Source of the DNA: Opitutaceae bacterium
GTDB taxonomy: Bacteria > Verrucomicrobiota > Verrucomicrobiia > Opitutales > Opitutaceae
Assembly (NCBI GenBank): GCA_027490995.1
Contig: JAIXWY010000003.1
Span: 310,001-374,000 of the forward strand
DNA: 64,000 nucleotides
Reading direction: 5' to 3'
The notes under the pieces are model-generated. The model saw only the letters and a list, made by a program, of their open reading frames with translations. It ran no database searches and had not been told where the DNA came from. Both the position numbers and the translations under genes were made by a program. Shown here one piece after another: positions 1 through 64,000 of the stretch (within the stretch, counting starts at the first letter, position 1; each line of letters opens with the position of its first letter).

Positions 1-1281
1 TTCAACGACCGTGCCTTTGATTCGCAGCTGCGGGCCTTCGCCGACTCGGCGTCGGGATCCGCTGCCGTTTCCACTGCGGTGGCGGCGATCCTCGCGGACG
101 TCCGTCGGCGAGGGGATAAGGCGGTGGTGGAGTATGTGGCAACGTTTGACCGGGCTCGCCTGACTCCGCGGCGCTTCCGGGTTTCAGAAGCGGAGTTGAA
201 GGCCGCGGCGTCCGGCTTGCCGGCGGCGGAGCGTCGGGCGATCCGCGCGGCGCTCGCGGCCGTGCTGGCGTTCAACCGCCGCAGTCTGCCGAAGGGCTGG
301 ACTGCGCGGAATCTGCATGGGGCGCGGGTCGGCGAGCGGCATTTTCCGCTGCAGCGTGTCGGGGTGTACGTCCCCGGTGGACAGGTACCGCTGGTGTCGA
401 CGGTGCTGATGACCGTGACCCTAGCGAGGATCGCGGGCTGTCCCGAGATCGCTGCCTTTACCCCTTCCAATGCGCAGGGTGAGGTGTCGCCCGCCTTGTT
501 GGGAGCGCTCGCGCTCGCCGGGGTGAAGGAGGTGTATCGCATCGGCGGAGTCCAGGCGATTGGTGCCATGGCCTATGGCACCGCTACGATTCGCCCGGTC
601 GACAAAGTCTTTGGTCCGGGCAATGCCTACGTCTGCGAGGCGAAGCGTCAGGTTTTTGGGACGGTCGGCGTCGATTCACTCCCGGGCCCGAGTGAGGTCA
701 TGGTGATCGCCGACGAGACTGCCATCCCACGCTACGCCGCGGCCGATCTCCTGGCGCAGGCGGAACATGGAAGCGGCCGGGAAAAAATCTACCTTGTGGC
801 CACGTCTCGTCGCGTCATGACGCGCATCGCGGCGGAGGTGGAGCGTCAGCTTAAGACGCTGCCGCGGGCAGACCGGATCCGTCCGGTGCTGCAGGGGGGA
901 TTTCTCGCCGTGCTGGTGCGTTCCTTGGACGAGGCGGTGACGGTCGCAAACCGGGTTGCTCCGGAGCACCTGGAGCTGCTCGTGCGTCCGGCGGCGCAGG
1001 CTCGGTTGACGCGCGCGATCACGACTGCCGGGGCGATCATGCAGGGCAATTTCACGCCGACTGCCGTGGGCGATTTCGCGGCGGGACCGAGCCATGTCCT
1101 GCCCACCGGCGGGGCGGGGCGCTTCCTTAGCGGCCTGCGCGTGGCGGACTTCATGCGGCGGACGAGTGTCTTGGCGTACGACCGGAACAGCCTGCGCAAG
1201 GCGGCACCGGTCGTGGCGGCCTTTGCGGCCATGGAGCAGCTTGCCGCGCACGGTCGCTCGGTAGCGGTTCGGGTCGACTGA
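1..1281 (+). CDS. hisD: Histidinol dehydrogenase (5' end outside window)
   Basis: Catalyses the last two oxidations of histidine synthesis, L-histidinol to L-histidine with two NAD+. The reading frame is open from base 1, so the true start lies upstream; 426 residues are visible, nearly the usual full length. Family hallmarks are present: a QAEH segment at bases 757-768 (expected zinc ligands Gln and His), the catalytic Glu-His pair in APEHLE near base 960, the GDFAAGPSH stretch, and a late AAH histidine expected to be the last zinc ligand. It leads a his cluster with hisC, hisB and hisH following on the same strand. The identification is secure; only the N-terminus is unknown. Confidence 0.97.
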   Translation, partial: FNDRAFDSQLRAFADSASGSAAVSTAVAAILADVRRRGDKAVVEYVATFDRARLTPRRFRVSEAELKAAASGLPAAERRAIRAALAAVLAFNRRSLPKGWTARNLHGARVGERHFPLQRVGVYVPGGQVPLVSTVLMTVTLARIAGCPEIAAFTPSNAQGEVSPALLGALALAGVKEVYRIGGVQAIGAMAYGTATIRPVDKVFGPGNAYVCEAKRQVFGTVGVDSLPGPSEVMVIADETAIPRYAAADLLAQAEHGSGREKIYLVATSRRVMTRIAAEVERQLKTLPRADRIRPVLQGGFLAVLVRSLDEAVTVANRVAPEHLELLVRPAAQARLTRAITTAGAIMQGNFTPTAVGDFAAGPSHVLPTGGAGRFLSGLRVADFMRRTSVLAYDRNSLRKAAPVVAAFAAMEQLAAHGRSVAVRVD

Positions 1282-1307
1282 GTCTGGCGGTGGCATCGCG
1301 TCCTCCC

Positions 1308-2417
1308 ATGTCCTCGCTTTCCGACCTCGTCCTTCCCCACATTGCGCGGCTTCATGCCTATACTCCGGGGCAGCAGCCGGGAGAGTCGGGTTGGATCAAG
1401 CTCAACACGAATGAATCTGGCTATCCCCCGAGCCCGCGCGTCGCAGAAGCGATCCAGCGCGAGCTGTCGGACGGTGGAGCGCGACTGCGGCTTTACCCGA
1501 ATCCCTCGAGTGCGGCGGTTCGCGCGGCGGTGGCGGCGTATCATGGGCAGGGTCTGACGGCCGCGAATGTGCTGGTCGGCAACGGATCCGACGACGTGCT
1601 CAATCTGCTGGTGCGTTGCTTCGGTGGCGGTGGGGCGGCGACGGGGTTCACGTTCCCCAGCTACTCGCTCTATCCGGTGCTGGTGGGTATCCAGGATGGC
1701 CGATCGGAGACGATCCCGTTCGAACGCAGTATGAAGCTGCCCGTGGCGCAGATCGCGGCTTCGCCCGCTCGGGCCTTTTTCCTGACCTCCCCGAATGCGC
1801 CGACCGGTGTGGCGTTCAGCGCTGCGGAGATCGAGGAACTCCTCGCGCGGTTTTCCGGCGTGCTCGTGCTCGACGAAGCCTATGCGCCCTTTGCCCGCCA
1901 CGATGGCGTTTCCCTGCTGGCGCGTCATCCGCGCCTTGTAATTGTGCGGACCCTCTCGAAGGCCCATGCGCTCGCCGGGCTCCGCGTCGGCTACGCCTTA
2001 GCGCATCCCGAGATGGTCGGCTTCCTTGATCGAGTACGGGACAGCTACAACGTCAATCGGCTGTCCCAGGTGGGAGCGATCGCGGCGCTTGAGGATACGG
2101 CTTATTATGCGGACCTGATCGCGCGCGTGCGGGCGACCCGGGACCGCTGCTGGCAGGCATGGACCCAAGGATTGGGTTGGTTCGCCTACCCATCGGAAGC
2201 GAACTTCATCTTCGTGGAGCCGCGCGACGCCCGCGGGGAGACCGGCGTCGCGGTGGCTCGTTCGCTGGACGAAGCCTTTCGGGCCCGGCGGATCCTCGTC
2301 CGGTCGTTCCCGAACCATCCCTTGACCGCCTCCTTCCTCCGCATCAGCGTCGGGACGGATGCGGACATGGCGGCTGTGGACGACGTCCTTCTTGCATGGC
2401 AAAAACACGCTCACTGA
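1308..2417 (+). CDS. hisC: Histidinol-phosphate aminotransferase
   Basis: A fold-type I PLP aminotransferase that converts imidazole-acetol phosphate and glutamate to histidinol phosphate. The 369 residues include SPNAPTG (the usual NPNNPTG loop), DEAYAPFA, and the PLP-lysine motif [14 protein letters not shown] chose the ATG at 1308 (MSSLSD...); a GTG at 1290 in the same frame would add six residues and cannot be excluded, since neither has a clear Shine-Dalgarno sequence. It follows hisD by 26 bp and overlaps the start of hisB by 22 bp, so translation is probably coupled. Confidence 0.95.
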
Positions 2418-2992
2418 CCCTCACGCGGAAGACCGCGGAGACCGACATTTCGTTAACCCTCGCGGTTGACGGCGCGGGCGCGTCGACGATCGACACCGGG
2501 ATTCCGTTCTTTGATCACATGCTGACGCTCTTCGCGAAGCATGGGCTGTTCGACCTTGAGGTGCGTTGCCGTGGCGACGTCGCTGTAGACTATCACCACA
2601 CGGTCGAGGATGTCGGCTTGGTGTTGGGCGACGCCTTCCGCCAGGCCTTGGGCGACAAGCGCGGCATCCGCCGTTACGGATTTTTTCTCCTGCCGATGGA
2701 TGAGGCGTTGGCGCGTGTGGTGGTCGACCTGAGTGGTCGGGCCTGCCTTGTGTACGACGTGTCGGTGCCGAATGCGTTCGTCCGCGATTTCAATCTCATC
2801 CTCGTGAAGGAGTTTGCCCGTGCGTTCAGTAATGCACTGGCCTGCAACCTGCACGTGAAGCTCGAGTACGGCGAGGAACCGCACCATGCGGCCGAAGCGG
2901 TCTTCAAGGGACTGGCCAAGGCGTTAGACGTCGCCACTCAGATCGACCCACGCGTGACGGACCAACTGCCGTCCACGAAGGGGTTGCTTTGA
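2396..2992 (+). CDS. hisB: Imidazoleglycerol-phosphate dehydratase
   Basis: A manganese-dependent dehydratase that makes imidazole-acetol phosphate. The 198 residues match the monofunctional enzyme; there is no N-terminal histidinol-phosphatase domain. Metal-binding motifs are DHML, HHTVED and EEPHHAAEA. The frame is open far upstream inside hisC, but homology begins at the ATG at 2396 ([13 protein letters not shown]), 22 bp inside the end of hisC. The protein ends in the usual STKG-like tail. hisH follows after 45 bp. Confidence 0.96.
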
Positions 2993-3037
2993 CCCGAGCG
3001 GCTTGGAGCGCGGAGTAACCTCGGACGGAGTCGCCTC

Positions 3038-3667
3038 TTGATCGCGGTCATTGATACAGGGATTTGCAACCTTCGTAGCGTCACGAAGGCGCTGGAGGCC
3101 TCGGGCGGAGAGGTGTGTGTCCTGCGGACGCGTGAAGAGCTGGAGTCTCCCTCGGCCCCGTGGCGTGGCTTGGTGCTACCCGGTGTCGGCGCGTTGCGGG
3201 ATTGTGTCGCCTCGCTACAGCGGACGGGACTCGACGAAGGGGTGCGTCGCTGGATTGCGGCGGACCGACCGTTTCTGGGTGTGTGCCTAGGCATGCAGGC
3301 CCTCTTCGATCGCTCGGAGGAGGGTGATACGCGGGGACTGGGCATCTTTGCCGGGGATGTGGTCCGGTTCCGGCTTCCTCCGGAGTTCAAGATCCCGCAC
3401 ATGGGCTGGAACGACGTTCGCTTTCTCCAGTCGGCCTCGCCGTTGGCGATCGGGCTGCCGAGCGCGGGTGAATCCTTCTATTTTGTCCACAGCTACCACT
3501 GTCGGCCGGCGGACCGGTCGCTGATCTTGGCGGAATGCGACTACGGTGGCCCTTTCTGTGCGGCGATTGGCCGGGGTAGGGTATTTGCGACCCAGTTTCA
3601 CCCCGAGAAGAGTCAGGCGGCCGGGCTGAAGATTTACGGCAATTTCGTGCGTGTAGCGGCGACCTAA
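3038..3667 (+). CDS. hisH: Imidazole glycerol phosphate synthase, glutamine amidotransferase subunit
   Basis: The class I glutaminase subunit that feeds ammonia to HisF. The 209 residues carry the nucleophile motif GVCLGMQ with Cys83 and the His-Glu pair of the triad in FHPEKS near the C-terminus. Translation starts at a TTG; this is supported by a CGGAG at 3026-3030, seven bases upstream, and by the N-terminus [14 protein letters not shown], typical of HisH. hisF and hisA are not in the window, so the partner gene is elsewhere. It closes the his cluster and is followed by a 119-bp gap before gltA. Confidence 0.95.
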
Positions 3668-3675
3668 GCGGTGGT

Positions 3676-3766
3676 CCCCAACTTCCGCTAAAGGGCTGTG
3701 CGCCTCCTGCTTCTGCTTCCCCGGGCGGAAGCCGGGTCGGGCGACTTTGCTTTGCAAGCGTTGGGG
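3676..3766. repeat. Long-range inverted repeat in the hisH-gltA gap
   Basis: CCCCAAC at 3676-3682 is complementary to GTTGGGG at 3760-3766, and the second arm is followed by ATTTTG. The enclosed 77 bases include smaller self-complementary pieces (CCCGG and CCGGG; GCTT and AAGC). This could be the terminator of the his cluster or a structured leader of gltA, which starts 21 bases later. The evidence is only the sequence symmetry, and chance pairing over this distance in GC-rich DNA is possible. Confidence 0.3.
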
Positions 3767-3786
3767 ATTTTGCTTCGGTCATCCCT

Positions 3787-5085
3787 ATGCCCAAGACCGC
3801 TACCCTGAAAATCGACGACAAGGAGCTCAGCCTGCCCATCATCATCGGGACAGAGAATGAGCGAGCGGTGGACATCTCCAAGCTCCGTGCAGAGACCGGG
3901 TACATCACGTTTGATGACGGTTTTGCCAACACCGGGTCAGCTCAGAGCAACATCACCTACATCGACGGCGAACAGGGCATTCTTCGGTACCGCGGCTATC
4001 CGATCGAGCAGCTGGCGGAAAAATCGAACTTCATCGAGACGGCCTACTTGGTGATCCATGGCGAGTTGCCGACGCCGGAGCAGCGGACGCACTTCTCGTC
4101 GTTGCTGACCCAGCACGCGCCGCTGCATCAGGGCATGACGAGGCTCTTTCAAGGCTTCCCCCCGGCCGCGCACCCGATGGCTGTGCTGTCGGCGCTGATG
4201 AATGCGCTGGGCTGCTACTACCCGCATCTCGCGACCAACAATCACCAGCGTGACCTTGAGCACTTCGAGGAGGCGGTCGCGATCGCGATCTCGAAGGTGC
4301 GCACGATCGCGGCGCATTCGTACCGCATCAGCCGCGGCCTCCCACTCAATCATCCGAAGCGCTCGCTTAACTACTGCGACAATTTTCTCCATCTGATGTT
4401 CTCGGAGCCGTACAACGATTACGTTGCGACGCCCGAGGTGGCTTCGGCACTGAATTTGTTCCTGCTCCTGCACGCGGACCATGAGCAGAACTGCTCCACC
4501 TCCACCGTGCGCATGGTGGCGTCGGCGGGAGCGAACCTTTTCGCCTCGGTCTCGGCGGGCGTCAATGCCCTCTGGGGTCCGTTGCACGGCGGTGCGAACA
4601 TGGCCGTGATCGAGATGCTCAAGTCGATTCACGCGGACGGCGACGACGGCACCAAGTTCATCGCCGCCGCTAAGTCCGGCAAGGGCGATCGCCTTATGGG
4701 CTTCGGTCACCGCGTCTACAAGAACTACGACCCGCGCGCGAAGATCATCAAGACGAGCTTCTACAAGGCCCTCGCCTCCCTCGGCATCAAGGACGACCCG
4801 CTGTTGAACATCGCCATGAAGCTCGAGGAGGTCGCGCTGAGTGACGACTACTTCATTTCGCGGAAGCTCTACCCGAACGTCGACTTCTACTCTGGCCTCA
4901 TCATGCGCGCCCTCGGCATCCCCGAGGAGATGTTCACGGTGATGTTTGCGATCGGTCGTATGCCCGGATGGATCGCCCAGTGGCATGAGGTCGCACGCAA
5001 TCCGAAGCTCAAGATTTACCGTCCCCGCCAGATCTACGCTGGCCACCCGCAGCGGAACTACGTCCCGACCAATCTCCGCGGCTGA
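3787..5085 (+). CDS. gltA: Citrate synthase (type II)
   Basis: Condenses oxaloacetate and acetyl-CoA to citrate at the entry to the TCA cycle. The 432 residues match the NADH-sensitive hexameric bacterial type. The C-terminal half has the expected active-site segments: [23 protein letters not shown] (catalytic His and arginines) and NVDFYSG (catalytic Asp). The start ATG at 3787 gives [14 protein letters not shown], in line with homologues. It stands alone after the his cluster and converges on the membrane-protein gene ending at 5143. Confidence 0.97.
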
Positions 5086-5142
5086 TCGGGAGATCGCTGG
5101 CCTAGGGGGCGTCGGTCACAACTCACCTCCGAACAGCCGTCG

Positions 5143-5856
5143 TCAGCGGCTGGGTTCCGCGGGCTTCTGGCGGAAGATCGCGTCCTGGGACAAGCCGGTC
5201 AGGCGGACGATCGCCCGAACGAGTTGCCACAGGGTGAACATGGTCATCGCGACGCTTGGGATGACGATAACCGGCCAGCTCCAGAGATTCATCTGGGCGA
5301 GTTCCTCGTTGAACGCGGGCGTCCCGCTCTCGCTGCGAATGAGGTGGCGGGCCAGGGCGAAGTTCAACCCCGCGCTCAGCGCGAAGCTGGCGGCCAGCCA
5401 GAATCCGGCCTGCCGGAGAGCTTGATCGAACTCCGCCCGTGTCCCCCGCGTCTGAAGGGCGGTCTCCACCTGCTCCACGTCAATGACTTGGTCGTTGTAG
5501 AGGAGTTGGCGGACTAGCGGCATGCGCGATCGCATCGATGCGAGGACCGAGACGCCGATGATGGCGGGCAGGGCGGCTTCCTTCACGGCGAACCAAAAAC
5601 GGTCGAGACGGATCAGTGCGAAAACGCCGGTGAGCAGGATGCTGAGAAACCCGATGATCGAGATGAAGTTTGCCTGGCGCCGTCGGACGAAGTCGGCGAT
5701 GCCGTACGCGATCGGAAAGGCGAGAGCCACCACTAGACCCCAGACTGGTCCCAGTCGCTCCGGCTTGCTCATGGTCGACAAGAGCACCGACGGAACGGCA
5801 ACGTTGAAGACCAAGTTGAGCAGCAAGTTCTCCCGGGGAGGGCGCGGGCTGGACAT
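5143..5856 (-). CDS. Membrane protein, VC0807-like family
   Basis: A 237-residue integral membrane protein with about five to six hydrophobic segments (around residues 13-28, 37-56, 64-83, 90-105, 150-172, 193-215). A soluble stretch around 110-150 lies between them. Its layout and motifs (VPSVLLSTM, GPVWGLVVALAFP, ALIRLDRFWFAVKEAALP) resemble the VC0807 family of uncharacterised membrane proteins, related to septation-protein-A-like sequences. No catalytic residues or transport signature are visible and the function is unknown. It converges on gltA and is divergent from pdxJ, with 92 bp between the starts. Confidence 0.7.
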   Translation of the reverse strand: MSSPRPPRENLLLNLVFNVAVPSVLLSTMSKPERLGPVWGLVVALAFPIAYGIADFVRRRQANFISIIGFLSILLTGVFALIRLDRFWFAVKEAALPAIIGVSVLASMRSRMPLVRQLLYNDQVIDVEQVETALQTRGTRAEFDQALRQAGFWLAASFALSAGLNFALARHLIRSESGTPAFNEELAQMNLWSWPVIVIPSVAMTMFTLWQLVRAIVRLTGLSQDAIFRQKPAEPSR

Positions 5857-5948
5857 GCGACCATCAAGTCCGAATGGCCTGCGGCGGAAAGTGAAATCGG
5901 GGCACAGGGCTCTTTACCCCCCGCGTTCCGCCGCCATAGTGACGGGTA

Positions 5949-6710
5949 ATGATCCTCCTGGGTGTGAACATCGACCATGCTGCGACTGTGCGGCAGGCGC
6001 GTTATCGGCAGCACTCCGCCACGGTGGGCGGCGCCGTCGAACCGGATCCGGTGGCCCTCGCGTTGGTCGCGGAGCGCGCCGGGGCGGACGGCATCACGGT
6101 GCATCTCCGCGAGGATCGCCGACACATCCAAGAGCGCGATGTGTGGCGTCTGCGCGAGTGTATGGGGACGCGACTCAACCTAGAGATGGCATGCACCCCG
6201 GCCATGATTGACTTCGCACTGCGTCTCCAGCCGCACAGCGTCTGCCTCGTACCGGAAAGCCGCGAAGAGGTCACGACCGAGGGCGGTTTGGACGTGGTTG
6301 GCCACCGCGGTAAGGTCCAAGAGGTAACCGAGGCGATGCGCGGGGCGGGGATCGTGACCAGCCTCTTTATTGACCCGGATCCCGCGCAGATCGTCGCCGC
6401 GGCCGAGTTGCGTGCTCCGTGGATCGAGTTGCACACCGGTGCCTACGCCAATTGCTATCCGGTGGATCCCGCGGGCCGCAGCCGGGAGTGGCAGCGCTTG
6501 TGTGCCGGGGCAACGCGTGCGCATGGGCTCGGCCTCGTGGTCAACGCCGGTCACGGCATTAACTACGTCAACGTCACCGAGGTGCGTGGTCTACCGCACC
6601 TCCACGAATGTAACATCGGGCACAGCATCATCAGTCGCGCCCTCTTCTCGGGCATCGCCGAGGCGGTGGCGGAGATGCGCCGTCGCCTCAACGAGCGTCC
6701 TCACGCATGA
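5949..6710 (+). CDS. pdxJ: Pyridoxine 5'-phosphate synthase
   Basis: Condenses 1-deoxyxylulose 5-phosphate with 3-amino-2-oxopropyl phosphate to form pyridoxine phosphate (DXP-dependent vitamin B6 pathway). The TIM-barrel protein has 253 residues, close to the standard length, with LGVNIDHAATVRQAR at the N-terminus, the ITVHLREDRRHI active-site strand, ELHTGAYA, and NAGHGINYVNV for phosphate binding. It is the first gene of a four-gene chain; its stop overlaps the acpS start by ATGA at 6707-6710. Confidence 0.97.
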   Translation: MILLGVNIDHAATVRQARYRQHSATVGGAVEPDPVALALVAERAGADGITVHLREDRRHIQERDVWRLRECMGTRLNLEMACTPAMIDFALRLQPHSVCLVPESREEVTTEGGLDVVGHRGKVQEVTEAMRGAGIVTSLFIDPDPAQIVAAAELRAPWIELHTGAYANCYPVDPAGRSREWQRLCAGATRAHGLGLVVNAGHGINYVNVTEVRGLPHLHECNIGHSIISRALFSGIAEAVAEMRRRLNERPHA

Positions 6711-7129
6711 GCCTCAGCCTCGTTCCTGGCGGCGTCTTGGTCAGCCTCGGCTCCGATCTGGTGGATGTCGACCGCATCCGTGGGGTTTGGGACCGGCAGG
6801 GGGAGCGTTTTCTAGAGCGGGTTTTCACGGAAGAAGAGCGGTGCTACTGCCTTGGAATGAAGTATCCGCATAAGCACTTCGCGGCGCGGTTCGCCGCCAA
6901 GGAGGCGGTCGCGAAGGCGTTCTCGACTGGGATCGGGCCGCTGCTGTCGTGGAAGTCCGTCTCGGTGTACCATGGCGAGCGGATGGATCCGCGCGTGCGG
7001 CTCGATGAGAAGGGGCAGGCCCTGCTCCACGAGGCTGGAGCGACCCACGTGTTGCTGACCTTGGCCCACACGGATGGCCAGGCGCTGGCGGTCGCGGCCT
7101 TGGTGCGGGCAGAGAAAGGAAGCGCATGA
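6707..7129 (+). CDS. acpS: Holo-[acyl-carrier-protein] synthase
   Basis: Transfers 4'-phosphopantetheine from CoA to apo-acyl carrier protein. The 140 residues contain both magnesium-binding signatures: GSDLVDVDRI with Asp17, and FAAKEAVAKAF with Glu66. The first eight residues lie ahead of the conserved core, but the ATG is fixed by a 4-bp ATGA overlap with pdxJ. The 3' end overlaps the next gene by ATGA at 7126-7129. The pdxJ-acpS pairing is familiar from other bacteria. Confidence 0.96.
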   Translation: MSLSLVPGGVLVSLGSDLVDVDRIRGVWDRQGERFLERVFTEEERCYCLGMKYPHKHFAARFAAKEAVAKAFSTGIGPLLSWKSVSVYHGERMDPRVRLDEKGQALLHEAGATHVLLTLAHTDGQALAVAALVRAEKGSA

Positions 7130-7599
7130 GTGTGGGCGCACCTTCCCAGCGTCCGCCGCGGACGGAGCTGTCGCAGGCCCCGTCGTGGATCCTTCTCGGT
7201 TTCGTGATCGGAGCCGTGTTTGTCTTCCTGCTGCGGCGCCAGTACCTGGTTGAAGAAATGCAACGCGAGCCGGCGGTGGTGGAGGAGGCGTCGGCCCTCG
7301 CCGGATCGAATTCGGTGTCGCCCACCGCCGCCCGCGCGGGTGAACCGACTGCGGCGGCGTTCGACGCGGTGTGGCGCGCGTGGGGGCACCATGCGGTTTG
7401 GGTGGATGACACCACGCAGGTGGCGCTGTGGAACGCGCAGACCGGGGATTACCGCGACGCATTCGAAGTCGTACGGCGGGGTGATGAATTCTATTTTCGG
7501 CCCCTGCCCGAACTGACGCGCCCCACGGTGGAGCGTGGCTTAGGTGTCGGAGCTCCCCTGCAGTTCACGGGCCCCCCGGTGGTCTCACGTCGGCCATGA
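7126..7599 (+). CDS. Single-pass membrane protein of unknown function
   Basis: A 157-residue protein not assigned to a family. After about 18 polar residues there is one hydrophobic segment (WILLGFVIGAVFVFLL, about 20-35) followed by RRQ, so it is probably an inner-membrane anchor. A low-complexity Ala/Glu/Ser linker follows (about 45-80), then a small soluble region rich in W, H and F (VWRAWGHHAVWVDDTTQVALW, then a YDFEV-like strand pattern). It overlaps acpS upstream and nnr downstream by ATGA, so it is certainly co-translated with them. No functional residues can be named. Confidence 0.8.
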   Translation: MSVGAPSQRPPRTELSQAPSWILLGFVIGAVFVFLLRRQYLVEEMQREPAVVEEASALAGSNSVSPTAARAGEPTAAAFDAVWRAWGHHAVWVDDTTQVALWNAQTGDYRDAFEVVRRGDEFYFRPLPELTRPTVERGLGVGAPLQFTGPPVVSRRP

Positions 7600-9107
7600 C
7601 CGGTTTACCGTACCCTGAATCCGCCCCGGTTTTCTCCTGCGCCGAGACCTTGGCGTTTGAACAGGCGCGCTTTCGCGGCCCCACTGCGGAGGCCGACGAG
7701 TGGGAGGCGATGCACGCGGCGGGAGTCGGCGTGGCCGAGGGGATCCTACGCGATGCGGGCGAACACGGCGGGCTTCAGCCGGGCGCGCGCGTCCTCGTGC
7801 TCGTGGGAAAAGGACACAACGGCGGGGACGCGCTGATTGCCGCGCAGCGGATTCTCGCGGCGATCACGGGTGCCACGGCGGAGGTCTGTCTCGTGTTCGG
7901 CGAACGTGCGCTGCGACCCTTGGCCGCGAAGGCGTGGCGCGCGTTGCAGGAGTCGGCTGCGGGTCGGGTGAATCAGGTCCGCCTTGCGGACGAGTGGGGC
8001 GGTGCCTTCGCGGTCTGCCTCGATGGCATCTTTGGTTTCCAGTTTCGTCCACCCTTGCCTGAGGTTGCGCGCGCAGTCTTGGAGCGGGTGCAGCGGCTGT
8101 CGGTGACTCTCCGCGCGGCGGTCGATCTGCCGAGTGGGTTCGCGGAGCCGGGGGCGTTTCGGGCCGATTTCACGTACGCCACCGGCACGGTGAAGGATCA
8201 GGTGCTCACGCTTCCGAATGCAGGGCGGGTGCGCTGGGTGGAGCTCGACTGGGACCTTTCTACTGCCGTGGTGGCGAGCACCACGCGGGTGCTTCGTTCC
8301 GCCGTGTTGGCTCCGTTGACGGCACTGCGGCCGTCCGCGGTCGACAAGCGTTCATTCGGTCACGTCGGCATCGTCGCCGGTTCCCGCCACTACCCCGGTG
8401 CGGCCTTGTTGGCGGTCAAGGCGGCGCTGCGCAGCGGTGTCGGTCTGGTTTCCGCATTCGTGCCCGAGTCGCTGGTCCCGGCGTTCGCAGCGGCGGCCCC
8501 GGAGGCGATTTGGGTTGGCTGGCCTGAGACCCCTGACGGCGGCTTGGCGCTGGAGGGACGGCATCTGATCCAGCAGCGAGGCGAGCGGATTGATGCGTGG
8601 GTGATCGGTCCCGGGCTCGGCCGTGAAGCCGAGACGCTGGCGTGGGTGGCGGAGCAGGTGGCAGCCGACGACCGTCCGGTGGTACTCGACGCGGATGCCC
8701 TGCAGTCGACGGTGCTACGTGCGGTACGCGGAACCTGTATCCTCACGCCCCATGCCGGCGAGTGGAGCCGGATCGCTGACGGTCTGACACCGGAGGACTT
8801 TACGGCCTCCCGTTCCACCGTCGTGGTGGCGAAGGGTCCGCTGACGCGCGTGGTCGCGGGGGGCGTGTCGCAGGTGATTCTGGCCGGAGGCCCGGTATTG
8901 GCGCGTGGCGGTAGCGGCGACGTGTTGGCCGGATTGGTCGGAGGCCTTCTCGCGCAGACGCCGACTGATCCTGTGCGAGCGGCGGCTCGCGGTGCGCTTT
9001 GGCACGCCCGCGCGGCGGATATTTTGGCACGGGAGCGGGGTCAGGTCGCGGTGGCGACCGGTGACCTGCTGGACCGCCTTCCGAGTGCGTTACGGAACCT
9101 TTGTTGA
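7596..9107 (+). CDS. nnr: Bifunctional NAD(P)HX epimerase/dehydratase
   Basis: Repairs hydrated nicotinamide cofactors. The N-terminal YjeF_N epimerase domain (about residues 10-220) has the GKGHNGGDALIAAQRI motif. The C-terminal dehydratase domain of ribokinase-like fold (about 245-500) has VIGPGLGR, VLDADAL, LTPHAGEW and GGSGDVLAGLVGG, whose Asp is the expected catalytic base; Ser stands where GTGD is more usual. The 503 residues match the fused bacterial form. It ends the pdxJ-acpS-unknown-nnr chain, coupled by ATGA, and its last 18 bases overlap the end of the convergent tatA gene. Confidence 0.95.
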   Translation: MTGLPYPESAPVFSCAETLAFEQARFRGPTAEADEWEAMHAAGVGVAEGILRDAGEHGGLQPGARVLVLVGKGHNGGDALIAAQRILAAITGATAEVCLVFGERALRPLAAKAWRALQESAAGRVNQVRLADEWGGAFAVCLDGIFGFQFRPPLPEVARAVLERVQRLSVTLRAAVDLPSGFAEPGAFRADFTYATGTVKDQVLTLPNAGRVRWVELDWDLSTAVVASTTRVLRSAVLAPLTALRPSAVDKRSFGHVGIVAGSRHYPGAALLAVKAALRSGVGLVSAFVPESLVPAFAAAAPEAIWVGWPETPDGGLALEGRHLIQQRGERIDAWVIGPGLGREAETLAWVAEQVAADDRPVVLDADALQSTVLRAVRGTCILTPHAGEWSRIADGLTPEDFTASRSTVVVAKGPLTRVVAGGVSQVILAGGPVLARGGSGDVLAGLVGGLLAQTPTDPVRAAARGALWHARAADILARERGQVAVATGDLLDRLPSALRNLC

Positions 9108-9644
9108 GGTCCCTGGCGCACTCTCTCCGGAACTCGCAGGGGCGGGGGCAGGGAGTGCGGACCCTTGCGTCGCGGGCTGATCGGCGAGCGGTGCTCCGGC
9201 GTCTTCCTGAGGAGATGGATGAACGGCCGCGGTCGGCTCAGATGCGGGAGGTGGGGCCGGCGGGATCGACGAATCGATTTCGTGGCCTGAAGGGCCGGCG
9301 GGATGCTCCCCTGCGTGGTAATCGTGATGAGAGTAATCGTGGTAGGAATCGTGAGCGGCCGGCTGGCCGCCGTGATCGAACCCGTGATCGGAGACGGGAG
9401 GGGGAGGAGGCGGTAACGAACGCCGTGGAGGAGGGGGCTCCTCCATGGCTCGCTTGATTTCCTCCTCGACCCCGCTCGTGGCCTTCTTGAATTCGCGAAT
9501 GGAGCGGGCGAGACCGCGGGCAAAGTCGGGCAGGCTCTTTCCCCCAAAAAGCAGCAACACGAGCACGAAGATGAGCAGCAGCTCGGGGCCACCGATGTCT
9601 CCGATGAGGGCAAGTACCGAGGAGTTCAGGGATGAGACCGCCAT
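9090..9644 (-). CDS. tatA: Twin-arginine translocase TatA/B-type subunit with histidine-rich tail
   Basis: Pore-forming component of the Tat pathway for exporting folded proteins. The family core is in the first 70 of 184 residues: a short N-terminal membrane helix (GPELLLIFVLVLLLFGG, about 19-35), the FGGKSLPDFARGLARSI hinge and an amphipathic helix REFKKATSGVEEEIKRAME. The rest is unusual: a proline-rich stretch (about 72-87), a region with nine histidines in about 37 residues (about 90-126), then a Pro/Ala/Glu tail. No tatC is nearby. TatA versus TatB cannot be decided from this sequence alone. Confidence 0.88.
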   Translation of the reverse strand: MAVSSLNSSVLALIGDIGGPELLLIFVLVLLLFGGKSLPDFARGLARSIREFKKATSGVEEEIKRAMEEPPPPRRSLPPPPPPVSDHGFDHGGQPAAHDSYHDYSHHDYHAGEHPAGPSGHEIDSSIPPAPPPASEPTAAVHPSPQEDAGAPLADQPATQGSALPAPAPASSGESAPGTSTKVP

Positions 9645-9713
9645 GCGCGAGGGCTGAGGACTATGCGTCAGGGTGTAGCCACAGGCAAGCCTTAGGGCGC
9701 CGGCGCGGCGTGA

Positions 9714-10634
9714 TCAGGCGATCGTGACGGCCACGCTGAACGTACGGGTCTGGCGAGGTGGCACCCAATGGAGGCCGACGCCGTGCTCGGCGGCGTTGGG
9801 AGGCCCCATCCACGGCTCTACGCAAAAGTAAGGGGCGTCCGGGGCACCTGACCACGTAACGATGGCTGAGTCGGCGGCCGGAACGGGCTGGGTGCCGATT
9901 TCGACCCTCACTTCGCCCGGCGTGCCGCGGGGACCGAAGACCACGGTGTTTTGGCGCAAACCCAGGTGGATGGCGTCGACTAATTCGGAACGATCCAAGG
10001 GCTCCTCGATCGCGAAAGAAGGACCGGGTACCAGTTGACCGGTTGGGTCCTGACGTACGGATCGGGTCGCGGGAATCCGAATGCTGTAATCCGCCCGGCT
10101 GAGACCCTCCTCCCAAGGGACTGTAAAGTAGAAATGGTGGCCGGCGCTCCACGGGATCGGGCGTTGGTCCCGGTTCTCGAGGGAGAACTCGCAGGAGAGC
10201 CCGGTGGGCGAAAAGCGGTAAGTCACAGCGAACTCATAGGCGTAGGGGTAGGCCTCGTGCGCGGCTGCATCGGGCTCGAGCACGGCGGTGAAGCCGAGCT
10301 CATGACTATGAGTGACGCGGAATTTTCCCTGCCGGGCGATGCCGTGCATGGGCATGGGCCGCACCCGGCCTTCCGGATCCTTCCATTGATGAATCGCGCC
10401 CTGGTGAAACGTGCGGGCGTTGAAAGGGAATAGAATGGGATTGCCGCCCCGGACGCGCGCGACCTCATCGAGCGTGCTGAGTTCCGGCCAGTAGATCACG
10501 TCGCGGATGGTACCGTCGGCGTGGGTGACGTTCCAGTTAACCAACCGGGCGCCGAGTTCAGGCAGGGCTAGGAAGGTGGACGCGCCAACGCGCCAACGGC
10601 TGAGGGTTTGGCCTAGGTAGGGCACCGATTCCAT
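9714..10634 (-). CDS. Aldose 1-epimerase family protein (GalM-like)
   Basis: A 306-residue beta-sandwich protein of the galactose mutarotase superfamily, expected to interconvert anomers of a sugar or hexose 6-phosphate in the cytoplasm; no signal peptide is seen. Family cues are GGNPILFPFNARTF near residue 62, MHGIARQGKF (the His-Gly motif), SAGHHFYFTVP (second active-site His) and FCVEPWMGPPNA with the probable catalytic Glu late in the protein. The start ATG at 10634 has no alternatives nearby. It is divergent from the NfeD operon with about 115 bp between. The exact sugar is unknown. Confidence 0.82.
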   Translation of the reverse strand: MESVPYLGQTLSRWRVGASTFLALPELGARLVNWNVTHADGTIRDVIYWPELSTLDEVARVRGGNPILFPFNARTFHQGAIHQWKDPEGRVRPMPMHGIARQGKFRVTHSHELGFTAVLEPDAAAHEAYPYAYEFAVTYRFSPTGLSCEFSLENRDQRPIPWSAGHHFYFTVPWEEGLSRADYSIRIPATRSVRQDPTGQLVPGPSFAIEEPLDRSELVDAIHLGLRQNTVVFGPRGTPGEVRVEIGTQPVPAADSAIVTWSGAPDAPYFCVEPWMGPPNAAEHGVGLHWVPPRQTRTFSVAVTIA

Positions 10635-10749
10635 GACTGGGGTGATAGAAGCCCGGGACAGCGGGCGCCATGGGAATTATCGGAAAGATACGACCTTTTT
10701 GGAGTCTCGCACGCTTGCGCACGAGCAGAACCAGAAATAAGTGTATTGG

Positions 10750-12240
10750 ATGTCAGTGACTTTCCTCTCGGCGCGGGCGATCGCTACCCTGCTGCTGGCC
10801 CTCCTTTTCCCCTTGCTTGCAAGGTCCGGGGAGGCATCGGCAGCGGGTGCGGCTGAGCCTGCTCCGACTGCGGCACCGTCGACCGCCTCTGCCCCTGCGC
10901 TTGCGGGCGTGCCGACTCGCGTGATGGTGATTCCGGTGCGCGAGGAAATTGCCACGCCGATCCTCTACATCATCCGGCGTGGCCTGAAAGAGGCCATCGA
11001 CCAGAAGGCCGACGTCGTGGTGCTCGACATGAAGACCCCTGGCGGAGCCTTGGATGTGACCTTCGAGATCATGGAGGCCTTGGGACGGTTTCCGGGCCGA
11101 ACGATCACCTACGTGAACACAGAGGCGATTTCGGCGGGGGCGTTCATTTCTGCGATGACAACCGAGATCTGGTTTGCTCCGACGGGCGTGATCGGGGCGG
11201 CAGCGCCCGTGATGGCCACGGGTGGGGAGATCGATGCCTCGATGAAGCAGAAGATCGTTAGCTACCTGCGGGCCCGAGTCCGGGCGGTCTCCGAGGGCAA
11301 GGGTTACCGGGGCGAGGTGATTTCGGCGATGATCGACGCCAACTATGAACTCAAAATCGGCGACAAGATTATCAAGCCGAAGGGCGAGCTTCTGTCTCTG
11401 ACCGCCTCCGAAGCCAACGAGCGCTACGGTGATCCGGCCCAGCCACTCTTGGCTGCGGGCACCGCGGCGACGTTGGACGAACTGCTCACCCAGAAGCTGG
11501 GAGCCACGGCTGAGTCCACGCGGAAATTCGAAGTCAGCTGGTCCGAGGAATTTGCCGTGCTGCTGAACTCGATCCGTCCGGTGCTGCTTGGTCTCGGCCT
11601 GCTCTTGGCGTTCATCGAGTTCAAGACGCCGGGCTTTGGTGTGTTCGGGATTTCCGCCGCTGTGCTGCTCTCGGCCGTCTTCTTCGGTCACTACATCGCG
11701 GGCTTTTCCGGGCATGAGCCCGTGTTGGTCTTCGTGCTCGGCCTCCTCGCGGTGATGGTCGAATTGATCTTTTTCCCCGGCGTGGTGGTAGTGGCGGCGG
11801 GAGGCATTCTCCTGATGTTGGGCTCGCTGGTCTGGTCGATGGCAGATCTCTGGCCGAACGAGCCGATCACGTTCTCCCCGGAGGTCTTCCTTGAGCCGAT
11901 CGCCAACCTCGTCGCCGCCCTAGGCGTGTCCGTGGTTCTGGGCTTGTTGCTCGCGCGGTTCCTTCCGCGCGGCTGGATCTGGGATCGCATGGTCCTCGCG
12001 ACCAGCGTGTCCGGCTCGGCCCAAGCGGCAGGGAGCGCCCCTGACGTGGTCGCCTCGGAGCCGAGTCTGATTGGCGCCCGCGGGGTGGCCGTCACTGCCC
12101 TCTATCCGAGCGGGCAGGTGGAGGTGAATGGCCATCGCTATGAGGCCCGTCTTGCGGTGGGCTCCGTGGAGCGTGGAGCGGCAGTCGTGGTGCGGGCGCG
12201 GTCGGAGTTTGGCCTCGTCGTGGAGGCCATCGAATCATGA
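10750..12240 (+). CDS. NfeD-family membrane serine protease (long form)
   Basis: The long type of NfeD, with a ClpP-like protease domain, a membrane domain and an OB-fold domain. After a signal peptide (about 1-25 from the ATG at 10750; a GTG at 10741 would add three residues) comes the ClpP-like part with KTPGGALDVTFEIMEALGRF and ISAGAFIS, whose Ser is the expected nucleophile. MKQKIVSYLRARV and the EGKGYR lysine follow. Four to five membrane helices lie at about 265-420 and the soluble OB domain at about 430-496. Such proteins accompany flotillin/stomatin partners, as here: floA is two genes downstream. The stop overlaps the next gene by ATGA. Confidence 0.9.
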   Translation: MSVTFLSARAIATLLLALLFPLLARSGEASAAGAAEPAPTAAPSTASAPALAGVPTRVMVIPVREEIATPILYIIRRGLKEAIDQKADVVVLDMKTPGGALDVTFEIMEALGRFPGRTITYVNTEAISAGAFISAMTTEIWFAPTGVIGAAAPVMATGGEIDASMKQKIVSYLRARVRAVSEGKGYRGEVISAMIDANYELKIGDKIIKPKGELLSLTASEANERYGDPAQPLLAAGTAATLDELLTQKLGATAESTRKFEVSWSEEFAVLLNSIRPVLLGLGLLLAFIEFKTPGFGVFGISAAVLLSAVFFGHYIAGFSGHEPVLVFVLGLLAVMVELIFFPGVVVVAAGGILLMLGSLVWSMADLWPNEPITFSPEVFLEPIANLVAALGVSVVLGLLLARFLPRGWIWDRMVLATSVSGSAQAAGSAPDVVASEPSLIGARGVAVTALYPSGQVEVNGHRYEARLAVGSVERGAAVVVRARSEFGLVVEAIES

Positions 12241-12701
12241 ACGCGATCACTTTACTGTTCGCCGCCGGGATTATCCTGCTAGGCTTCGAGGTGTTCGTCC
12301 CCGGGGCGATTCTTGGCATTATCGGGGCGATCGCCCTGTTCGCCGGGGTGGTCATCGCATTCGTTACCTATGGCGTCGGAGGCGGGTTGGCCGCTGCGGC
12401 GATTGCGATCGCGCTCATCGGGCTGATGCTGTTCCTCGAGTTCTACGTTCTACCACGCACCGCGTTCGGTCGAAGGATGTTCCTGGAAACCGCCATTACC
12501 GCCCATAGCCAGGAGACGCCGACGGAGGCGGATGTGGTGGGGCGCGCCGGCCGCGCGCTCACGCCTCTCGTCCCGTCCGGCTTTGTCGAGGTCGATGGAC
12601 GTCGTTATGACGCCTTCAGCCGGTCCGGTCCCTTGGCCAAGGGCGATTCGCTTCGCGTTGTCGCCGTCGAAAGTTTTCGTGTCATCGTAACCAAATCCTA
12701 A
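12237..12701 (+). CDS. NfeD-family protein (short form)
   Basis: The short companion of the preceding gene: 154 residues, with three hydrophobic stretches in the first 70 (around 3-20, 22-40, 44-66) and a C-terminal OB-fold domain. That domain contains [27 protein letters not shown], shown here in the usual order of the family, and a final [14 protein letters not shown] strand. It has no protease domain. It is coupled to the long NfeD gene by ATGA at 12237 and lies 5 bp before floA, so the three are one transcription unit. Short NfeD proteins are thought to bind flotillin-like partners through the OB fold. Confidence 0.88.
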
Positions 12702-12706
12702 CTCCC

Positions 12707-13717
12707 ATGGACGTCCTTCGTTCCTCGTTCTTCTGGTTGGTGCTGATCCTTATCCCGGCGCTGATCATTCTCTTCATCATCCTGTCGTTCTTCAGCGTCT
12801 GGCTACGTGCGTGGCTGGCCGGTGCGTACGTTGGATTCATCGACCTGGTCGCCATGCGACTCCGCCAAGTGCCCTATGGGCTCGTGGTGGATGCCCGCAT
12901 CACGGCGAAGAAGGCGGGGATTGATGTCGGCATCGACGCGATCGAAGCCCACTTCCTTGCGGGCGGTAATGTCGTGCCGACCATCCATGCGATCATCGCG
13001 GCACAGAAGGCCGGCATCGCCCTGAGTTGGCAACGCGCCTGCGCCATCGATCTTGCGACCAAGGGGTCCGGCAAGAGCGTCGCCGAGGCCGTGCGGACAT
13101 CCGTCGATCCGAAGGTGATCGATTGTCCCAATCCCGAGGGCGGTCGTTCCACGATCGACGGCGTCGCGAAGGACGGCATCCAAGTGAAGGTGAAGGCACG
13201 GGTCACGGTACGCACCAACCTCGATCGTTTCGTTGGCGGTGCGAAGGAGGACACCATCATCGCGCGCGTGGGCGAGGGTATCGTCACCACGATCGGCTCG
13301 GCCGAGAGCTATAAGGCAGTGCTCGAGCTCCCCGATAGCATTTCCAAGACGGTGCTCTCCCGTGGCCTCGACGTGGGATCCGCGTTCGAGATCCTTTCCA
13401 TCGACATCGCCGACGTCGATGTCGGCGAGAACGTCGGCGCGAAGCTGCAGGTTGCGCAGGCCGAGGCCAATAAGAACATGGCCCAGGCGCAGGCGGAAAT
13501 TCGTCGCGCCGCTGCGGTGGCGCTCGAGCAGGAAATGAAGGCGCGCATCCAAGAGATGCAGGCCAAGGTGGTCGAGGCCCAGGCCCAGGTGCCGCTCGCG
13601 ATCGCCGAGGCGTTCCGCACCGGCAAGCTCGGCGTAATGGATTACTACAAGATGGAGAACGTGCAGGCCGACACCGCGATGCGTCAGACGATCGCACAGC
13701 CGGAGGCCAAGAAGTAA
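12707..13717 (+). CDS. floA: Flotillin-like protein FloA
   Basis: A membrane scaffold protein of the UPF0365/FloA family that marks ordered lipid domains. The 336 residues begin with a hydrophobic hairpin (about 6-30), followed by the SPFH/PHB-type domain: [18 protein letters not shown], the [19 protein letters not shown] segment and [18 protein letters not shown]. Near the C-terminus come the [20 protein letters not shown] and [17 protein letters not shown] heptad regions typical of flotillins. Length and sequence fit closely. It follows the short NfeD gene by 5 bp. Confidence 0.95.
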
Positions 13718-13734
13718 GGCCGGTGGCTCGCCAT

Positions 13735-13755
13735 GCCGGCCCTAACCGGGCCGGC
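13735..13755. terminator. GC-rich hairpin after floA
   Basis: A perfect 8-bp stem, GCCGGCCC (13735-13742) and GGGCCGGC (13748-13755), encloses TAACC. It begins 18 bases after the floA stop and ends 8 bases before the ATG at 13763. There is no T-run, so it may weaken rather than end transcription into the next gene. It also covers an upstream ATG at 13733, which argues for translation of the next gene starting at 13763. Confidence 0.5.
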
Positions 13756-13762
13756 TGCCTCC

Positions 13763-14440
13763 ATGGACTGGATCTTCGATAACTTTCAAATCCTGATCGC
13801 GGTCGCCGGCGCAATTGCGTACTGGCTCAACCAGCGACGGCGCGAACGTAGCGGCGAGTCGGCCGACTACGATGGTGACGGCATCCCCGAGACGCCGCCC
13901 ACCGTCCGTCGTCTGGATCCCAACGAGCCGGACCCGGCCGAGGTCGAGCGTACGCGTCGCATCCAAGAGGAGATTCGTCGGAAGATTCAGGAGCGGCGGG
14001 GCGGTGGTGAGAGCGCGAGCCCCGAGATCCCGCCTTTGCTGGTGCCCTCAACGCCGAGTCGCGGTCCGCAATTGGATCCGACCGAGGACTCGCCGCGGTC
14101 GCCGCGGCCGGTGGCGCAGGAGACGATGGGCGACGTGTTGCGGCGAATGCTGGACCCTGAGACCGAGGCGCGCGCGGAAGAGGAAAGGCGCAGCCGCGAG
14201 CGTCAGCGGGCCCTTCAGGAACAGCTTCAGGCGATAGAGGAAGAGCGTCTCCGCGAGCGCGAAAAGCTCGCAGGCCTGACGGCAACGCTGGCCGCTCCGG
14301 CCGCTCCGCCCTCCTCGGGTACGGCGGCAGGAGATCGAACGAAAGAGTACTCGCTTGGCGAGGTGCTACATGACCCGCGTGGGCTCCGGCGAGCGATTCT
14401 CCTACGCGAGGTGCTTGGTGCTCCCGTCGCGATGCGCTGA
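13763..14440 (+). CDS. Membrane-anchored coiled-coil protein after floA, unknown function
   Basis: A 225-residue protein from the ATG at 13763 (an ATG at 13733 lies in the hairpin and is less likely). A single N-terminal helix (FQILIAVAGAIAYWL, about 8-22) is followed by RRR, acidic and proline-rich linkers, and two charged helical stretches of likely coiled coil (AEVERTRRIQEEIRRKIQER around 60-80; EARAEEERRSRERQRALQEQ around 130-150). The last 25 residues, ending LREVLGAPVAMR, look like a conserved tail. I recognise no named family. Its place after NfeD-NfeD-FloA suggests a partner of the flotillin assembly. Confidence 0.75.
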   Translation: MDWIFDNFQILIAVAGAIAYWLNQRRRERSGESADYDGDGIPETPPTVRRLDPNEPDPAEVERTRRIQEEIRRKIQERRGGGESASPEIPPLLVPSTPSRGPQLDPTEDSPRSPRPVAQETMGDVLRRMLDPETEARAEEERRSRERQRALQEQLQAIEEERLREREKLAGLTATLAAPAAPPSSGTAAGDRTKEYSLGEVLHDPRGLRRAILLREVLGAPVAMR

Positions 14441-14562
14441 GACCCCAACCAATCCCGCTCGCGGCTTAAACCAGCGGCGGCGGGTAGTTTGTTACGCCCC
14501 AGCTCGGGCAGCGCGCGCGTGCGCGAGGAGTGCGGACCGACTCCGAGTCTGCCCGACCGGCC

Positions 14563-15402
14563 TTAAGGCCCCTTGATGATGGCCGACTTCACCGGCTGGC
14601 CGTCCTTGCCCGGGGGCATTGGATGGCGCCGTTTGGCAATTTCCAGCTGCACGGCCTCGGGCGGATTCGCCTCGATCTGGAGCTGGCCGCGATGCGGAAT
14701 CGTGCGCTGCTCGCCGGCGGCAAGACGGATACGGAGCAAAACTTTGCCGTCGGCCACCTGAGTTACTGTGACCGTAGCGGGCGCCGACGCGAAGAGCGTG
14801 ATCGTGGGCTCTCCGGCGACCGGTTCAACGGCGATCGTTGCCGGCGTGGCCGATCCTGCGGGAGCGCGGGCGGGGGTGTCAGACGTAAGAAAACGGATGC
14901 CGACGACCAGAAGCAGCACGGCGGCGGCGAGAAGGCCCACTGCCAACACGCCCTTCATGACCAAGGAACGATCAATCTGCGGGCCTGCGCCCGCGCGCGG
15001 ACGGAACGTGGCCGGGTTGTTCTCATCGCTGGATACGGCACCGGGCCCCGGAGATTCGGGCGCGGCGACCGATCCCGCCGCATCCTCACGCCCGGCTGGC
15101 TTGGCCGTTGCGACGGAGAGGTCCATGCGCCCAAGGCTCTCGCGTTGCAGGCTCCGTCCCTTGGTTTCGCCCAATCCGAGAGCCTTGTAATCTGCGACGA
15201 GCTTGTCCGCCGGCAGTTTCAAGAACGCCGCGTACGTTTTGAGAAAGCCTCGGACGTAGATCTCGGGCAGCCTCAGATCAAACTGGTTACTCTCAAACTT
15301 ATGCAGGTACTCGCCGCGGATCTTGGTCGCTTCGGACGCTTCACGAATCGACACACCCTTCCGTTTACGGGCTTCTTCCAGGCGTTCGCCGATCGTCTGC
15401 AT
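14563..15402 (-). CDS. RodZ-like helix-turn-helix membrane protein
   Basis: A 279-residue protein with the architecture of RodZ, which links MreB to the cell-wall elongation machinery. The N-terminal XRE-type helix-turn-helix is at about 3-75 (IGERLEEARKRKGVSIREAS; IYVRGFLKTYAAFLKLPAD). A polar linker follows, then one membrane helix (about 127-150, GVLAVGLLAAAVLLLVVGIRFL split by no charge), then a DUF4115-type periplasmic beta domain (about 180-260). It lies 122 bp downstream of ftsK on the same strand. Some homologues are annotated only as HTH-domain proteins, so the cell-shape role is inferred. Confidence 0.8.
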   Translation of the reverse strand: MQTIGERLEEARKRKGVSIREASEATKIRGEYLHKFESNQFDLRLPEIYVRGFLKTYAAFLKLPADKLVADYKALGLGETKGRSLQRESLGRMDLSVATAKPAGREDAAGSVAAPESPGPGAVSSDENNPATFRPRAGAGPQIDRSLVMKGVLAVGLLAAAVLLLVVGIRFLTSDTPARAPAGSATPATIAVEPVAGEPTITLFASAPATVTVTQVADGKVLLRIRLAAGEQRTIPHRGQLQIEANPPEAVQLEIAKRRHPMPPGKDGQPVKSAIIKGP

Positions 15403-15524
15403 GGGGCTCAGTAAGGGGAAATGATGGGTGGAGGAAAGACGGAAGTCGAGCCGCCGAGCGGGTTTCGCGAAGAACGAAAATGGATGGCACCGCCCTCGAC
15501 GTAGGCCGTTGGGCTGGACTGCTG

Positions 15525-18113
15525 CTAGAGATTGTCGAGATCGACGAGGATCTCCCGAGGACTGGAACCGTTCTCGGGCCCGACGATGCCCTTGTCTTCC
15601 ATGAGATCCATGAGTCGGGCGGCGCGATTGTAGCCGATGCGCAGCCTTCGCTGGATCATGGATGTCGAGGCCCTCCGGGTGGAGCGGAGCACGTCGAGCG
15701 CTTGCCGGTACAGTTCCTCGTCGTCGCCGAGATCGCCGTCAGATTCCCCGGATTCCCCTTCGTCCTCCTCGCGGGCCGCCCGATCAATCTGGGCCTGGAC
15801 GTCGGTCGCGAAGACCGGCGGACCATTCTTCTTCATGAAGGCGACCACCTCGTGGACTTCTTCGTCCGACACGAACGCGCCCTGTGCGCGCACGAGCCGT
15901 GAGGTTCCCGGAGGGGAGAAAAGCATGTCGCCGCGGCCGATCAGCGTGTCCGCGCCCTTGGTGTCGAGGATCGTGCGGGAATCGACTTGGGAGGCGACCT
16001 GGAACGCGATGCGCGACGGCAGGTTGGCCTTGATGACGCCGGTGATGACGTTCACGGACGGGCGTTGGGTGGCGATAATGAGGTGGATGCCCGCAGCGCG
16101 GGCGAGTTGGGCGAGGCGGGCGATGCTGGTTTCGATCTCCGCCGCCGCGACCATCATGAGGTCGGCGAGCTCGTCGATAATCGCGACGATGTACGGCAGC
16201 CGCTCGGGCACTTCGATGCCGTCATCGGTGGCCGGATCGATGCCGTTCAGTGCACCTTGGGCCTCGGGGGTGGCGGGTTCTTCGACGACCCCGGGCTTCT
16301 TGCGATTATTGAAGCCGACGATGTTGCGGACGCCGACCTTGGCGAAGATCTGGTAGCGCTGCTCCATCTCGCCGAGCAGCCACTTCAGGGCGGCCGGCAC
16401 CTTCTTTGGCTCCGTGACCACCGGGATGAGCATGTGGGGGAGCGAGTTGAAGACCTTCAATTCGACGATCTTTGGATCGACCATCAGGAGGCGGAGATCC
16501 TTCGGGCTCTTGGAGTAGAGGATCGAGGCGATGATCGAGTTGATGCAGACGGACTTTCCCGAGCCGGTGGCACCGGCGATCAGCAAGTGCGGCATCTTGG
16601 TTAGGTCCGAGACGATCGGTTTTCCGGAGACGTCCTTGCCGAGAGCGATGGGGATTTCCCCGCGGGTCAGGGCGGTGCTCCAGTCCTCGCTCTCAAGGAT
16701 CTCGCGCATGCCCACCGGGGTCGGGTGCTGATTGGGGACCTCGACGCCGACCGCGGCCTTGCCTGGAATCGGCGCGAGGATGCGGACGGATTGCGCGCGC
16801 ATGCCGAGGGCGATGTTCTTATCCAGACCGGCGATCTTCTCCACGCGCACCCCGGGGGCGGGTACGACTTCGTAGCGGGTGATGACGGGTCCGACGTGAA
16901 TCTCGCCGAGGGAGACTTGGACGCCGAATTCGCCGAGGATTCGGAGGAGGTTCTCGGCATTTCGGCGATGTTCTTCTTCGGAGTTCTCCGCCGCGAGCGG
17001 AGCCTGTTCGCGTAGCAGGGGAAGAGGAGGAAACTGATAGCCTTCGTCGCTGACGGGAGCGACGGTGCTGCGGGCCTTCTTGGGTTGCTCGGGCTTGACA
17101 ATGTTGAGTTCGAGACGCCCCGTGACCTCGGCGCCGGGCGCTTCGCCCGCCAAGGCGGCCTCGGGTGCCACCGGTGAGCTGGGGGCTGGGGTCGGCCGCG
17201 GGCTGGGCTTTGCGGGGGTTGGCTCTTCCTCGTCCGGTTGCGCGGCGTCGATGGGGATGATTGCGTCGGCCTGATCTCCGGCGTGCGGCTCCGGCTTCGG
17301 AGGAGTCGGCGTTTCGGGCTCCGGCGAGGCCGTGCTGGGAGCGGGGGTCTTGCGGGAGAACGGCAGTCCGGACAGCACGTCTCCACTCGCCTTGGGACGG
17401 CTGGGGGCAGATTCCTTGGCGGGGGTGGCCTTGGCGGCTTGGCGGGATGCCTCAAGGCGTGCCGCCCGCTCATTTCGCTGAGCTTCCTCGAGCAGGGCCT
17501 TCCGCTCGGCGCGGGCCTTTGTTCGCTCGGCCTGCCACGTGTTCAGCGCCGCGATCATGCGGTCGATGTCAGCCGAGATATCCTTGGAGAAAATGAAGAG
17601 CAGGCTGAGGCCATAAAGCAGGCCCAGCAGCACAAGGGAACCGAAGACTCCCAAGGTCTCCTTGAAGGCCCCGCCATAAACGAGGCGGCCCAACAGACCA
17701 CCCGTCCCCTGGGGAAAGTACTGTGAAACGCCGAAGCTCTCCCACATCGCCCACAACGACGAGAAGGACAGCACGCACAGGGCCATGGCGATCGCCCGGG
17801 TCAGCGCCAGGCGGCGGGCATTGCGCACGGCGACCCAGGCGGACCAGACGAGAAGGACGGGTACCAGCCAGGTGCTCACCCCGATCCAATGCAGCGTCCA
17901 GTAGGCCAGGGTGGAGCCGAAGAACCCCACGAGGTTACGTTCCGTCGGGTGCGTTGTGATCCACAGGCTCTGCGCCGGGGAATAATCCAGGAATGCGACG
18001 GTCAGGAGCACTCCGACAAGGAGGAAGGCGAGGGCCGCGAACCAGTTTGGCTGGTGACGGACCCCTTGGAGTGCGGGACCCCGCTTTGGGTTTGAACTCA
18101 CTGGTTTCGACAT
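15525..18113 (-). CDS. ftsK: DNA translocase FtsK/SpoIIIE
   Basis: An ATP-driven DNA pump acting at the division septum during chromosome segregation. The 862 residues consist of about four N-terminal membrane helices (about 20-190), a long Pro/Ala/Glu-rich linker (about 230-390), the alpha and beta RecA-like motor, and a gamma winged-helix domain. Walker A, GATGSGKS, is around residue 513 and Walker B, AIIDELADL, around 644. The C-terminal gamma domain includes RRASTSMIQRRLRIGYNRA. The frame extends upstream to 18212, but MSKPVSSNPKRG at 18113 is the credible start. It is divergent from manA. Confidence 0.96.
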   Translation of the reverse strand: MSKPVSSNPKRGPALQGVRHQPNWFAALAFLLVGVLLTVAFLDYSPAQSLWITTHPTERNLVGFFGSTLAYWTLHWIGVSTWLVPVLLVWSAWVAVRNARRLALTRAIAMALCVLSFSSLWAMWESFGVSQYFPQGTGGLLGRLVYGGAFKETLGVFGSLVLLGLLYGLSLLFIFSKDISADIDRMIAALNTWQAERTKARAERKALLEEAQRNERAARLEASRQAAKATPAKESAPSRPKASGDVLSGLPFSRKTPAPSTASPEPETPTPPKPEPHAGDQADAIIPIDAAQPDEEEPTPAKPSPRPTPAPSSPVAPEAALAGEAPGAEVTGRLELNIVKPEQPKKARSTVAPVSDEGYQFPPLPLLREQAPLAAENSEEEHRRNAENLLRILGEFGVQVSLGEIHVGPVITRYEVVPAPGVRVEKIAGLDKNIALGMRAQSVRILAPIPGKAAVGVEVPNQHPTPVGMREILESEDWSTALTRGEIPIALGKDVSGKPIVSDLTKMPHLLIAGATGSGKSVCINSIIASILYSKSPKDLRLLMVDPKIVELKVFNSLPHMLIPVVTEPKKVPAALKWLLGEMEQRYQIFAKVGVRNIVGFNNRKKPGVVEEPATPEAQGALNGIDPATDDGIEVPERLPYIVAIIDELADLMMVAAAEIETSIARLAQLARAAGIHLIIATQRPSVNVITGVIKANLPSRIAFQVASQVDSRTILDTKGADTLIGRGDMLFSPPGTSRLVRAQGAFVSDEEVHEVVAFMKKNGPPVFATDVQAQIDRAAREEDEGESGESDGDLGDDEELYRQALDVLRSTRRASTSMIQRRLRIGYNRAARLMDLMEDKGIVGPENGSSPREILVDLDNL

Positions 18114-18227
18114 CTGGTCTTGAGCACCTACGGCGCGTGGCGGAGGGCAACACGGTTCACTCGCAAACGCAATCCCGGCCCTTAGCCTCTCCCGCCTCGC
18201 TCCGATTCCCACTCACGTCCACCTTCC

Positions 18228-19193
18228 ATGAACGAACTTCTGCGCTTCCAGCCTCTCTATCAGGATCGCGTCTGGGGCGGTCGCGCCCTCGAAGCCGCCC
18301 TTGGCCGCACCCTTCCACCTTCCCGTCCCATCGGCGAGAGCTGGGAGCTGGTCGACCGTCCCGAGGCCCAGTCCGTCTTGGTGGGTGGGTCCTTCCACGG
18401 CCGCACCCTCCGCTCCGTGCTGGAGACCGACGCCGCAGCGATCATGGGACCGCGCTTTCCGGCCCACCGCCCGTTTCCCCTCCTCGTCAAGTGGCTCGAT
18501 TGCCGGGAACGTCTGAGTCTTCAGGTGCATCCGCCGGCGGACCTCGCCCCGGCGCTCCGCGGGGAACCGAAGACCGAGAATTGGTACATCGCCACCGCCG
18601 CCCCGGGCGCCGGTTTGCTCGTCGGCCTACGTAAGGGCGTCACCCGCGGGCAGTTTGCTCAGGCTCTCGCGGAGTCTACCCTGGAGTCCTGCGTCCATCG
18701 TTTCCCGGTCCAGGAAGGCGATTCCATTCTTGTCCGTAGCGGGACCCTCCACGCCATCGACGGCGGCAATCTGATCCTGGAAATCCAGCAAAACTCCGAC
18801 ACGACCTACCGCGTCTATGATTGGGGTCGAGTGGGTCTCGATGGAAAACCACGTCAAATGCATGTTGCTGAGTCACTTGCGTCGATAAATTGGAACGATT
18901 TTGAGCCTGAACCGGTCCGAGCCGCCAAGGAGGCCGCGGTGATCGCGGAGGCGGCAGAGTTCCGGATCCGGCGGGTGCCCATGGCCGCGGGGGCGTGCCT
19001 CGATTTGGCGGCGGGTGAGGAACCGCGTTTGATCAGCGTGGTGGCGGGTGAGTTGGCGGTGGAAGAGGGGGCCGGCAAGCGAGGGGCCAACCTGCGGCGC
19101 GGTGATAACGTCTTGGCGCCGTATTGTGGTCGATTTGCCTTCCGGGCCGTCGGACCGTCGGTCGTCTTGGTCACGGATCGCTTTGCGGGATGA
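18228..19193 (+). CDS. manA: Mannose-6-phosphate isomerase (type I, small form)
   Basis: A zinc enzyme that interconverts mannose 6-phosphate and fructose 6-phosphate. The 321-residue cupin matches the short Bacillus-like class. Metal-binding cues are LQVHPPAD (Gln-x-His), KTENWYI (Glu) and SGTLHAIDGG (His). The N-terminus LLRFQPLYQDRVWGGRALE is typical, and the ATG at 18228 is the first start. It is divergent from ftsK across 114 bp and stands apart from grpE by a hairpin-containing gap. Glucose/mannose isomerase specificity cannot be settled by eye. Confidence 0.93.
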   Translation: MNELLRFQPLYQDRVWGGRALEAALGRTLPPSRPIGESWELVDRPEAQSVLVGGSFHGRTLRSVLETDAAAIMGPRFPAHRPFPLLVKWLDCRERLSLQVHPPADLAPALRGEPKTENWYIATAAPGAGLLVGLRKGVTRGQFAQALAESTLESCVHRFPVQEGDSILVRSGTLHAIDGGNLILEIQQNSDTTYRVYDWGRVGLDGKPRQMHVAESLASINWNDFEPEPVRAAKEAAVIAEAAEFRIRRVPMAAGACLDLAAGEEPRLISVVAGELAVEEGAGKRGANLRRGDNVLAPYCGRFAFRAVGPSVVLVTDRFAG

Positions 19194-19239
19194 GCGGGCT
19201 CATTTCGGTTCCCGGCCTTCGCTTGCGCGTTTGGGGGAT

Positions 19240-19262
19240 CGCGGGGCCCATGCGACCCCGCG
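19240..19262 (+). terminator. Hairpin after manA
   Basis: A perfect 7-bp stem, CGCGGGG (19240-19246) and CCCCGCG (19256-19262), has a 9-base loop. It lies 47 bases after the manA stop and 42 bases before grpE, and it has no T-run. It is the only strong structure in the 111-bp gap. No CIRCE element (the inverted repeat recognised by HrcA) is visible upstream of grpE. Confidence 0.45.
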
Positions 19263-19304
19263 CTTGAAGAAAGTCCGAAGGCGTAGTTGTTTTATCGTTT
19301 GCCT

Positions 19305-19910
19305 ATGAACCCGTCTGAAAACCCAGCTCCCGTGGCCGCCTCCGGGGCGGACACCTCCGCCTCGTCTGTTCCGCCGCCTGCAGCCGGCGAGGGTGCGGCT
19401 CCCCCGCTTTCCGGCGACGTTGCGAAGCTCGAGGCCGAACTGGCTCAGGCACGCAAAGAGGCGGCAGACCACTACGATCGCTATGTGAGGGTAATGGCCG
19501 ACTTCGAGAACGCTCGTAAACGCACGATTCGGGAAAAGGAAGAACTGCGTCAGTTCGCTGCCGCCCGGGTGCTCGAGGACCTGATTCCGGTGCTCGACAG
19601 CCTAGCCTTGGCGATGGGGGCCGCGAAGGCGCCGACTGCCGATCTCAAGTCATTGGTGGGTGGAGTGGATATGGTGGTGAACCAAGCCAAAGCCGCCCTC
19701 GGTCAGCACGGGCTTAAGGAACTGAATCCGGTTGGTCAGCCGTTCGATCCGAATCTCCACGAGTCGATCGCGGCCCAGCCGAGCGCTGAAGTGCCCGAGG
19801 GTTCGGTGGCCACGGTGGTGCGGACGGGCTACAGCCTCCATGGCCGGGTGCTGCGCCCGGCAAGCGTGATCCTGTCGTCGGGCTCCCAAGCGGCGGCGAA
19901 CGCGAACTGA
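19305..19910 (+). CDS. grpE: Nucleotide exchange factor GrpE
   Basis: Releases ADP from DnaK in the Hsp70 cycle. The 201 residues have a low-complexity N-terminus (about 1-45), a long coiled coil (about 48-100, with [18 protein letters not shown]) and the conserved C-terminal beta domain ([38 protein letters not shown]; the final VILSS). A frame extension to 19287 adds MFYRLP, but the ATG at 19305 fits better. dnaJ follows after 13 bp, while dnaK is not in the window. Confidence 0.96.
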
Positions 19911-19923
19911 ACGCACTCTTTCC

Positions 19924-21093
19924 ATGGCCAAACAGGACTACTACGAGTTGCTCGGGGTCGAGAAGGGGATCTCTGAGGAGGACCTGAAGAAGGCCTATCG
20001 GAAGAAAGCGGTGCAGTACCACCCGGACAAGAATCCGGGCAACAAGGAAGCCGAGGAGATGTTCAAGAAGGTCTCCCAGGCCTACGAGGTGCTCAAGGAC
20101 CCGGAGAAGCGCGCTGCTTATGACCGATTCGGACCGGCCGCCTTCGAGGGCGGTGGAGCCGGTGGCGGTGGCGGCCCACGCGGGCCCGGCGGCGCCGGCG
20201 GCGGCTTCCACGACCCCTTCGATATCTTCCGCGAGGTTTTCGGCGGCCGCGGTGGCGGGGGCGGCGGTGGGGGCGTGTTCGACGAGATGTTCGGCGGCGG
20301 CGGGCAGCGTGATGCTGGCCGCGACGGGGCCGATCTGCGCTACGACCTCGAGATCACCCTCGAGGAGGCGGCCCAAGGCGTGGAGAAGGAAATCACGTTC
20401 CGCAAGAACATGGTCTGCGAGCGCTGTGATGGCGACGGAGCTGAGCCCGGCTCAAAACGCACCACGTGCCCGACCTGCCGGGGCAGCGGACAAATCCGCC
20501 GTAGTGGAGGAATCATTACTTTTACGCAGACTTGCCCGACGTGCGCCGGGGCCGGAACGAAGGTCGATAAGCCGTGCTCCCAGTGCCGCGGCGAGGGCCG
20601 TCTCCCGCGCAACGCCAAGATCAACGTCCGCATCCCGGCCGGGGTGGACACAGGCTCGCGCCTGCGCTCCGTCGGCAACGGCGAGGCAGGCGTCGCCGGG
20701 GGCGAAGCGGGCGATCTCTACATCGTCCTTACGGTGCGCGACCACGAGTTGTTCGAGCGGCAGGGCGACGATCTGTTCTGCGAGATTCCGATCAAGTTCA
20801 CCCTCGCCACGCTGGGTGGGACCATCGAGGTGCCCACGCTGTTCGGGCGCGCCTCGCTGAAGCTACCGGCGGGGACGCAGAGCGGCACCACGTTCCGGCT
20901 CCGCGGGAAGGGCATGCCTTCCCTGCGCAACCGGGGCGATCAGGGCGACCAGTTGGTCCGGGTACACGTCGAGGTGCCGCAGTCACTCACCGCTGAGCAG
21001 CGGCGCATTCTGGAGCAGTTCGCCCAAGTGAGCGGCGACGCCGAGAATCCCACGTCCAAGAGTTGGTTCGAGAAGGCCAAGAAATTTTTCTGA
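19924..21093 (+). CDS. dnaJ: Chaperone DnaJ
   Basis: Hsp40 co-chaperone that delivers clients to DnaK and stimulates its ATPase. The 389 residues have the full class A layout: a J domain (about 1-70) with the HPD motif in YHPDKNPGN, a long Gly/Phe-rich linker (about 75-130), and four CxxCxGxG zinc motifs ([32 protein letters not shown], about 160-225). The C-terminal substrate-binding domains (about 230-360) include GDLYIVL and [10 protein letters not shown]. It is co-transcribed with grpE, and psd follows after only 3 bp. Confidence 0.97.
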
Positions 21094-21096
21094 TCC

Positions 21097-22002
21097 ATGA
21101 CGTCTGAGCCCATCCGCTTCTACGATCGTTACCGTAAGACGATCGAAACCGAGGCCGTCTACGGCGAAGCGTGGCTCCGCTGGGCCTACGAGAATCCGCT
21201 GGGTCGAGCTACGACCTGGCTGATCGCCCGACGCGCACTCTTCTCCCACTACTTCGGTTGGCGCATGAACTGGCGGGCCAGCGCCCAGCGCGTCTTCCCG
21301 TTCATCGTCGACTACAATCTCGACGTCGAAGACTTCGCCAAATCGGCGTTCGAATACCGTACGTTCAACGAGTTCTTCACCCGCGCCCTCAAGCCGTCCG
21401 CCCGCCCGATCGCCGAGCCCGAGAATCCGCGCCTCGCGGTCTTCCCCGCTGACGGACGCCACCTCGCCTTCGCGGATGTCGCGACGGCCCCAGGGTTCTA
21501 CGTGAAGGGTGCGACCTTCTCCCTCGAACAATTGCTGGGCAGCCCGGAACTCGCGGCTGAGTTTGCCGGTGGTTCGATGCTGATCTCTCGTCTGTGCCCG
21601 GTCGACTACCACCGCTTTCACTTTCCGGTCGCCGGCACGCCCGATGACGGACGCCTGATCGGCGGTTGGCTCTACTCGGTGAGCCCGATCGCTCTCCGAC
21701 GGAATGTCCAATACCTGACGCAGAACAAGCGTCGGATCACACTCGTCGACTCACCGGAATTCGGCCGGGTCGCGATGCTGGAGGTCGGAGCGACCAATGT
21801 GGGGAGCATCGTCGAGACGTACGTCTCGGGTCGCCCGGTCTCAAAGGGTGAGGAAAAGGGACTCTTCAAATTCGGTGGATCCTGCGTCATCACCGTGTTT
21901 GCCCGAGGACGGATCCGCTTCGATGCGGACGTGCTGGAGCAATCCAGTCAGTTCCGCGAGACCTACGCTAAGATGGGCGACCGGCTGGGAAGTGCTCCCT
22001 AA
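21097..22002 (+). CDS. psd: Phosphatidylserine decarboxylase proenzyme
   Basis: Forms phosphatidylethanolamine at the inner membrane; it cleaves itself to generate a pyruvoyl cofactor. The 301 residues contain the usual landmarks: FNEFFTRALKPSARPI (about 91-106), FPADGRHLAF with the catalytic Asp, VDYHRFHFPVAG with the His, and the processing site near the C-terminus, FGGSCVITVF. The expected pyruvoyl-forming serine is Ser262; the next residue is Cys263, where Thr or Ser is usual. It starts 3 bp after dnaJ, an unrelated gene, and probably shares its transcript. Confidence 0.93.
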   Translation: MTSEPIRFYDRYRKTIETEAVYGEAWLRWAYENPLGRATTWLIARRALFSHYFGWRMNWRASAQRVFPFIVDYNLDVEDFAKSAFEYRTFNEFFTRALKPSARPIAEPENPRLAVFPADGRHLAFADVATAPGFYVKGATFSLEQLLGSPELAAEFAGGSMLISRLCPVDYHRFHFPVAGTPDDGRLIGGWLYSVSPIALRRNVQYLTQNKRRITLVDSPEFGRVAMLEVGATNVGSIVETYVSGRPVSKGEEKGLFKFGGSCVITVFARGRIRFDADVLEQSSQFRETYAKMGDRLGSAP

Positions 22003-22086
22003 CAGCCTGCTAGGCGAAGAATTTGCGCAGGAGCGGGTTGATTCCGGGCGTCCGGTCTGATTCGGTGGGGCTGCGTTCCTATCGCC

Positions 22087-22341
22087 ATGGATCCCCTGAA
22101 GAAGTACATCGAGACGGCCGCGCAGGTCATTGGCCGACGTTCCGCCGCGCAGCAGGCCTATGATCGCGAAGTGCTGCGTTGGCGGCAAATCACGAAGGAT
22201 CTCCGCGCGGCGCTCGCCAAGGCGAACGAGAAGTATCCCTCTCTGGCTCAGAAAGTGTCGGATGATGACCTCGAGGAGCTCGATGCTCGCTACGAGTACA
22301 TCCGCGGTCACGAGCAGATCCTGCGGCATCTGCGCCGCTAG
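22087..22341 (+). CDS. Small helical protein of unknown function
   Basis: An 84-residue, charged, probably all-helical protein with no membrane segment or recognisable motif. Heptad-like spacing (YDREVLRWRQITKDLRAAL; LEELDARYEYIRGHEQIL) suggests a helical hairpin or coiled coil. Coding potential is supported by good GC-codon bias, a clear ATG, and tight spacing: 84 bp after psd and 19 bp before the cysteine-cluster gene. I do not recognise a family. Confidence 0.6.
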   Translation: MDPLKKYIETAAQVIGRRSAAQQAYDREVLRWRQITKDLRAALAKANEKYPSLAQKVSDDDLEELDARYEYIRGHEQILRHLRR

Positions 22342-22360
22342 GTGAGGAAGACGTGCGGCG

Positions 22361-22732
22361 ATGGAGATGCCGGCCGACTGTCGTTCCTGCGGGGCCTGCT
22401 GCTTCTCTGATTCACCCACGTACGTCCGATTGCTCGGCGACGATTGGTCCGCTCTCGGTCCCGATGCCGACCGCTGGGCGTGGTTTGTCGGGAATCGCGC
22501 CTATTTAAGGATGGAGGGCGGACGCTGTGCCGCGCTGGCGTGGAGCCGGGATTCCGAATCAGGCGAAGTCCGCTTTCATTGCTCCATCTACGATCGTCGC
22601 CCCACCCTGTGCCGCGAGTTGGGTCGAGGATCGCCGGAGTGCGAAGCCGAGCGCGAACGAAAGCACGAAGAGGTGCAACGCCTGGTTGCGGGCTCGACGA
22701 CCAGCGCGCCGTCATCGCTGCCCCGGACTTGA
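22361..22732 (+). CDS. YkgJ-family cysteine-cluster protein
   Basis: A 123-residue protein of the zinc- or iron-chelating CxxCxxCC family, of unclear role. The N-terminal cluster is CRSCGACC (about 8-15); the second group is HCSIYDRRPTLCRELGRGSP followed by EC (about 74-94), giving seven or eight cysteines for one metal centre. GGRC at about 53 adds another. The ATG at 22361 is used; an ATG two codons later would remove only ME. A GAGGAAG lies about 14 bases upstream. It is same-strand and close to the small helical gene before it. Confidence 0.85.
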   Translation: MEMPADCRSCGACCFSDSPTYVRLLGDDWSALGPDADRWAWFVGNRAYLRMEGGRCAALAWSRDSESGEVRFHCSIYDRRPTLCRELGRGSPECEAERERKHEEVQRLVAGSTTSAPSSLPRT

Positions 22733-22855
22733 TTCACGCGCGAGTAGGCAACCTGCTGCGCGCGATTCGTCGGCTCGGCGCTTCGCCCCTCTCGAGCTTT
22801 GGCTTGCCTTAGGTGCCCGCGCGTTGCCGACTGCTCGAACCCCATTGTTCCCCTC

Positions 22856-24232
22856 ATGAATCCCTCCTCGGTTGCCCCACATACGGGTCGCTGGTGGCAT
22901 GGCCTGACCCGCTACCACTGGTTCGTCTTCGCTGTCGCTGCTCTCGGCTGGCTCTTCGATTGCCTGGATCAGCAGCTCTTCACGCTGTCGCGCATGCCCG
23001 CGATGAAGGCGCTCCTGCCCGAGGGCAGTGACCCTGTGCTGTGGGGCGGGTACGCGACCTCGGTCTTCTTGGCGGGGTGGGCGACCGGTGGGCTGATCTT
23101 TGGTGCGCTGGGCGACCGCATCGGACGCGCGAAGACGATGATGATCACGATCCTGATCTATTCCCTGTGCACGGGTCTGAGCGCGCTTTCGACCTCGTTC
23201 TGGGACTTCGCATTTTATCGTTTCATCACGGGCCTTGGGGTGGGCGGCGAATTCGCCGTGGGCGTGGCGCTGCTCGCCGAAGTGATGCCCGCCCGTTCGC
23301 GCTCCGGGGCACTCGGAGCTCTGCAGGCACTCTCGGCCATCGGGAACATCTCTGCCGCGCTTATCGGGATGGGCATGGCCAGTCTTGAAACTGCCGGAGT
23401 CATCTCGCTCGGGAACTCGTGGCGCTGGATGTTCGTGATCGGAGCGATTCCGGCCTTCCTCGCCTTGGTCATCCGCGCGCGGATGAAGGAGCCCGAGCGC
23501 TGGCAGCGGATGAAGGACTCGGGCGAGCTCGACCGCCACAGCGCTTTCACCTACGTGGAGCTATTCCGCGATCCTCGGTGGCGCCGCAACGCGATCATCG
23601 GCATGCTCCTTGTCTGCTCTGGCGTGATCGGTCTCTGGGGAATCGGTTTCTTTACCCCGGAGTTGATCCGCACCGTCCTGACCAAGACGTACCTCGCGCA
23701 AGGAATGACCAAGGCGCAGATCGGACCCCTAGTGGACAAGTGGGCGAGCTGGGGCCTGCTCACGCTCCAGATCGGAGCCTTCTTCGGCATGCTCAGCGCG
23801 AGCTGGGTGGCGGCGCGTCTGGGGCGTCGCCGGGCCTTCGCGCTCGCGTTCACGACCTCCATGATCGCGACCGCGTGTGCCTTCCAGTTCTACCGCGATG
23901 CGAGCCAGACTTTCTGGCTCATTCCGATCATGGGCTTCTTCCAACTCTCCGTCTTCGCGGTCTACGCGATCTACCTTCCGGAACTCTTCCCGACACACCT
24001 GCGGAGCACGGGCACGTCCTTTTGCTACAACGTGGGCCGCTTCGTCGCGGCGGCGGGGGTCCCGCTGATCGGACTGCTCAAGACGGAGGTCTACGCGGAC
24101 TTCGCCGAGCCGATGAGGCCGGCCGCACTCACCATGTGCGCCGTCTTTTTTCTGGGACTGATCGTGCTGCCGTTCGCTCCGGAGACGAAGGACAAGCCTC
24201 TCCCGGAGGACGAGCGCTTCGGTGCCCACTGA
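22856..24232 (+). CDS. MFS transporter, sugar/aromatic-acid symporter type
   Basis: A 458-residue inner-membrane carrier with 12 predicted helices of the major facilitator superfamily. The N-terminal helix ends in GWLFDCLDQQLFTLSR (Asp in TM1, as in the SP and AAHS groups), followed by the loop 2-3 motif GDRIGRAKTM. ITGLGVGGEFAVGVALLAEV is in TM4-5 and the loop 8-9 motif is AARLGRRRAFAL. YLPELFPTHLRSTGTSFCYN is the repeated PE-x-FP-x-x-x-RSTG motif. The start ATG at 22856 avoids a 19-residue unconserved extension. The substrate is unknown and neighbours give no clue. Confidence 0.88.
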   Translation: MNPSSVAPHTGRWWHGLTRYHWFVFAVAALGWLFDCLDQQLFTLSRMPAMKALLPEGSDPVLWGGYATSVFLAGWATGGLIFGALGDRIGRAKTMMITILIYSLCTGLSALSTSFWDFAFYRFITGLGVGGEFAVGVALLAEVMPARSRSGALGALQALSAIGNISAALIGMGMASLETAGVISLGNSWRWMFVIGAIPAFLALVIRARMKEPERWQRMKDSGELDRHSAFTYVELFRDPRWRRNAIIGMLLVCSGVIGLWGIGFFTPELIRTVLTKTYLAQGMTKAQIGPLVDKWASWGLLTLQIGAFFGMLSASWVAARLGRRRAFALAFTTSMIATACAFQFYRDASQTFWLIPIMGFFQLSVFAVYAIYLPELFPTHLRSTGTSFCYNVGRFVAAAGVPLIGLLKTEVYADFAEPMRPAALTMCAVFFLGLIVLPFAPETKDKPLPEDERFGAH

Positions 24233-24251
24233 TCGCCGGAGCGGCCGGATG

Positions 24252-24273
24252 CGCGCGCTTGATCGTGCGCGCG
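24252..24273. terminator. Hairpin between convergent genes
   Basis: CGCGCGC (24252-24258) pairs with GCGCGCG (24267-24273) around an 8-base loop, in the 54-bp gap between the MFS gene (+) and the TerB-like gene (-). There is no T-run on either strand. The position suits a bidirectional transcription block, but alternating GC can arise by chance in this genome. Confidence 0.35.
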
Positions 24274-24286
24274 TCGGTGAGGCGCC

Positions 24287-25267
24287 TTAGCGACGCACCA
24301 GGTCGAGGAGTTCGCCCGAGGTGATCGTGCCGGCCCGTTCGCGGATGGCCGGCAGGTACTGCTGCTGGGTTCCCTTCGCGCTAGAGAGCAGGTCTTGAAA
24401 GGTGCTGCGGAGGAGTGCGGCCGACATGACCCTGCCTCCCCCGTAGTAGCGTTTCGCGAGGTGACCAAGCGCGTAGGTGGTCGCGAAGGAAAAGGCCGCT
24501 CCCGTCGCCGTCTTTCCGATGCCGCCAATCATCCCACCCGCCACTTTGCCGAGGAGGCCGCCGACCAACTTCCGGCCAATCTGCTCGACGTACTGCGAGG
24601 TCAGGCCGACCCCCACGGTGGCGATGAACTCCTTGATGTGCCCCTGATCAAGCTCGACTCCGTAGGCCTTGCCGACGCGGTAGACCAGTCGCACCTGAAG
24701 GGGAATGATGGCCATGGTCGCCCACGATTGCGGCAACAATTCCAAGGCGCCGTTGAGGATCGAGGTGTTGAGGATGGACTTATCGAGTTCGGATTCCGGC
24801 ACCCGACTCGGAATGGCGGCCCCGGCTGTCGTCGCGAGGGCTGCCGCCGCCGGAAGCGGAGGCGGGATCGCTGGCACGGGTGCATAGGCCGCTTCGGTGA
24901 TCGCGTCGGCTCGCGCCGCGGCCGCAGCCGCCGTCGCGTCGCCCTCGAGGCCAAGCGTCCGTCGGAGATCAGCGAGGAAGGTCCGTTCGGCGTCGTTCTG
25001 TCCTCCGTCTGAATCGCAGACGCAGACGGCCATCTCATAAGCGAGCTGACGATGTTCGTTCGATGGTAGGGCGGCCACGGCTTGGGCGAGTGTTACGCGC
25101 TTCAGCAGCACGTCCTGATAGACGCCAGCGAGCGCCGGTCCTCCTGCCGTCGCCAGCGACTCCGCGGCGCCGCGTACGGCTTCGCGTTCATCCTCGGACT
25201 TACGGCCGTCAGCGAGGGCCGCGTGGACCATGATGTTGAGAAGGGAGCGCTGTTCAGCGGGAGTCAC
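24287..25267 (-). CDS. TerB-like/DUF697-like protein
   Basis: A 326-residue protein with two parts. The N-terminal part (about 1-130) resembles tellurite-resistance TerB-type helical domains: IMVHAALADGRKSEDEREAV and a second acidic loop, CDSDGGQNDAERTFLADL. An Ala/Pro linker (about 130-160) leads to a C-terminal DUF697-like domain (about 170-290) with PLQVRLVYRVGKAYGVEL, TVGVGLTSQYVEQIGRK and a Gly-rich GGMIGGIGKTATGAAFSFAT membrane-active stretch. Translation starts at GTG. The role is unknown; DUF697 domains elsewhere accompany GTPases or stress proteins. Confidence 0.7.
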   Translation of the reverse strand: MTPAEQRSLLNIMVHAALADGRKSEDEREAVRGAAESLATAGGPALAGVYQDVLLKRVTLAQAVAALPSNEHRQLAYEMAVCVCDSDGGQNDAERTFLADLRRTLGLEGDATAAAAAARADAITEAAYAPVPAIPPPLPAAAALATTAGAAIPSRVPESELDKSILNTSILNGALELLPQSWATMAIIPLQVRLVYRVGKAYGVELDQGHIKEFIATVGVGLTSQYVEQIGRKLVGGLLGKVAGGMIGGIGKTATGAAFSFATTYALGHLAKRYYGGGRVMSAALLRSTFQDLLSSAKGTQQQYLPAIRERAGTITSGELLDLVRR

Positions 25268-25517
25268 GGCGGGAAGAGGGAATCTGGGTTATGGGCTCGG
25301 CCTAGCGAGCAAGAGCCTATGTCGGGATGGCCAATTTTACAAGGCAGGGTCCGGCCGCGCCGCGGGAACATGGCGTTTGATGGTGTGGCGGCGCATCGGT
25401 CCGTATCCTTCGTGGAATCACGCTTTGGTTTGTCATCGGCGCGGTGAAGGGAAAACTCGTTCCCGGTAACTCGGGGTTCGCGCGTTCGCGATCCGCCAGC
25501 GCCGCCTCGCTCTCGGT

Positions 25518-27716
25518 ATGTCACGGCTCTTCTTCGCCTTCTTTGGCTCCGGCTTCGCCGCTTTGCTCTGTCAGGTGGCCTGGCAGCGGATGTTGGGCGT
25601 GTTCGCGGGTTCCGATGCCGTGGCTGCGGCGCTGGTGGTCGGTGCGTTTCTCTCCGGGTTGGGTCTTGGCTCGATCTTCGGAGCCATGATCGCCGATCGT
25701 CTCTCGCCCGCTCGTGCGGTGCTGGCCTTTGCCCTCGCCGAGGGCGGCATCGGTGCATTCGCGCTGTGGTCTAAGTCGTTCCTCTACGACTGGGTCGCGA
25801 TGGATCTCGCGGGATCGGTCGGCACGCCGTTCGCACTGTTTGCGGTGTGTTTTGTCGGTTTGCTGCTTCCAACCACTCTCATGGGCGCTTCGTTGCCCCT
25901 GTTGTCCCGAGCGGTGTCGAACTCCGTCGATGGCCTGGCGGAGCGGATCGGTTGGCTCAACGGTCTCAACACGCTGGGCGCGGGCCTGGGTGCGCTGCTG
26001 GGGGGATGGTGCCTCATTGGGAACGTGGGTGTGGTGGACGCGCTGCGACTGGCGGCCGCGGTGAATCTGCTCGCGGGGTTGCTCGCGCTGAGTGTGTTGC
26101 CGCACGCGAGTACGGCGTCACCTCCACCTCGGGGGGCCCGAGCGGTGCGCGGTATCGCCGCTCACGGCGGTCTGCCGATCTGGTGCCTTTTGGTCTTCTT
26201 CTCGGGCTTCATCGTCGTCGCGCTGGAGATCGTGTGGGTGCGGTTGATGGGTCAGGTCGGGCAGTATCATGCGTACCTGTTTCCTACCGTCCTCGGGATC
26301 TTCCTGCTCGCCGATGGCTTGGGCACGGCGGTCGGCGTCCGGCTCCTGCGGCGCATCGGGGATCCCCGCCCGGCCTTCTTTGTCGCGCAGGGGGGAGGCT
26401 TCGTGTTGTCGCTTACGCTGATTATGCTGCTGTGGTTCGTGTTGCCGCACGAGCCGCTGGCGAGCGTCCTGAGCATCGAGGGCAATCGGCTGAGTCCGGC
26501 GGCTCTGCTCGCGATGGCTGGCTTAGCCACGGCGCTGATTGGTCCGCCGGCGTTCGTCTTGGGGCTCACCTTCGCCTTCGTCCAGAAGGCCGTGCAGCGG
26601 GATGTCGCGTCGGTCGGGACCCGCGTCGGCTGGGTGCAATGCGCCAACATCGTGGGCAATGCGGGCGGCTCGCTGGTGACGGGCCTCGTCGCCCTGCATT
26701 GGCTCGGCACCGCCGGCACACTCAAGCTGCTCGCCGCACTCACGCTGCTTATGCTCGTGATCTGGTTGGGCCGCGCGAGACGGCTGCGTTTTCCGGAGAT
26801 CGGGCTCGCGGCAGCCTGCGGGCTGGGCCTGCTTCTCCTGCCCGACACTCCGGCGTTCTGGTCGCGCTTGCATGGGGTGCACGAGGGGCAAACCGCGATT
26901 GTGGCCGAGGATCGCTCGGGCGTGGTCGTGTTCCGGGCTGAGCGTGACGAGGGTCCAGAGGGTAGGGGACACTTCTTTATTCAGGGCTTCAGCCAGGCCC
27001 GCCTACCGTTCCTCGATATCCATCAATTCCTCGGCGCGGTGGGACCGCTGCTGCATCCGTCGCCGCAGCGCATTCTGGTGATCGGCGCAGGGAGCGGCGG
27101 AACTCCGTGGGCATCCGGTATCCGACCGGAATCAGACGTGCGAGCCGTGGAAATCGTCGAACCCGTGCTCTCCGTTCTGCAGCAGGTTGCCGCGCGCTAC
27201 CCCGATTCCCCGGTTGCTCGCATGCAGGCGGACCCGCGCTGGACGTTTGAATACGGCGACGGGCGTCGCCTGCTCGCGCGCGAGAGTCGGACCTATGATG
27301 TGATCGAGGCGGATGCGGTCCTTCCCGAGGCCTCCCAGTCTGGCCTGCTCTACAGCGCGGAATTTCTGGAGCAGGTGCGCCAGCGCCTGGCGCCGGGCGG
27401 CCTCTACGTGCAGTGGGCTCCGACACGGCGCACGGTCGACACGTTCGTCGCGGTTTTTCCGCATGCCGTGCTGTTGCTGCCTGCCTCGGTCTTGGTGGGA
27501 TCGAACGATCCGATCGGCTTTGATCCCGAACGGCTCCGGGCCGCTTTCCGCGATCCCGCCCACCTCGCTCACCTGCAGGCGGGCACCCCCGGAGTGGAGG
27601 ATTGGTCGGTGCTGTTCGCGGACCAGGCGGTCCGCTGGAGTCCAGAAAGGCCCCGCCGGGATGCGCCGCTCACGGATCTGTTTCCCCGCGACGAGTTTTT
27701 CCTGAATGGACCGTGA
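25518..27716 (+). CDS. Membrane protein with C-terminal spermidine-synthase-like domain
   Basis: A 732-residue fusion. The first ~440 residues form about 11-12 membrane helices resembling an MFS half-repeat (AFFGSGFAALLCQVAWQRM; VVGAFLSGLGLGS). The C-terminal ~230 residues are a spermidine-synthase-like methyltransferase fold with a nucleotide-binding turn VIGAGSGGTPW (about 520), VEIVEPVL, EYGDGRRLL and DVIEADAVLPEASQSGLLYS followed by AEF. Such fusions are widespread and rarely tested; an aminopropyl donor enzyme (SpeD) is not seen here, so polyamine synthesis is only one possibility. Confidence 0.85.
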   Translation: MSRLFFAFFGSGFAALLCQVAWQRMLGVFAGSDAVAAALVVGAFLSGLGLGSIFGAMIADRLSPARAVLAFALAEGGIGAFALWSKSFLYDWVAMDLAGSVGTPFALFAVCFVGLLLPTTLMGASLPLLSRAVSNSVDGLAERIGWLNGLNTLGAGLGALLGGWCLIGNVGVVDALRLAAAVNLLAGLLALSVLPHASTASPPPRGARAVRGIAAHGGLPIWCLLVFFSGFIVVALEIVWVRLMGQVGQYHAYLFPTVLGIFLLADGLGTAVGVRLLRRIGDPRPAFFVAQGGGFVLSLTLIMLLWFVLPHEPLASVLSIEGNRLSPAALLAMAGLATALIGPPAFVLGLTFAFVQKAVQRDVASVGTRVGWVQCANIVGNAGGSLVTGLVALHWLGTAGTLKLLAALTLLMLVIWLGRARRLRFPEIGLAAACGLGLLLLPDTPAFWSRLHGVHEGQTAIVAEDRSGVVVFRAERDEGPEGRGHFFIQGFSQARLPFLDIHQFLGAVGPLLHPSPQRILVIGAGSGGTPWASGIRPESDVRAVEIVEPVLSVLQQVAARYPDSPVARMQADPRWTFEYGDGRRLLARESRTYDVIEADAVLPEASQSGLLYSAEFLEQVRQRLAPGGLYVQWAPTRRTVDTFVAVFPHAVLLLPASVLVGSNDPIGFDPERLRAAFRDPAHLAHLQAGTPGVEDWSVLFADQAVRWSPERPRRDAPLTDLFPRDEFFLNGP

Positions 27717-27808
27717 TCCGCCGGGCGAACCCTCGCGTTCGACGTGAGGCGCGGTCCGCACGTCGCATCCAGTTCGAGCTTAAGCCGTCGTGACCCTGCG
27801 CGACGTGG

Positions 27809-28777
27809 TCAGCGTTGAATGAAATCGTCCACGTACTGTTCGACAATGACCTTCAGCGTGGGCGGACGCGGTGCGCCGATGGCCACCGCCCGATCTCCGT
27901 CCACCTGTTGTGGCCAATTGTCGACGATGTGCTGGATGCGTGGGTCGAAAGCGTCGACGATGGGTCCGAGTCGGATGCCCCGCTCTGCAGCCACCTCGCG
28001 CGTGACCTCTTCGGCTAGCCGCGGGGTCACGCGATGGGCGGGCAGTACGTAGGCACGGTCCTTTCCCAGCCTCGCCTCATCGGCCTCGGCCAGCGCGATG
28101 AAGGAGTCGATCACCGTGCGGTAGCCGGTCATCGGATGGGGTTGATCACGGCGGACCGGCAGTAGGCACGGCTCACCGCTCAGCGGCTCGCGAAACATGC
28201 CGCTCGCCCAGCTTGAGGCGGCGGCGTTCGGCTTGCCCGGCCGGACGATGACGGTCGGGAGGCGCACCGTTCGGCCGTCGATCCAGCCCTTCCGCGTGTA
28301 GTCGTTCACCATCAGCTCAACGATGGCTTTCGTCATCCCGTAGGTGGTTTGCGGCAGTTGCTTGGTGGCGTCCGACATCGTCTGGGTCATGTCCATCCCA
28401 CCGTAGCAGGCGACGCTGCTGGCAAAAACAACGCGCGGCCGGGATGCGGTGGCGCGGGCGGATTCGAGGATGTTTCGACCGCCGTCGACGTTGACCCGAA
28501 GTGCGTCGTCGAAGCGCGCCTCGCATTCGCTACTGACCATCGACGCGAGATGGAAGATGACGTCGCAACGTGGCCCCATGGCGGTCGCGACCGTCGCGTG
28601 GTCGGCGATATCGCCTGCGACGTGCCGGACCCGTGAGTCGGTCGGAGGCGCGCGAAACCCGGTATCGAGAAGGACGATCTCGGAGACGGTTTGGCCGCCG
28701 AGCGCGCCGTGCGCGAGGAGGCGCTGCGCCAGTTGAGAACCGAGGAAGCCGCCGCCGCCAGTGACGAGAATCTTCAT
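27809..28777 (-). CDS. denD: D-erythronate dehydrogenase-like SDR
   Basis: An extended short-chain dehydrogenase that fits DenD, which oxidises D-erythronate at C2 with NAD+. The 322 residues start ILVTGGGGFLGSQLAQRLL (Rossmann GxxGxxG), with DIADHATV, FHLASMVSSE, the FASSVACYG strand and the catalytic Tyr-Lys in TTYGMTKAIVELMV. RLPTVIVRPGKPNAAASSWA followed by SGMF is the stretch that recalls DenD. The ATG at 28777 was chosen; the frame continues upstream but begins at MKILVTGG in the family. It is divergent from a second acid-sugar dehydrogenase gene. Confidence 0.8.
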   Translation of the reverse strand: MKILVTGGGGFLGSQLAQRLLAHGALGGQTVSEIVLLDTGFRAPPTDSRVRHVAGDIADHATVATAMGPRCDVIFHLASMVSSECEARFDDALRVNVDGGRNILESARATASRPRVVFASSVACYGGMDMTQTMSDATKQLPQTTYGMTKAIVELMVNDYTRKGWIDGRTVRLPTVIVRPGKPNAAASSWASGMFREPLSGEPCLLPVRRDQPHPMTGYRTVIDSFIALAEADEARLGKDRAYVLPAHRVTPRLAEEVTREVAAERGIRLGPIVDAFDPRIQHIVDNWPQQVDGDRAVAIGAPRPPTLKVIVEQYVDDFIQR

Positions 28778-28834
28778 GCGTGGAAGGGGGAACAGAATTG
28801 CCTTCGACCGACGCTCACGGTCAGTTCCTCCTCC

Positions 28835-29716
28835 ATGAGCAAGCTGCTCTTCGGGCACAAGATCGGATTCGTCGGTCTCGGCAACATGGGCCGGGCCAAC
28901 GCGCGTCATCTGCATGAAGCTGGAGCGGAGGTCATCGTGTGGAATCGCTCCGCCGCGCCGGCCGAGGCGGCAGTGGAGCTCGGCTTGCGGCGCGCCGAGA
29001 CGCTGCCGGCCCTCGCCCGAAGCGTGGGTGCGGGTGTCATCTGCATCAATCTGACCACGACCGAGGTGGTCGAGCAGGTCGTATTTGGCCCGGGTGGTCT
29101 GCATGAGGGGCTTCACCCGGACGCTCTGATCATCGACTTTGGCACCACCGGGGTGGCCGAAACGAAGCGATGGGCTCAGCGGGTGAACTGGGTCGATGCG
29201 CCCGTCTCGGGTGGCCAGGTAGGCGCGGAAGCGGCGTCGCTTACAATCATGGTCGGTGGCCGCGACGAACACGTTCGTCGAGCGCTGCCGTTGCTGCAGG
29301 TGTGCGGGAAAAAGATCACTCACCTCGGCGGGAGCGGGAGCGGACAGGTTACCAAGCTCGCCAACCAGCTCATCGTGGCGCAGACGATCGATGCCGTCGC
29401 CCAGGCCCTGCGGCTGGCTGAGCTGTCCGGGGTGGACCCCGGGTTGGTCCGACGGGCATTGCTGGGCGGATTCGCGGAGAGCCGCATTCTCGACTTACAC
29501 GGCGAGCGGATGGTTCGACGCGACTTCCAACCCGGTGGTCGAGCCGAGCTGCAACTCAAGGATGTGCGCCTGATGTGTGAACTGGCCGCGGCGGTCGGGC
29601 TCGATTCACCGACGCTCCGCAACTCGCTTCAGCAGTGGGAGCGACTCGTCCACGAGAAGGGGCTCGGAGATCTCGATCACAGCGGACTGTTCCGACTTTA
29701 CGAGGACCCGACCTGA
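28835..29716 (+). CDS. 3-hydroxyisobutyrate-dehydrogenase-family oxidoreductase (LtnD-like)
   Basis: A 293-residue beta-hydroxyacid dehydrogenase. The N-terminal NAD(P) fold has IGFVGLGNMGRANARHL (about 9-25), and the substrate signature is WVDAPVSGGQVGAEAASL (about 125-142). The catalytic lysine motif is GSGQVTKLANQLIVA (about 170-184). The family includes L-threonate dehydrogenase, tartronate-semialdehyde reductase and 3-hydroxyisobutyrate dehydrogenase. Its head-to-head position with denD (57 bp between starts) makes a four-carbon acid sugar likely, by inference. The ATG at 28835 replaces a 48-residue unconserved extension. Confidence 0.82.
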   Translation: MSKLLFGHKIGFVGLGNMGRANARHLHEAGAEVIVWNRSAAPAEAAVELGLRRAETLPALARSVGAGVICINLTTTEVVEQVVFGPGGLHEGLHPDALIIDFGTTGVAETKRWAQRVNWVDAPVSGGQVGAEAASLTIMVGGRDEHVRRALPLLQVCGKKITHLGGSGSGQVTKLANQLIVAQTIDAVAQALRLAELSGVDPGLVRRALLGGFAESRILDLHGERMVRRDFQPGGRAELQLKDVRLMCELAAAVGLDSPTLRNSLQQWERLVHEKGLGDLDHSGLFRLYEDPT

Positions 29717-30021
29717 GTCCGGCCGGCTCACGCTAAGCCCTCCGCGTCGATCTCATGAGAACGCATCGACGGAGTCTGGTCTGGCCCGTGCGACCCGGCG
29801 TGACGTCACCCGGGTTCGGGCCGGAGCATGTTGCGTTCAGCGGGATCACGCGCCCGGGGCCTTTCGTAACGCTGCGCTCCGCGAAGCGTTCTCGTTCGCG
29901 AAAAAGGGCGAACGGATCGAATCTAGCTCGTTCGGAACCGCCGCCCGCGTCTCGCCCGCTCTGGCCGCGCCGAGGACGAGGAAAACGCCGACCCACCGCC
30001 CGAGCGAGCGGAGTGATCTTT
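29717..30021. other. 305-bp convergent gap with three consecutive hairpins
   Basis: No credible gene is seen. The gap contains three inverted repeats in 122 bases. (1) ACCCGG (29793-29798) and CCGGGT (29810-29815) flank the perfect palindrome GTGACGTCAC (29800-29809). (2) AACGCT-GCG (29868-29876) pairs with CGC..AGCGTT (29880-29890). (3) CGTTCGC (29893-29899) pairs with GCGAACG (29908-29914). None is followed by a T-run on the + strand. They may be bidirectional terminators between the dehydrogenase gene and the regulator gene, or parts of a structured RNA. Confidence 0.45.
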
Positions 30022-31197
30022 TCAGGTGGCGCGCTGGCTCGGCCGATTGGACTGGCGGCGTGCACGAAAAGCGCCGGGGGATGATTCAGTGATGCGCTTG
30101 AAAACGACGCACATGTACTCGACGTGCTCGAACCCGGTAAGCTCCGCGATCTTTTTCAGCGGGAAGTCCGTCTCGGTCAGGAGCTGCTTGATCCGCATGA
30201 CCTGCAGTCGACGGATCTCAGCTTGCGGGGAGCGTCCGAGGAAGCTTCGGAAGCGTTTCTCGAGCTGACTGCGGGAAAGGGTGGAGTGACGGAGGACGTC
30301 CTCGACGTTGATGCCGGTGCACGCGTGCTCGCGAATGTAACCGATCGCGGCAGCCACACCGGGATCCTCGATGGCCAGGATGTCGCTGGAGCGCCGGGTG
30401 ACGACGCCCGTCGGATCGACCCGGCGATCAAGCGCGGGAGCCTCGGCCCCATCCATCAGTGCGGCCAGCGTCTCCGCCGCGAGATATCCGGACAGGAAGG
30501 CGTTCGTACAAACACTGGAGAGCGGGGGATAGGCGAGGTCGCAGCGCGCACCGTCGTTGTTGGCTCCGAGGACCGCTACCTCCTCGGGCACGAGTAGGTT
30601 CACCGTTTGGGCCGCATGGATCACCTGCAGCGCGCGCAGGTCGTTGCAGGCCATCACACAGGCTGGCTTGGGGAGCTGCCGAAGCCACTTCGCGAGCTGC
30701 CTCGTTTCCGCCAGGTCCCACGCCGGATCGCTATGGTTCGGGTAGTCCGTATCGAACACGTCGACCGCATGTCCGGCGAGCTGGACTGCTTCGAGGAACC
30801 CGTCGCGCCGCTCGCAGGACCAGCCGTTGTTGCGGAACCCCGTGAAACCGTAATTGCGGTAGCCGCGCTCGAGGAAGTGCTCGCCACCGAGATGACCGAT
30901 GGCGGCGTTGTCCGGCCGAATTTTCGGCACGCCGGCGAACGGTGGCTCGTCGTTGAGGTCGACCAGCGGCAGACGCAACTCGGCGCACGCCTGCACCAGC
31001 TCCGGGGTGGTGTGGCGGCTGATCACCCCTTTCCAGCGTCGCTGCTGCAGCCAGAGTGGATCGGACTCCGCGCGCGCCTCGTCGTCGAGAAATGCGTCCC
31101 ACGGGCGGTGCGAGCGTGCATAGTGATTGATGCCGCTAAGCATCGGCTTGCACTCTTCGAAGCGGGTCATGAACACGAGTAGGACTTGAGGTGTCAT
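30022..31197 (-). CDS. XylR-like regulator (sugar-binding domain plus AraC HTH), copy 1
   Basis: A 391-residue transcription regulator. The N-terminal ~270 residues form a LacI-type ligand-binding domain (PQVLLVFMTRFEECKPML; LVDLNDEPPFAGVPKIRPDN; GGEHFLERGYRNYGFTGF; VPEEVAVLGANND). The C-terminal ~100 are an AraC-type double helix-turn-helix (INVEDVLRHSTLSRSQLEKR; KKIAELTGFEHVEYMCVVFK). This is the E. coli XylR layout, so it probably senses a sugar. The ATG at 31197 overlaps the stop of the upstream membrane-protein gene by 4 bp (ATGA), so the two are co-translated. A paralogue is at 43861-45027. Confidence 0.9.
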   Translation of the reverse strand: MTPQVLLVFMTRFEECKPMLSGINHYARSHRPWDAFLDDEARAESDPLWLQQRRWKGVISRHTTPELVQACAELRLPLVDLNDEPPFAGVPKIRPDNAAIGHLGGEHFLERGYRNYGFTGFRNNGWSCERRDGFLEAVQLAGHAVDVFDTDYPNHSDPAWDLAETRQLAKWLRQLPKPACVMACNDLRALQVIHAAQTVNLLVPEEVAVLGANNDGARCDLAYPPLSSVCTNAFLSGYLAAETLAALMDGAEAPALDRRVDPTGVVTRRSSDILAIEDPGVAAAIGYIREHACTGINVEDVLRHSTLSRSQLEKRFRSFLGRSPQAEIRRLQVMRIKQLLTETDFPLKKIAELTGFEHVEYMCVVFKRITESSPGAFRARRQSNRPSQRAT

Positions 31198-33617
31198 GAG
31201 GCCGGGGCGGTCGTCAGGCGGTTCGCAAGATCGGGAGGAAGCAAGCGCAGGCCTTCCTGCCAAAGTGGGGAAGCCGCGTCGAGGAGACGGGACTTCTTGG
31301 CCTGAGCGAGCAACCGGTAAAGCCCACCTGTCGTGAGCGCGCGCAGTCGCGGTGGTGTCGCCTCGCGGACGCAGCGTTGGAGATGGAGGAGGGCGCGATC
31401 GGTGTTGCCGGTTTGCTCGAGGAGGGCCGCCAGCGCGACGCGACGGTCCCAGGCGAGCGAGCGGTCCGCGCCGGCATCGAGCGCGCTGAGCAAGGGGCCG
31501 ATCGCACCGCTGATCGCAGCGGGCTCGCCGCCCGCAGCCGCGATGCGCGCGAGTGCGATGCGTGCGCCGAGATCCGCGGGAAAGCGACGCAGCTCCGGCA
31601 CCACGCCTTCGGCCAGTCGTTTCTGGCCGGTCTCAAGAAAATACTCAGCCTGCAGGCTGAGCGTGCGCGGCTCGCTTTGTTCTTCGACCACTTCCAGCAC
31701 GATGACCGACTGATCCTCGAAGCCACCGATCGGCGGCAACCGATAAGGAATGGGTCTCAGCCAACGGAGGGGCACCCAGCGTTGCAACGCGCCAAGGAAG
31801 GCCTGCGCGGCCGGCGGGGCGTCAGGCGAAGGGCGGGTCGCGTCCTCTAGGAAGGTGTCCCAGGAGGGAAGCACAATGTACCGGACATCCCGCTGCAGCA
31901 GCAGCGCCTGCGCTTCGTCGGGGGAGGAGGCGCGCGCGATGCGCACCGCCGCCCGTAAGCCGTCCTCGTTCTCCCACGCGAGGCTCGCCACGCCACGGAG
32001 CGCGGCGTGATGGGCGAGCGACGCACTGACCTTGGGCGACGCGAGGACCACCGCGCCGGAGGCGCCGCTGCGTTGGGAGAGCCACGTCGCGAGGTCCCGC
32101 TCAACCACCGCTTCCACATCCGCCTGCGTCAGTTCGCGCCGACTCGTGGCGTCGAGCGGTGGGCGCGCGAGGATCGCTCCGGGAAGCAAAGCCAGGATAC
32201 CGATGAGTGCGGTCCACCCGCGGCCCCGCCCATTGGTCGAGAACACCGCGACGACGAGGAGCGCGGCTCCCGCTGGGGCCATCAAGCGGAGATGGGTGCT
32301 TCCGAGGGCGAGGAGCACCACTACCGGCACGAGGAGAGCCAAGCTCCGTGCTCGTTCGCGCCGGAGTGCGATGGCCATCGCGCCGATTCCGATCGCCAGC
32401 ACGCTGAGGAGCGCGAGCGCGTCCGCGCTCGCGCCTTCGTTCGCGAGCCACGCTGCCAGCGAGCTCGCCGCCGTTTCCGAGCCGGGCGTGAGTCTCGACG
32501 CGAAGGGATCCCGCGCGAGCAGATTTCCACCGCGCTCGGAACAGAGCCAGATCAGTCCTGCCACGGCTGCACCACCGACGCAGGCCGCCGTGGCTAAGGC
32601 GGCCTTGTCGAGCGCGGGCGCCGACTCGGTCGCACGTCGCAGCCGGCTCCACTGCGCCAGTCCTTCACCCAGCGCCAGCCACGCCGCGGCGGTCAGGACT
32701 CCGGGTTGAATCGCCGGATCGGCGCTGAAACTTACGGCGCGCGACTGAGCGATGGCGGCGAGGAGGGTGGCGAGGGCGCCGGCTGCGGACCAGCAGCGCC
32801 AAAGAGATGGGGCGGGGGTGGTCTCCCGGGAGGTTCCGCGTGCGTTCCACAGCTGTTGCCCGACAATCCCCACGACGATGGCGAGGATCACCGGGAGGCC
32901 AGTCACGGGATCAATCGCCGCGGCGAGTGCACCGAGCGCGCCGGCGGAGGAGCTTCGGCGGCATGCCGTTGCTGCGACCGTGGTCGCGAGGGCTCCACCG
33001 AACGCCAGCAGACTCCCCGTGAGTAGCGCCCACGCGAGGCCTCGGGGATCGAGCGCGCCGGGAAGATACGCCGAGGCGAGGGGCTGAAGGAGCACCCAGC
33101 CAAGCGCAAGCACGCCGGCTGCTCGCGCGGAGAAGGCCCGCCACATCCATGTGCCACCGAGAACGAGGAAGGCGAGCGCTGCCGCGGGGTCCGCCCAGAG
33201 GGCGGCGCGCTCTGCGGCCAGCGCGAGTGAGACATCACTCATCGCGTGGATGAGCCACGCGGTCCCAGCGACCCAGAGCGTGTAGAGCGTGGAGGCATGA
33301 TCGGCCCGACCCTCCGGCGCGTTGTCCCAGTCGACGCGCCCCCCTCGCAGCTCGCCCGTGGCGAACAGGTGCTGGGTACGCGCGATCCAGCCGTAGGTCT
33401 CCTGCTCCCGCAGGGGAGAAATCCACTGCCGTCGACCGTCAGCGTAACCGGTTGGCGACGCAGAGTCAGCGGCCACGGCGGTCACCGACCAGCCGGGAAT
33501 GGACTCGACGTGCCTCAGCCGCGCCTGGTGCCCGAACACCGTGGCGACCAGAAGACCGACGGCGAGAAGCCAGCCGAGCAGCCAGCGGCGGTCGGTATTC
33601 GGGTGGGGATCGAACAT
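31194..33617 (-). CDS. Large polytopic membrane protein, GT-C/oligosaccharyltransferase-like
   Basis: An 807-residue protein. About 11-13 hydrophobic helices fill residues 10-500. The first long outer loop contains EQETYGWIARTQHLF and GRVDWDNAPEGRADH, which recall the acidic catalytic loop of STT3/PglB-type transferases, though no WWDYG motif stands out. A soluble C-terminal part (about 520-807) ends in helical repeats of TPR type (ARIALARIAAAGGEP; RVALAALLEQTGNTDRALL). I chose the ATG at 33617 (MFDPHPNTDRRW), 45 residues inside the frame. It overlaps the downstream regulator by ATGA and is divergent from the FG-GAP gene. Function is inferred only from the fold. Confidence 0.6.
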   Translation of the reverse strand: MFDPHPNTDRRWLLGWLLAVGLLVATVFGHQARLRHVESIPGWSVTAVAADSASPTGYADGRRQWISPLREQETYGWIARTQHLFATGELRGGRVDWDNAPEGRADHASTLYTLWVAGTAWLIHAMSDVSLALAAERAALWADPAAALAFLVLGGTWMWRAFSARAAGVLALGWVLLQPLASAYLPGALDPRGLAWALLTGSLLAFGGALATTVAATACRRSSSAGALGALAAAIDPVTGLPVILAIVVGIVGQQLWNARGTSRETTPAPSLWRCWSAAGALATLLAAIAQSRAVSFSADPAIQPGVLTAAAWLALGEGLAQWSRLRRATESAPALDKAALATAACVGGAAVAGLIWLCSERGGNLLARDPFASRLTPGSETAASSLAAWLANEGASADALALLSVLAIGIGAMAIALRRERARSLALLVPVVVLLALGSTHLRLMAPAGAALLVVAVFSTNGRGRGWTALIGILALLPGAILARPPLDATSRRELTQADVEAVVERDLATWLSQRSGASGAVVLASPKVSASLAHHAALRGVASLAWENEDGLRAAVRIARASSPDEAQALLLQRDVRYIVLPSWDTFLEDATRPSPDAPPAAQAFLGALQRWVPLRWLRPIPYRLPPIGGFEDQSVIVLEVVEEQSEPRTLSLQAEYFLETGQKRLAEGVVPELRRFPADLGARIALARIAAAGGEPAAISGAIGPLLSALDAGADRSLAWDRRVALAALLEQTGNTDRALLHLQRCVREATPPRLRALTTGGLYRLLAQAKKSRLLDAASPLWQEGLRLLPPDLANRLTTAPAS

Positions 33618-33754
33618 GCGGTCGAGGCGGTCCGTCGGTACGGCGTGACCAGATCCCGATCCCAGCGGTTTTTCCTCGGTGGAGCAACCCCGTACCCGTG
33701 CCGCCTGAGGGATTGCCGAGGGTGCGCTCACCGGCCTAAACTCTCTTACCATCC

Positions 33755-36700
33755 ATGACTCGCCCCGTCGTCATGCGTCCGGCTGCGCCGCGCCCGATTC
33801 GCCGTCTTGGCGGCGTCGCGCTGGCGCTGGCGTTCTTCGCCGCTGGTTTGCGCGTTGCCGCGTCGACCGTCCCGATGGGCGAACCGCTCGCCGCTCGATC
33901 GGGTCCCGCTGGCGCCACGCTCTTCTCCATCGTGGAGTCCAGCGTCAGCGGTCTGGTCACGGAGAACCGCTACGCCGATCCGACGATGTGGTGGGAGCGT
34001 TATCAGGAGTTCACGGTCGGAGCCATCGGCACCGGCATTGCGGTGGGTGATTACGACGGCGACGGGCTCCCCGACGTCTTTGTGGTCAGCAAGACCGAGT
34101 CCTGCCGCTTGTTCCGGAATCTCGGTTCATGGCGCTTCGAGGATGTCACCGAGCGCGCCGGCGTGGCCGACCGCGGCTCCGATGCGACCGTCTGGAAACA
34201 GGGCGCCGCCTTCGCTGATGTGGACAATGACGGGCGTCTCGATCTCTACCTCTGCCGCTTCGGGGCCCCCAATCGGCTTTATCTCAATCAAGGTGACGGC
34301 ACCTTCCGCGAGGAGGCCGCGGCCCGGGGGCTTGCCCTCGCGGATGCATCCGGGATGGCGGCCTTCGCTGACTACGATCGCGACGGCTGGCTGGATGTCT
34401 ACATCCAGACCAACCTCCTTGACGCCAAGCGCCAGCCCCAAGGCCAGCGCGACCGGCTTTTCCGCAATGTCGGTGAGGGACGCTTCCGAGAAGTCACCGA
34501 CGCGGCCGGCATCCAGGGAGAGACCCAAGGCCATGCCGCGATCTGGTGGGACTTCGACGAGGATGATTGGCCGGATCTCTACGTCGCCAACGACTTTGCC
34601 TTTCCTGATCAGTTGTATCGGAATAATCGTGACGGAACCTTCCGCAACGTCGCCGGCGCCGTTCTTCCGTGCACACCCTATTCCGCGATGGGCGCAGATC
34701 TTGGCGATGTCGACGGCGATGGTCGCATCGACCTCCTGGTCGCGGACATGGCGGCGACCACGCGGGCTAAAGATCAGCGGGGGATGGCAGATTCCCGGAC
34801 GGTGGCCCGCGACCCGGTGGTGACGCCGGAGGTGGCGCCGCAGTTGCTCCGCAATGCGCTCTTCCTCAACTCCGGGGTGGGTCGCATACGGGAGGTGGCT
34901 CAGCTCGCTGGAATTGCTGCGACGGACTGGACCTGGTCGGTGCGGTTCGAGGACTTCGACAACGACGGCCGTCTCGATCTACACGTGACCAACGGGATGG
35001 TCCGTGAGCTCCACAACACCGATCTCCTCTCACGCATGATGCTGGCCGAGAGCCCGACCGAGCGCATCCGCATCATGCGCTCCAGTCCGGTACTAGCGGA
35101 GGTCAATTTGGCTTACCGCAACGCCGGGGATCTTCGCTTTGAGGAGACGGGCAAGGCGTGGGGTTTGGACCAAAGCGGCGTCAGCTTTGGAGCCGCGACG
35201 GCGGACTTTGACGGCGACGGTGATCTTGACCTGATTTTCTCGAACTATCAGGGACCGGTGACCCTGCTGCGCAACGACAGCCAAGGCGGACATCGCCTGC
35301 TGATCTCGCTGCGCGGCGAGCGCAGCAACCGCTTCGGTGTCGGAGCGCGCGTGGAGGTGGAGACGGCTGGCGGCGTGCACGTTCGCACCTTGGCGCTGGC
35401 TCGCGGCTATCTCTCGACCAGCGAGCCGGTGCTGCACTTCGGCCTCGGTCGTGAAGCGCGGGTCCAGCGCCTGACCGTGCGCTGGCCGAGCGGAACGGTA
35501 CAGGAGTTCCGCGATCTCGCGGCCGACCGGCGTTACCGGATCGTCGAAGATCAAGGGGAGCCGATCGCTCGTGCGACTCCATCGCCGACTGCCCCGTGGT
35601 TGCAGGACGTCACGGCTGAACTTGGCCTGGGCATTCGCGTACGTCAGGCGGAGATTGATGAGACGGCGGCGCAGCCTCTGCTCCCGATGCGGCACGACCA
35701 AGATGGGCCGGATCTGTTGGCGGCGGATTTGGACGGTGATCGGAGGGACGACCTGCTCGTTGGCGGCAGCGTGCTCGACTCCGCGACGCTCGTACAAGTC
35801 GACGGTTCCGCGGTGCGCGTGATCCAAGTGCCCACGGCGGGGCCGACTCCGGCTCTCGTGAATGACGGGCCCATGCTGGTGGTGCGGCCCTTTGAAGGCG
35901 GAGCGCAGCAGTGGCTGATCACGCGAGGTGGCGTGCGCGAGCCGGCGGGTACGCCCGCTTATCAGCCGACGTTGTGGCAGATCGGGTCGCGTGGAGCGGC
36001 GGAGGATGCGTCCGCCCTCTTGCCGGCACTGCCCGTGAGTGTGGGGGCGGTGGTTGCGGCCGACTTCGACCGCGATGGGGCGCAGGAGATCTTCGTCGGC
36101 GGCCGCGTCGAACCCGGACGTTTTCCGGAAACACCGCGCAGCGCGATCCTGACGTGGCGTGAGGGCCGCTGGGTCGATGCGACGGCGCGATGGACGCTGG
36201 AGCAGATCGAGTTGGGGATGGTCACTGCGGCGGTCGCGACCGACGTTGACGGAGACGGCTGGAAAGACCTTGTTGTCACGCTTGATTGGGGCGGCGTGCG
36301 ATTCCTGAAAAACCGCGCTGGGAAAGCGTTCGCTGATCAGTCTGAGGCCATGGGCTTCGCGGCGGCCGGTCGCGGTTGGTGGAGTGCACTGGCCGAGGGA
36401 GACTTCAATGCGGATGGCCGCCCCGACTTTGTCGTGGGCAACGCGGGGCTCAACACGCCGTATCAGGTGGGTGGTGGACGTGCCGCGGTGCTGCTGGTCG
36501 GGGAGTTTCGTCCCGACGCGGATCCGGTCCTCGTGGAGGCGGAGCGGGTCGGAGACCTGCTCGTACCCCGCCGCACCGCGAAGCAGTTGGCGGCGGTCGT
36601 CCCATCGATCCGGCGGCGGTTTCCGAAGGTCAACGATTTCGCCCGGGCCTCGGTGGACGACGTCTTCGGCGCCGATGCCGTCGCGGCGGCGCGGAGGTGG

Positions 36701-37096
36701 GACGTCACTGAACTGCGCAGTGGCGTCTTGCTCAGCACAGCCAACGGACCCCATCGCTTCGAACCTCTCGGCACCGAGGCGCAGGTCGCCCCGGTTGGAG
36801 CGGTGTTGGTGGACGACATGGACGGTGACGGACACGCCGACCTCGTGCTTGGCCAGAACAGCCGTGCGCCGGTTCCCTCGATTGGTTGGTTCGAAGGAGG
36901 ACTCGGGGTGATATTCCGCGGCGATGGTCGTGGCGGCTTCGTTGCGGTCCCGCCAGCTCAGAGCGGCTGGGTGGTTCCGGGTGAGGCTAAGGCGATTGTG
37001 GCGATCGATCTGGATGCCGACGGCCGGAAAGAGGTGGTGGTTTCGCGCAGCGATGCCCCGCTGCTGGTCTTCCGCCGCCTGCGTTCGCCCCGTTGA
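33755..37096 (+). CDS. FG-GAP/VCBS repeat protein with ASPIC/UnbV domain (CRTAC1-like)
   Basis: A 1113-residue exported protein. A signal peptide (about 14-32, GVALALAFFAAGLRVAAS) is followed by about a dozen FG-GAP/VCBS units with DxDxDGxxD calcium loops, such as DYDGDGLPDVFV, DVDNDGRLDLYL, DVDGDGRIDLLV, DFDNDGRLDLHV and DFDGDGDLDLIF. An ASPIC/UnbV domain at about 505-600 has NRFGVGARVEVE and RLTVRWPSGTVQEF. A second set follows (DLDGDRRDDLLV, DFDRDGAQEIFV, DVDGDGWKDLVV, DFNADGRPDFVV, DMDGDGHADLVL, DLDADGRKEVVV). This predicts two beta-propellers joined by ASPIC, on the cell surface or in the periplasm. It is divergent from the GT-C-like gene. Confidence 0.9.
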   Translation: MTRPVVMRPAAPRPIRRLGGVALALAFFAAGLRVAASTVPMGEPLAARSGPAGATLFSIVESSVSGLVTENRYADPTMWWERYQEFTVGAIGTGIAVGDYDGDGLPDVFVVSKTESCRLFRNLGSWRFEDVTERAGVADRGSDATVWKQGAAFADVDNDGRLDLYLCRFGAPNRLYLNQGDGTFREEAAARGLALADASGMAAFADYDRDGWLDVYIQTNLLDAKRQPQGQRDRLFRNVGEGRFREVTDAAGIQGETQGHAAIWWDFDEDDWPDLYVANDFAFPDQLYRNNRDGTFRNVAGAVLPCTPYSAMGADLGDVDGDGRIDLLVADMAATTRAKDQRGMADSRTVARDPVVTPEVAPQLLRNALFLNSGVGRIREVAQLAGIAATDWTWSVRFEDFDNDGRLDLHVTNGMVRELHNTDLLSRMMLAESPTERIRIMRSSPVLAEVNLAYRNAGDLRFEETGKAWGLDQSGVSFGAATADFDGDGDLDLIFSNYQGPVTLLRNDSQGGHRLLISLRGERSNRFGVGARVEVETAGGVHVRTLALARGYLSTSEPVLHFGLGREARVQRLTVRWPSGTVQEFRDLAADRRYRIVEDQGEPIARATPSPTAPWLQDVTAELGLGIRVRQAEIDETAAQPLLPMRHDQDGPDLLAADLDGDRRDDLLVGGSVLDSATLVQVDGSAVRVIQVPTAGPTPALVNDGPMLVVRPFEGGAQQWLITRGGVREPAGTPAYQPTLWQIGSRGAAEDASALLPALPVSVGAVVAADFDRDGAQEIFVGGRVEPGRFPETPRSAILTWREGRWVDATARWTLEQIELGMVTAAVATDVDGDGWKDLVVTLDWGGVRFLKNRAGKAFADQSEAMGFAAAGRGWWSALAEGDFNADGRPDFVVGNAGLNTPYQVGGGRAAVLLVGEFRPDADPVLVEAERVGDLLVPRRTAKQLAAVVPSIRRRFPKVNDFARASVDDVFGADAVAAARRWDVTELRSGVLLSTANGPHRFEPLGTEAQVAPVGAVLVDDMDGDGHADLVLGQNSRAPVPSIGWFEGGLGVIFRGDGRGGFVAVPPAQSGWVVPGEAKAIVAIDLDADGRKEVVVSRSDAPLLVFRRLRSPR

Positions 37097-37107
37097 GCGG
37101 GCGGATG

Positions 37108-37135
37108 GCGCGCTCGGGTCGGAAGCCCTGCGCGC
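37108..37135. terminator. Hairpin between convergent genes
   Basis: GCGCGC (37108-37113) and GCGCGC (37130-37135) form an outer stem; GGG (37116-37118) and CCC (37126-37128) form an inner stem with a 7-base loop. It fills the 45-bp gap between the FG-GAP/ASPIC gene (+) and the TPR gene (-), which suits a bidirectional terminator although neither strand has a T-run. Confidence 0.5.
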
Positions 37136-37141
37136 AGACCA

Positions 37142-38614
37142 TCAGGGAGACTGACCAAAGCCCTGTTGGTAAGCGGCGGTCAGGGCAGCAAGGTCCTCGC
37201 GGGTGAAGCGGTGTTGGCGGCGCAGCCTCCCGATCCAATGCCGCGCTTGGGCGGCGTCACCCGTTTCGATGGCGTGACGGGCGAGGATACTCATCGCCAG
37301 TGGGTGATCCGGCTCGGCGACCAGAGCACCGCGAAGCTCCGCAAGACCCTCCTCGATTCGATCCTGTTGGAAGAAGAGCAGGGCCAACTCGACGAACGGC
37401 CGTGCCTCGTCGGGCTTGAGACGCTGGGCGTTGCGTAGTTCGCCGATCGCGGCCCCGACCTGTCCCGCGCGCGCGAGCTGTCGACCGTTCGCGTAGCGCA
37501 GCGCCGCCGAGTCGGGGCAGTGACGCAGTCCGGATTGGAGGGCCTGACGCATTCCCGAGGAATCACCCGACTTCTCGAGCAAATCGACCAACAACGTCCA
37601 AGCGGCGGAGTCGTGTGGCGAAAGGCGGGCGGCGCGTTCCAGCTGGGGACGCGCCTCGGCGAGGCGTGACAACTGGAACAACAACTTCCCCAGCTGCCGC
37701 GCGTAGCTGCCGTCGTTTGGGGCCAGGCTGATGGCGCGTTCGAGCAACGCGACTGCGCGTTCGGGGTCTCCGGAGTACGTCGCCACCGCCGAACCAACGC
37801 TTACGCGGTAGGGATCGTAGCAGTCGTCGAGCAGGGCCTCGAGCCACGGATCGCGCACGTCGGAGAATTCTCGCATCGCGATCTCGGCGCGCAGCGCGCG
37901 GGCGCCTTCGTCGTTACCCAACCGTTCCTCGACCGTGGCGAGGAGGATCAGTGTACCGACGAAGTCCGGTCGCGCGCGGCGCCCCTGTTCCAAGGCGTCG
38001 CGTGCGGCGACCCAATCGGTGCGCGCGACGTGGACACGGGCGATCCCGAGAGACGCGTACGGATTGTCCGGGGTGCGACGTAACACCTCGCGGTACGCCC
38101 GATCGGCCTCGTCCAGCTGGTTGGACTTCAGCAGTGCGTCGCCGAGGCGTAAGCGTGCTGGGGCATAGTCGGGCGCAAGCTCCGAAGCCCGGCGCCACAG
38201 CGGAATGGCCTCCTCGAGTTGTCCGAAGCCAGCGAGCACATGGGCCCTTCGATGCGGCCATTGTGGATCCGCCGGTTCAAGCTGCTGGAGTCCCTCGTAG
38301 GCCACGAGGGCGGCCGCCGAGAACCCGTTCGCGTGGAGTAGCGTCGCGAGCTCGCCGAGACCTTCGGTGGCGGTGAATAAACCTTGGGCGCGTACCGCGG
38401 CTAAACGTAGTCGCTCGGTGAGTGCGACCGAGCTAAACGATGCGTCGTTCGGGAGAGCGGGAAGATATGCGGCCACCGCGGCGCGCTGATGGTGGGCATG
38501 CCAGAGTCCCCCGGCACCGCCGACGCCGACGAGGAGTGCGCCGAGGGCGACGGCGAGCTTCCAGCGTGCAGCCGAAGCACCCTGCGGGCGCGGAGACGCT
38601 CCGTCCTTCCTCAT
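37142..38614 (-). CDS. TPR-repeat protein with N-terminal membrane anchor
   Basis: A 490-residue protein with one N-terminal helix (WKLAVALGALLVGVGGAGGLW, about 17-37) and then tetratricopeptide repeats to the end, at about 34-residue spacing. Clear units include GFGQLEEAIPLWRRASELAP, LKSNQLDEADRAYREVLRRT, AVALLERAISLAPND and GQVGAAIGELRNAQRLKPDE. It is probably a periplasmic or membrane-tethered scaffold. The ATG at 38614 overlaps the stop of the upstream FG-GAP lipoprotein gene by ATGA (38611-38614), so the two proteins are made together and likely interact. Confidence 0.88.
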   Translation of the reverse strand: MRKDGASPRPQGASAARWKLAVALGALLVGVGGAGGLWHAHHQRAAVAAYLPALPNDASFSSVALTERLRLAAVRAQGLFTATEGLGELATLLHANGFSAAALVAYEGLQQLEPADPQWPHRRAHVLAGFGQLEEAIPLWRRASELAPDYAPARLRLGDALLKSNQLDEADRAYREVLRRTPDNPYASLGIARVHVARTDWVAARDALEQGRRARPDFVGTLILLATVEERLGNDEGARALRAEIAMREFSDVRDPWLEALLDDCYDPYRVSVGSAVATYSGDPERAVALLERAISLAPNDGSYARQLGKLLFQLSRLAEARPQLERAARLSPHDSAAWTLLVDLLEKSGDSSGMRQALQSGLRHCPDSAALRYANGRQLARAGQVGAAIGELRNAQRLKPDEARPFVELALLFFQQDRIEEGLAELRGALVAEPDHPLAMSILARHAIETGDAAQARHWIGRLRRQHRFTREDLAALTAAYQQGFGQSP

Positions 38615-39966
38615 GGAGTGGGGGGCGTCCACAGCGTCAAGCGCGCCATGTTCTCAAACGGCGGATAGGCGTAGAACGAACCCGTGACCAGGCTGGGTCG
38701 GCCGGAGCCATCGAGATCGCCCGCGGCGACCGAGATCATCTGGATCGGCTGGTGGGCCAGCACCGTGCGCGTGAATCTTTGCTGGCCGTCGTTGCGGAAG
38801 AGCACCAGCGAAGCCGCACGGGGGTTTTTCCAGTCGTTGAAGCCGCTGACGCAGATGACATCCATCACCCCGCGATTCTCGAGATCGACCGCGATCGGAC
38901 TGTAGGCGCCGTCCATGTCACCGATCCGGTGATATTTGAAGAATCCTTGCCCACGGTTCTCGAGCCACTGCACGCCATGCCACGGACGTTTGCCCGGATC
39001 AGCGTACGCAAATCCATCGCCGTTGCTGTAGAGGATATCCGGCCGGCCGTCGCGGTTCAGATCGCACACGCTGATGCCGCTGCTACCGTAGTCCTCGTTG
39101 GTCGAGCCGAAGATGATCTTCTGCGTGAACGTGCCGAACCCACTGTTTTCAAAGAGATAGATTTCCTCGTAGTTCTGGGAGATCAGGGCCGCGATATCGG
39201 GAGCCCGGTCACCGTTGAAGTCGGCGATGCACACGTTGATCGCTCCGGGCAGTGACAGGAGTACCTGACTTTCGAAGCGATTTCCGCCGAGATTACGCAT
39301 CCAACGTACCTCCCCCTGATTATAGCCGAATTGGGCCACTGCGAGATCGAGACGGCCGTCGCCGTCGAAGTCTCCGGCGCGGGCATCCGTCACCCGGGCC
39401 ACTTGCTCCAGGAGCGGGTGTGCGGAGAAGCCCTGTTTTCCGTCGTTTTCGAGGAGGATCAGGGCGCCGATCTTGTCGTTGTTGGGGAACACTTGTCCCA
39501 TGCACGCTACGATGACGTCGGCGTCGCCGTCTTGATCAAAGTCGACGACCTCGGCGTGGACCGGTGCGGGTAGTTGATCGCGCAGGGTGGACTCTGCGAA
39601 CGTGCCGGGCGCGGTCTGGCGAAGCCAGACGACCGCGTTGAGCTTGTCGTCGCACGCGAGGATGTCGGTGCGCCCATCACGGTCGAGGTCGGCGGTGGTG
39701 ACGTGCGAGATCCACGGTTTGCCGGAGAACGACTGACCGACGGACCGGGAGCGGAAGCGTTCGAGATTGATCTCGGGCGGGGAGGCGGAGACCGCGACGG
39801 CGGGGGAGCCGGCCGGCGTCGATCGCGGCTTGGCCTCGGGCGCGCACCCGCTGAGCGCGAGTGCCGCGAGTGCCGCGGCACCGGGGCGGCCGGCGAAGAT
39901 CCAGCGATGGAGTGCGCGACGTTGATCGGATCCGGGGCGGCTATTTCCAAGGTCGGTGCGTTCCAT
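38611..39966 (-). CDS. FG-GAP/VCBS repeat lipoprotein
   Basis: A 451-residue exported lipoprotein. Around residues 28-41 there is a hydrophobic stretch ending in the lipobox ALSGC, predicting acylation at Cys41. The rest is one beta-propeller of FG-GAP/VCBS blades with calcium loops: DLDRDGRTDILA, DFDQDGDADVIV, DFDGDGRLDLAV, DFNGDRAPDIAA, DLNRDGRPDILY and DLDGSGRPSLVT. The size fits about seven blades. It is co-translated with the TPR protein downstream and lies after the TonB receptor gene on the same strand, separated by a strong terminator. Binding partner and ligand are unknown. Confidence 0.88.
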   Translation of the reverse strand: MERTDLGNSRPGSDQRRALHRWIFAGRPGAAALAALALSGCAPEAKPRSTPAGSPAVAVSASPPEINLERFRSRSVGQSFSGKPWISHVTTADLDRDGRTDILACDDKLNAVVWLRQTAPGTFAESTLRDQLPAPVHAEVVDFDQDGDADVIVACMGQVFPNNDKIGALILLENDGKQGFSAHPLLEQVARVTDARAGDFDGDGRLDLAVAQFGYNQGEVRWMRNLGGNRFESQVLLSLPGAINVCIADFNGDRAPDIAALISQNYEEIYLFENSGFGTFTQKIIFGSTNEDYGSSGISVCDLNRDGRPDILYSNGDGFAYADPGKRPWHGVQWLENRGQGFFKYHRIGDMDGAYSPIAVDLENRGVMDVICVSGFNDWKNPRAASLVLFRNDGQQRFTRTVLAHQPIQMISVAAGDLDGSGRPSLVTGSFYAYPPFENMARLTLWTPPTP

Positions 39967-40051
39967 GGCGAGCGATCAGGAAGGAAGTAAATCAGTACAC
40001 CTCGCAGCGGCAATCCTGCGGCGAGGGAAACGCACGGAGGATCGAGCAAAG

Positions 40052-40081
40052 AAAAAAGGCCGGTGGCATGTGCCACCGGCC
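40052..40081 (-). terminator. Rho-independent terminator of the TonB receptor gene
   Basis: An 11-bp perfect stem (GGCCGGTGGCA, 40058-40068, and TGCCACCGGCC, 40071-40081) is followed on the minus strand by six T (40057-40052). It lies 38 bases after the receptor's stop codon. It is the clearest intrinsic terminator in the window and separates the receptor from the FG-GAP lipoprotein-TPR pair, which therefore needs its own promoter in 39967-40051. Confidence 0.92.
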
Positions 40082-40118
40082 CTCGGTTGAGACCGTGTGC
40101 TCCGGGAGGGTGAGTCGC

Positions 40119-43100
40119 TTAGAACTCGAACGAGTTCGTCAGCGAGATCACGCGCGGCTCCGCGATGCGGAAGGCGCCCGGGCTGCCATCCGGCTGCACG
40201 GTCAACGGGATCAGGCGATCGGTGGCGAAGAGATGGCGCGCGTTAAGCTGGACGCGCCACTTCACGCGATCCGAGAGGATCTTCATTTGGTAGCCGATCC
40301 ACAGATCGATCGCGTCCTCGGTCGGGCCGTAGTACGGGTTGTTCACGTCGTACCCATCCTTGGTCGAGTTCAAGCGATAGCCGGTGACCTGCTTGTCCTG
40401 CCAGCGGTAGCTGCCGCCGATGTTGGCGTCCTTGAAGCGGCCGGACTTGAACGCGTAGTTGGCGGTGGCGTTGAAGCGCCACGGGCGCAGCTCGGTGACG
40501 TTCGAGTTGTTGAGGGCGAGCGCCAGCTTGTAGGCCGGGAGCGTCTCGTTCTCGAACTTGTCGCGCACGGTGCCGCCGGAGCCGCGCTCCAGCGCCCAGT
40601 TGCCGTTACCCCAGAGGCGCATGTCGCCCATCGGGCCGGCGTAATCCTTCAGACGCTTCTCGATCCAGTCCGAGTACGCCTTGCCGATGGACAGCCGCTT
40701 GGCGGTCGTCTTGGAGGCGTTGATGGAGAGGTCGAGGCCATCGATCGGCTGGGCGGCGAGTTCGAACTCGGTACCCTTCGACAGGGTGTCGCCGGTGACG
40801 GCCACGCTGTTCATGCTCCAGTTGCCGGAGCCGGTGGCGTAGCCGGTCATGCCCCACGCGGACTGGAAGGAAGCCGGTACGGGCTTGGCGAGCCAGTCGT
40901 CCGTCGAGGCGCGCTGGATGTCGTACTGGCGGTCGATGGAGATCTGGCTGTAGGTCTGTTGGTAACCGGTGGAGCCCGGCTGGCGGCCCTGCGAGTCGGG
41001 AACCAGGTTCCCGGCATCGGCCGGCTGCCAGCGCAGGATGTTACCCGCGCCGAACTTGGAGCCGGCGGAGGTCGTGCCATAGTTACCATCGCCCGGCCAG
41101 TTGCCGCTGTTCGCCTTCAGCTGGACGGCGGCGGCCTGACCCCACGCCTCGCCGGCGCCGATGAGGTAAGCGTTGCCGAGTTCACCCGAGAGGGTGGCGT
41201 TGGAGACGGACGTCTCGTAGCGGTTGACCTTGAAAGCGACCTTGCCGTTGAGGGCGGTGATCGCGAAGCCGTAGTCTTCGGTCTTGCCGGAGGGCGACGG
41301 GATCAGGCCACCGACGATGTCCTTGCGGGAGGCATCGGGCTGGAAGTTCGCGGAGCGGCTGTAGAACACGCTCGCCGTCAGGTTGCCAGGGAGCTTCTCC
41401 ATGATCGCCTTGGGCGCATGGCCCACGATGCTGAACGTGTGCGTCTGGCCATCGACGATGCTGTAGAGACGCTCCTTGTACTTGCCGGTGCCCTGCTCGA
41501 GCTGACCGGTCGGGAGACGCCACTCGGGATCGGCGTAGTTGGTGACGATGCCCGCGTCCTTGCGCGGGTCGCCCGCGTTGAAGTTCTCGGCCACGTCCTT
41601 GCGCCAGCCGATCATCGGAACGAGTGCGCCGTTGAAGAAGTAACCCTGCCACACAAAGACCTGCGAGTTGATCTCGTCGCGGTTCTTGGAGGCCTGCAGG
41701 TACGGACGATTGTCATCGTTGTACGACGGGTCGTTCGGATTTACGACCGGCAGCGGGTAGGCCTTGTAGGTCTTGGTCGTCGCGTCCCAGTTCCGCACAG
41801 TCGTCGAGACCGGCTGCTGGATCGCGGTGATGCGCGGCAGGTTCAGGCCGCTGGCGGACGTGGCATTGGTCAGCGCGGGCCCGAGGTAGGTCAGGCTGGA
41901 GATATCGCGGGAGGCCTGGCCGACCGACGAGTTGGCGGTCTGGGCGTAGCCTGAGCCGGTGTACCAGTTGGCCCACGATGTCTGGAGCGTGTCGGCGCGT
42001 TGCATCGCGCCGCTGTAGGTCATCACGTGGCGGCCAAGGATCTTGGCCAGCGGCGTTTGACGATCCATGAAGTCATTGAAGTCGAGTTCGCCGAAGACCG
42101 TGCCGCGGGCGGACTCGCGCTCGCGGACAACGCGACCGCTGCCGGCCGAGCCGCCGCCGCCGATGACGACGGGGCGACCCACGTTCGGGTTCGGGGACCC
42201 ATCGATGAACGTGCGCATGATATCGACCGAGATCGCGGACGCATCCCAGGCGAGGAAGTTGCGGTAGCCCCACTGCGTGTCCTGCTTGTCGTACGCCACC
42301 TCGACGCCGAGGCGGTTGTTCAGGAACGTCTGGTTGAGCGTGACGTTATAGGCGTCGAACTTGCTCGTGTTGCTCCGGTTCTCGCCCTCGATCAGATTAT
42401 CGTAGAAGTTGAAGATGCTCGGATCGGTGAGCGACTTGGCCTTGTAGGGGTTGATCACGTACCCATCGAGGCGGAGATTGCTTGCGATGTTGTTGTAGGT
42501 GACGATGCCCTTGTACGAGCCGTTTGACGTCTCGTTGTTGGCCGGGGGCAGGTTGGTCGGGAAGGTGTACGGGCTGGCCGCGAACGCTATGCCCGGCGTG
42601 GGGCTGTCGGCGTTGAACGTCACGATCTGTCCGTCGAAGATGCGACCACCGGCGGCGCCGACGTACGGGCTGTAGCGCGCGTTGGCCCGGTCCGTGATCT
42701 GGCTGCTGTTCTGCCAGTCGTAGGTCGCCTTGTTCATCGACGTGAACCACGGCGAGATGGCATCCATCGGCGGGGTGTAACGCGGATTGATGCCCTTGAT
42801 GTCACCCGACTCCACGTTCGCGCGGATGGAGGTCTTCGCGCTGCCCTTGGAGAAGAGCTTCGGCTGCCAGTTCACGGCGCCGTACATGCGGTGGTCATCA
42901 CGGTACGCCGGCTTCATCCGGTAGTTCGTGTTGTCCATCACCGCCGAGACGCGGACCGCGAGTTCGTCGCGGAGGATGACCTTGTTAAAGTCGACCACGC
43001 CGCGGACGGAGCCGAAGGTGGCAACCTGCAGCTCGACCTTGTTCGCATCGCGGAACGAGGCGGTGTTGAGGCTGCTGTTGATCACGCCGGCCGGTGAGCC

Positions 43101-43652
43101 GATACCGAAAAGGATCGAATTTGGACCGCGCTGAAGATCGACGCGACCGACATTGTACGAATCCCACGGGATATCGGTGAGGAAGAAGTCGCGGAGATTG
43201 TCCGCCGCCGCGAGACCGCGCACGCGGGTGTTGGCCACCGGGCGGTTATAGGAACCGTCCTGAATGATTGCGCCGTCGCCGCCGCCGCCGAAGTTGCCGC
43301 CTTGTCCGGCGACTTCGGTGCCCGTCGTGTAGACGAGGAGGTCGGCCGAACTCTTCGAGTTCGTGTCCTTGAGGAACTTCTGGGTGACCACACTGATCGC
43401 CGAGCCCACGTCCTTCAGCTCGGTGCGCAGACGCGTGCCGGCGAGCGTGTTCTTGGCGGAATAACCCTCATCCTCGTCGGCCTCGATGACGAATGGCGAA
43501 AGCTCAATCGTCTCGTCTGCGGAGGGCTTGGCCGCAGAACTGGAGGGCGTGGAGGGAACGGCCTGCGCCGAAAGGCGGGCCAGCGCGAGCAGGCTAAGAG
43601 CGGGCAGGAGCGCAAAGGCTCGGGCCCGCGAGAGCACACGGTACTTGGTCAT
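40119..43652 (-). CDS. TonB-dependent receptor (Verrucomicrobia type)
   Basis: A 1177-residue outer-membrane importer energised by TonB. A signal peptide (about 1-30, ending LARLSAQA) is followed by a short conserved stretch, ETIELSPFVIEADEDEGYSA, that resembles a TonB box, then the plug domain (NTLAGTRLRTELKDVGSAIS; GRVDLQRGPNSILFGIGSPA) and a long beta-barrel. The last residue is Phe (TNSFEF), the usual outer-membrane-protein end. The ATG at 43652 was chosen over a 40-residue upstream extension. Two hairpins and a palindromic site lie upstream, and a XylR-like regulator gene is next. The substrate is probably a carbohydrate, inferred from neighbours; no SusD partner is present. Confidence 0.93.
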   Translation of the reverse strand: MTKYRVLSRARAFALLPALSLLALARLSAQAVPSTPSSSAAKPSADETIELSPFVIEADEDEGYSAKNTLAGTRLRTELKDVGSAISVVTQKFLKDTNSKSSADLLVYTTGTEVAGQGGNFGGGGDGAIIQDGSYNRPVANTRVRGLAAADNLRDFFLTDIPWDSYNVGRVDLQRGPNSILFGIGSPAGVINSSLNTASFRDANKVELQVATFGSVRGVVDFNKVILRDELAVRVSAVMDNTNYRMKPAYRDDHRMYGAVNWQPKLFSKGSAKTSIRANVESGDIKGINPRYTPPMDAISPWFTSMNKATYDWQNSSQITDRANARYSPYVGAAGGRIFDGQIVTFNADSPTPGIAFAASPYTFPTNLPPANNETSNGSYKGIVTYNNIASNLRLDGYVINPYKAKSLTDPSIFNFYDNLIEGENRSNTSKFDAYNVTLNQTFLNNRLGVEVAYDKQDTQWGYRNFLAWDASAISVDIMRTFIDGSPNPNVGRPVVIGGGGSAGSGRVVRERESARGTVFGELDFNDFMDRQTPLAKILGRHVMTYSGAMQRADTLQTSWANWYTGSGYAQTANSSVGQASRDISSLTYLGPALTNATSASGLNLPRITAIQQPVSTTVRNWDATTKTYKAYPLPVVNPNDPSYNDDNRPYLQASKNRDEINSQVFVWQGYFFNGALVPMIGWRKDVAENFNAGDPRKDAGIVTNYADPEWRLPTGQLEQGTGKYKERLYSIVDGQTHTFSIVGHAPKAIMEKLPGNLTASVFYSRSANFQPDASRKDIVGGLIPSPSGKTEDYGFAITALNGKVAFKVNRYETSVSNATLSGELGNAYLIGAGEAWGQAAAVQLKANSGNWPGDGNYGTTSAGSKFGAGNILRWQPADAGNLVPDSQGRQPGSTGYQQTYSQISIDRQYDIQRASTDDWLAKPVPASFQSAWGMTGYATGSGNWSMNSVAVTGDTLSKGTEFELAAQPIDGLDLSINASKTTAKRLSIGKAYSDWIEKRLKDYAGPMGDMRLWGNGNWALERGSGGTVRDKFENETLPAYKLALALNNSNVTELRPWRFNATANYAFKSGRFKDANIGGSYRWQDKQVTGYRLNSTKDGYDVNNPYYGPTEDAIDLWIGYQMKILSDRVKWRVQLNARHLFATDRLIPLTVQPDGSPGAFRIAEPRVISLTNSFEF

Positions 43653-43710
43653 TGGGGGGCTTGAGGGTAGTAGGACAAACACCGCCTTCGGGGATGACCC
43701 AAGGGCAGAG

Positions 43711-43727
43711 CCGGAGGTAGCCTCCGG
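43711..43727 (-). promoter_or_regulatory. Hairpin in the TonB receptor leader
   Basis: CCGGAGG (43711-43717) and CCTCCGG (43721-43727) form a perfect 7-bp stem with a 3-base loop. It lies 59-75 bases upstream of the receptor start on the minus strand, inside the probable 5' untranslated region. It may stabilise the message or control elongation. Confidence 0.4.
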
Positions 43728-43758
43728 GAGTCCTAGACTAGAGAACCCAACGCCCGAG

Positions 43759-43776
43759 GTAAATGAGATCACTTAC
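43759..43776. promoter_or_regulatory. 18-bp palindromic operator candidate
   Basis: The sequence GTAAATGAGATCACTTAC has the symmetry GTAA-N-TGA-NN-TCA-N-TTAC, with 14 of 18 positions matching their complement about the centre between 43767 and 43768. It lies 107-124 bases upstream of the TonB receptor start and about 85 bases after the end of the neighbouring XylR-like regulator gene. It is the best candidate site for that regulator or its paralogue. Confidence 0.5.
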
Positions 43777-43810
43777 ATCTTGCTTGAGAAATTTTGCCGA
43801 CCCGCCTTTC

Positions 43811-43832
43811 GGCCTTTCCCATCGGAAAGGCC
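43811..43832. terminator. Perfect hairpin after the XylR-like regulator gene
   Basis: GGCCTTTCC (43811-43819) and GGAAAGGCC (43824-43832) form a 9-bp stem with a CATC loop, 28 bases after the regulator's stop on the minus strand. No T-run follows directly, though the next minus-strand bases include AAAATTT about 15 bases on. It probably ends or reduces transcription from the regulator into the receptor gene. Confidence 0.5.
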
Positions 43833-43860
43833 TCCCTTTGGAGCCGCTTCAGCGCGGGCG

Positions 43861-45027
43861 CTATTGAGAATTCCCCGTCGCCTGCCCGCGCCGGTATGCC
43901 CCCGGCGATAACCCCGTGACTCGTTTGAAGAGGACGCACATGTACTCGACGTGCTCAAAGCCCGCCAGAGCCGCGATTTTCTTCAGCGGGAAGTCAGTCT
44001 CTTGCAGTAATGTCCTAATTGTTGCTACTTGAATGCGTCTGATCTCCGCCTGCGGGGTGCGTCCGAGGAAGTGCCGGAATTTGCGTTCCAGTTGGCTGCG
44101 GGAGGTGTGGGAATGGCGAACCACGTCGTCGACCGAGATGTTTTGGCAGGCGCGTTCCCGGATAAAGCCGAGGGCCGACGCCACCACCCGGTCAGCAATG
44201 GCCAGAACGTCGGTGGAGCGCCGTGTCACCACGCCGACCGGTTCGACCCGCTCAAGGGTCACGGTATCCTGTCCTCCGGCTAAGGCATGGGTCAGGATCT
44301 CGGCGGCCCGGTAGCCGGATTGAAAGGAGTTGGGTGCGACGCTCGAAAGGGGAGGGAAGCTGAGTTCGCAACGATTGAGATCGTTGTTCACGCCGAGGAT
44401 GGCGACTTCCTCCGGTACGAGAAGCCCAGCTTCGCTGGCTGCGGAGAGCACCTGCTGGGCCCGAAGGTCCATGCACGCGAGGATTCCAACCGGCTTCGGT
44501 AGACTCCTGAGCCACACGGTGAGTTGTTCGATTTGCGGCGGATCCCAGACCGGCCGATTGTCGCCGGGGTAGGGGATCTCCAGACGCCGGCACGCATGCC
44601 CGACCAAGGCGAGGGATTCGGCGAATCCGTCGCCCCGCTCGTTGGAGTACGACTCGCTGGAAAACCCCACGTAGGCGAAGTGCCGATGTCCTCGCTCCAG
44701 GAGGTGCTCAGCGGCGAGGTGACCGATGGCTCGGTTGTCCGGCCGGATCTTCGGGACACCCGGGAATGTCGGTGTGTCATCGAGATCCACCAAAGGGATA
44801 CCGAGTTCCGCGCAGGCTTTGACTAGGGTATCCGACGAGTGACGGGTGATGACCCCGCGCCAGGGACGGCTGCGCAGCCAGGTCGGGTCCTCCAAGGCGC
44901 GCGCTTGATCGTCGTGATACGCCGCCCAGACTTGATGGGTGCGCTCGTAATGCGCGATGCCGCGCAGCATGTGCGCGCTCTCCCCGAAGCGGGGGAGAAA
45001 GACGAGCAGCACCTGGGGCCGGTTCAC
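43861..45027 (-). CDS. XylR-like regulator (sugar-binding domain plus AraC HTH), copy 2
   Basis: A 388-residue regulator of the same type as copy 1: a LacI-like ligand-binding domain (about 1-270, with LVDLDDTPTFPGVPKIRPDN and VPEEVAILGVNND) and a C-terminal AraC-type DNA-binding domain (about 285-385, with ISVDDVVRHSHTSRSQLERK and KKIAALAGFEHVEYMCVLFK). A TTG at 45063 would add 12 residues, but the GTG at 45027 gives VNRPQVLLVFLPRF, which aligns with MTPQVLLVFMTRF of copy 1, so I prefer it. It lies between the GH1 gene and the TonB receptor gene on the same strand. Confidence 0.9.
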   Translation of the reverse strand: MNRPQVLLVFLPRFGESAHMLRGIAHYERTHQVWAAYHDDQARALEDPTWLRSRPWRGVITRHSSDTLVKACAELGIPLVDLDDTPTFPGVPKIRPDNRAIGHLAAEHLLERGHRHFAYVGFSSESYSNERGDGFAESLALVGHACRRLEIPYPGDNRPVWDPPQIEQLTVWLRSLPKPVGILACMDLRAQQVLSAASEAGLLVPEEVAILGVNNDLNRCELSFPPLSSVAPNSFQSGYRAAEILTHALAGGQDTVTLERVEPVGVVTRRSTDVLAIADRVVASALGFIRERACQNISVDDVVRHSHTSRSQLERKFRHFLGRTPQAEIRRIQVATIRTLLQETDFPLKKIAALAGFEHVEYMCVLFKRVTGLSPGAYRRGQATGNSQ

Positions 45028-45094
45028 GCTCGGGAGACTGTTTGGCGCTCCGGTCGATGGCAAGCAGCCCTCGCACTCGCCTCGAGGGGCTTGC

Positions 45095-46525
45095 CTACAG
45101 GCCGGCGCCGCGCCGCCGGATCAGGTCGCGGTACCACGTGAACGAATCTTTCGGCGTCCGCTTCTGGGTGCCGTAGTCCACGTGGATCAGGCCGAAGCGA
45201 TCCTTGTAGCCTTGAGCCCACTCAAAGTTGTCCAGAATCGACCAGTAGAAGTAGCCTTCCACCGGGATGCCTTCGCGGACGGCGCGTGCCATCCCTCCCA
45301 AATAGCGCTGCAGGAAATCAATTCGCTGCGGATCGTGCACGTTTCCGTCCAGGTGCACGAAATCCGTGGTGCAGACTCCATTTTCCGTGAACACGACGGG
45401 GAGCTGATAGCGTTCGTGGAGGAAGCGCGCCGCCCAATACGGCGCATCCGGCGCGACTTGCAGCCACGCGAGCGTGCCGCGCGGGTTCCCCGGGCCCCAG
45501 CCGCCGGGGACCCGCTCCGCCTCGCCGCGGGCTGCCGCTCGGACGGGAAAACCCGAGTAACAGTTGTAGGCGAAGAAATCGATTGGCTGAGAAATGAGCG
45601 CCAGATCCCCGGTTCGAATCCTCGGCAGATCCGCCGCAAAGGCCTCCATGCCGTCCTCCGGATAGCGTCCAAGAACGATGGGATCCGCCCACCAAGCGAG
45701 GTTGTCGAAGCCTCGCTCCGTGGAGCGAAAGGTGTCCGCCCGCGCGGCGTTGCGATCCTTGACCGACCGACTCGCGGGAATGCGCTCGCGCCCGGTCTGC
45801 GCCAGGGAAACACGCGCCTGGCCGGGGCTCGTCGCCCGAATCGCCTGCACCGAGCGTCCATGCGCGAGTAGGAGGTGGTGCGCCGCCTTCAGGCACTTCG
45901 CGAAGGACAGGGTCTGGCCTGGCGCGAAGACGCCGTGCTGCATCCCGAGACCCACAATCACGGGTGGCTCGTTCAGCGTGATCCAGTGCCGCACTCGGTC
46001 ACCGAGCCGTCGGACCACCACCTCGGTGTAGGCACCAAACCACTCTACAATGTCTCGGTTCTGGAATCCTCCGCGTTTTTGCAGCGCCAGCGGCAGGTCC
46101 CAGTGATACAAGGTCACCCAGGGCTGGATCCCGGCCGCCAGGAGCGCATCGATCAGTCGATCGTAGAAGTCGAGCCCCCGGGCATTCCCCCGGCCAACAC
46201 CCCGCGGCAGGACTCTCGACCACGACACCGAAAGTCGGTAGGCATCAAGCCCAAGTCGGCGCATCCATCGGACGTCCTCCCTCCAGCGGTGGTAATGGTC
46301 GCACGCGAGGTTGCCGTTGTGGTCCTCGAAAATCTTCCCCGGGGTCTGGGAAAAGTGATCCCAGATCGAGGGTCCGCGCCCGCCTTCGTTCCATCCGCCT
46401 TCGATCTGGTAGGCCGCGGCTGCCGCCCCCCAGACGAAGTCCTTGGGTAATGCAGCGGACGCCGTACCACGGTTCGGGCGGCGGCGGAGAGAGTGGGAGC
46501 TAGGACTGAGGCGAAGAGGCGGCAT
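45095..46525 (-). CDS. GH1 beta-glucosidase-family glycosidase
   Basis: A retaining beta-glycosidase of family GH1, 476 residues, with the complete catalytic pair: the acid/base Glu in TLNEPP (about 186) and the nucleophile Glu in FTENG (about 381). FVWGAAAAAYQIEGGWNEGG opens the barrel, and YFYWSILDNFEWAQGYKDRF closes the active site. No export signal is clear, so it probably acts in the cytoplasm on imported oligosaccharides. The ATG at 46525 is used; a GTG two codons upstream is possible. It precedes the regulator copy 2 gene by about 67 bp on the same strand. Confidence 0.95.
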   Translation of the reverse strand: MPPLRLSPSSHSLRRRPNRGTASAALPKDFVWGAAAAAYQIEGGWNEGGRGPSIWDHFSQTPGKIFEDHNGNLACDHYHRWREDVRWMRRLGLDAYRLSVSWSRVLPRGVGRGNARGLDFYDRLIDALLAAGIQPWVTLYHWDLPLALQKRGGFQNRDIVEWFGAYTEVVVRRLGDRVRHWITLNEPPVIVGLGMQHGVFAPGQTLSFAKCLKAAHHLLLAHGRSVQAIRATSPGQARVSLAQTGRERIPASRSVKDRNAARADTFRSTERGFDNLAWWADPIVLGRYPEDGMEAFAADLPRIRTGDLALISQPIDFFAYNCYSGFPVRAAARGEAERVPGGWGPGNPRGTLAWLQVAPDAPYWAARFLHERYQLPVVFTENGVCTTDFVHLDGNVHDPQRIDFLQRYLGGMARAVREGIPVEGYFYWSILDNFEWAQGYKDRFGLIHVDYGTQKRTPKDSFTWYRDLIRRRGAGL

Positions 46526-46790
46526 GACCACAGGGAGCCCCGAGACTAGCAGATCGCGCCCGTCCGGGAATGAGAGTCCTTACCACGCCCATGAGAATCG
46601 TCGGCACTCGCCTCGCTCGGGCAGAGCGTCCCTCCTCGGCGTGCCCGCAAAGGCCGCCGCAGTCACAATTGGGTCCCGTGACGCTCCGGATACGGGGTGC
46701 CGGCAAAGGATGCGTACTCTTCGGCAAGGGATGAAAGTGGTTGGAGGTTGAACAATCAGTGCCGTTGTTAAAGCTCACGGTCCTCTCGCT
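46526..46790. promoter_or_regulatory. Divergent intergenic region between the GH1 gene and nuoA
   Basis: The 265 bases must hold promoters for both the GH1 gene (-) and the complex I operon (+). No convincing -35/-10 pair is seen. At 46566-46583, GGGAATGAGAGTCCTTAC matches the palindromic site upstream of the TonB receptor at 13 of 18 positions, mainly TGAGA and CTTAC, but is not itself symmetrical. GTCAC and GTGAC form a small inverted repeat around the AATTGGG at about 46660. Confidence 0.35.
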
Positions 46791-47162
46791 GTGGACCTAC
46801 ACCCGTACGCGTTCCTCGCTCTGTTTCTTTTGGTCGCCATCGCTTTCCCCATCGTCCTGCTCGCGGTGGCGCAGGTGTGGTTCCGGTTCTTCCAGCCGCC
46901 CAAGCCGAGCCCTTCCAAGCAGGATCCCTACGAGTGCGGCGTGGCTCCGCATGGTGATGCGTGGATCCAGTTCAAGGCGCACTACTACCTCTACGCGATC
47001 GTGTTTCTGATCTTCGACGTGGAACTGCTCTTCCTGCTCCCGCTCGCCGTGGCCTTCACCGGTCTGCCCGTCGGCGCGTGGGTCGCCATCCTCGTCTTTC
47101 TCTTCCTGCTCGCCGAGGGCCTCGTCTGGGCCTGGCACCGCGGGCATCTCGAATGGTCATGA
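46791..47162 (+). CDS. nuoA: NADH-quinone oxidoreductase subunit A
   Basis: A three-helix membrane subunit at the junction of the peripheral and membrane arms of complex I. The 123 residues have helices at about 6-28, 60-82 and 90-112, with the conserved quinone-side loop [19 protein letters not shown] carrying Cys and Gly-Val. Translation starts at a GTG; an in-frame stop at 46749-46751 with no ATG between makes this the only usable start. It opens the twelve-gene nuo operon, and nuoB starts one base after it ends. Confidence 0.95.
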
Positions 47163-47163
47163 T

Positions 47164-47823
47164 ATGAGCGAAGCCCCCGCCGAAGCCTCCGTACCCGGTC
47201 CGCTCTCCGCGGAGGAACGCGATGAGCTGCGTCGTCATGGCATTCTCCTCACGAGCGTGCAGGAGCTCTACAACTGGGGCCGCAGTCACTCGGTCTGGCC
47301 GCTCAACTTCGGCCTCGCCTGCTGCGCGATCGAGATGATCGCGGCCTCGATGGCGAGGTTCGACATCGCCCGCTTCGGCTCCGAGGTCTTTCGGCCTTCG
47401 CCGCGCCAGGCCGATCTGATCATCGTCTCTGGCACGGTCACCAAAAAGATGGCGCCTCACGTGGTGCGGCTCTGGAACCAGATGCCCGAGCCGAAGTACT
47501 GCATCGCGATGGGTGCCTGCGCGATCTCCGGCGGGCCGTTCAAGCAGGGCTACAATGTTCTCAAGGGCATCGATCGTTTCATCCCGGTCGATGTCTACAT
47601 TCCGGGCTGCCCGCCGCGTCCGGAGGCCTTGCTCCACGGGTTGGTACAGCTTCAAGAGAAGATTCGCCAGCAGCCGCTCCGCGGGCCCGACGCTCCGCGC
47701 CACCTGCGTTCCGACCTGCCATGCGATGCCACCGTGCCCGAACTGGGCGCCGAGGACATCGAGCCGCCGTTTTCCCCGGAGATCTGGAAACCGCCCACGC
47801 TGGTGCGGCCGGATAAAGCCTGA
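47164..47823 (+). CDS. nuoB: NADH-quinone oxidoreductase subunit B
   Basis: Carries the terminal iron-sulphur cluster N2, which reduces quinone. The 219 residues contain all four cluster cysteines: the adjacent pair in GLACCAIEM, one in MGACAISGG and one in [10 protein letters not shown]. The N-terminal ~35 and C-terminal ~50 residues (rich in Pro and Glu) extend beyond the core. It lies between nuoA and nuoC in the standard order. Confidence 0.97.
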
Positions 47824-47841
47824 ACCGCCCGCCGCTCACCC

Positions 47842-48504
47842 ATGGAATCCCCCGAAGCTCTGCGCGATCGTCTGCTCGCCCGCTTTCCCGGGGCTTCCCT
47901 CGAGCTCGTCGCGAATGGCTCGCCGAGCGGCCAGGTTTCTTTTCGCATCGACCCCGCCTTTCTGCGCGAGGTCGCGCGATTCCTGCGCGACGATCCCGAA
48001 CTCGCCCTCGACCAGTGCTCGAATGTCACGGGCCTCGACTCGCCGGACCGCGAGGTCGTTGAAACCGTCAAGGAATCACAACCGGGCGCCCCCGGTGGCC
48101 CGCCGGTCGTCACCGAGCGCAAGCAGACGCGCATCGCGCCGGGCCATCTTGAGGTCATCTACCACCTTTACTCCGTCGCCCGGCGTCATGGTCCGGTGAT
48201 CCTGCGCGCCCGCACCGGCAACCGCACCGACGCGGTCTCGCTGCCGTCCCTCACGCCGGTCTGGCGCAGTTGCGAGTTCCAGGAGCGCGAGGTCTTCGAT
48301 CTCTACGGTGTCGTCTTCGAGGGGCATCCGGATCTGCGGCGCATCCTGATGTGGGATGCCTTCACCGGGCATCCCATGCGCAAGGACTACGTCGAGCCTG
48401 ATGACTACGAGTGGGAGCCCACGCCGCACGGCGACGTGCTCGCCAAGGCCCGCCGCCACTATCCGTCCGCCGCCGCCCCGGGAGCGGCCCAGCCTTCGCC
48501 ATGA
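47842..48504 (+). CDS. nuoC: NADH-quinone oxidoreductase subunit C
   Basis: A hydrophilic connecting subunit, separate from NuoD here (they are fused in E. coli). The 220 residues contain the 30-kDa-subunit signature [20 protein letters not shown] and the C-terminal [13 protein letters not shown] followed by HPMRKDYV. It is 18 bp after nuoB, and its stop overlaps the nuoD start by ATGA at 48501-48504. Confidence 0.96.
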
Positions 48505-49703
48505 TGCTCCCGGATCCCGCTTCCACCGGCCTTGCCCGGGTGCGCAAGATCGAGGGCTCTGCGCTCGGTCTGCGGACGCCCGCCTTCGCTCCCGAGGAGG
48601 GCGCAGGCGATCTGCTCGAGGTCTCCCTCGGACCGCACCACCCGTCCACGCACGGGGTGTTCCGCATGGATGTTGTCTTGGATGGCGAGCGGATCGTGCG
48701 CCTCAAGCCGGTCTTCGGCTATCTCCACCGCAACCACGAGAAGCTGGGCGAGGGCACGAGTTACCTCGGTTCCATGCCGTACACCGATCGGCTGGATTAC
48801 CTGAACTCGATGACCAATAACTGGGCCTACGCCATCGCCGTAGAGAAGCTGGCGGGTATCGCGGTCACCGAGCGCGCCGAATACATCCGCGTCATTCTCG
48901 CCGAGCTCAGCCGTTTGCTCAACCACACGTGCCTCGCCGGCTTCCTCATGCAGGACTGCGGCTGCAGCGGCACGCCGCTGATGTACGCTTTCCGCGAGCG
49001 CGAGAAGATCCTCGATCTGTTCGAGTCGCTCAGCGGCTCCCGCATGATGTGCAATTTCCAGCGGTTCGGCGGCTGCCGCGTGGATCCGTCCGCCGAATGG
49101 CTCGCCGCGACCCGCAAGCTCGTCGACGGGTACGGTGCGTTCCTCGACGAGTTTGAGGCGCTGCTGTCCGGCAATGAGATCGTCATGGCGCGTACCCAAG
49201 GGGTTGGCCGCCTGCCCGCCGCCCTTGCGGTCAATGCCGGCGTCACCGGCCCGATGCTGCGCGCCAGCGGGGTGGGGCACGATCTCCGCAAGGTCGACGG
49301 CTATGGAGTGTATCCGCGTTTTAACTTCCGGGTTCCGATTGGGCGCGAGGGCGACGTCTACGACCGGTATATGGTGCGCATGCTCGAGATGCGCGAGTCG
49401 ATCTCGATTCTCGATCAGGCGTTGCGCGGCCTGCCGGGCGGTCCGATTCTTGATCCGAAATCCAAGCAGCGCGGGCTCCGACCCAAGGCGGGAGAGGCCT
49501 ATGGGCGCATCGAAGGACCCAAGGGCGAGATTGGATTCTTTCTCGTGAGCGATGGCACAGGCAATCCCACCCGCTACCGCGTGCGCGCGCCGTCGTTCGT
49601 CAACCTCACTATCCTCGAGGATCTTTGCCTCGGGCATTCCGTCGCGGATGCCGTCATCATCCTCGGGAGCATCGACATCGTGCTCGGCGAGGTCGATCGC
49701 TGA
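48501..49703 (+). CDS. nuoD: NADH-quinone oxidoreductase subunit D
   Basis: The 49-kDa subunit that forms the quinone-binding chamber with NuoB. The 400 residues include [13 protein letters not shown] (quinone-site His) and [11 protein letters not shown] (quinone-site Tyr), then [11 protein letters not shown] and the C-terminal [20 protein letters not shown]. The ATG at 48501 is fixed by the ATGA overlap with nuoC. nuoE, nuoF and nuoG, which follow D in most operons, are absent; nuoI comes next. Confidence 0.97.
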
Positions 49704-49723
49704 ACCCGGACTCCCTCTCACCC

Positions 49724-50398
49724 ATGCTCGGAAAAGGACTCCTTCAGGGACTGGCGGTCACGGCGAAAAACCTCGTCGGAAGCTACCACGACCCCGCGCG
49801 CTACGTCACTCAGGAATACCCCGAGGTGCAGCCGAAGCTACCCGAGGCCTACCGTAACTTCCCATTCCTGGTTTCCGAAACCGCGGACGATCCGATGGGC
49901 ACACTGCGCTGCGTGGCCTGCCAGATCTGCGAGAAGGAGTGCCCGCCGCAGTGCATCTACATCGAGAAGAGCAAGGACAAGAAGCCGGATGCGAACGGCA
50001 AGCTGCAGATCTATCCCGCGGTGTTTGCCATCGATACCGCGGTCTGCATGAGCTGCCAGATCTGCGTCGAGGTCTGTCCGTTCGACGCGATCAAGATGGA
50101 TCAGGAGTTTGCCATCGCGGCCACGGATCGTTTCGACGGACTGCTCCTGAATCGGGAGCAACTCGCGAAGCCGAACGCGTACTATCACCAGATCCACCCG
50201 ACCGAGGCATCCGAGGTCGATGCCCGGCTGGCGGCCGAGCGTCGTGCCGCCGAGGAGAAGGCCCGCCTGGCGGCCGCTGCCAAGGCCGCCGCTCCGAAGG
50301 CCGCGGCACCGACCGCCGCCGCTGCGCCGGGGGTGCCGGCGGCGTCCGCTTCCCCCGGTTCAATCCCTCCTCCCGGGCCTCCTCCTTCGTCATCATGA
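49724..50398 (+). CDS. nuoI: NADH-quinone oxidoreductase subunit I with extended tail
   Basis: A ferredoxin-like subunit with two [4Fe-4S] clusters (N6a/N6b). The motifs are CVACQICEKECP (about 66-77) and CMSCQICVEVCP (about 108-119). The 224 residues exceed the common ~160-180 because of a C-terminal tail of about 55 residues, rich in Ala, Lys and Pro, ending PPPGPPPSSS. The ATG at 49724 gives MLGKGLLQGLAVTAKN, typical of the family. It overlaps nuoH by ATGA. Confidence 0.95.
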   Translation: MLGKGLLQGLAVTAKNLVGSYHDPARYVTQEYPEVQPKLPEAYRNFPFLVSETADDPMGTLRCVACQICEKECPPQCIYIEKSKDKKPDANGKLQIYPAVFAIDTAVCMSCQICVEVCPFDAIKMDQEFAIAATDRFDGLLLNREQLAKPNAYYHQIHPTEASEVDARLAAERRAAEEKARLAAAAKAAAPKAAAPTAAAAPGVPAASASPGSIPPPGPPPSSS

Positions 50399-51615
50399 TC
50401 CTCGCTGCCGCCCCTGCTTCGCCGGCCGATGCCTGGCTCGAACGCGCGCCGGTGCTGTTGCGTGATGCGCTGACGGGCTGGCTGCCCGACGCCCTGCGCC
50501 CGTGGGTGGCGGCGCTGCTGTCGATCGCGACCATCCTCGGCGTCTTCGGGCTGCTTTTTGCCTACATGACGCTCGCTGAGCGCAAGATCCTCGGGCGCAT
50601 CCAAAACCGGCCGGGCCCGAACCGCACCGGCCCCTTCGGCCTGCTGCAGCCTTTTGCCGATGCGATCAAGGCGCTCACCAAGGAGGACATTGTGCCCCGG
50701 GCGGCCGACCAGGTGCTGCACTTCCTTGCCCCGGTGGTGCTCGTTGCCCTTTCGCTCATCGGGCTCGCGGTAATCCCGTTCGGCCGGAACCTCGTGGCGG
50801 TCGAAATGGAGGCCTCCGTCCTCTACTTTTTCGCGGCCGGCGCCGCGACCGAGCTCGCGATCTTCATGGCCGGCTGGGCCAGCCGAAACAAGTACTCGCT
50901 GCTCGCGGCGATGCGCGCCCTCGCCCAGCTGATCAGCTACGAGGTGCCGCTGCTGCTCTCCGTCGTTCCCGTGATCGTGGTGGCCGGCTCACTCTCGACG
51001 ACCGACATCGTCGCCGCGCAGGGCGGCTGGGCTGCTGGCCTCTGGCCGCACTGGCACGCGCTCACCCCTTGGGGCTTCTCGGCCTTCGCCGTCTTTATGG
51101 TCGCGGCGCTGGCGGAGTCGAACCGCTCTCCCTTCGACCTTCCTGAGGCGGAGAGCGAGCTCATCGCGGGACACCTCACCGAGTATTCGGGGTTTAAATA
51201 CGCGCTCTTTTTTATGGCCGAGTACCTTGGCATGGCGGCCCTGAGTGCCATGGCTGTGACGCTCTTCCTTGGGGGCTGGCAGGCGCCGCTGGCGGTGCTG
51301 GAGTTTATTCCGAGCTACGCGTGGTTTGGCGTGAAGCTCCTGCTCCTATTGCTTGGATTCATCTGGATTCGCGCCACCTTCCCGCGCCTGCGGATCGACC
51401 AACTGACGCGCCTGTCGTGGAAGTTCCTGGTCCCGCTCGCGCTGGTGAACCTGATCAATGGCGGCGTGTGGGCCGCGACGGCGGACTGGACGGGCGCAGC
51501 CGCGGTCGTGCGCTGGTTCATCTCGGCGTTGGGGGTGGTGGTGCCCTTCATATTCCTCGCCCGGTCTCTCTCGGCGGGGTACGGCCCGCGGACCTATCGC
51601 TACGCTTCTCCATGA
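50395..51615 (+). CDS. nuoH: NADH-quinone oxidoreductase subunit H
   Basis: The membrane subunit that anchors the peripheral arm and lines the quinone tunnel. The 406 residues have about eight helices, with the conserved loop GRIQNRPGPNRTGPFGLLQP, then FADAIKALTKED and the ESNRSPFDLPEAESELIAG stretch with its conserved acidic residues. The start ATG at 50395 overlaps the nuoI stop. About 50 extra residues precede the first core helix. Its stop overlaps nuoJ by ATGA. Confidence 0.96.
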   Translation: MILAAAPASPADAWLERAPVLLRDALTGWLPDALRPWVAALLSIATILGVFGLLFAYMTLAERKILGRIQNRPGPNRTGPFGLLQPFADAIKALTKEDIVPRAADQVLHFLAPVVLVALSLIGLAVIPFGRNLVAVEMEASVLYFFAAGAATELAIFMAGWASRNKYSLLAAMRALAQLISYEVPLLLSVVPVIVVAGSLSTTDIVAAQGGWAAGLWPHWHALTPWGFSAFAVFMVAALAESNRSPFDLPEAESELIAGHLTEYSGFKYALFFMAEYLGMAALSAMAVTLFLGGWQAPLAVLEFIPSYAWFGVKLLLLLLGFIWIRATFPRLRIDQLTRLSWKFLVPLALVNLINGGVWAATADWTGAAAVVRWFISALGVVVPFIFLARSLSAGYGPRTYRYASP

Positions 51616-52118
51616 CCCTGCTTCTCGCCGTTCTTGCGCTGGTTTGCCTGGTGCCCGCGGTTGCGGCGGTGCTCGTGCGCAATCTGATCCACAGCGCGTT
51701 GCTCTTCGTCCTCGCCTGGCTGGGGCTTGCGGTCTTCTACCTCGCGGTCGGAGCGGAGTTCATCGCGTTCGCCCACGCCCTCGTCTACGTCGGCGGTGTC
51801 TCGATGGTGGTGCTGTTTGCGGTGCTGCTCACGCGGCCCGGCCGGGTCGATCCGCTGCCGCCGCCATCCACCCAGCGCGCGATCGGGGGCGTCGCCGCGG
51901 TGGCGCTCGTCGCCTCCATGTTGGGTTCGTCGATCTTCTGGACGCGCCTGCCTTCCATGGAGCCGATCCCGATGGTGTCGCTGCGCCGGCTCGGAGAACT
52001 TCTCGCGGGTCCTTACCTCGTAGCTCTCTTGTTGGTCGGGTTGATTCTCACGGTGGCACTGATCGGAGGTCTGCTCCTCGCCGCGCCGCGTCGGCCGTCG
52101 GAAGGAGGTGACGCATGA
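51612..52118 (+). CDS. nuoJ: NADH-quinone oxidoreductase subunit J
   Basis: A five-helix membrane subunit of complex I with a pi-bulge helix (EFIAFAHALVYVGGVSMVVL, about 48-67), which is the most conserved part of the family. The 168 residues are near the usual length. The ATG at 51612 overlaps the end of nuoH, and the stop overlaps nuoK by ATGA at 52115-52118. Confidence 0.94.
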   Translation: MTLLLAVLALVCLVPAVAAVLVRNLIHSALLFVLAWLGLAVFYLAVGAEFIAFAHALVYVGGVSMVVLFAVLLTRPGRVDPLPPPSTQRAIGGVAAVALVASMLGSSIFWTRLPSMEPIPMVSLRRLGELLAGPYLVALLLVGLILTVALIGGLLLAAPRRPSEGGDA

Positions 52119-52423
52119 GTCCGCTCCACGTGTGTCTCGCGCTGTCGGCGGCCCTCTTCTGCACGGGCCTCGTGGCGGTGTTGGTCCGCGGCAACGCCAT
52201 CCTCGTGTTGCTTGGCGTCGAGCTCATGCTCAATGCCGCGAACCTGAACTTTATCGCCTTTTGGCGCTTTGGTCCGGGCGGTGGCGAGGTGGGTCTCGTG
52301 TTCGTTCTGTTCTCGATCGCCGTGGCGGCTGCCGAGGCGGCCGTCGGCATGGCCCTGGTCATCGCGGTGCATCGCCACCTGCGCACCATTCGAGTCGCCG
52401 CGGCCAACCGCTTGAAAGGCTGA
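52115..52423 (+). CDS. nuoK: NADH-quinone oxidoreductase subunit K
   Basis: A three-helix subunit, 102 residues, with the two conserved buried glutamates: one in LGVELMLNAANLNFIAF (about 34-50) and one in AAAEAAVGMALVIAVHR (about 70-86). It is the smallest member of the proton-translocating arm. It is coupled to nuoJ by ATGA and followed by nuoL after 2 bp. Confidence 0.96.
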   Translation: MSPLHVCLALSAALFCTGLVAVLVRGNAILVLLGVELMLNAANLNFIAFWRFGPGGGEVGLVFVLFSIAVAAAEAAVGMALVIAVHRHLRTIRVAAANRLKG

Positions 52424-52425
52424 AG

Positions 52426-54450
52426 ATGATGCTTCCTGCCTCTCAACTCTGGCTGATCCCGGCACTGCCCCTCGTGGCCGCGGCGATTGGCGCGGCGGCG
52501 CCCCGCACGGCCCGCCGACTGCCCGTGTTCCTCGCGCTGGCGGCGATTACCGGCTCGCTCCTGCTCTCCGTGGTCGCGCTGGTCGGGGCCTTGGCCGCGC
52601 CGGCCGCCAAGCTCACGGCGAACTTCACCTGGTTCGTGGCGGGATCCACCGCGGTTCGCCTCGGCTGGTTGCTCGATCCGCTCGGCGCGCTGATGAGCGT
52701 TATGGTCTGCGCGGTCAGCGTACTCGTTTTCATCTTCAGCATCGCCTACCTGCGGGCGGATCCGCGCCTCGGACGCTTCTTCACCTGCCTCAGCCTGTTC
52801 GTGGCCGCGATGCTCGGGCTGCTGGTGGCGAACAGCCTGCTGCTGCTCCTGCTCTGCTGGGAACTGGTCGGCCTCGCATCGTACCTGCTGATCGGCTTCT
52901 GGTTTGACCGCCCCTCGGCAGCCGCCGCGGCGAAGAAGGCGTTTGTGATCACGCGCCTCGGCGATCTCGGTTTCCTGCTGGGGTTGCTCTGGCTCTTCCA
53001 AGCGACCGGGAGTTCGCTGTTCTACGATGGCGGCGCCGGGGTTCTCGAGGCGGGTGCACTTGAGCGATTGGCGGCCACCGTGCTCCCGGGAGGCTGGACG
53101 GCCGCGACGGGCATCGGGCTGCTGCTCTTCGCCGGCGCCGTGGGCAAGTCCGGTCAGTTTCCGCTCCATGTCTGGTTGCCGGATGCGATGGAGGGCCCGA
53201 CTCCCGTTTCGGCGCTGATCCACGCGGCGACCATGGTCGCCGCAGGCGTCTTTCTGGTTGCCCGGGTCTTCCCGCTGATGGCAGCGGACCAAGGGCTTGC
53301 CGCGGTGCCGGTGCATGCCTTGACGGCGGTCGCGGTCGTCGGGTCGATCACAGCGCTCCTTGGCGCGGTGCTGGCGGTGGCGCAGACAGACATGAAGCGC
53401 GTGCTCGCGTACTCCACGGTCTCCCAGTTGGGGTACATGATGCTCGCCGTCGGCGTCGGCGCGTGGGTGGCGGCGGTGTTTCACCTCATCACCCACGCCT
53501 GCTTCAAAGCGCTGCTCTTTCTGGGTTCTGGGTCGGTCATTCATGCCGCCCATCACGAACAGGATTCGCGAAGGTTGGGCGGGCTGGCGGGGCGGATGCG
53601 GTTCACCTATGTCACGTTCCTGCTCGGAACTGGTGCCTTGGTCGGCCTCCCCCTCGTGTTCTCCGGATTTTGGAGCAAGGAGGCTATCCTGCACGCGGCG
53701 GAGCTCTGGCCGGTGTCGCACCTGCCGTTCGTCGCCGGCCTTACGGGTGTGGTGTTGACGGCGTTCTACATGACCCGGCTCGTCTGCGAGACCTTCCTCG
53801 GTCGGCCGCGCGGAGAAGGTGCGGAGCATGCGCACGAATCGCCGCGTGTGATGACGCTGCCCTTGGCGGTGCTCGCGGTGGCGTCGGTGGCCGCAGGTTG
53901 GATCGGCACTCCGGCTTGGCCGTGGCTGCAGTCGCGCCTGACGGGTGCGCCGGTGGCGGCGCAGGCCTGGAGTGACGGGTTGGGCTTGATGCTCTTTTCG
54001 ACGGTGTTGGTGGGCGTGGGGATCGCGGCGGGCTGGTGGATGTATGGTCGGCGCCCCCGCGTCGATGCGCGGGCACTGGATCCGCTGGCGCAACGCTGGC
54101 CCCGGGTATTTGCCGCGTTGGCCGCGCGACTCTGGTTTGACGAGCTGTATGCGGCCACTTTGGGACGACTCCTCCGCGGCGCTGCGGCGCTGGCGGCATG
54201 GTTGGAGCGTTGGGTGTGGGGCGGCGTGGTGGGACTGACTGGGCGGGTCGCGGAGACGACGGGCGAAGTGAATCGGGCGATTGATGAGGACGGACTCAAC
54301 ACCGGCTTCGATCGCGCGAGTGACGGCTTGCGCCGCACCGCGCAGCAGTACTCGCGGGCGCAGACTGGCGACGTGCAGGGCTACCTGCGGGCAGTGGTGG
54401 TGGGGCTCGCGGTCCTGGCCTTGCTGCTTATCTGGGGAGGTGTCCGATGA
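52426..54450 (+). CDS. nuoL: NADH-quinone oxidoreductase subunit L with long lateral-helix region
   Basis: The distal antiporter-like proton pump. The 674 residues compare with 613 in E. coli. Key residues are kept: Glu in LLCWELVGLASYLL, Lys in the following AAAAAKKAFVITR, and the HVWLPDAMEGPTPVSALIHA helix. The C-terminal region that forms the lateral helix HL is longer than usual: from FDELY (about 54136) to the RAQTG before the last helix there are roughly 75 residues, where I recall about 45-50 in E. coli. The insert includes GEVNRAIDEDGLNTGFDRAS. This extra length is expected if two NuoM subunits must be spanned. Confidence 0.95.
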   Translation: MMLPASQLWLIPALPLVAAAIGAAAPRTARRLPVFLALAAITGSLLLSVVALVGALAAPAAKLTANFTWFVAGSTAVRLGWLLDPLGALMSVMVCAVSVLVFIFSIAYLRADPRLGRFFTCLSLFVAAMLGLLVANSLLLLLLCWELVGLASYLLIGFWFDRPSAAAAAKKAFVITRLGDLGFLLGLLWLFQATGSSLFYDGGAGVLEAGALERLAATVLPGGWTAATGIGLLLFAGAVGKSGQFPLHVWLPDAMEGPTPVSALIHAATMVAAGVFLVARVFPLMAADQGLAAVPVHALTAVAVVGSITALLGAVLAVAQTDMKRVLAYSTVSQLGYMMLAVGVGAWVAAVFHLITHACFKALLFLGSGSVIHAAHHEQDSRRLGGLAGRMRFTYVTFLLGTGALVGLPLVFSGFWSKEAILHAAELWPVSHLPFVAGLTGVVLTAFYMTRLVCETFLGRPRGEGAEHAHESPRVMTLPLAVLAVASVAAGWIGTPAWPWLQSRLTGAPVAAQAWSDGLGLMLFSTVLVGVGIAAGWWMYGRRPRVDARALDPLAQRWPRVFAALAARLWFDELYAATLGRLLRGAAALAAWLERWVWGGVVGLTGRVAETTGEVNRAIDEDGLNTGFDRASDGLRRTAQQYSRAQTGDVQGYLRAVVVGLAVLALLLIWGGVR

Positions 54451-55979
54451 ATGCCTCTATGTTGCTCACGGGACTGGTGGCAGTGCCCTGGCTGGGCGCC
54501 CTGCTGCTCGGGATCGGGGGATCGCTACCGGCGCGTGCCGCGCGGGCCCTGGCCGTGCTCGCCAGCGCCTCCACCCTCGTCTTCGGCGTGCTCCTCTTGG
54601 CGCGATTCGATCCGGCGCTGCCGGGGCTCTTTGTCGAGCAGCGCGTGCCGTGGATCCGCAGCCTCGGGATCGACTACCATCTCGGTTTGGATGGTATGGG
54701 ACTCCTGTTCGTGCTGCTCACGGGAGTCCTCGGGCCACTGGCCTTGGTCACGACCCTCCGGCGTGCGACCCGCGTGCGCGCAGCGGGGGCGTGGTTTCTG
54801 CTCCTGCAAGGAAGTGCGTTGGGCGTGTTCGTGGCGCTCGATTTCTTTCCTTGGTTCATCTGCTGGGAGCTCAGCCTCGTACCGGCGTTTTTCCTGATTC
54901 GGGGCTGGGGAGGCGCCAACGCGGGAGCGGCGTCATACCGCTTCGTGGTCTTCACGCTCGCGGGCAGTGCGGGCCTGCTGCTCGCCTTCGCGGCGCTGTA
55001 CGCGGCGACGGGAACGATGAACTTCACCGATCTCGCTCGCCTGCGGGCGGCCGGAGAGCTGGCGGGCCACTTGGGTGCGCTCGGAGCGTGGGCGACGGCG
55101 CTGGCGTTTCTGGGAGTGTTGGTGGGCCTTGGGGTGAAGGCTCCGCTCTTTCCGTTCCACTCGTGGATGCCCGCGACGTACGCGGAGGCTCCTGCCGGGG
55201 TGTCCATGTTTCTCACCGGGGTGATGTCCAAGATGGGCGTTTACGGTTTCTTCCGCCTCCTGTGGCCGATCTTCCCGGAGGAACTGCGGGCGCACGCGGG
55301 GCCGTTGCTGGTGATGGCGCTCGGCGGCGTGGTCTTCGGTGCGCTGGCGGCGCTGCGATCGGGGAACCTACGCCACATGCTGGCTTACTCCTCGCTGAAC
55401 CACGTGAGCTACTGCCTGCTCGCGCTCTTTGCGGTGGCGGGCGCCGGGCCGGCGGACGGCGTCGCGGTCGAGGCCGCGCTCGCCGGTGCGCTCCTGCAGG
55501 CCTTCAATCACGGACTTTCGGCGGCGGCATTGTTCTTCGTCGCCGGGATATTGGAACAGCGGTCGGGCGGAAATTCGGACTTCGCCCGCTTTGGAGGAGT
55601 CCGAAACGCGGCACCGCGCTTCGCGCTTCTCGCAGGCGTCGCGCTTTTCTCTTCGCTCGGGCTGCCCGGACTGAACGGCTTCGTCGGGGAGTTTCTCATC
55701 TTCCGCGGCGTGTTTGCGCTGCAGCCGGTGGTGGCCGCGGTCGCAACGGTCGCGTTGTTGGTCACGGCGATCTTTCTGCTCAGTTTCTGGCAGCGGGTCT
55801 TTCACGGACCGAGGGCGGGAGCGGTCGCGGGAGAGTTCGCTGACCTCGATGCGGCGGAGTGGCGGGTGTTGGGGTCGCTGGTGTTCCTGATGATTCTCTT
55901 AGGCGTCGCGCCGCAGTTGCTGGCGGGGCTGATCAATCCGCTGGCCACGTCGTGGGCCGCTTCCCTCACGCTGCCATGA
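54447..55979 (+). CDS. nuoM: NADH-quinone oxidoreductase subunit M, first copy
   Basis: An antiporter-like proton-pumping subunit, 510 residues and about 14 helices. It keeps the essential Glu in FPWFICWELSLVPAFFLIRG and the Lys in GVMSKMGVYGFFRLLWPIF; the channel segment is FPFHSWMPATYAEAPAGVSM, with the EAP acid. It overlaps nuoL and the second nuoM by ATGA. The sequence differs clearly from the second copy, so this is not a recent duplication. Confidence 0.95.
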   Translation: MNASMLLTGLVAVPWLGALLLGIGGSLPARAARALAVLASASTLVFGVLLLARFDPALPGLFVEQRVPWIRSLGIDYHLGLDGMGLLFVLLTGVLGPLALVTTLRRATRVRAAGAWFLLLQGSALGVFVALDFFPWFICWELSLVPAFFLIRGWGGANAGAASYRFVVFTLAGSAGLLLAFAALYAATGTMNFTDLARLRAAGELAGHLGALGAWATALAFLGVLVGLGVKAPLFPFHSWMPATYAEAPAGVSMFLTGVMSKMGVYGFFRLLWPIFPEELRAHAGPLLVMALGGVVFGALAALRSGNLRHMLAYSSLNHVSYCLLALFAVAGAGPADGVAVEAALAGALLQAFNHGLSAAALFFVAGILEQRSGGNSDFARFGGVRNAAPRFALLAGVALFSSLGLPGLNGFVGEFLIFRGVFALQPVVAAVATVALLVTAIFLLSFWQRVFHGPRAGAVAGEFADLDAAEWRVLGSLVFLMILLGVAPQLLAGLINPLATSWAASLTLP

Positions 55980-57487
55980 GCCTGCTCCCTTGGATTCCCG
56001 TCGTGACCCTCGTCGGCGCCTTGCTCGCCCTCGTGGCCGGGGCGCGCTCCGCGGCGGCGGCGCGTGCGGTGGCCTTGCTCACCGCGCTCTTCGGCGCGGT
56101 GGCGGCGGGCGTGGCGGCGGCCCGCTTCGCGCCCTCGAACGAGTTGGTTACCCTGGTCGATGTGCCGTGGATCACGCAGCTGGGCATCCGCTACCACCTT
56201 GCGGTGGACGGTATCAGCCTGAGCCTCGTGGTGCTGACCGCGCTCGCTGCTACGTCGGGAGTGCTGTTTTCGTGGACGGTCGCGGAGCGGGTGGGTGAGT
56301 TCTTTGCGCTGTACCTCACGCTCGTGGCCGGGGTGTACGGCGTGTTCCTGAGCGCCGATGCCTTTCTGTTCTTCGTCTTCTACGAGATCGCAATCGTGCC
56401 CAAGTATTTCCTCGTCGCGGGCTGGGGGTCGACCCGGCGCGAATACGGGGCGATGAAGCTGGTGCTGTACTCGTTCGCCGGCAGCGCGCTGGTCCTGGCT
56501 GGGCTGGTGTGGACCTATGGTGCGGGCGGTGCGGAGGGATTTTCGTTCGGTGCGCTCACCGAGGCCGCGTCGCGGATGTCATACGGGGAGAATGTGGCGG
56601 CGTTCGGCCTCGTTTTCTTCGGGTTCGCCACGCTGGCCGGCTTGTTTCCGCTGCACACGTGGGCTCCGACTGGTCACGTCGCGGCGCCCACCGCGGCGTC
56701 GATGCTCTTGGCGGGTGTGGTGATGAAGCTCGGCGCGTACGGCTGCCTGCGGATCGCGCTGCCGTTTTATCCGGTGGGTTTTGCGGCCTGGCAGATGGTG
56801 ATCGGCTGGCTGGCGGTGGCAGGCATCGTCTACGCCGGGTTGGTCGCGCTCGTGCAGCGCGACTTTAAGTTCGTCATCGGGTACTCCAGCGTCAGCCACA
56901 TGGGCTTCGTGATGCTCGGCTTGGCGACCGGTGAGGTCGAGGCCTTGGCGGGTGCGACCCTGCAGATGTTCTCGCACGGCGTGATCGCCGGCCTGCTCTT
57001 CGGCGTGGTCGGGCGGATGGTCTACGAGCGGGAGCACACGCGTGATCTGGTCGAACTGGAGGCGCGGCCCATGCACCGCCGTCTACCCGGGGCGGCTGCG
57101 GTGTTCGTGCTCGCGGGGCTCGCGTCCATGGGCCTGCCGGGCTTCAGCGGTTTTCCGGCGGAGCTGAAGATTCTCGTCGGGGCGTGGAGCTTCCATCCCA
57201 TTTGGGCGGTGGCAGCGGTGGTCGGTGTGCTGGTGGCTGGCGCCTTCACGTTGCGCGTCATGCAGCGCGCTTTCTTTGGGCAGTTTAGTGCCGCGTGCGG
57301 ATTGGGGGCGGGCGCGGAGACTGATGACGGAGGGGAGCGCCTCAGCTTGCCGGAGAAACTCGGGGCGGGACTACTGCTGGCCGCGACGATTGTGATCGGG
57401 CTCAAGCCGGACCTGCTGCTCGACTGGATTATGCCGGCGCTGCAGTCGCCGGCCTTTCACTTCGCAGCCTCGAAAGTCGTCCCATGA
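55976..57487 (+). CDS. nuoM: NADH-quinone oxidoreductase subunit M, second copy
   Basis: A second NuoM-type subunit, 503 residues. It has YHLAVDGISLSLVVLTALA, the Glu in LFFVFYEIAIVPKYFLVAGW, the Lys in EYGAMKLVLYSFAGS, and the GVVMKLGAYGCLRIAL lysine. The channel segment reads FPLHTWAPTGHVAAPTAASM: the usual D-x-H-x-EAP acid residues are Gly and Ala. It starts at the ATG at 55976, overlapping the first copy, and is coupled to nuoN by ATGA. This subunit should sit between or beside the normal NuoM and NuoL in the complex. Confidence 0.94.
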   Translation: MSLLPWIPVVTLVGALLALVAGARSAAAARAVALLTALFGAVAAGVAAARFAPSNELVTLVDVPWITQLGIRYHLAVDGISLSLVVLTALAATSGVLFSWTVAERVGEFFALYLTLVAGVYGVFLSADAFLFFVFYEIAIVPKYFLVAGWGSTRREYGAMKLVLYSFAGSALVLAGLVWTYGAGGAEGFSFGALTEAASRMSYGENVAAFGLVFFGFATLAGLFPLHTWAPTGHVAAPTAASMLLAGVVMKLGAYGCLRIALPFYPVGFAAWQMVIGWLAVAGIVYAGLVALVQRDFKFVIGYSSVSHMGFVMLGLATGEVEALAGATLQMFSHGVIAGLLFGVVGRMVYEREHTRDLVELEARPMHRRLPGAAAVFVLAGLASMGLPGFSGFPAELKILVGAWSFHPIWAVAAVVGVLVAGAFTLRVMQRAFFGQFSAACGLGAGAETDDGGERLSLPEKLGAGLLLAATIVIGLKPDLLLDWIMPALQSPAFHFAASKVVP

Positions 57488-58953
57488 GCATCGATTACGC
57501 ACTCTTGTTCCGTGTGCTGCTGCCGGAGGCCTTATTGACGGCTACGGCGCTGCTGGTGATCGGGGTGGATCTCGTCTGGGGGCGAGGGAGGTCGCGCGGC
57601 AGTCGCCTGCAGATGGCGGTCGGCGCGGGCCTACTTGGCGTCGGGGTGGCGGCGCTGGTCATTTGGCAGGATGGAGCGCAGGGGAGTGTGTGGGCGGGCA
57701 ACCTCCGGGTGGATCTACTGGCGGTCGCGGTGCGCCTCGGGGTGCTGGGGTTGACGGGTCTGAGCCTGCTAGGTCTGACCGGATCGCGGGTGAGTGACCA
57801 ACCGGCGGAGTACGTGGCGCTGGCGTTGCTGGCGACGGTCGGGTTCCTGCAGATGGCCGTGGCCCAGAACCTCCTGCTGGCGTTTCTGGCTCTGGAGTTG
57901 GCGAGCCTCTCGCTCTACGTGTTGGCGGGATATGATCGTAGCCGTCCGGAGTCTGCGGAGGCGGCGCTGAAGTACTTTTTGCAGGGCGGGGTGTCGGCGG
58001 CGCTGCTGCTCTTCGGCTTCAGCCTGCTTTATGGCATGACCGGGCGGATCGACTTGACCGGCATTTCGATGGCGTTGGCCGTCCACTCGGATGGATCGTT
58101 GAGTGCGGTGGCGGTCGGCATGGTCCTAGCAGCGTTCGGTTTCAAGGCGGCGGTTGCGCCATTCCATCCCTGGGCTCCCGATGTCTACCAAGGGGCGCCG
58201 CCGATGTCGGCCGCGCTCATCGCCTCCGCGGCCAAGCTGGCGGGCTTGGCGTTTTTCTGGCGGATTTTTTGGTCGGGCCTCGGGCCGCTCGCGGCGACGG
58301 CGCCGCTGTTGGGTGGAGCCGGCGGCGGCTGGGTGCCGGTGCTTGCCTCGATGTGTGCGGTCTCGTTGCTCCTCGGCAATCTCGTGGCGCTCGCGCAGGC
58401 GAGCATTCGCCGCCTGCTGGCGTATTCGGCGATCGGGCACGCTGGGGCGCTCGGCCTCGGCTTGCTGTCGGCGGGTGAAGTGGGGCCTGGACCCCTGTTC
58501 TACTACGCGGCTACTTACGGCCTCGCCACCGTCGGCGCGTTTGCGTGTCTCGCGATCTTAGATCGGGCGGGTGATGGAGACCGGATCGAGGACCTTGCTG
58601 GCCTGCGGCGCCGCTCGCCCTTGGTGGCCGCTTGCTTCGCGGTGTGTGTGCTCTCGCTGGCCGGCATTCCGCCGCTGGCGGGCTTCTTCGGCAAGTTTGT
58701 TGTCTTCGCGGCCGCGTTCCGCATCGACGGACTCGGACATCCGGCGGGATGGGTTGCCCTGCTGGCGATCGCGATGAGCGCGGTGTCGCTTTACTACTAC
58801 CTCATTCTGCTGAAGCAGGCCTGGATTGCGGAGGATGTACGCGAGCGCGGGCCGATCGAGGTGCCGCCAGCGGCCGCGCTCGGTCTGCTGCTTGCCGCCG
58901 GCCTTTTGGTCGTGCTGGGCGCGTTCCCGTCCTTACTGTTGGGCCGGTTCTGA
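57484..58953 (+). CDS. nuoN: NADH-quinone oxidoreductase subunit N
   Basis: The proximal antiporter-like subunit, 489 residues and about 14 helices. Essential residues are present: Glu in LALELASLSLYVLAGY, Lys in AEAALKYFLQGGVSAALLLF, and Lys in ASAAKLAGLAFFWRIF after FHPWAPDVYQGAPPMSAA. It is the last gene of the operon. A hairpin (58961-58976) follows the stop at once. Confidence 0.96.
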   Translation: MSIDYALLFRVLLPEALLTATALLVIGVDLVWGRGRSRGSRLQMAVGAGLLGVGVAALVIWQDGAQGSVWAGNLRVDLLAVAVRLGVLGLTGLSLLGLTGSRVSDQPAEYVALALLATVGFLQMAVAQNLLLAFLALELASLSLYVLAGYDRSRPESAEAALKYFLQGGVSAALLLFGFSLLYGMTGRIDLTGISMALAVHSDGSLSAVAVGMVLAAFGFKAAVAPFHPWAPDVYQGAPPMSAALIASAAKLAGLAFFWRIFWSGLGPLAATAPLLGGAGGGWVPVLASMCAVSLLLGNLVALAQASIRRLLAYSAIGHAGALGLGLLSAGEVGPGPLFYYAATYGLATVGAFACLAILDRAGDGDRIEDLAGLRRRSPLVAACFAVCVLSLAGIPPLAGFFGKFVVFAAAFRIDGLGHPAGWVALLAIAMSAVSLYYYLILLKQAWIAEDVRERGPIEVPPAAALGLLLAAGLLVVLGAFPSLLLGRF

Positions 58954-58960
58954 CGTGCCC

Positions 58961-58976
58961 CCGGCGGCCGCGCCGG
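58961..58976. terminator. Hairpin between nuoN and the convergent small ORF
   Basis: CCGGCG (58961-58966) and CGCCGG (58971-58976) enclose GCCG. It is 8 bases after the nuoN stop and 2 bases from the end of the minus-strand small ORF, so it could serve both directions. There is no T-run. Confidence 0.4.
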
Positions 58977-58977
58977 A

Positions 58978-59094
58978 TCAACTCCGCTTGCCCGGACCGT
59001 CGTCGGAATCCTTACCCTCGAGTCGCGCCTTCATGAGGAGAAGACCGGTCAGAACGAGGCCGGCGAGGAGAACCACCACGATGATGAATTTCAT
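58978..59094 (-). CDS. Possible small membrane peptide (38 residues)
   Basis: A short frame read on the minus strand, 20 bases after the end of the M3 peptidase gene. It encodes a charged start (MKF), one hydrophobic helix of about 18 residues (IIVVVLLAGLVLTGLLL), then a polar tail, KARLEGKDSDDGPGKRS. This layout is typical of bacterial small membrane proteins. There is no Shine-Dalgarno sequence, but most genes here lack one. It fits neatly between the peptidase stop and the nuoN terminator. Confidence 0.5.
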   Translation of the reverse strand: MKFIIVVVLLAGLVLTGLLLMKARLEGKDSDDGPGKRS

Positions 59095-59114
59095 GGGAAA
59101 GGGGTCGGTGATGC

Positions 59115-61010
59115 TCAGGGGGCGATGCGGGCGGCCTCGGTCTCCATCTGCGTGACCAGCGCGTCGAGTTGGTCGACCACGGCCTGCACCGTGGCCCGCT
59201 GGGTCAGGTCGACACCGGCCTTGCGGAGCTGGTTCATCGGATGATCGTTGCCGCCGCTGCGGAGCAGCGTGAGATAGCGTTCCTTGGCGGCAGCGCGGGA
59301 CTCAGTCGAGCCGGTCGTCATCTCGTGAAAGAGCTGAGCCGACGAAGCGAAACACGTCGCGTACTGGTAGACGTAATAAGGGGTGTTATAAAAGTGCGGG
59401 ATGCGCGTCCACGAGTAGCGGTACAGCGGATCCACCTTCACGGCGTCGCCGTAGTAGTCTTCGAGCAGCTTGAGATAGAGTGTGCTGAGCACGTCGGCGG
59501 TAATCGGTTCGCCCCGCTCGACCCGTCGATGCGCTTGGAGCTCGAAATCGGCAAACAACACCTGCGTAAAGAAGGTGTCGCGGATCGCGTCCACCGCGTG
59601 CTGCAGGAGAAGAAAGCGCTCCTTCGGGTCGTCCGTCGAGGCCAGGAGGCGTTCGAGGAGGAAGCGCTCGTTGGTGGTGGAGGCCACCTCGGCGACGAAG
59701 ATCGTGTAGGACGAGTTTACGAAGGGCTGGCTCTCGTACGAAAGAACGGTGTGAAGGGCGTGGCCGGCCTCGTGGGCAAAGGTGAAGACGGCGTCGAGCG
59801 TGTCATTGTAGTTGAGAAGAAGATACGGACCGACCCCGTAAACGCCGGCCTGGTAGGCGCCGCTGCGCTTGCCGGGACTCTCGTACACGTCGATGCGGCC
59901 ACCGGAGACGAACTCGCGGAAACGGCTGACGTAGTCGGCTCCAAGCGGCTCCACGGAGCTCGCGACGAGTTCACGAACGGAGTCGTAGGGATAGGTTTTG
60001 TCGGTCTTGAAGACGGGGATGAAGCCGTCGTAGAGATGATAGGACTCAAGCCCGAGGAGCCGCTGGCGGAGCCGGAGGTAGCGGCGGAGTGGGCCGGTGC
60101 CTCCGCGGGCGGTCTCGATCAGCGTTTCGACCACGGCAGGCGGGATCGCGTTGCCGTCCAGGGCGGCGTCGAGGGTGCTGGGATAGTTGCGAGCCTGGGC
60201 GCTGAACCAACCGCGTTGCAGAATGCTGTTGTAGATTGCCGCGTAGGTGTTGCTGGTGGCGGCGTAGGTTCCGATGTGGGCCTCAAACGCCTTGGCGCGG
60301 TCGGGTTGGTGGTAGTAAGTCGAGAGGATCTGCTGATAGGGTCCCGGAGAGAGGGTGATCTCCTTGCCGTCCGACAGCGTGACTTTCGGGAACTTGATAT
60401 CCGAGGTGCTGAGCTCCTGGAAGATGGCGGTGGGGGACTGGTTGAACCGCGAGCCAAGGGAGAGTAGGCGCTCGCCCTTTTCGTCGAGGACGTGTGCCTG
60501 CTGTCGGTAGTTGTCGAGAAGCGAGAACGCATACGGGGCGAGACCCGGAGTTTCTGCGATCCAACGTTCGACGGTAGCCTGGGGGATCGCGAGGAGCTCC
60601 GGGGTGAACCACGACGTGGCGACGCCGAACTTGGCGAAAAGCGCGCTGACGCGCTGGAAGCGCCCTGAGATCTCCTGGTTCCGCATGTCGACATCGCGTT
60701 GCAGCTGCGGATAGCGGTAGAGTTTGAACGCCAGCTTACCGATCTCATCGGAAGCGAGGGAGGCCTCCAGCAGTGCTTGCGGACCGGAGGCGAGCGTGCC
60801 CTTCCGTGCGGCGTAGGCTTCCATTTTCGCTTCGGTATCCTTCATGGCCGTCTCCCAAGCCTCCCAGCTGGGATAGATGGCGGTGAAGTCCCACTTGTAT
60901 TGGGCCGGAATCTCTTCGCGCGGGCGAGGACCGGAGGATGCGGAGGCGAGGGTGGCGGAGGCGAGCGTGGCGGCAGTCATGAGCGGCAGGATCGTCGTCA
61001 GGGAACGCAT
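59115..61010 (-). CDS. pepF: Exported M3-family metallopeptidase (oligoendopeptidase F)
   Basis: A zinc endopeptidase that cleaves short peptides. The 631 residues begin with a signal peptide (about 1-27: RSLTTILPLMTAATLASATL), which points to a periplasmic enzyme; classic PepF is cytoplasmic. The zinc motif is AHEAGHALHT (about 410-419), with the third ligand expected in EVASTTNERFLLE about 28 residues later. AQYKWDFTAIYPSWEAW marks the start of the PepF core. The ATG at 61010 was chosen; 31 upstream residues look unconserved. Confidence 0.92.
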   Translation of the reverse strand: MRSLTTILPLMTAATLASATLASASSGPRPREEIPAQYKWDFTAIYPSWEAWETAMKDTEAKMEAYAARKGTLASGPQALLEASLASDEIGKLAFKLYRYPQLQRDVDMRNQEISGRFQRVSALFAKFGVATSWFTPELLAIPQATVERWIAETPGLAPYAFSLLDNYRQQAHVLDEKGERLLSLGSRFNQSPTAIFQELSTSDIKFPKVTLSDGKEITLSPGPYQQILSTYYHQPDRAKAFEAHIGTYAATSNTYAAIYNSILQRGWFSAQARNYPSTLDAALDGNAIPPAVVETLIETARGGTGPLRRYLRLRQRLLGLESYHLYDGFIPVFKTDKTYPYDSVRELVASSVEPLGADYVSRFREFVSGGRIDVYESPGKRSGAYQAGVYGVGPYLLLNYNDTLDAVFTFAHEAGHALHTVLSYESQPFVNSSYTIFVAEVASTTNERFLLERLLASTDDPKERFLLLQHAVDAIRDTFFTQVLFADFELQAHRRVERGEPITADVLSTLYLKLLEDYYGDAVKVDPLYRYSWTRIPHFYNTPYYVYQYATCFASSAQLFHEMTTGSTESRAAAKERYLTLLRSGGNDHPMNQLRKAGVDLTQRATVQAVVDQLDALVTQMETEAARIAP

Positions 61011-61336
61011 GGTGCCACCTGAGACGGGATTGCGGGTCGAGTCGAGCCCCGGCGAAGTGCCGCAAGTCAGCGTCCCGACCGTGATCTTCGCACCGGCTGG
61101 CAAAAAAGTCTGGTATAGATAGGGTCAATACCCCATTTTTGAGCATGATTATTCGTCGCATCGTCTGCGTACGCCACACCCGGCGTAGGGTTCCGGTTGG
61201 GGCCCAGACGTTTGATGTGACAAGCAGCTCGTTGATTCTGCGGTGCTTGCGGAGTCCGTCGCGCGGCCCTTCTGCCCTCACGTCTGCGCTGCTCCCGCAG
61301 CTGAATCGTCCGATGAGTACCTAGGCATTACTACGA
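61011..61336. other. 326-bp divergent gap between pepF and the sensor kinase gene
   Basis: I see no gene. It must carry both promoters. An AT-richer block at about 61100-61145 contains TTGACC on the minus strand (61128-61123), a plausible -35 for pepF without a good -10. It also contains a small stem GGGT-CAAT-ACCC (61122-61133) followed by ATTTTT on the plus strand. The part from 61140 to 61336 is unremarkable, and no Shine-Dalgarno sequence precedes the kinase ATG at 61337. Confidence 0.3.
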
Positions 61337-63676
61337 ATGGAGCCCGGCCCCGACACGTTTCCCGCAGTTCGTCCCCGCTTAGAGGGGACGTTGATTGCGT
61401 TGAGCGTGTTTGGCTGGGGAGCGATGGCGGTCGGATGGGTGCTCTGGGTGACGGAGCGGAGGGAGTGGGCCTCGATGGCGAGCGAGTTACGGGCGCTGGC
61501 GGCGACGTTGGCGGTGCAGGTGGATCCGGTGGAGCACGATGGATTGCGCTCGTCGACTCAGTTGGGATCGTCGGCGCACCTCAACGCACTGGCTCCGTTG
61601 GTAGCCTTTCATCGAACGCAGCCGAGTTTGTACCACGTTTATACGGTGGTAAAGGACGAGGAGGGCCGGCTGCGCACGGTTCTCGGTACGGATTACGTGT
61701 TGCCCAATTCGCGCGACACGCGGCCCGCGGATGCGATCATGGCGCCGTTCCGTGGAACGAATCCCGAGTTGGAACGCGTTTGGTCCGGCGCGGGCGCGCG
61801 GGCGACCGCTGGCCCGATTGCGGACGAGCGCGGAGATTTCATGAGCGGTTTCGCTCCGATCCTGAGTGCGGACGGTCGGGTGGTCGGTGCGGTGGGCGTC
61901 GATCTCGCCGCGGAGGATGTCCGCGCGCGGCTGGTCCCGGTGCGCTGGGCGGCGGGCGGATCGCTGCTGGTCCTAGGCGGTCTGGCCGGAGCGGCCGGCT
62001 TTTATGTCGCGAGGCGCCGACGGCGCGAGTGGCGCATGCGTCGGCGCGAGTCGCTGCGTGCTGAGGCAGCCTATCGAGCTCGCGACCGCGCGGAGGTGGC
62101 GAATCAAGCGAAGAGCGCTTTTCTCGCCACGATGAGTCACGAGATCCGGACGCCCATGAACGGCGTGATCGGCATGGCCGGACTCCTCCGTGATACCGCC
62201 CTCACGCCGCAGCAACGGGAATACGTCCGCACCATCGAGACCAGCGGTGACGCCCTGCTCAAGATCATCAATGACATCCTCGACTACTCGAAGATCGAGG
62301 CGGGGCGTCTTGAGCTGGAGCTGCAGCCGGTGGATCTGCGGCGTCTGCTCGACGAGGCGCTCGATCTAATTTCCGTCACGGCGGCGGACAAGCGGCTGGA
62401 GCTGATCTGTGACTTTCCGTCGAATGTTCCGTCGTGGATTCTGACGGATGGCGGGCGCCTGCGTCAGATCATCACCAACCTGCTCAGTAACGCGGTGAAG
62501 TTCACCGCCCGCGGCGAGATCGAGCTCTCGGTCGCTGTCATCGGCAACGCGCCTGCGCCGGTGCTCCAGTTCTCGGTGCGGGATACGGGCATCGGCATTC
62601 CGTCAGACCGCATGGATCGGCTGTTCAAGTCATTCTCCCAGGTCGACAGCTCAACCCAGCGCCAATTCGGCGGTACGGGCCTCGGTTTGGCCATCAGCCG
62701 CCGCCTCGCCGAACTGATGGGTGGACGGATGTGGGTGGAGAGCGTGGATGGGAAGGGTTCGACGTTTTCCTTCACCCTAACCGCCGAGGCGTGCATCGCC
62801 CGCGGGGAGGATCCGACCTTGCGCGTGCGGGCGCTGCTGCGCGGGCTGCGGGTGCTGGTCATCGAGGACAACGCTGCCGCGCGGCGCAGCCTCGCCGCGA
62901 ATCTTCGTCACCTCGGCCTGAGTCCCACCGAGGTGGAATCAGCGGGTGACGCTCTTTCCCGGCTCGATGGGCAAAACGATTTTGATCTGGTGATGATCGA
63001 TGACACGCTTGCCGGCTCGCAGGGAGACTCGCTGGCGGTTCGCATCCGGTCACGCGGCGGCTACGGAAGTGTCCCGATGATTCTCCTGACGTCGCTGGCG
63101 CGTCGCGATGGCTCGCAGGCCTACGCGGCGCGATTGCTCAAGCCGGTCAAGTTCTCCGCACTGGTGGCGACGCTGCTCGACGTGCTGGGGAATGCCGATG
63201 CGTCGGACGCGCCGCGCGCGATGGCACGCCGACCAGGCCAGAGCTTGGCCGAGCGTTGTCCGCTGCGGATCTTGGTGGCTGACGACAACCACGTTAACAT
63301 CAAGGTCGCGCAGATGACGCTGCGCCGACTGGGCTACGAATGCGATCTTGCGACCACGGGTCTGCAGGTCATCGAGGCTCTCGCACGACACGGGTATGAC
63401 GTGATCTTTATGGATGTGCAGATGCCGGAGCTCGATGGCCTTGAAGCATCGCGCCGCATCCGCGCCGGGCGTGAGGCGATTCGTCCGTGGATCGTCGCGC
63501 TGACCGCGAATGCGATGCACCAGGATCGTCATGAGGCAATGCTGGCGGGCATGAACGACTTTATCTCAAAGCCGTTTGAGGCCGGAGCGATCGAGAAGGG
63601 TCTTCGCCTCGCGTACCGAAACCTCTATCCGGCGGGTGTGGAATCGCTCGAGCCCGAGACGGGTCGGGTTGCCTAG
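61337..63676 (+). CDS. Hybrid sensor histidine kinase with two receiver domains
   Basis: A 779-residue membrane sensor. Two membrane helices (about 17-36 and 198-216) enclose a dCache-like sensory domain ([39 protein letters not shown]). The HisKA domain has the phosphorylated His268 in [16 protein letters not shown]. The ATPase domain has the N box ([12 protein letters not shown]), G1 (DTGIGI) and G2 ([13 protein letters not shown]). Receiver 1 (about 503-615) has its phospho-acceptor at Asp555; receiver 2 (about 640-765) at Asp693 in [11 protein letters not shown]. No output domain is attached, so signalling should go on by phosphotransfer. The ligand is unknown. Confidence 0.93.
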
Positions 63677-63733
63677 GCCACGGCGCTGTCACTTGCGGGT
63701 TGCGCCGGGGTCCCGCTTGGGTGAGCTAGGTGA

Positions 63734-64000
63734 GTGTTTTTCACCTGTCAGGCGGGATTTCAGGATTTGCTGGCCGGCGAGCTGGCGGTGCGCGGCTTTG
63801 CCGTGGGTGAACGGGGAGGCGACTGGGTGGTAGCGACCCCGGCGGATGGCGCCGGTGGGGTGGGAGAGCCCCTAGACCTAGCGTTCCCGCATGGCTGGAT
63901 TCCGTCGCCGCGCGAGTTCACCGGTGAGTCGGTGAACGCACTGGCGCAGGGTTTGGCAGACGCGTTTTTAGAACAGTTGCGTGGAGAACGGGTGGAGGGC
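63734..64000 (+). CDS. Probable rRNA methyltransferase N-terminus (cut by right edge)
   Basis: An open frame from a GTG at 63734 runs off the window after 89 codons. It begins VFFTCQAGFQDLLAGELAVR, similar to the N-terminus of THUMP-domain or RlmM/RlmL-type rRNA methyltransferases, whose first residues often read FF-x-C-x-x-GFE or GLE. A later stretch, SVNALAQGLADAFLEQL, may belong to the same domain. AGG-type bases at 63728-63730 lie just ahead of the GTG. The catalytic part is outside the window, so the assignment is tentative. Confidence 0.45.
   Translation, partial: MFFTCQAGFQDLLAGELAVRGFAVGERGGDWVVATPADGAGGVGEPLDLAFPHGWIPSPREFTGESVNALAQGLADAFLEQLRGERVEG

Follow-up and report, generated by a model that had tools for sequence, protein, structure and literature searches.

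An XylR-like regulator gene is followed by a TonB-dependent receptor gene in an Opitutaceae genome, within a 64,000-nucleotide stretch of contig JAIXWY010000003.1 (the window). The intergenic region between them, 43653–43860, extends from the regulator gene to the receptor start codon and had been predicted to hold an operator in the form of an 18-bp palindrome. This raises the question of what element lies between the two genes, which protein would read it and which genes it would govern.

The palindrome and the direct repeat

The predicted dyad, GTAAATGAGATCACTTAC, is indeed present between the regulator and receptor genes at 43759–43776, and is symmetrical at 14 of its 18 positions (7 of 9 pairs). 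As a palindrome it lies near chance level and not clearly beyond it. The window contains 185 18-bp dyads with at least 7 of 9 pairs, just above all ten first-order resamples (154–183), and when the intergenic region was resampled 2000 times, 28.6% of the resamples contained at least one dyad of such quality. In the genome-wide scan proposed with the original prediction, the dyad is the sole match in the 3.47-Mb genome with up to two mismatches, but a control read backwards equals it (one match forward, one in reverse).

On the receptor strand, 43762–43797 is occupied by a direct repeat, GCAAnnnnnCTCAA...GYAAnnnnnCTCATT, with a period of 21 bp. Each half-site consists of two short boxes, GYAA and CTCA, about one helical turn apart. 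The dyad spans the promoter-proximal half-site and part of the -35 region (Table 1). This half-site overlaps the -35 element and lies at a fixed distance from the -10 element, which is the arrangement of a class II AraC-type activator promoter. A scan for consensus sigma-70 promoters and for terminators found neither at the receptor site or at the GH1 site described below. Activator-dependent promoters are often weak, and the missing sigma-70 consensus therefore does not decide on a class II promoter.

Table 1. Coordinates of the putative operator half-sites, promoter elements and genes in the window
Feature	Position	Strand	Basis or remark
Receptor promoter, distal half-site GCAAAATTTCTCAAG	43783..43797	minus	
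Receptor promoter, promoter-proximal half-site GTAAGTGATCTCATT	43762..43776	minus	core of the reported palindrome
Receptor promoter, -35-like TTTACC	43758..43763	minus	sequence; position conserved in relatives; covers the half-site's last two bases
Receptor promoter, -10-like TAGTCT	43735..43740	minus	sequence; 17 bp past the -35
TonB-dependent receptor gene (presumed target)	40119..43652	minus	Plug domain; ATG at 43652, then signal-like peptide (by eye)
GH1 promoter, distal half-site CCGACGATTCTCATG	46590..46604	minus	
GH1 promoter, proximal half-site GTAAGGACTCTCATT	46569..46583	minus	
GH1 promoter, -10-like TAGTCT	46543..46548	minus	20 bp past the half-site
GH1 glycosidase gene, second presumed target	45095..46531	minus	NCBIfam GH1 beta-glucosidase
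XylR-type regulator gene	43861..45063	minus	Peripla_BP_3 and AraC HTH; start codon uncertain (TTG)
Second XylR-like regulator gene	30022-31263	minus	

The regulator–receptor gene pair recurs in relatives. The intergenic regions of nine genomes, including the source genome, have one block in common on the receptor strand, GGCAAnnnnnCTnAA followed by GYAAnnnnnCTCATT, from which a few copies depart. Its halves are 21 bp apart, and TTYAC or a similar sequence comes next, with TAnnnT 17 bp further on. The training set consists of 16 distinct sites following a regulator, each directly before a receptor homologue. When the first 15 bases of these sites are matched against the sites themselves, the match peaks at a shift of 21 (0.625), while no other shift from 15 to 27 exceeds 0.383. 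The direct repeat matches on average at 9.4 of 15 positions, compared with 3.8 in shuffles. In an alignment of 20 sites, the invariant columns fall on letters of the -10 element and of the two boxes in either half. The receptor site is almost the same in the four closest genomes, which hence count as about one observation.

Further sites in the window and in relatives

A related partial sequence had been reported before the GH1 gene at 46566–46583. It is borne out, as this stretch contains the same half-site, GTAAGGACTCTCATT, and a 36-bp matrix built only from receptor promoters finds a site at the GH1 promoter, 46569–46604. This matrix scores the receptor site at 44.1 and the GH1 site at 14.0, with the next place in the window at 9.0 and the best control at 6.6. 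The GH1 gene and the regulator gene, separated by a gap of 31 bp, probably form one operon. A further half-site, GTAAAT before the FG-GAP lipoprotein gene, did not hold up: the letters are present at 39987–39992, but no operator scores there. This candidate was rejected: similar letters are found in the closest genome, but nothing at this place scores as an operator, and the receptor and FG-GAP genes are separated by a hairpin that a run of T follows. The hairpin, at about 40040–40080 on the minus strand and also present in the relatives L037 and L038, is by eye a likely terminator. Ten other genes of the window, among them spermidine-synthase-like, epimerase, TerB-like, NADH dehydrogenase and histidine kinase genes, were also scanned and then left aside.

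The matrix omits the -10 columns. Trained on the 16 sites and run over 657 kb of regulator-anchored DNA, in which some contigs occur twice, it found 24 held-out distinct sites at a score of at least 14, compared with none for the reversed matrix. The regulator-anchored loci thus contain 40 distinct sites, 16 used for training and 24 held out. Downstream of the held-out sites, TAnnnT lies at exactly 21 bp in 17 cases, at 20 bp in two and at 22 bp in one; it is never at 18, 19, 23 or 24 bp. Two broader counts draw in part on loci retrieved by a model, R1, that has the -10 columns built in: TAnnnT is at +21 in 53 of 80 sites, training sites among them, and in 0–3 at any other offset from 10 to 30, and the matrix at a score of 12 over 994 kb finds 58 held-out distinct sites, compared with 5 for the reversed matrix.

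Searches of whole genomes gave the following picture. A simple pattern with at most one mismatch has 67 matches in 50 of 150 family genomes drawn evenly from a larger group, whereas the reversed pattern has 15. Exact matches make up 21 of the 67 and include training sites. With up to two mismatches, the pattern finds the receptor and GH1 promoters of the source genome and two other places, and the reversed control also finds two. A sequence-only model returns two sites in the source genome at E ≤10 among 150 of 282 candidates scored, namely the receptor and GH1 promoters, both of which are among its 20 training sequences. Across 57 relatives, with 87 candidates scored per genome, the model has matches in 15 genomes at E ≤0.1. 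The ten genomes that match at E ≤0.01 have close regulators, but eight of the ten were sources of training sites. Of the other two, G009 is almost the same as one of the eight, and only G028 is independent.

Between genomes, the site is found close to the regulator. Among 20 regulator loci at ≥62% identity, 18 have a site at most 700 bp downstream of the regulator, a figure that describes the training set and is no test of the matrix, since all 18 loci carry training sites. This count leaves out the fragmentary matches L112 and L056, and L110 and L111 contain only part of the regulator. The two loci lacking a site are L100 and L110, neither of which has a receptor homologue in the DNA examined. 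More broadly, the L100, L103 and L110 regulators (61–64% identity) have no site within 700 bp downstream, and no receptor homologue occurs in the DNA examined. When duplicate loci of the same contigs are counted once by hand there are 38 distinct regulator loci, of which 24 have a site of score ≥12 in the 700 bp downstream and 14 do not. Of the 23 loci with organism names, two from one isolate are labelled only 'bacterium', and the rest carry the names Opitutaceae, Opitutia or other Verrucomicrobia. Nearly all 23 are metagenome-assembled.

Two irregularities were seen among these loci. The regulator genes of L112 (about 6983–6990) and L056 (about 6413–6416) shift frame near residue 327–329, in the first HTH. 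The change, which in L112 falls at a run of A, may be a sequencing error or real. At 9323 in L045, a paralogue's locus in another genome, the repeat is altered, with a box ending in CGCAGC, and this may reflect a changed specificity.

The regulator and the competing readings

The adjacent regulator has an N-terminal sensor domain (PF13377, E=3.9e-33) and a C-terminal double-HTH AraC domain, for which PF12833 and PF00165 are both above cut-off. Its residues 14–392 align with E. coli XylR (4fe7) at E=4e-43, through both domains. The domain matches of its DNA-binding part are to AraC HTH families, with none to LacI HTH. Three features of an XylR-type system are present: the sensor, the AraC domain and, as sequence, the direct-repeat operator.

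If the 18-bp palindrome were itself the operator, it would be bound by a symmetric dimer in the LacI style, which is very improbable. Seven pairs are kept in the source genome and in three close relatives, and the 16 training sites average 4.9 of 9 pairs, compared with 2.3 in shuffles. This excess arises because conserved letters happen to pair. Seven pairs are found in only two of the 16 sites, those of the source genome and its closest group, while the other 14 have 3–6 pairs with the direct repeat intact, and at the GH1 promoter the count is 2 of 9 pairs, against 9 of 15 repeat matches. A palindromic operator also leaves the conserved distal half unexplained, and is at odds with a regulator that matches AraC rather than LacI HTH families. 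The palindrome was rejected as the operator because such dyads are near chance and their symmetry is not kept in relatives while the direct repeat holds. The original prediction therefore stands in part: the element is operator-like, most likely belonging to the adjacent XylR-like regulator, but what is conserved is a direct repeat of 36 bp, and the dyad is eroded in relatives.

A different question is whether the repeat is bound chiefly by another AraC-family protein, such as the second XylR-like regulator of the window, or by both paralogues. This is unlikely, though not far-fetched. The two regulators share 58% identity over 399 residues, and their putative recognition helices share 10 of 15 and 13 of 16 residues. 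It had been argued that similar HTH domains predict similar sites, and the likeness of the helices makes this plausible. In two genomes, moreover, relatives of the second regulator have a variant of the site close by (at 0.3 and 1.4 kb), ahead of a GH26 gene. However, neither matrix nor model searches found an operator site near the second regulator in the source genome, and between genomes the site tracks the first regulator, as seen in the 18 loci above. That the repeat reflects chance or shared lineage and regulates nothing is hardly credible. The near identity of the four closest genomes would favour it, but the motif occurs before different genes and in other genera at a fixed distance from the -10, and the held-out sites, for which the reversed matrix gave no counterpart at the same score, speak against it.

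Beside the second regulator gene, an 852-aa protein is encoded at 31194–33752 (minus strand), overlapping the start of that gene. At E 0.001 it matches nothing in Pfam or NCBIfam, and homologues occur in 5 of 20 relatives' loci compared (L043, L044, L047, L051 and L053).

The reading preferred here, held with good confidence from sequence comparison, takes the palindrome for one half, the promoter-proximal one, of a head-to-tail operator, with the adjacent XylR-type regulator as its putative class II activator. The repeat, its conservation, the spacing to the -10 and the identity of the genes downstream are direct results of computation.

Target genes, proposed mechanism and known systems

The 24 held-out sites precede genes for TonB receptors (5), GH130 (5), GH1 (4), GH2 (3), GH26 (2) and a DUF5060 protein (1), with four sites lacking a target gene (two in L045, one in L055 and one in L046). 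GH5 and an acetyl-xylan-esterase-type gene were added by sites from pattern or model searches. The GH130 Pfam family is that of beta-1,4-mannooligosaccharide phosphorylase. Of the GH2 genes, only that in L101 has mannosidase-type Ig domains, and the L109 frame is short (195 aa) with the N-terminal GH2 domain only. The GH26 domain was scanned in L105, and the L053 gene is 76% identical to the L105 gene. The DUF5060 match is barely over its cut-off (28.4 vs 27.2 bits). Such enzyme families together are typical of beta-mannan or glucomannan breakdown.

The genes that the sites precede point to a sugar derived from mannan or glucomannan as ligand rather than xylose; judging from relatives, a manno- or glucomanno-oligosaccharide is the probable inducer. 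Against a mannan ligand, the GH1 gene of the source genome meets the NCBIfam beta-glucosidase model. The GH130 gene tested (L044) and the GH2 gene tested (L101) reached no NCBIfam cut-off, the best GH2 matches being beta-galactosidases. The best NCBIfam matches of the receptor are siderophore receptors, far under cut-off. The source genome has one GH26 and one GH130 gene elsewhere, neither of which carries a site (best score 5.5 in loci of 3.8 and 4.0 kb). The regulon in this genome therefore looks local, comprising the receptor gene and the GH1–regulator operon.

In the proposed mechanism, the two boxes of a half-site would each accommodate one HTH motif of a single AraC domain. As the halves are 21 bp, or two turns, apart, a dimer would lie on one face of the DNA. 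With the proximal half running into the -35 and a weak -10 following 17 bp on, the promoter would be of the class II activator type. The regulator, once bound to its oligosaccharide ligand, would bring RNA polymerase to the receptor promoter, where transcription is predicted to start near 43728. The similar promoter of the GH1–regulator operon would also be switched on, resulting in positive autoregulation. Binding by the source genome's own regulator, activation, autoregulation and the ligand are putative elements of this scheme.

A wider reading can be offered tentatively, at somewhat less than even likelihood. One operator of 21-bp period, common to paralogous XylR-type activators, may govern beta-mannan use across Opitutaceae, with the paralogues cross-talking on the same sites and sensing different oligosaccharides. 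The lineage-wide beta-mannan set would then comprise the TonB receptor, GH26, GH5, GH130, GH2, GH1 and acetyl esterase. In Bacteroidota, hybrid two-component systems hold the corresponding regulatory place. The site provides a defined candidate operator and regulon, open to experimental test, for the use of polysaccharides in Verrucomicrobiota, and the motif would allow receptors of unknown substrate to be given a likely regulon from the promoter alone. Literature titles and the starts of abstracts, with few subscription journals covered, describe no such operator for Verrucomicrobiota or Opitutaceae.

The operator is ordinary in kind, and its particulars are new. The regulator resembles E. 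coli XylR (PDB 4fe7/4fe4) in its LacI/GalR-like sensor and AraC domain and can be aligned with it over nearly its full length. The two differ in their targets, as E. coli XylR serves xylose genes, whereas a TonB receptor and a glycosidase are the presumed targets here and the ligand is probably another sugar. AraC itself also uses an upstream looping site, O2, and has a sensor domain that differs from the XylR type. AraC-family proteins are reported to bind direct repeats despite forming symmetric dimers because their sensor and DNA-binding domains are independent (PMC9723621). At PBAD (I1-I2), two direct-repeat half-sites are described that partly overlap the -35 and from which activation occurs (PMC7408454), as proposed for the receptor promoter. 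Another parallel is Vibrio XylRA, a LacI-AraC regulator of the same domain order. It is reported to regulate a polysaccharide utilization locus positively, and its motif, two direct repeats present at several promoters, is likened to E. coli XylR sites (PMC12125979). As described there, XylRA differs in belonging to Gammaproteobacteria, in keeping the xylose-binding residues, in its AT-rich repeats and in serving beta-1,3-xylan genes (PMC12125979).
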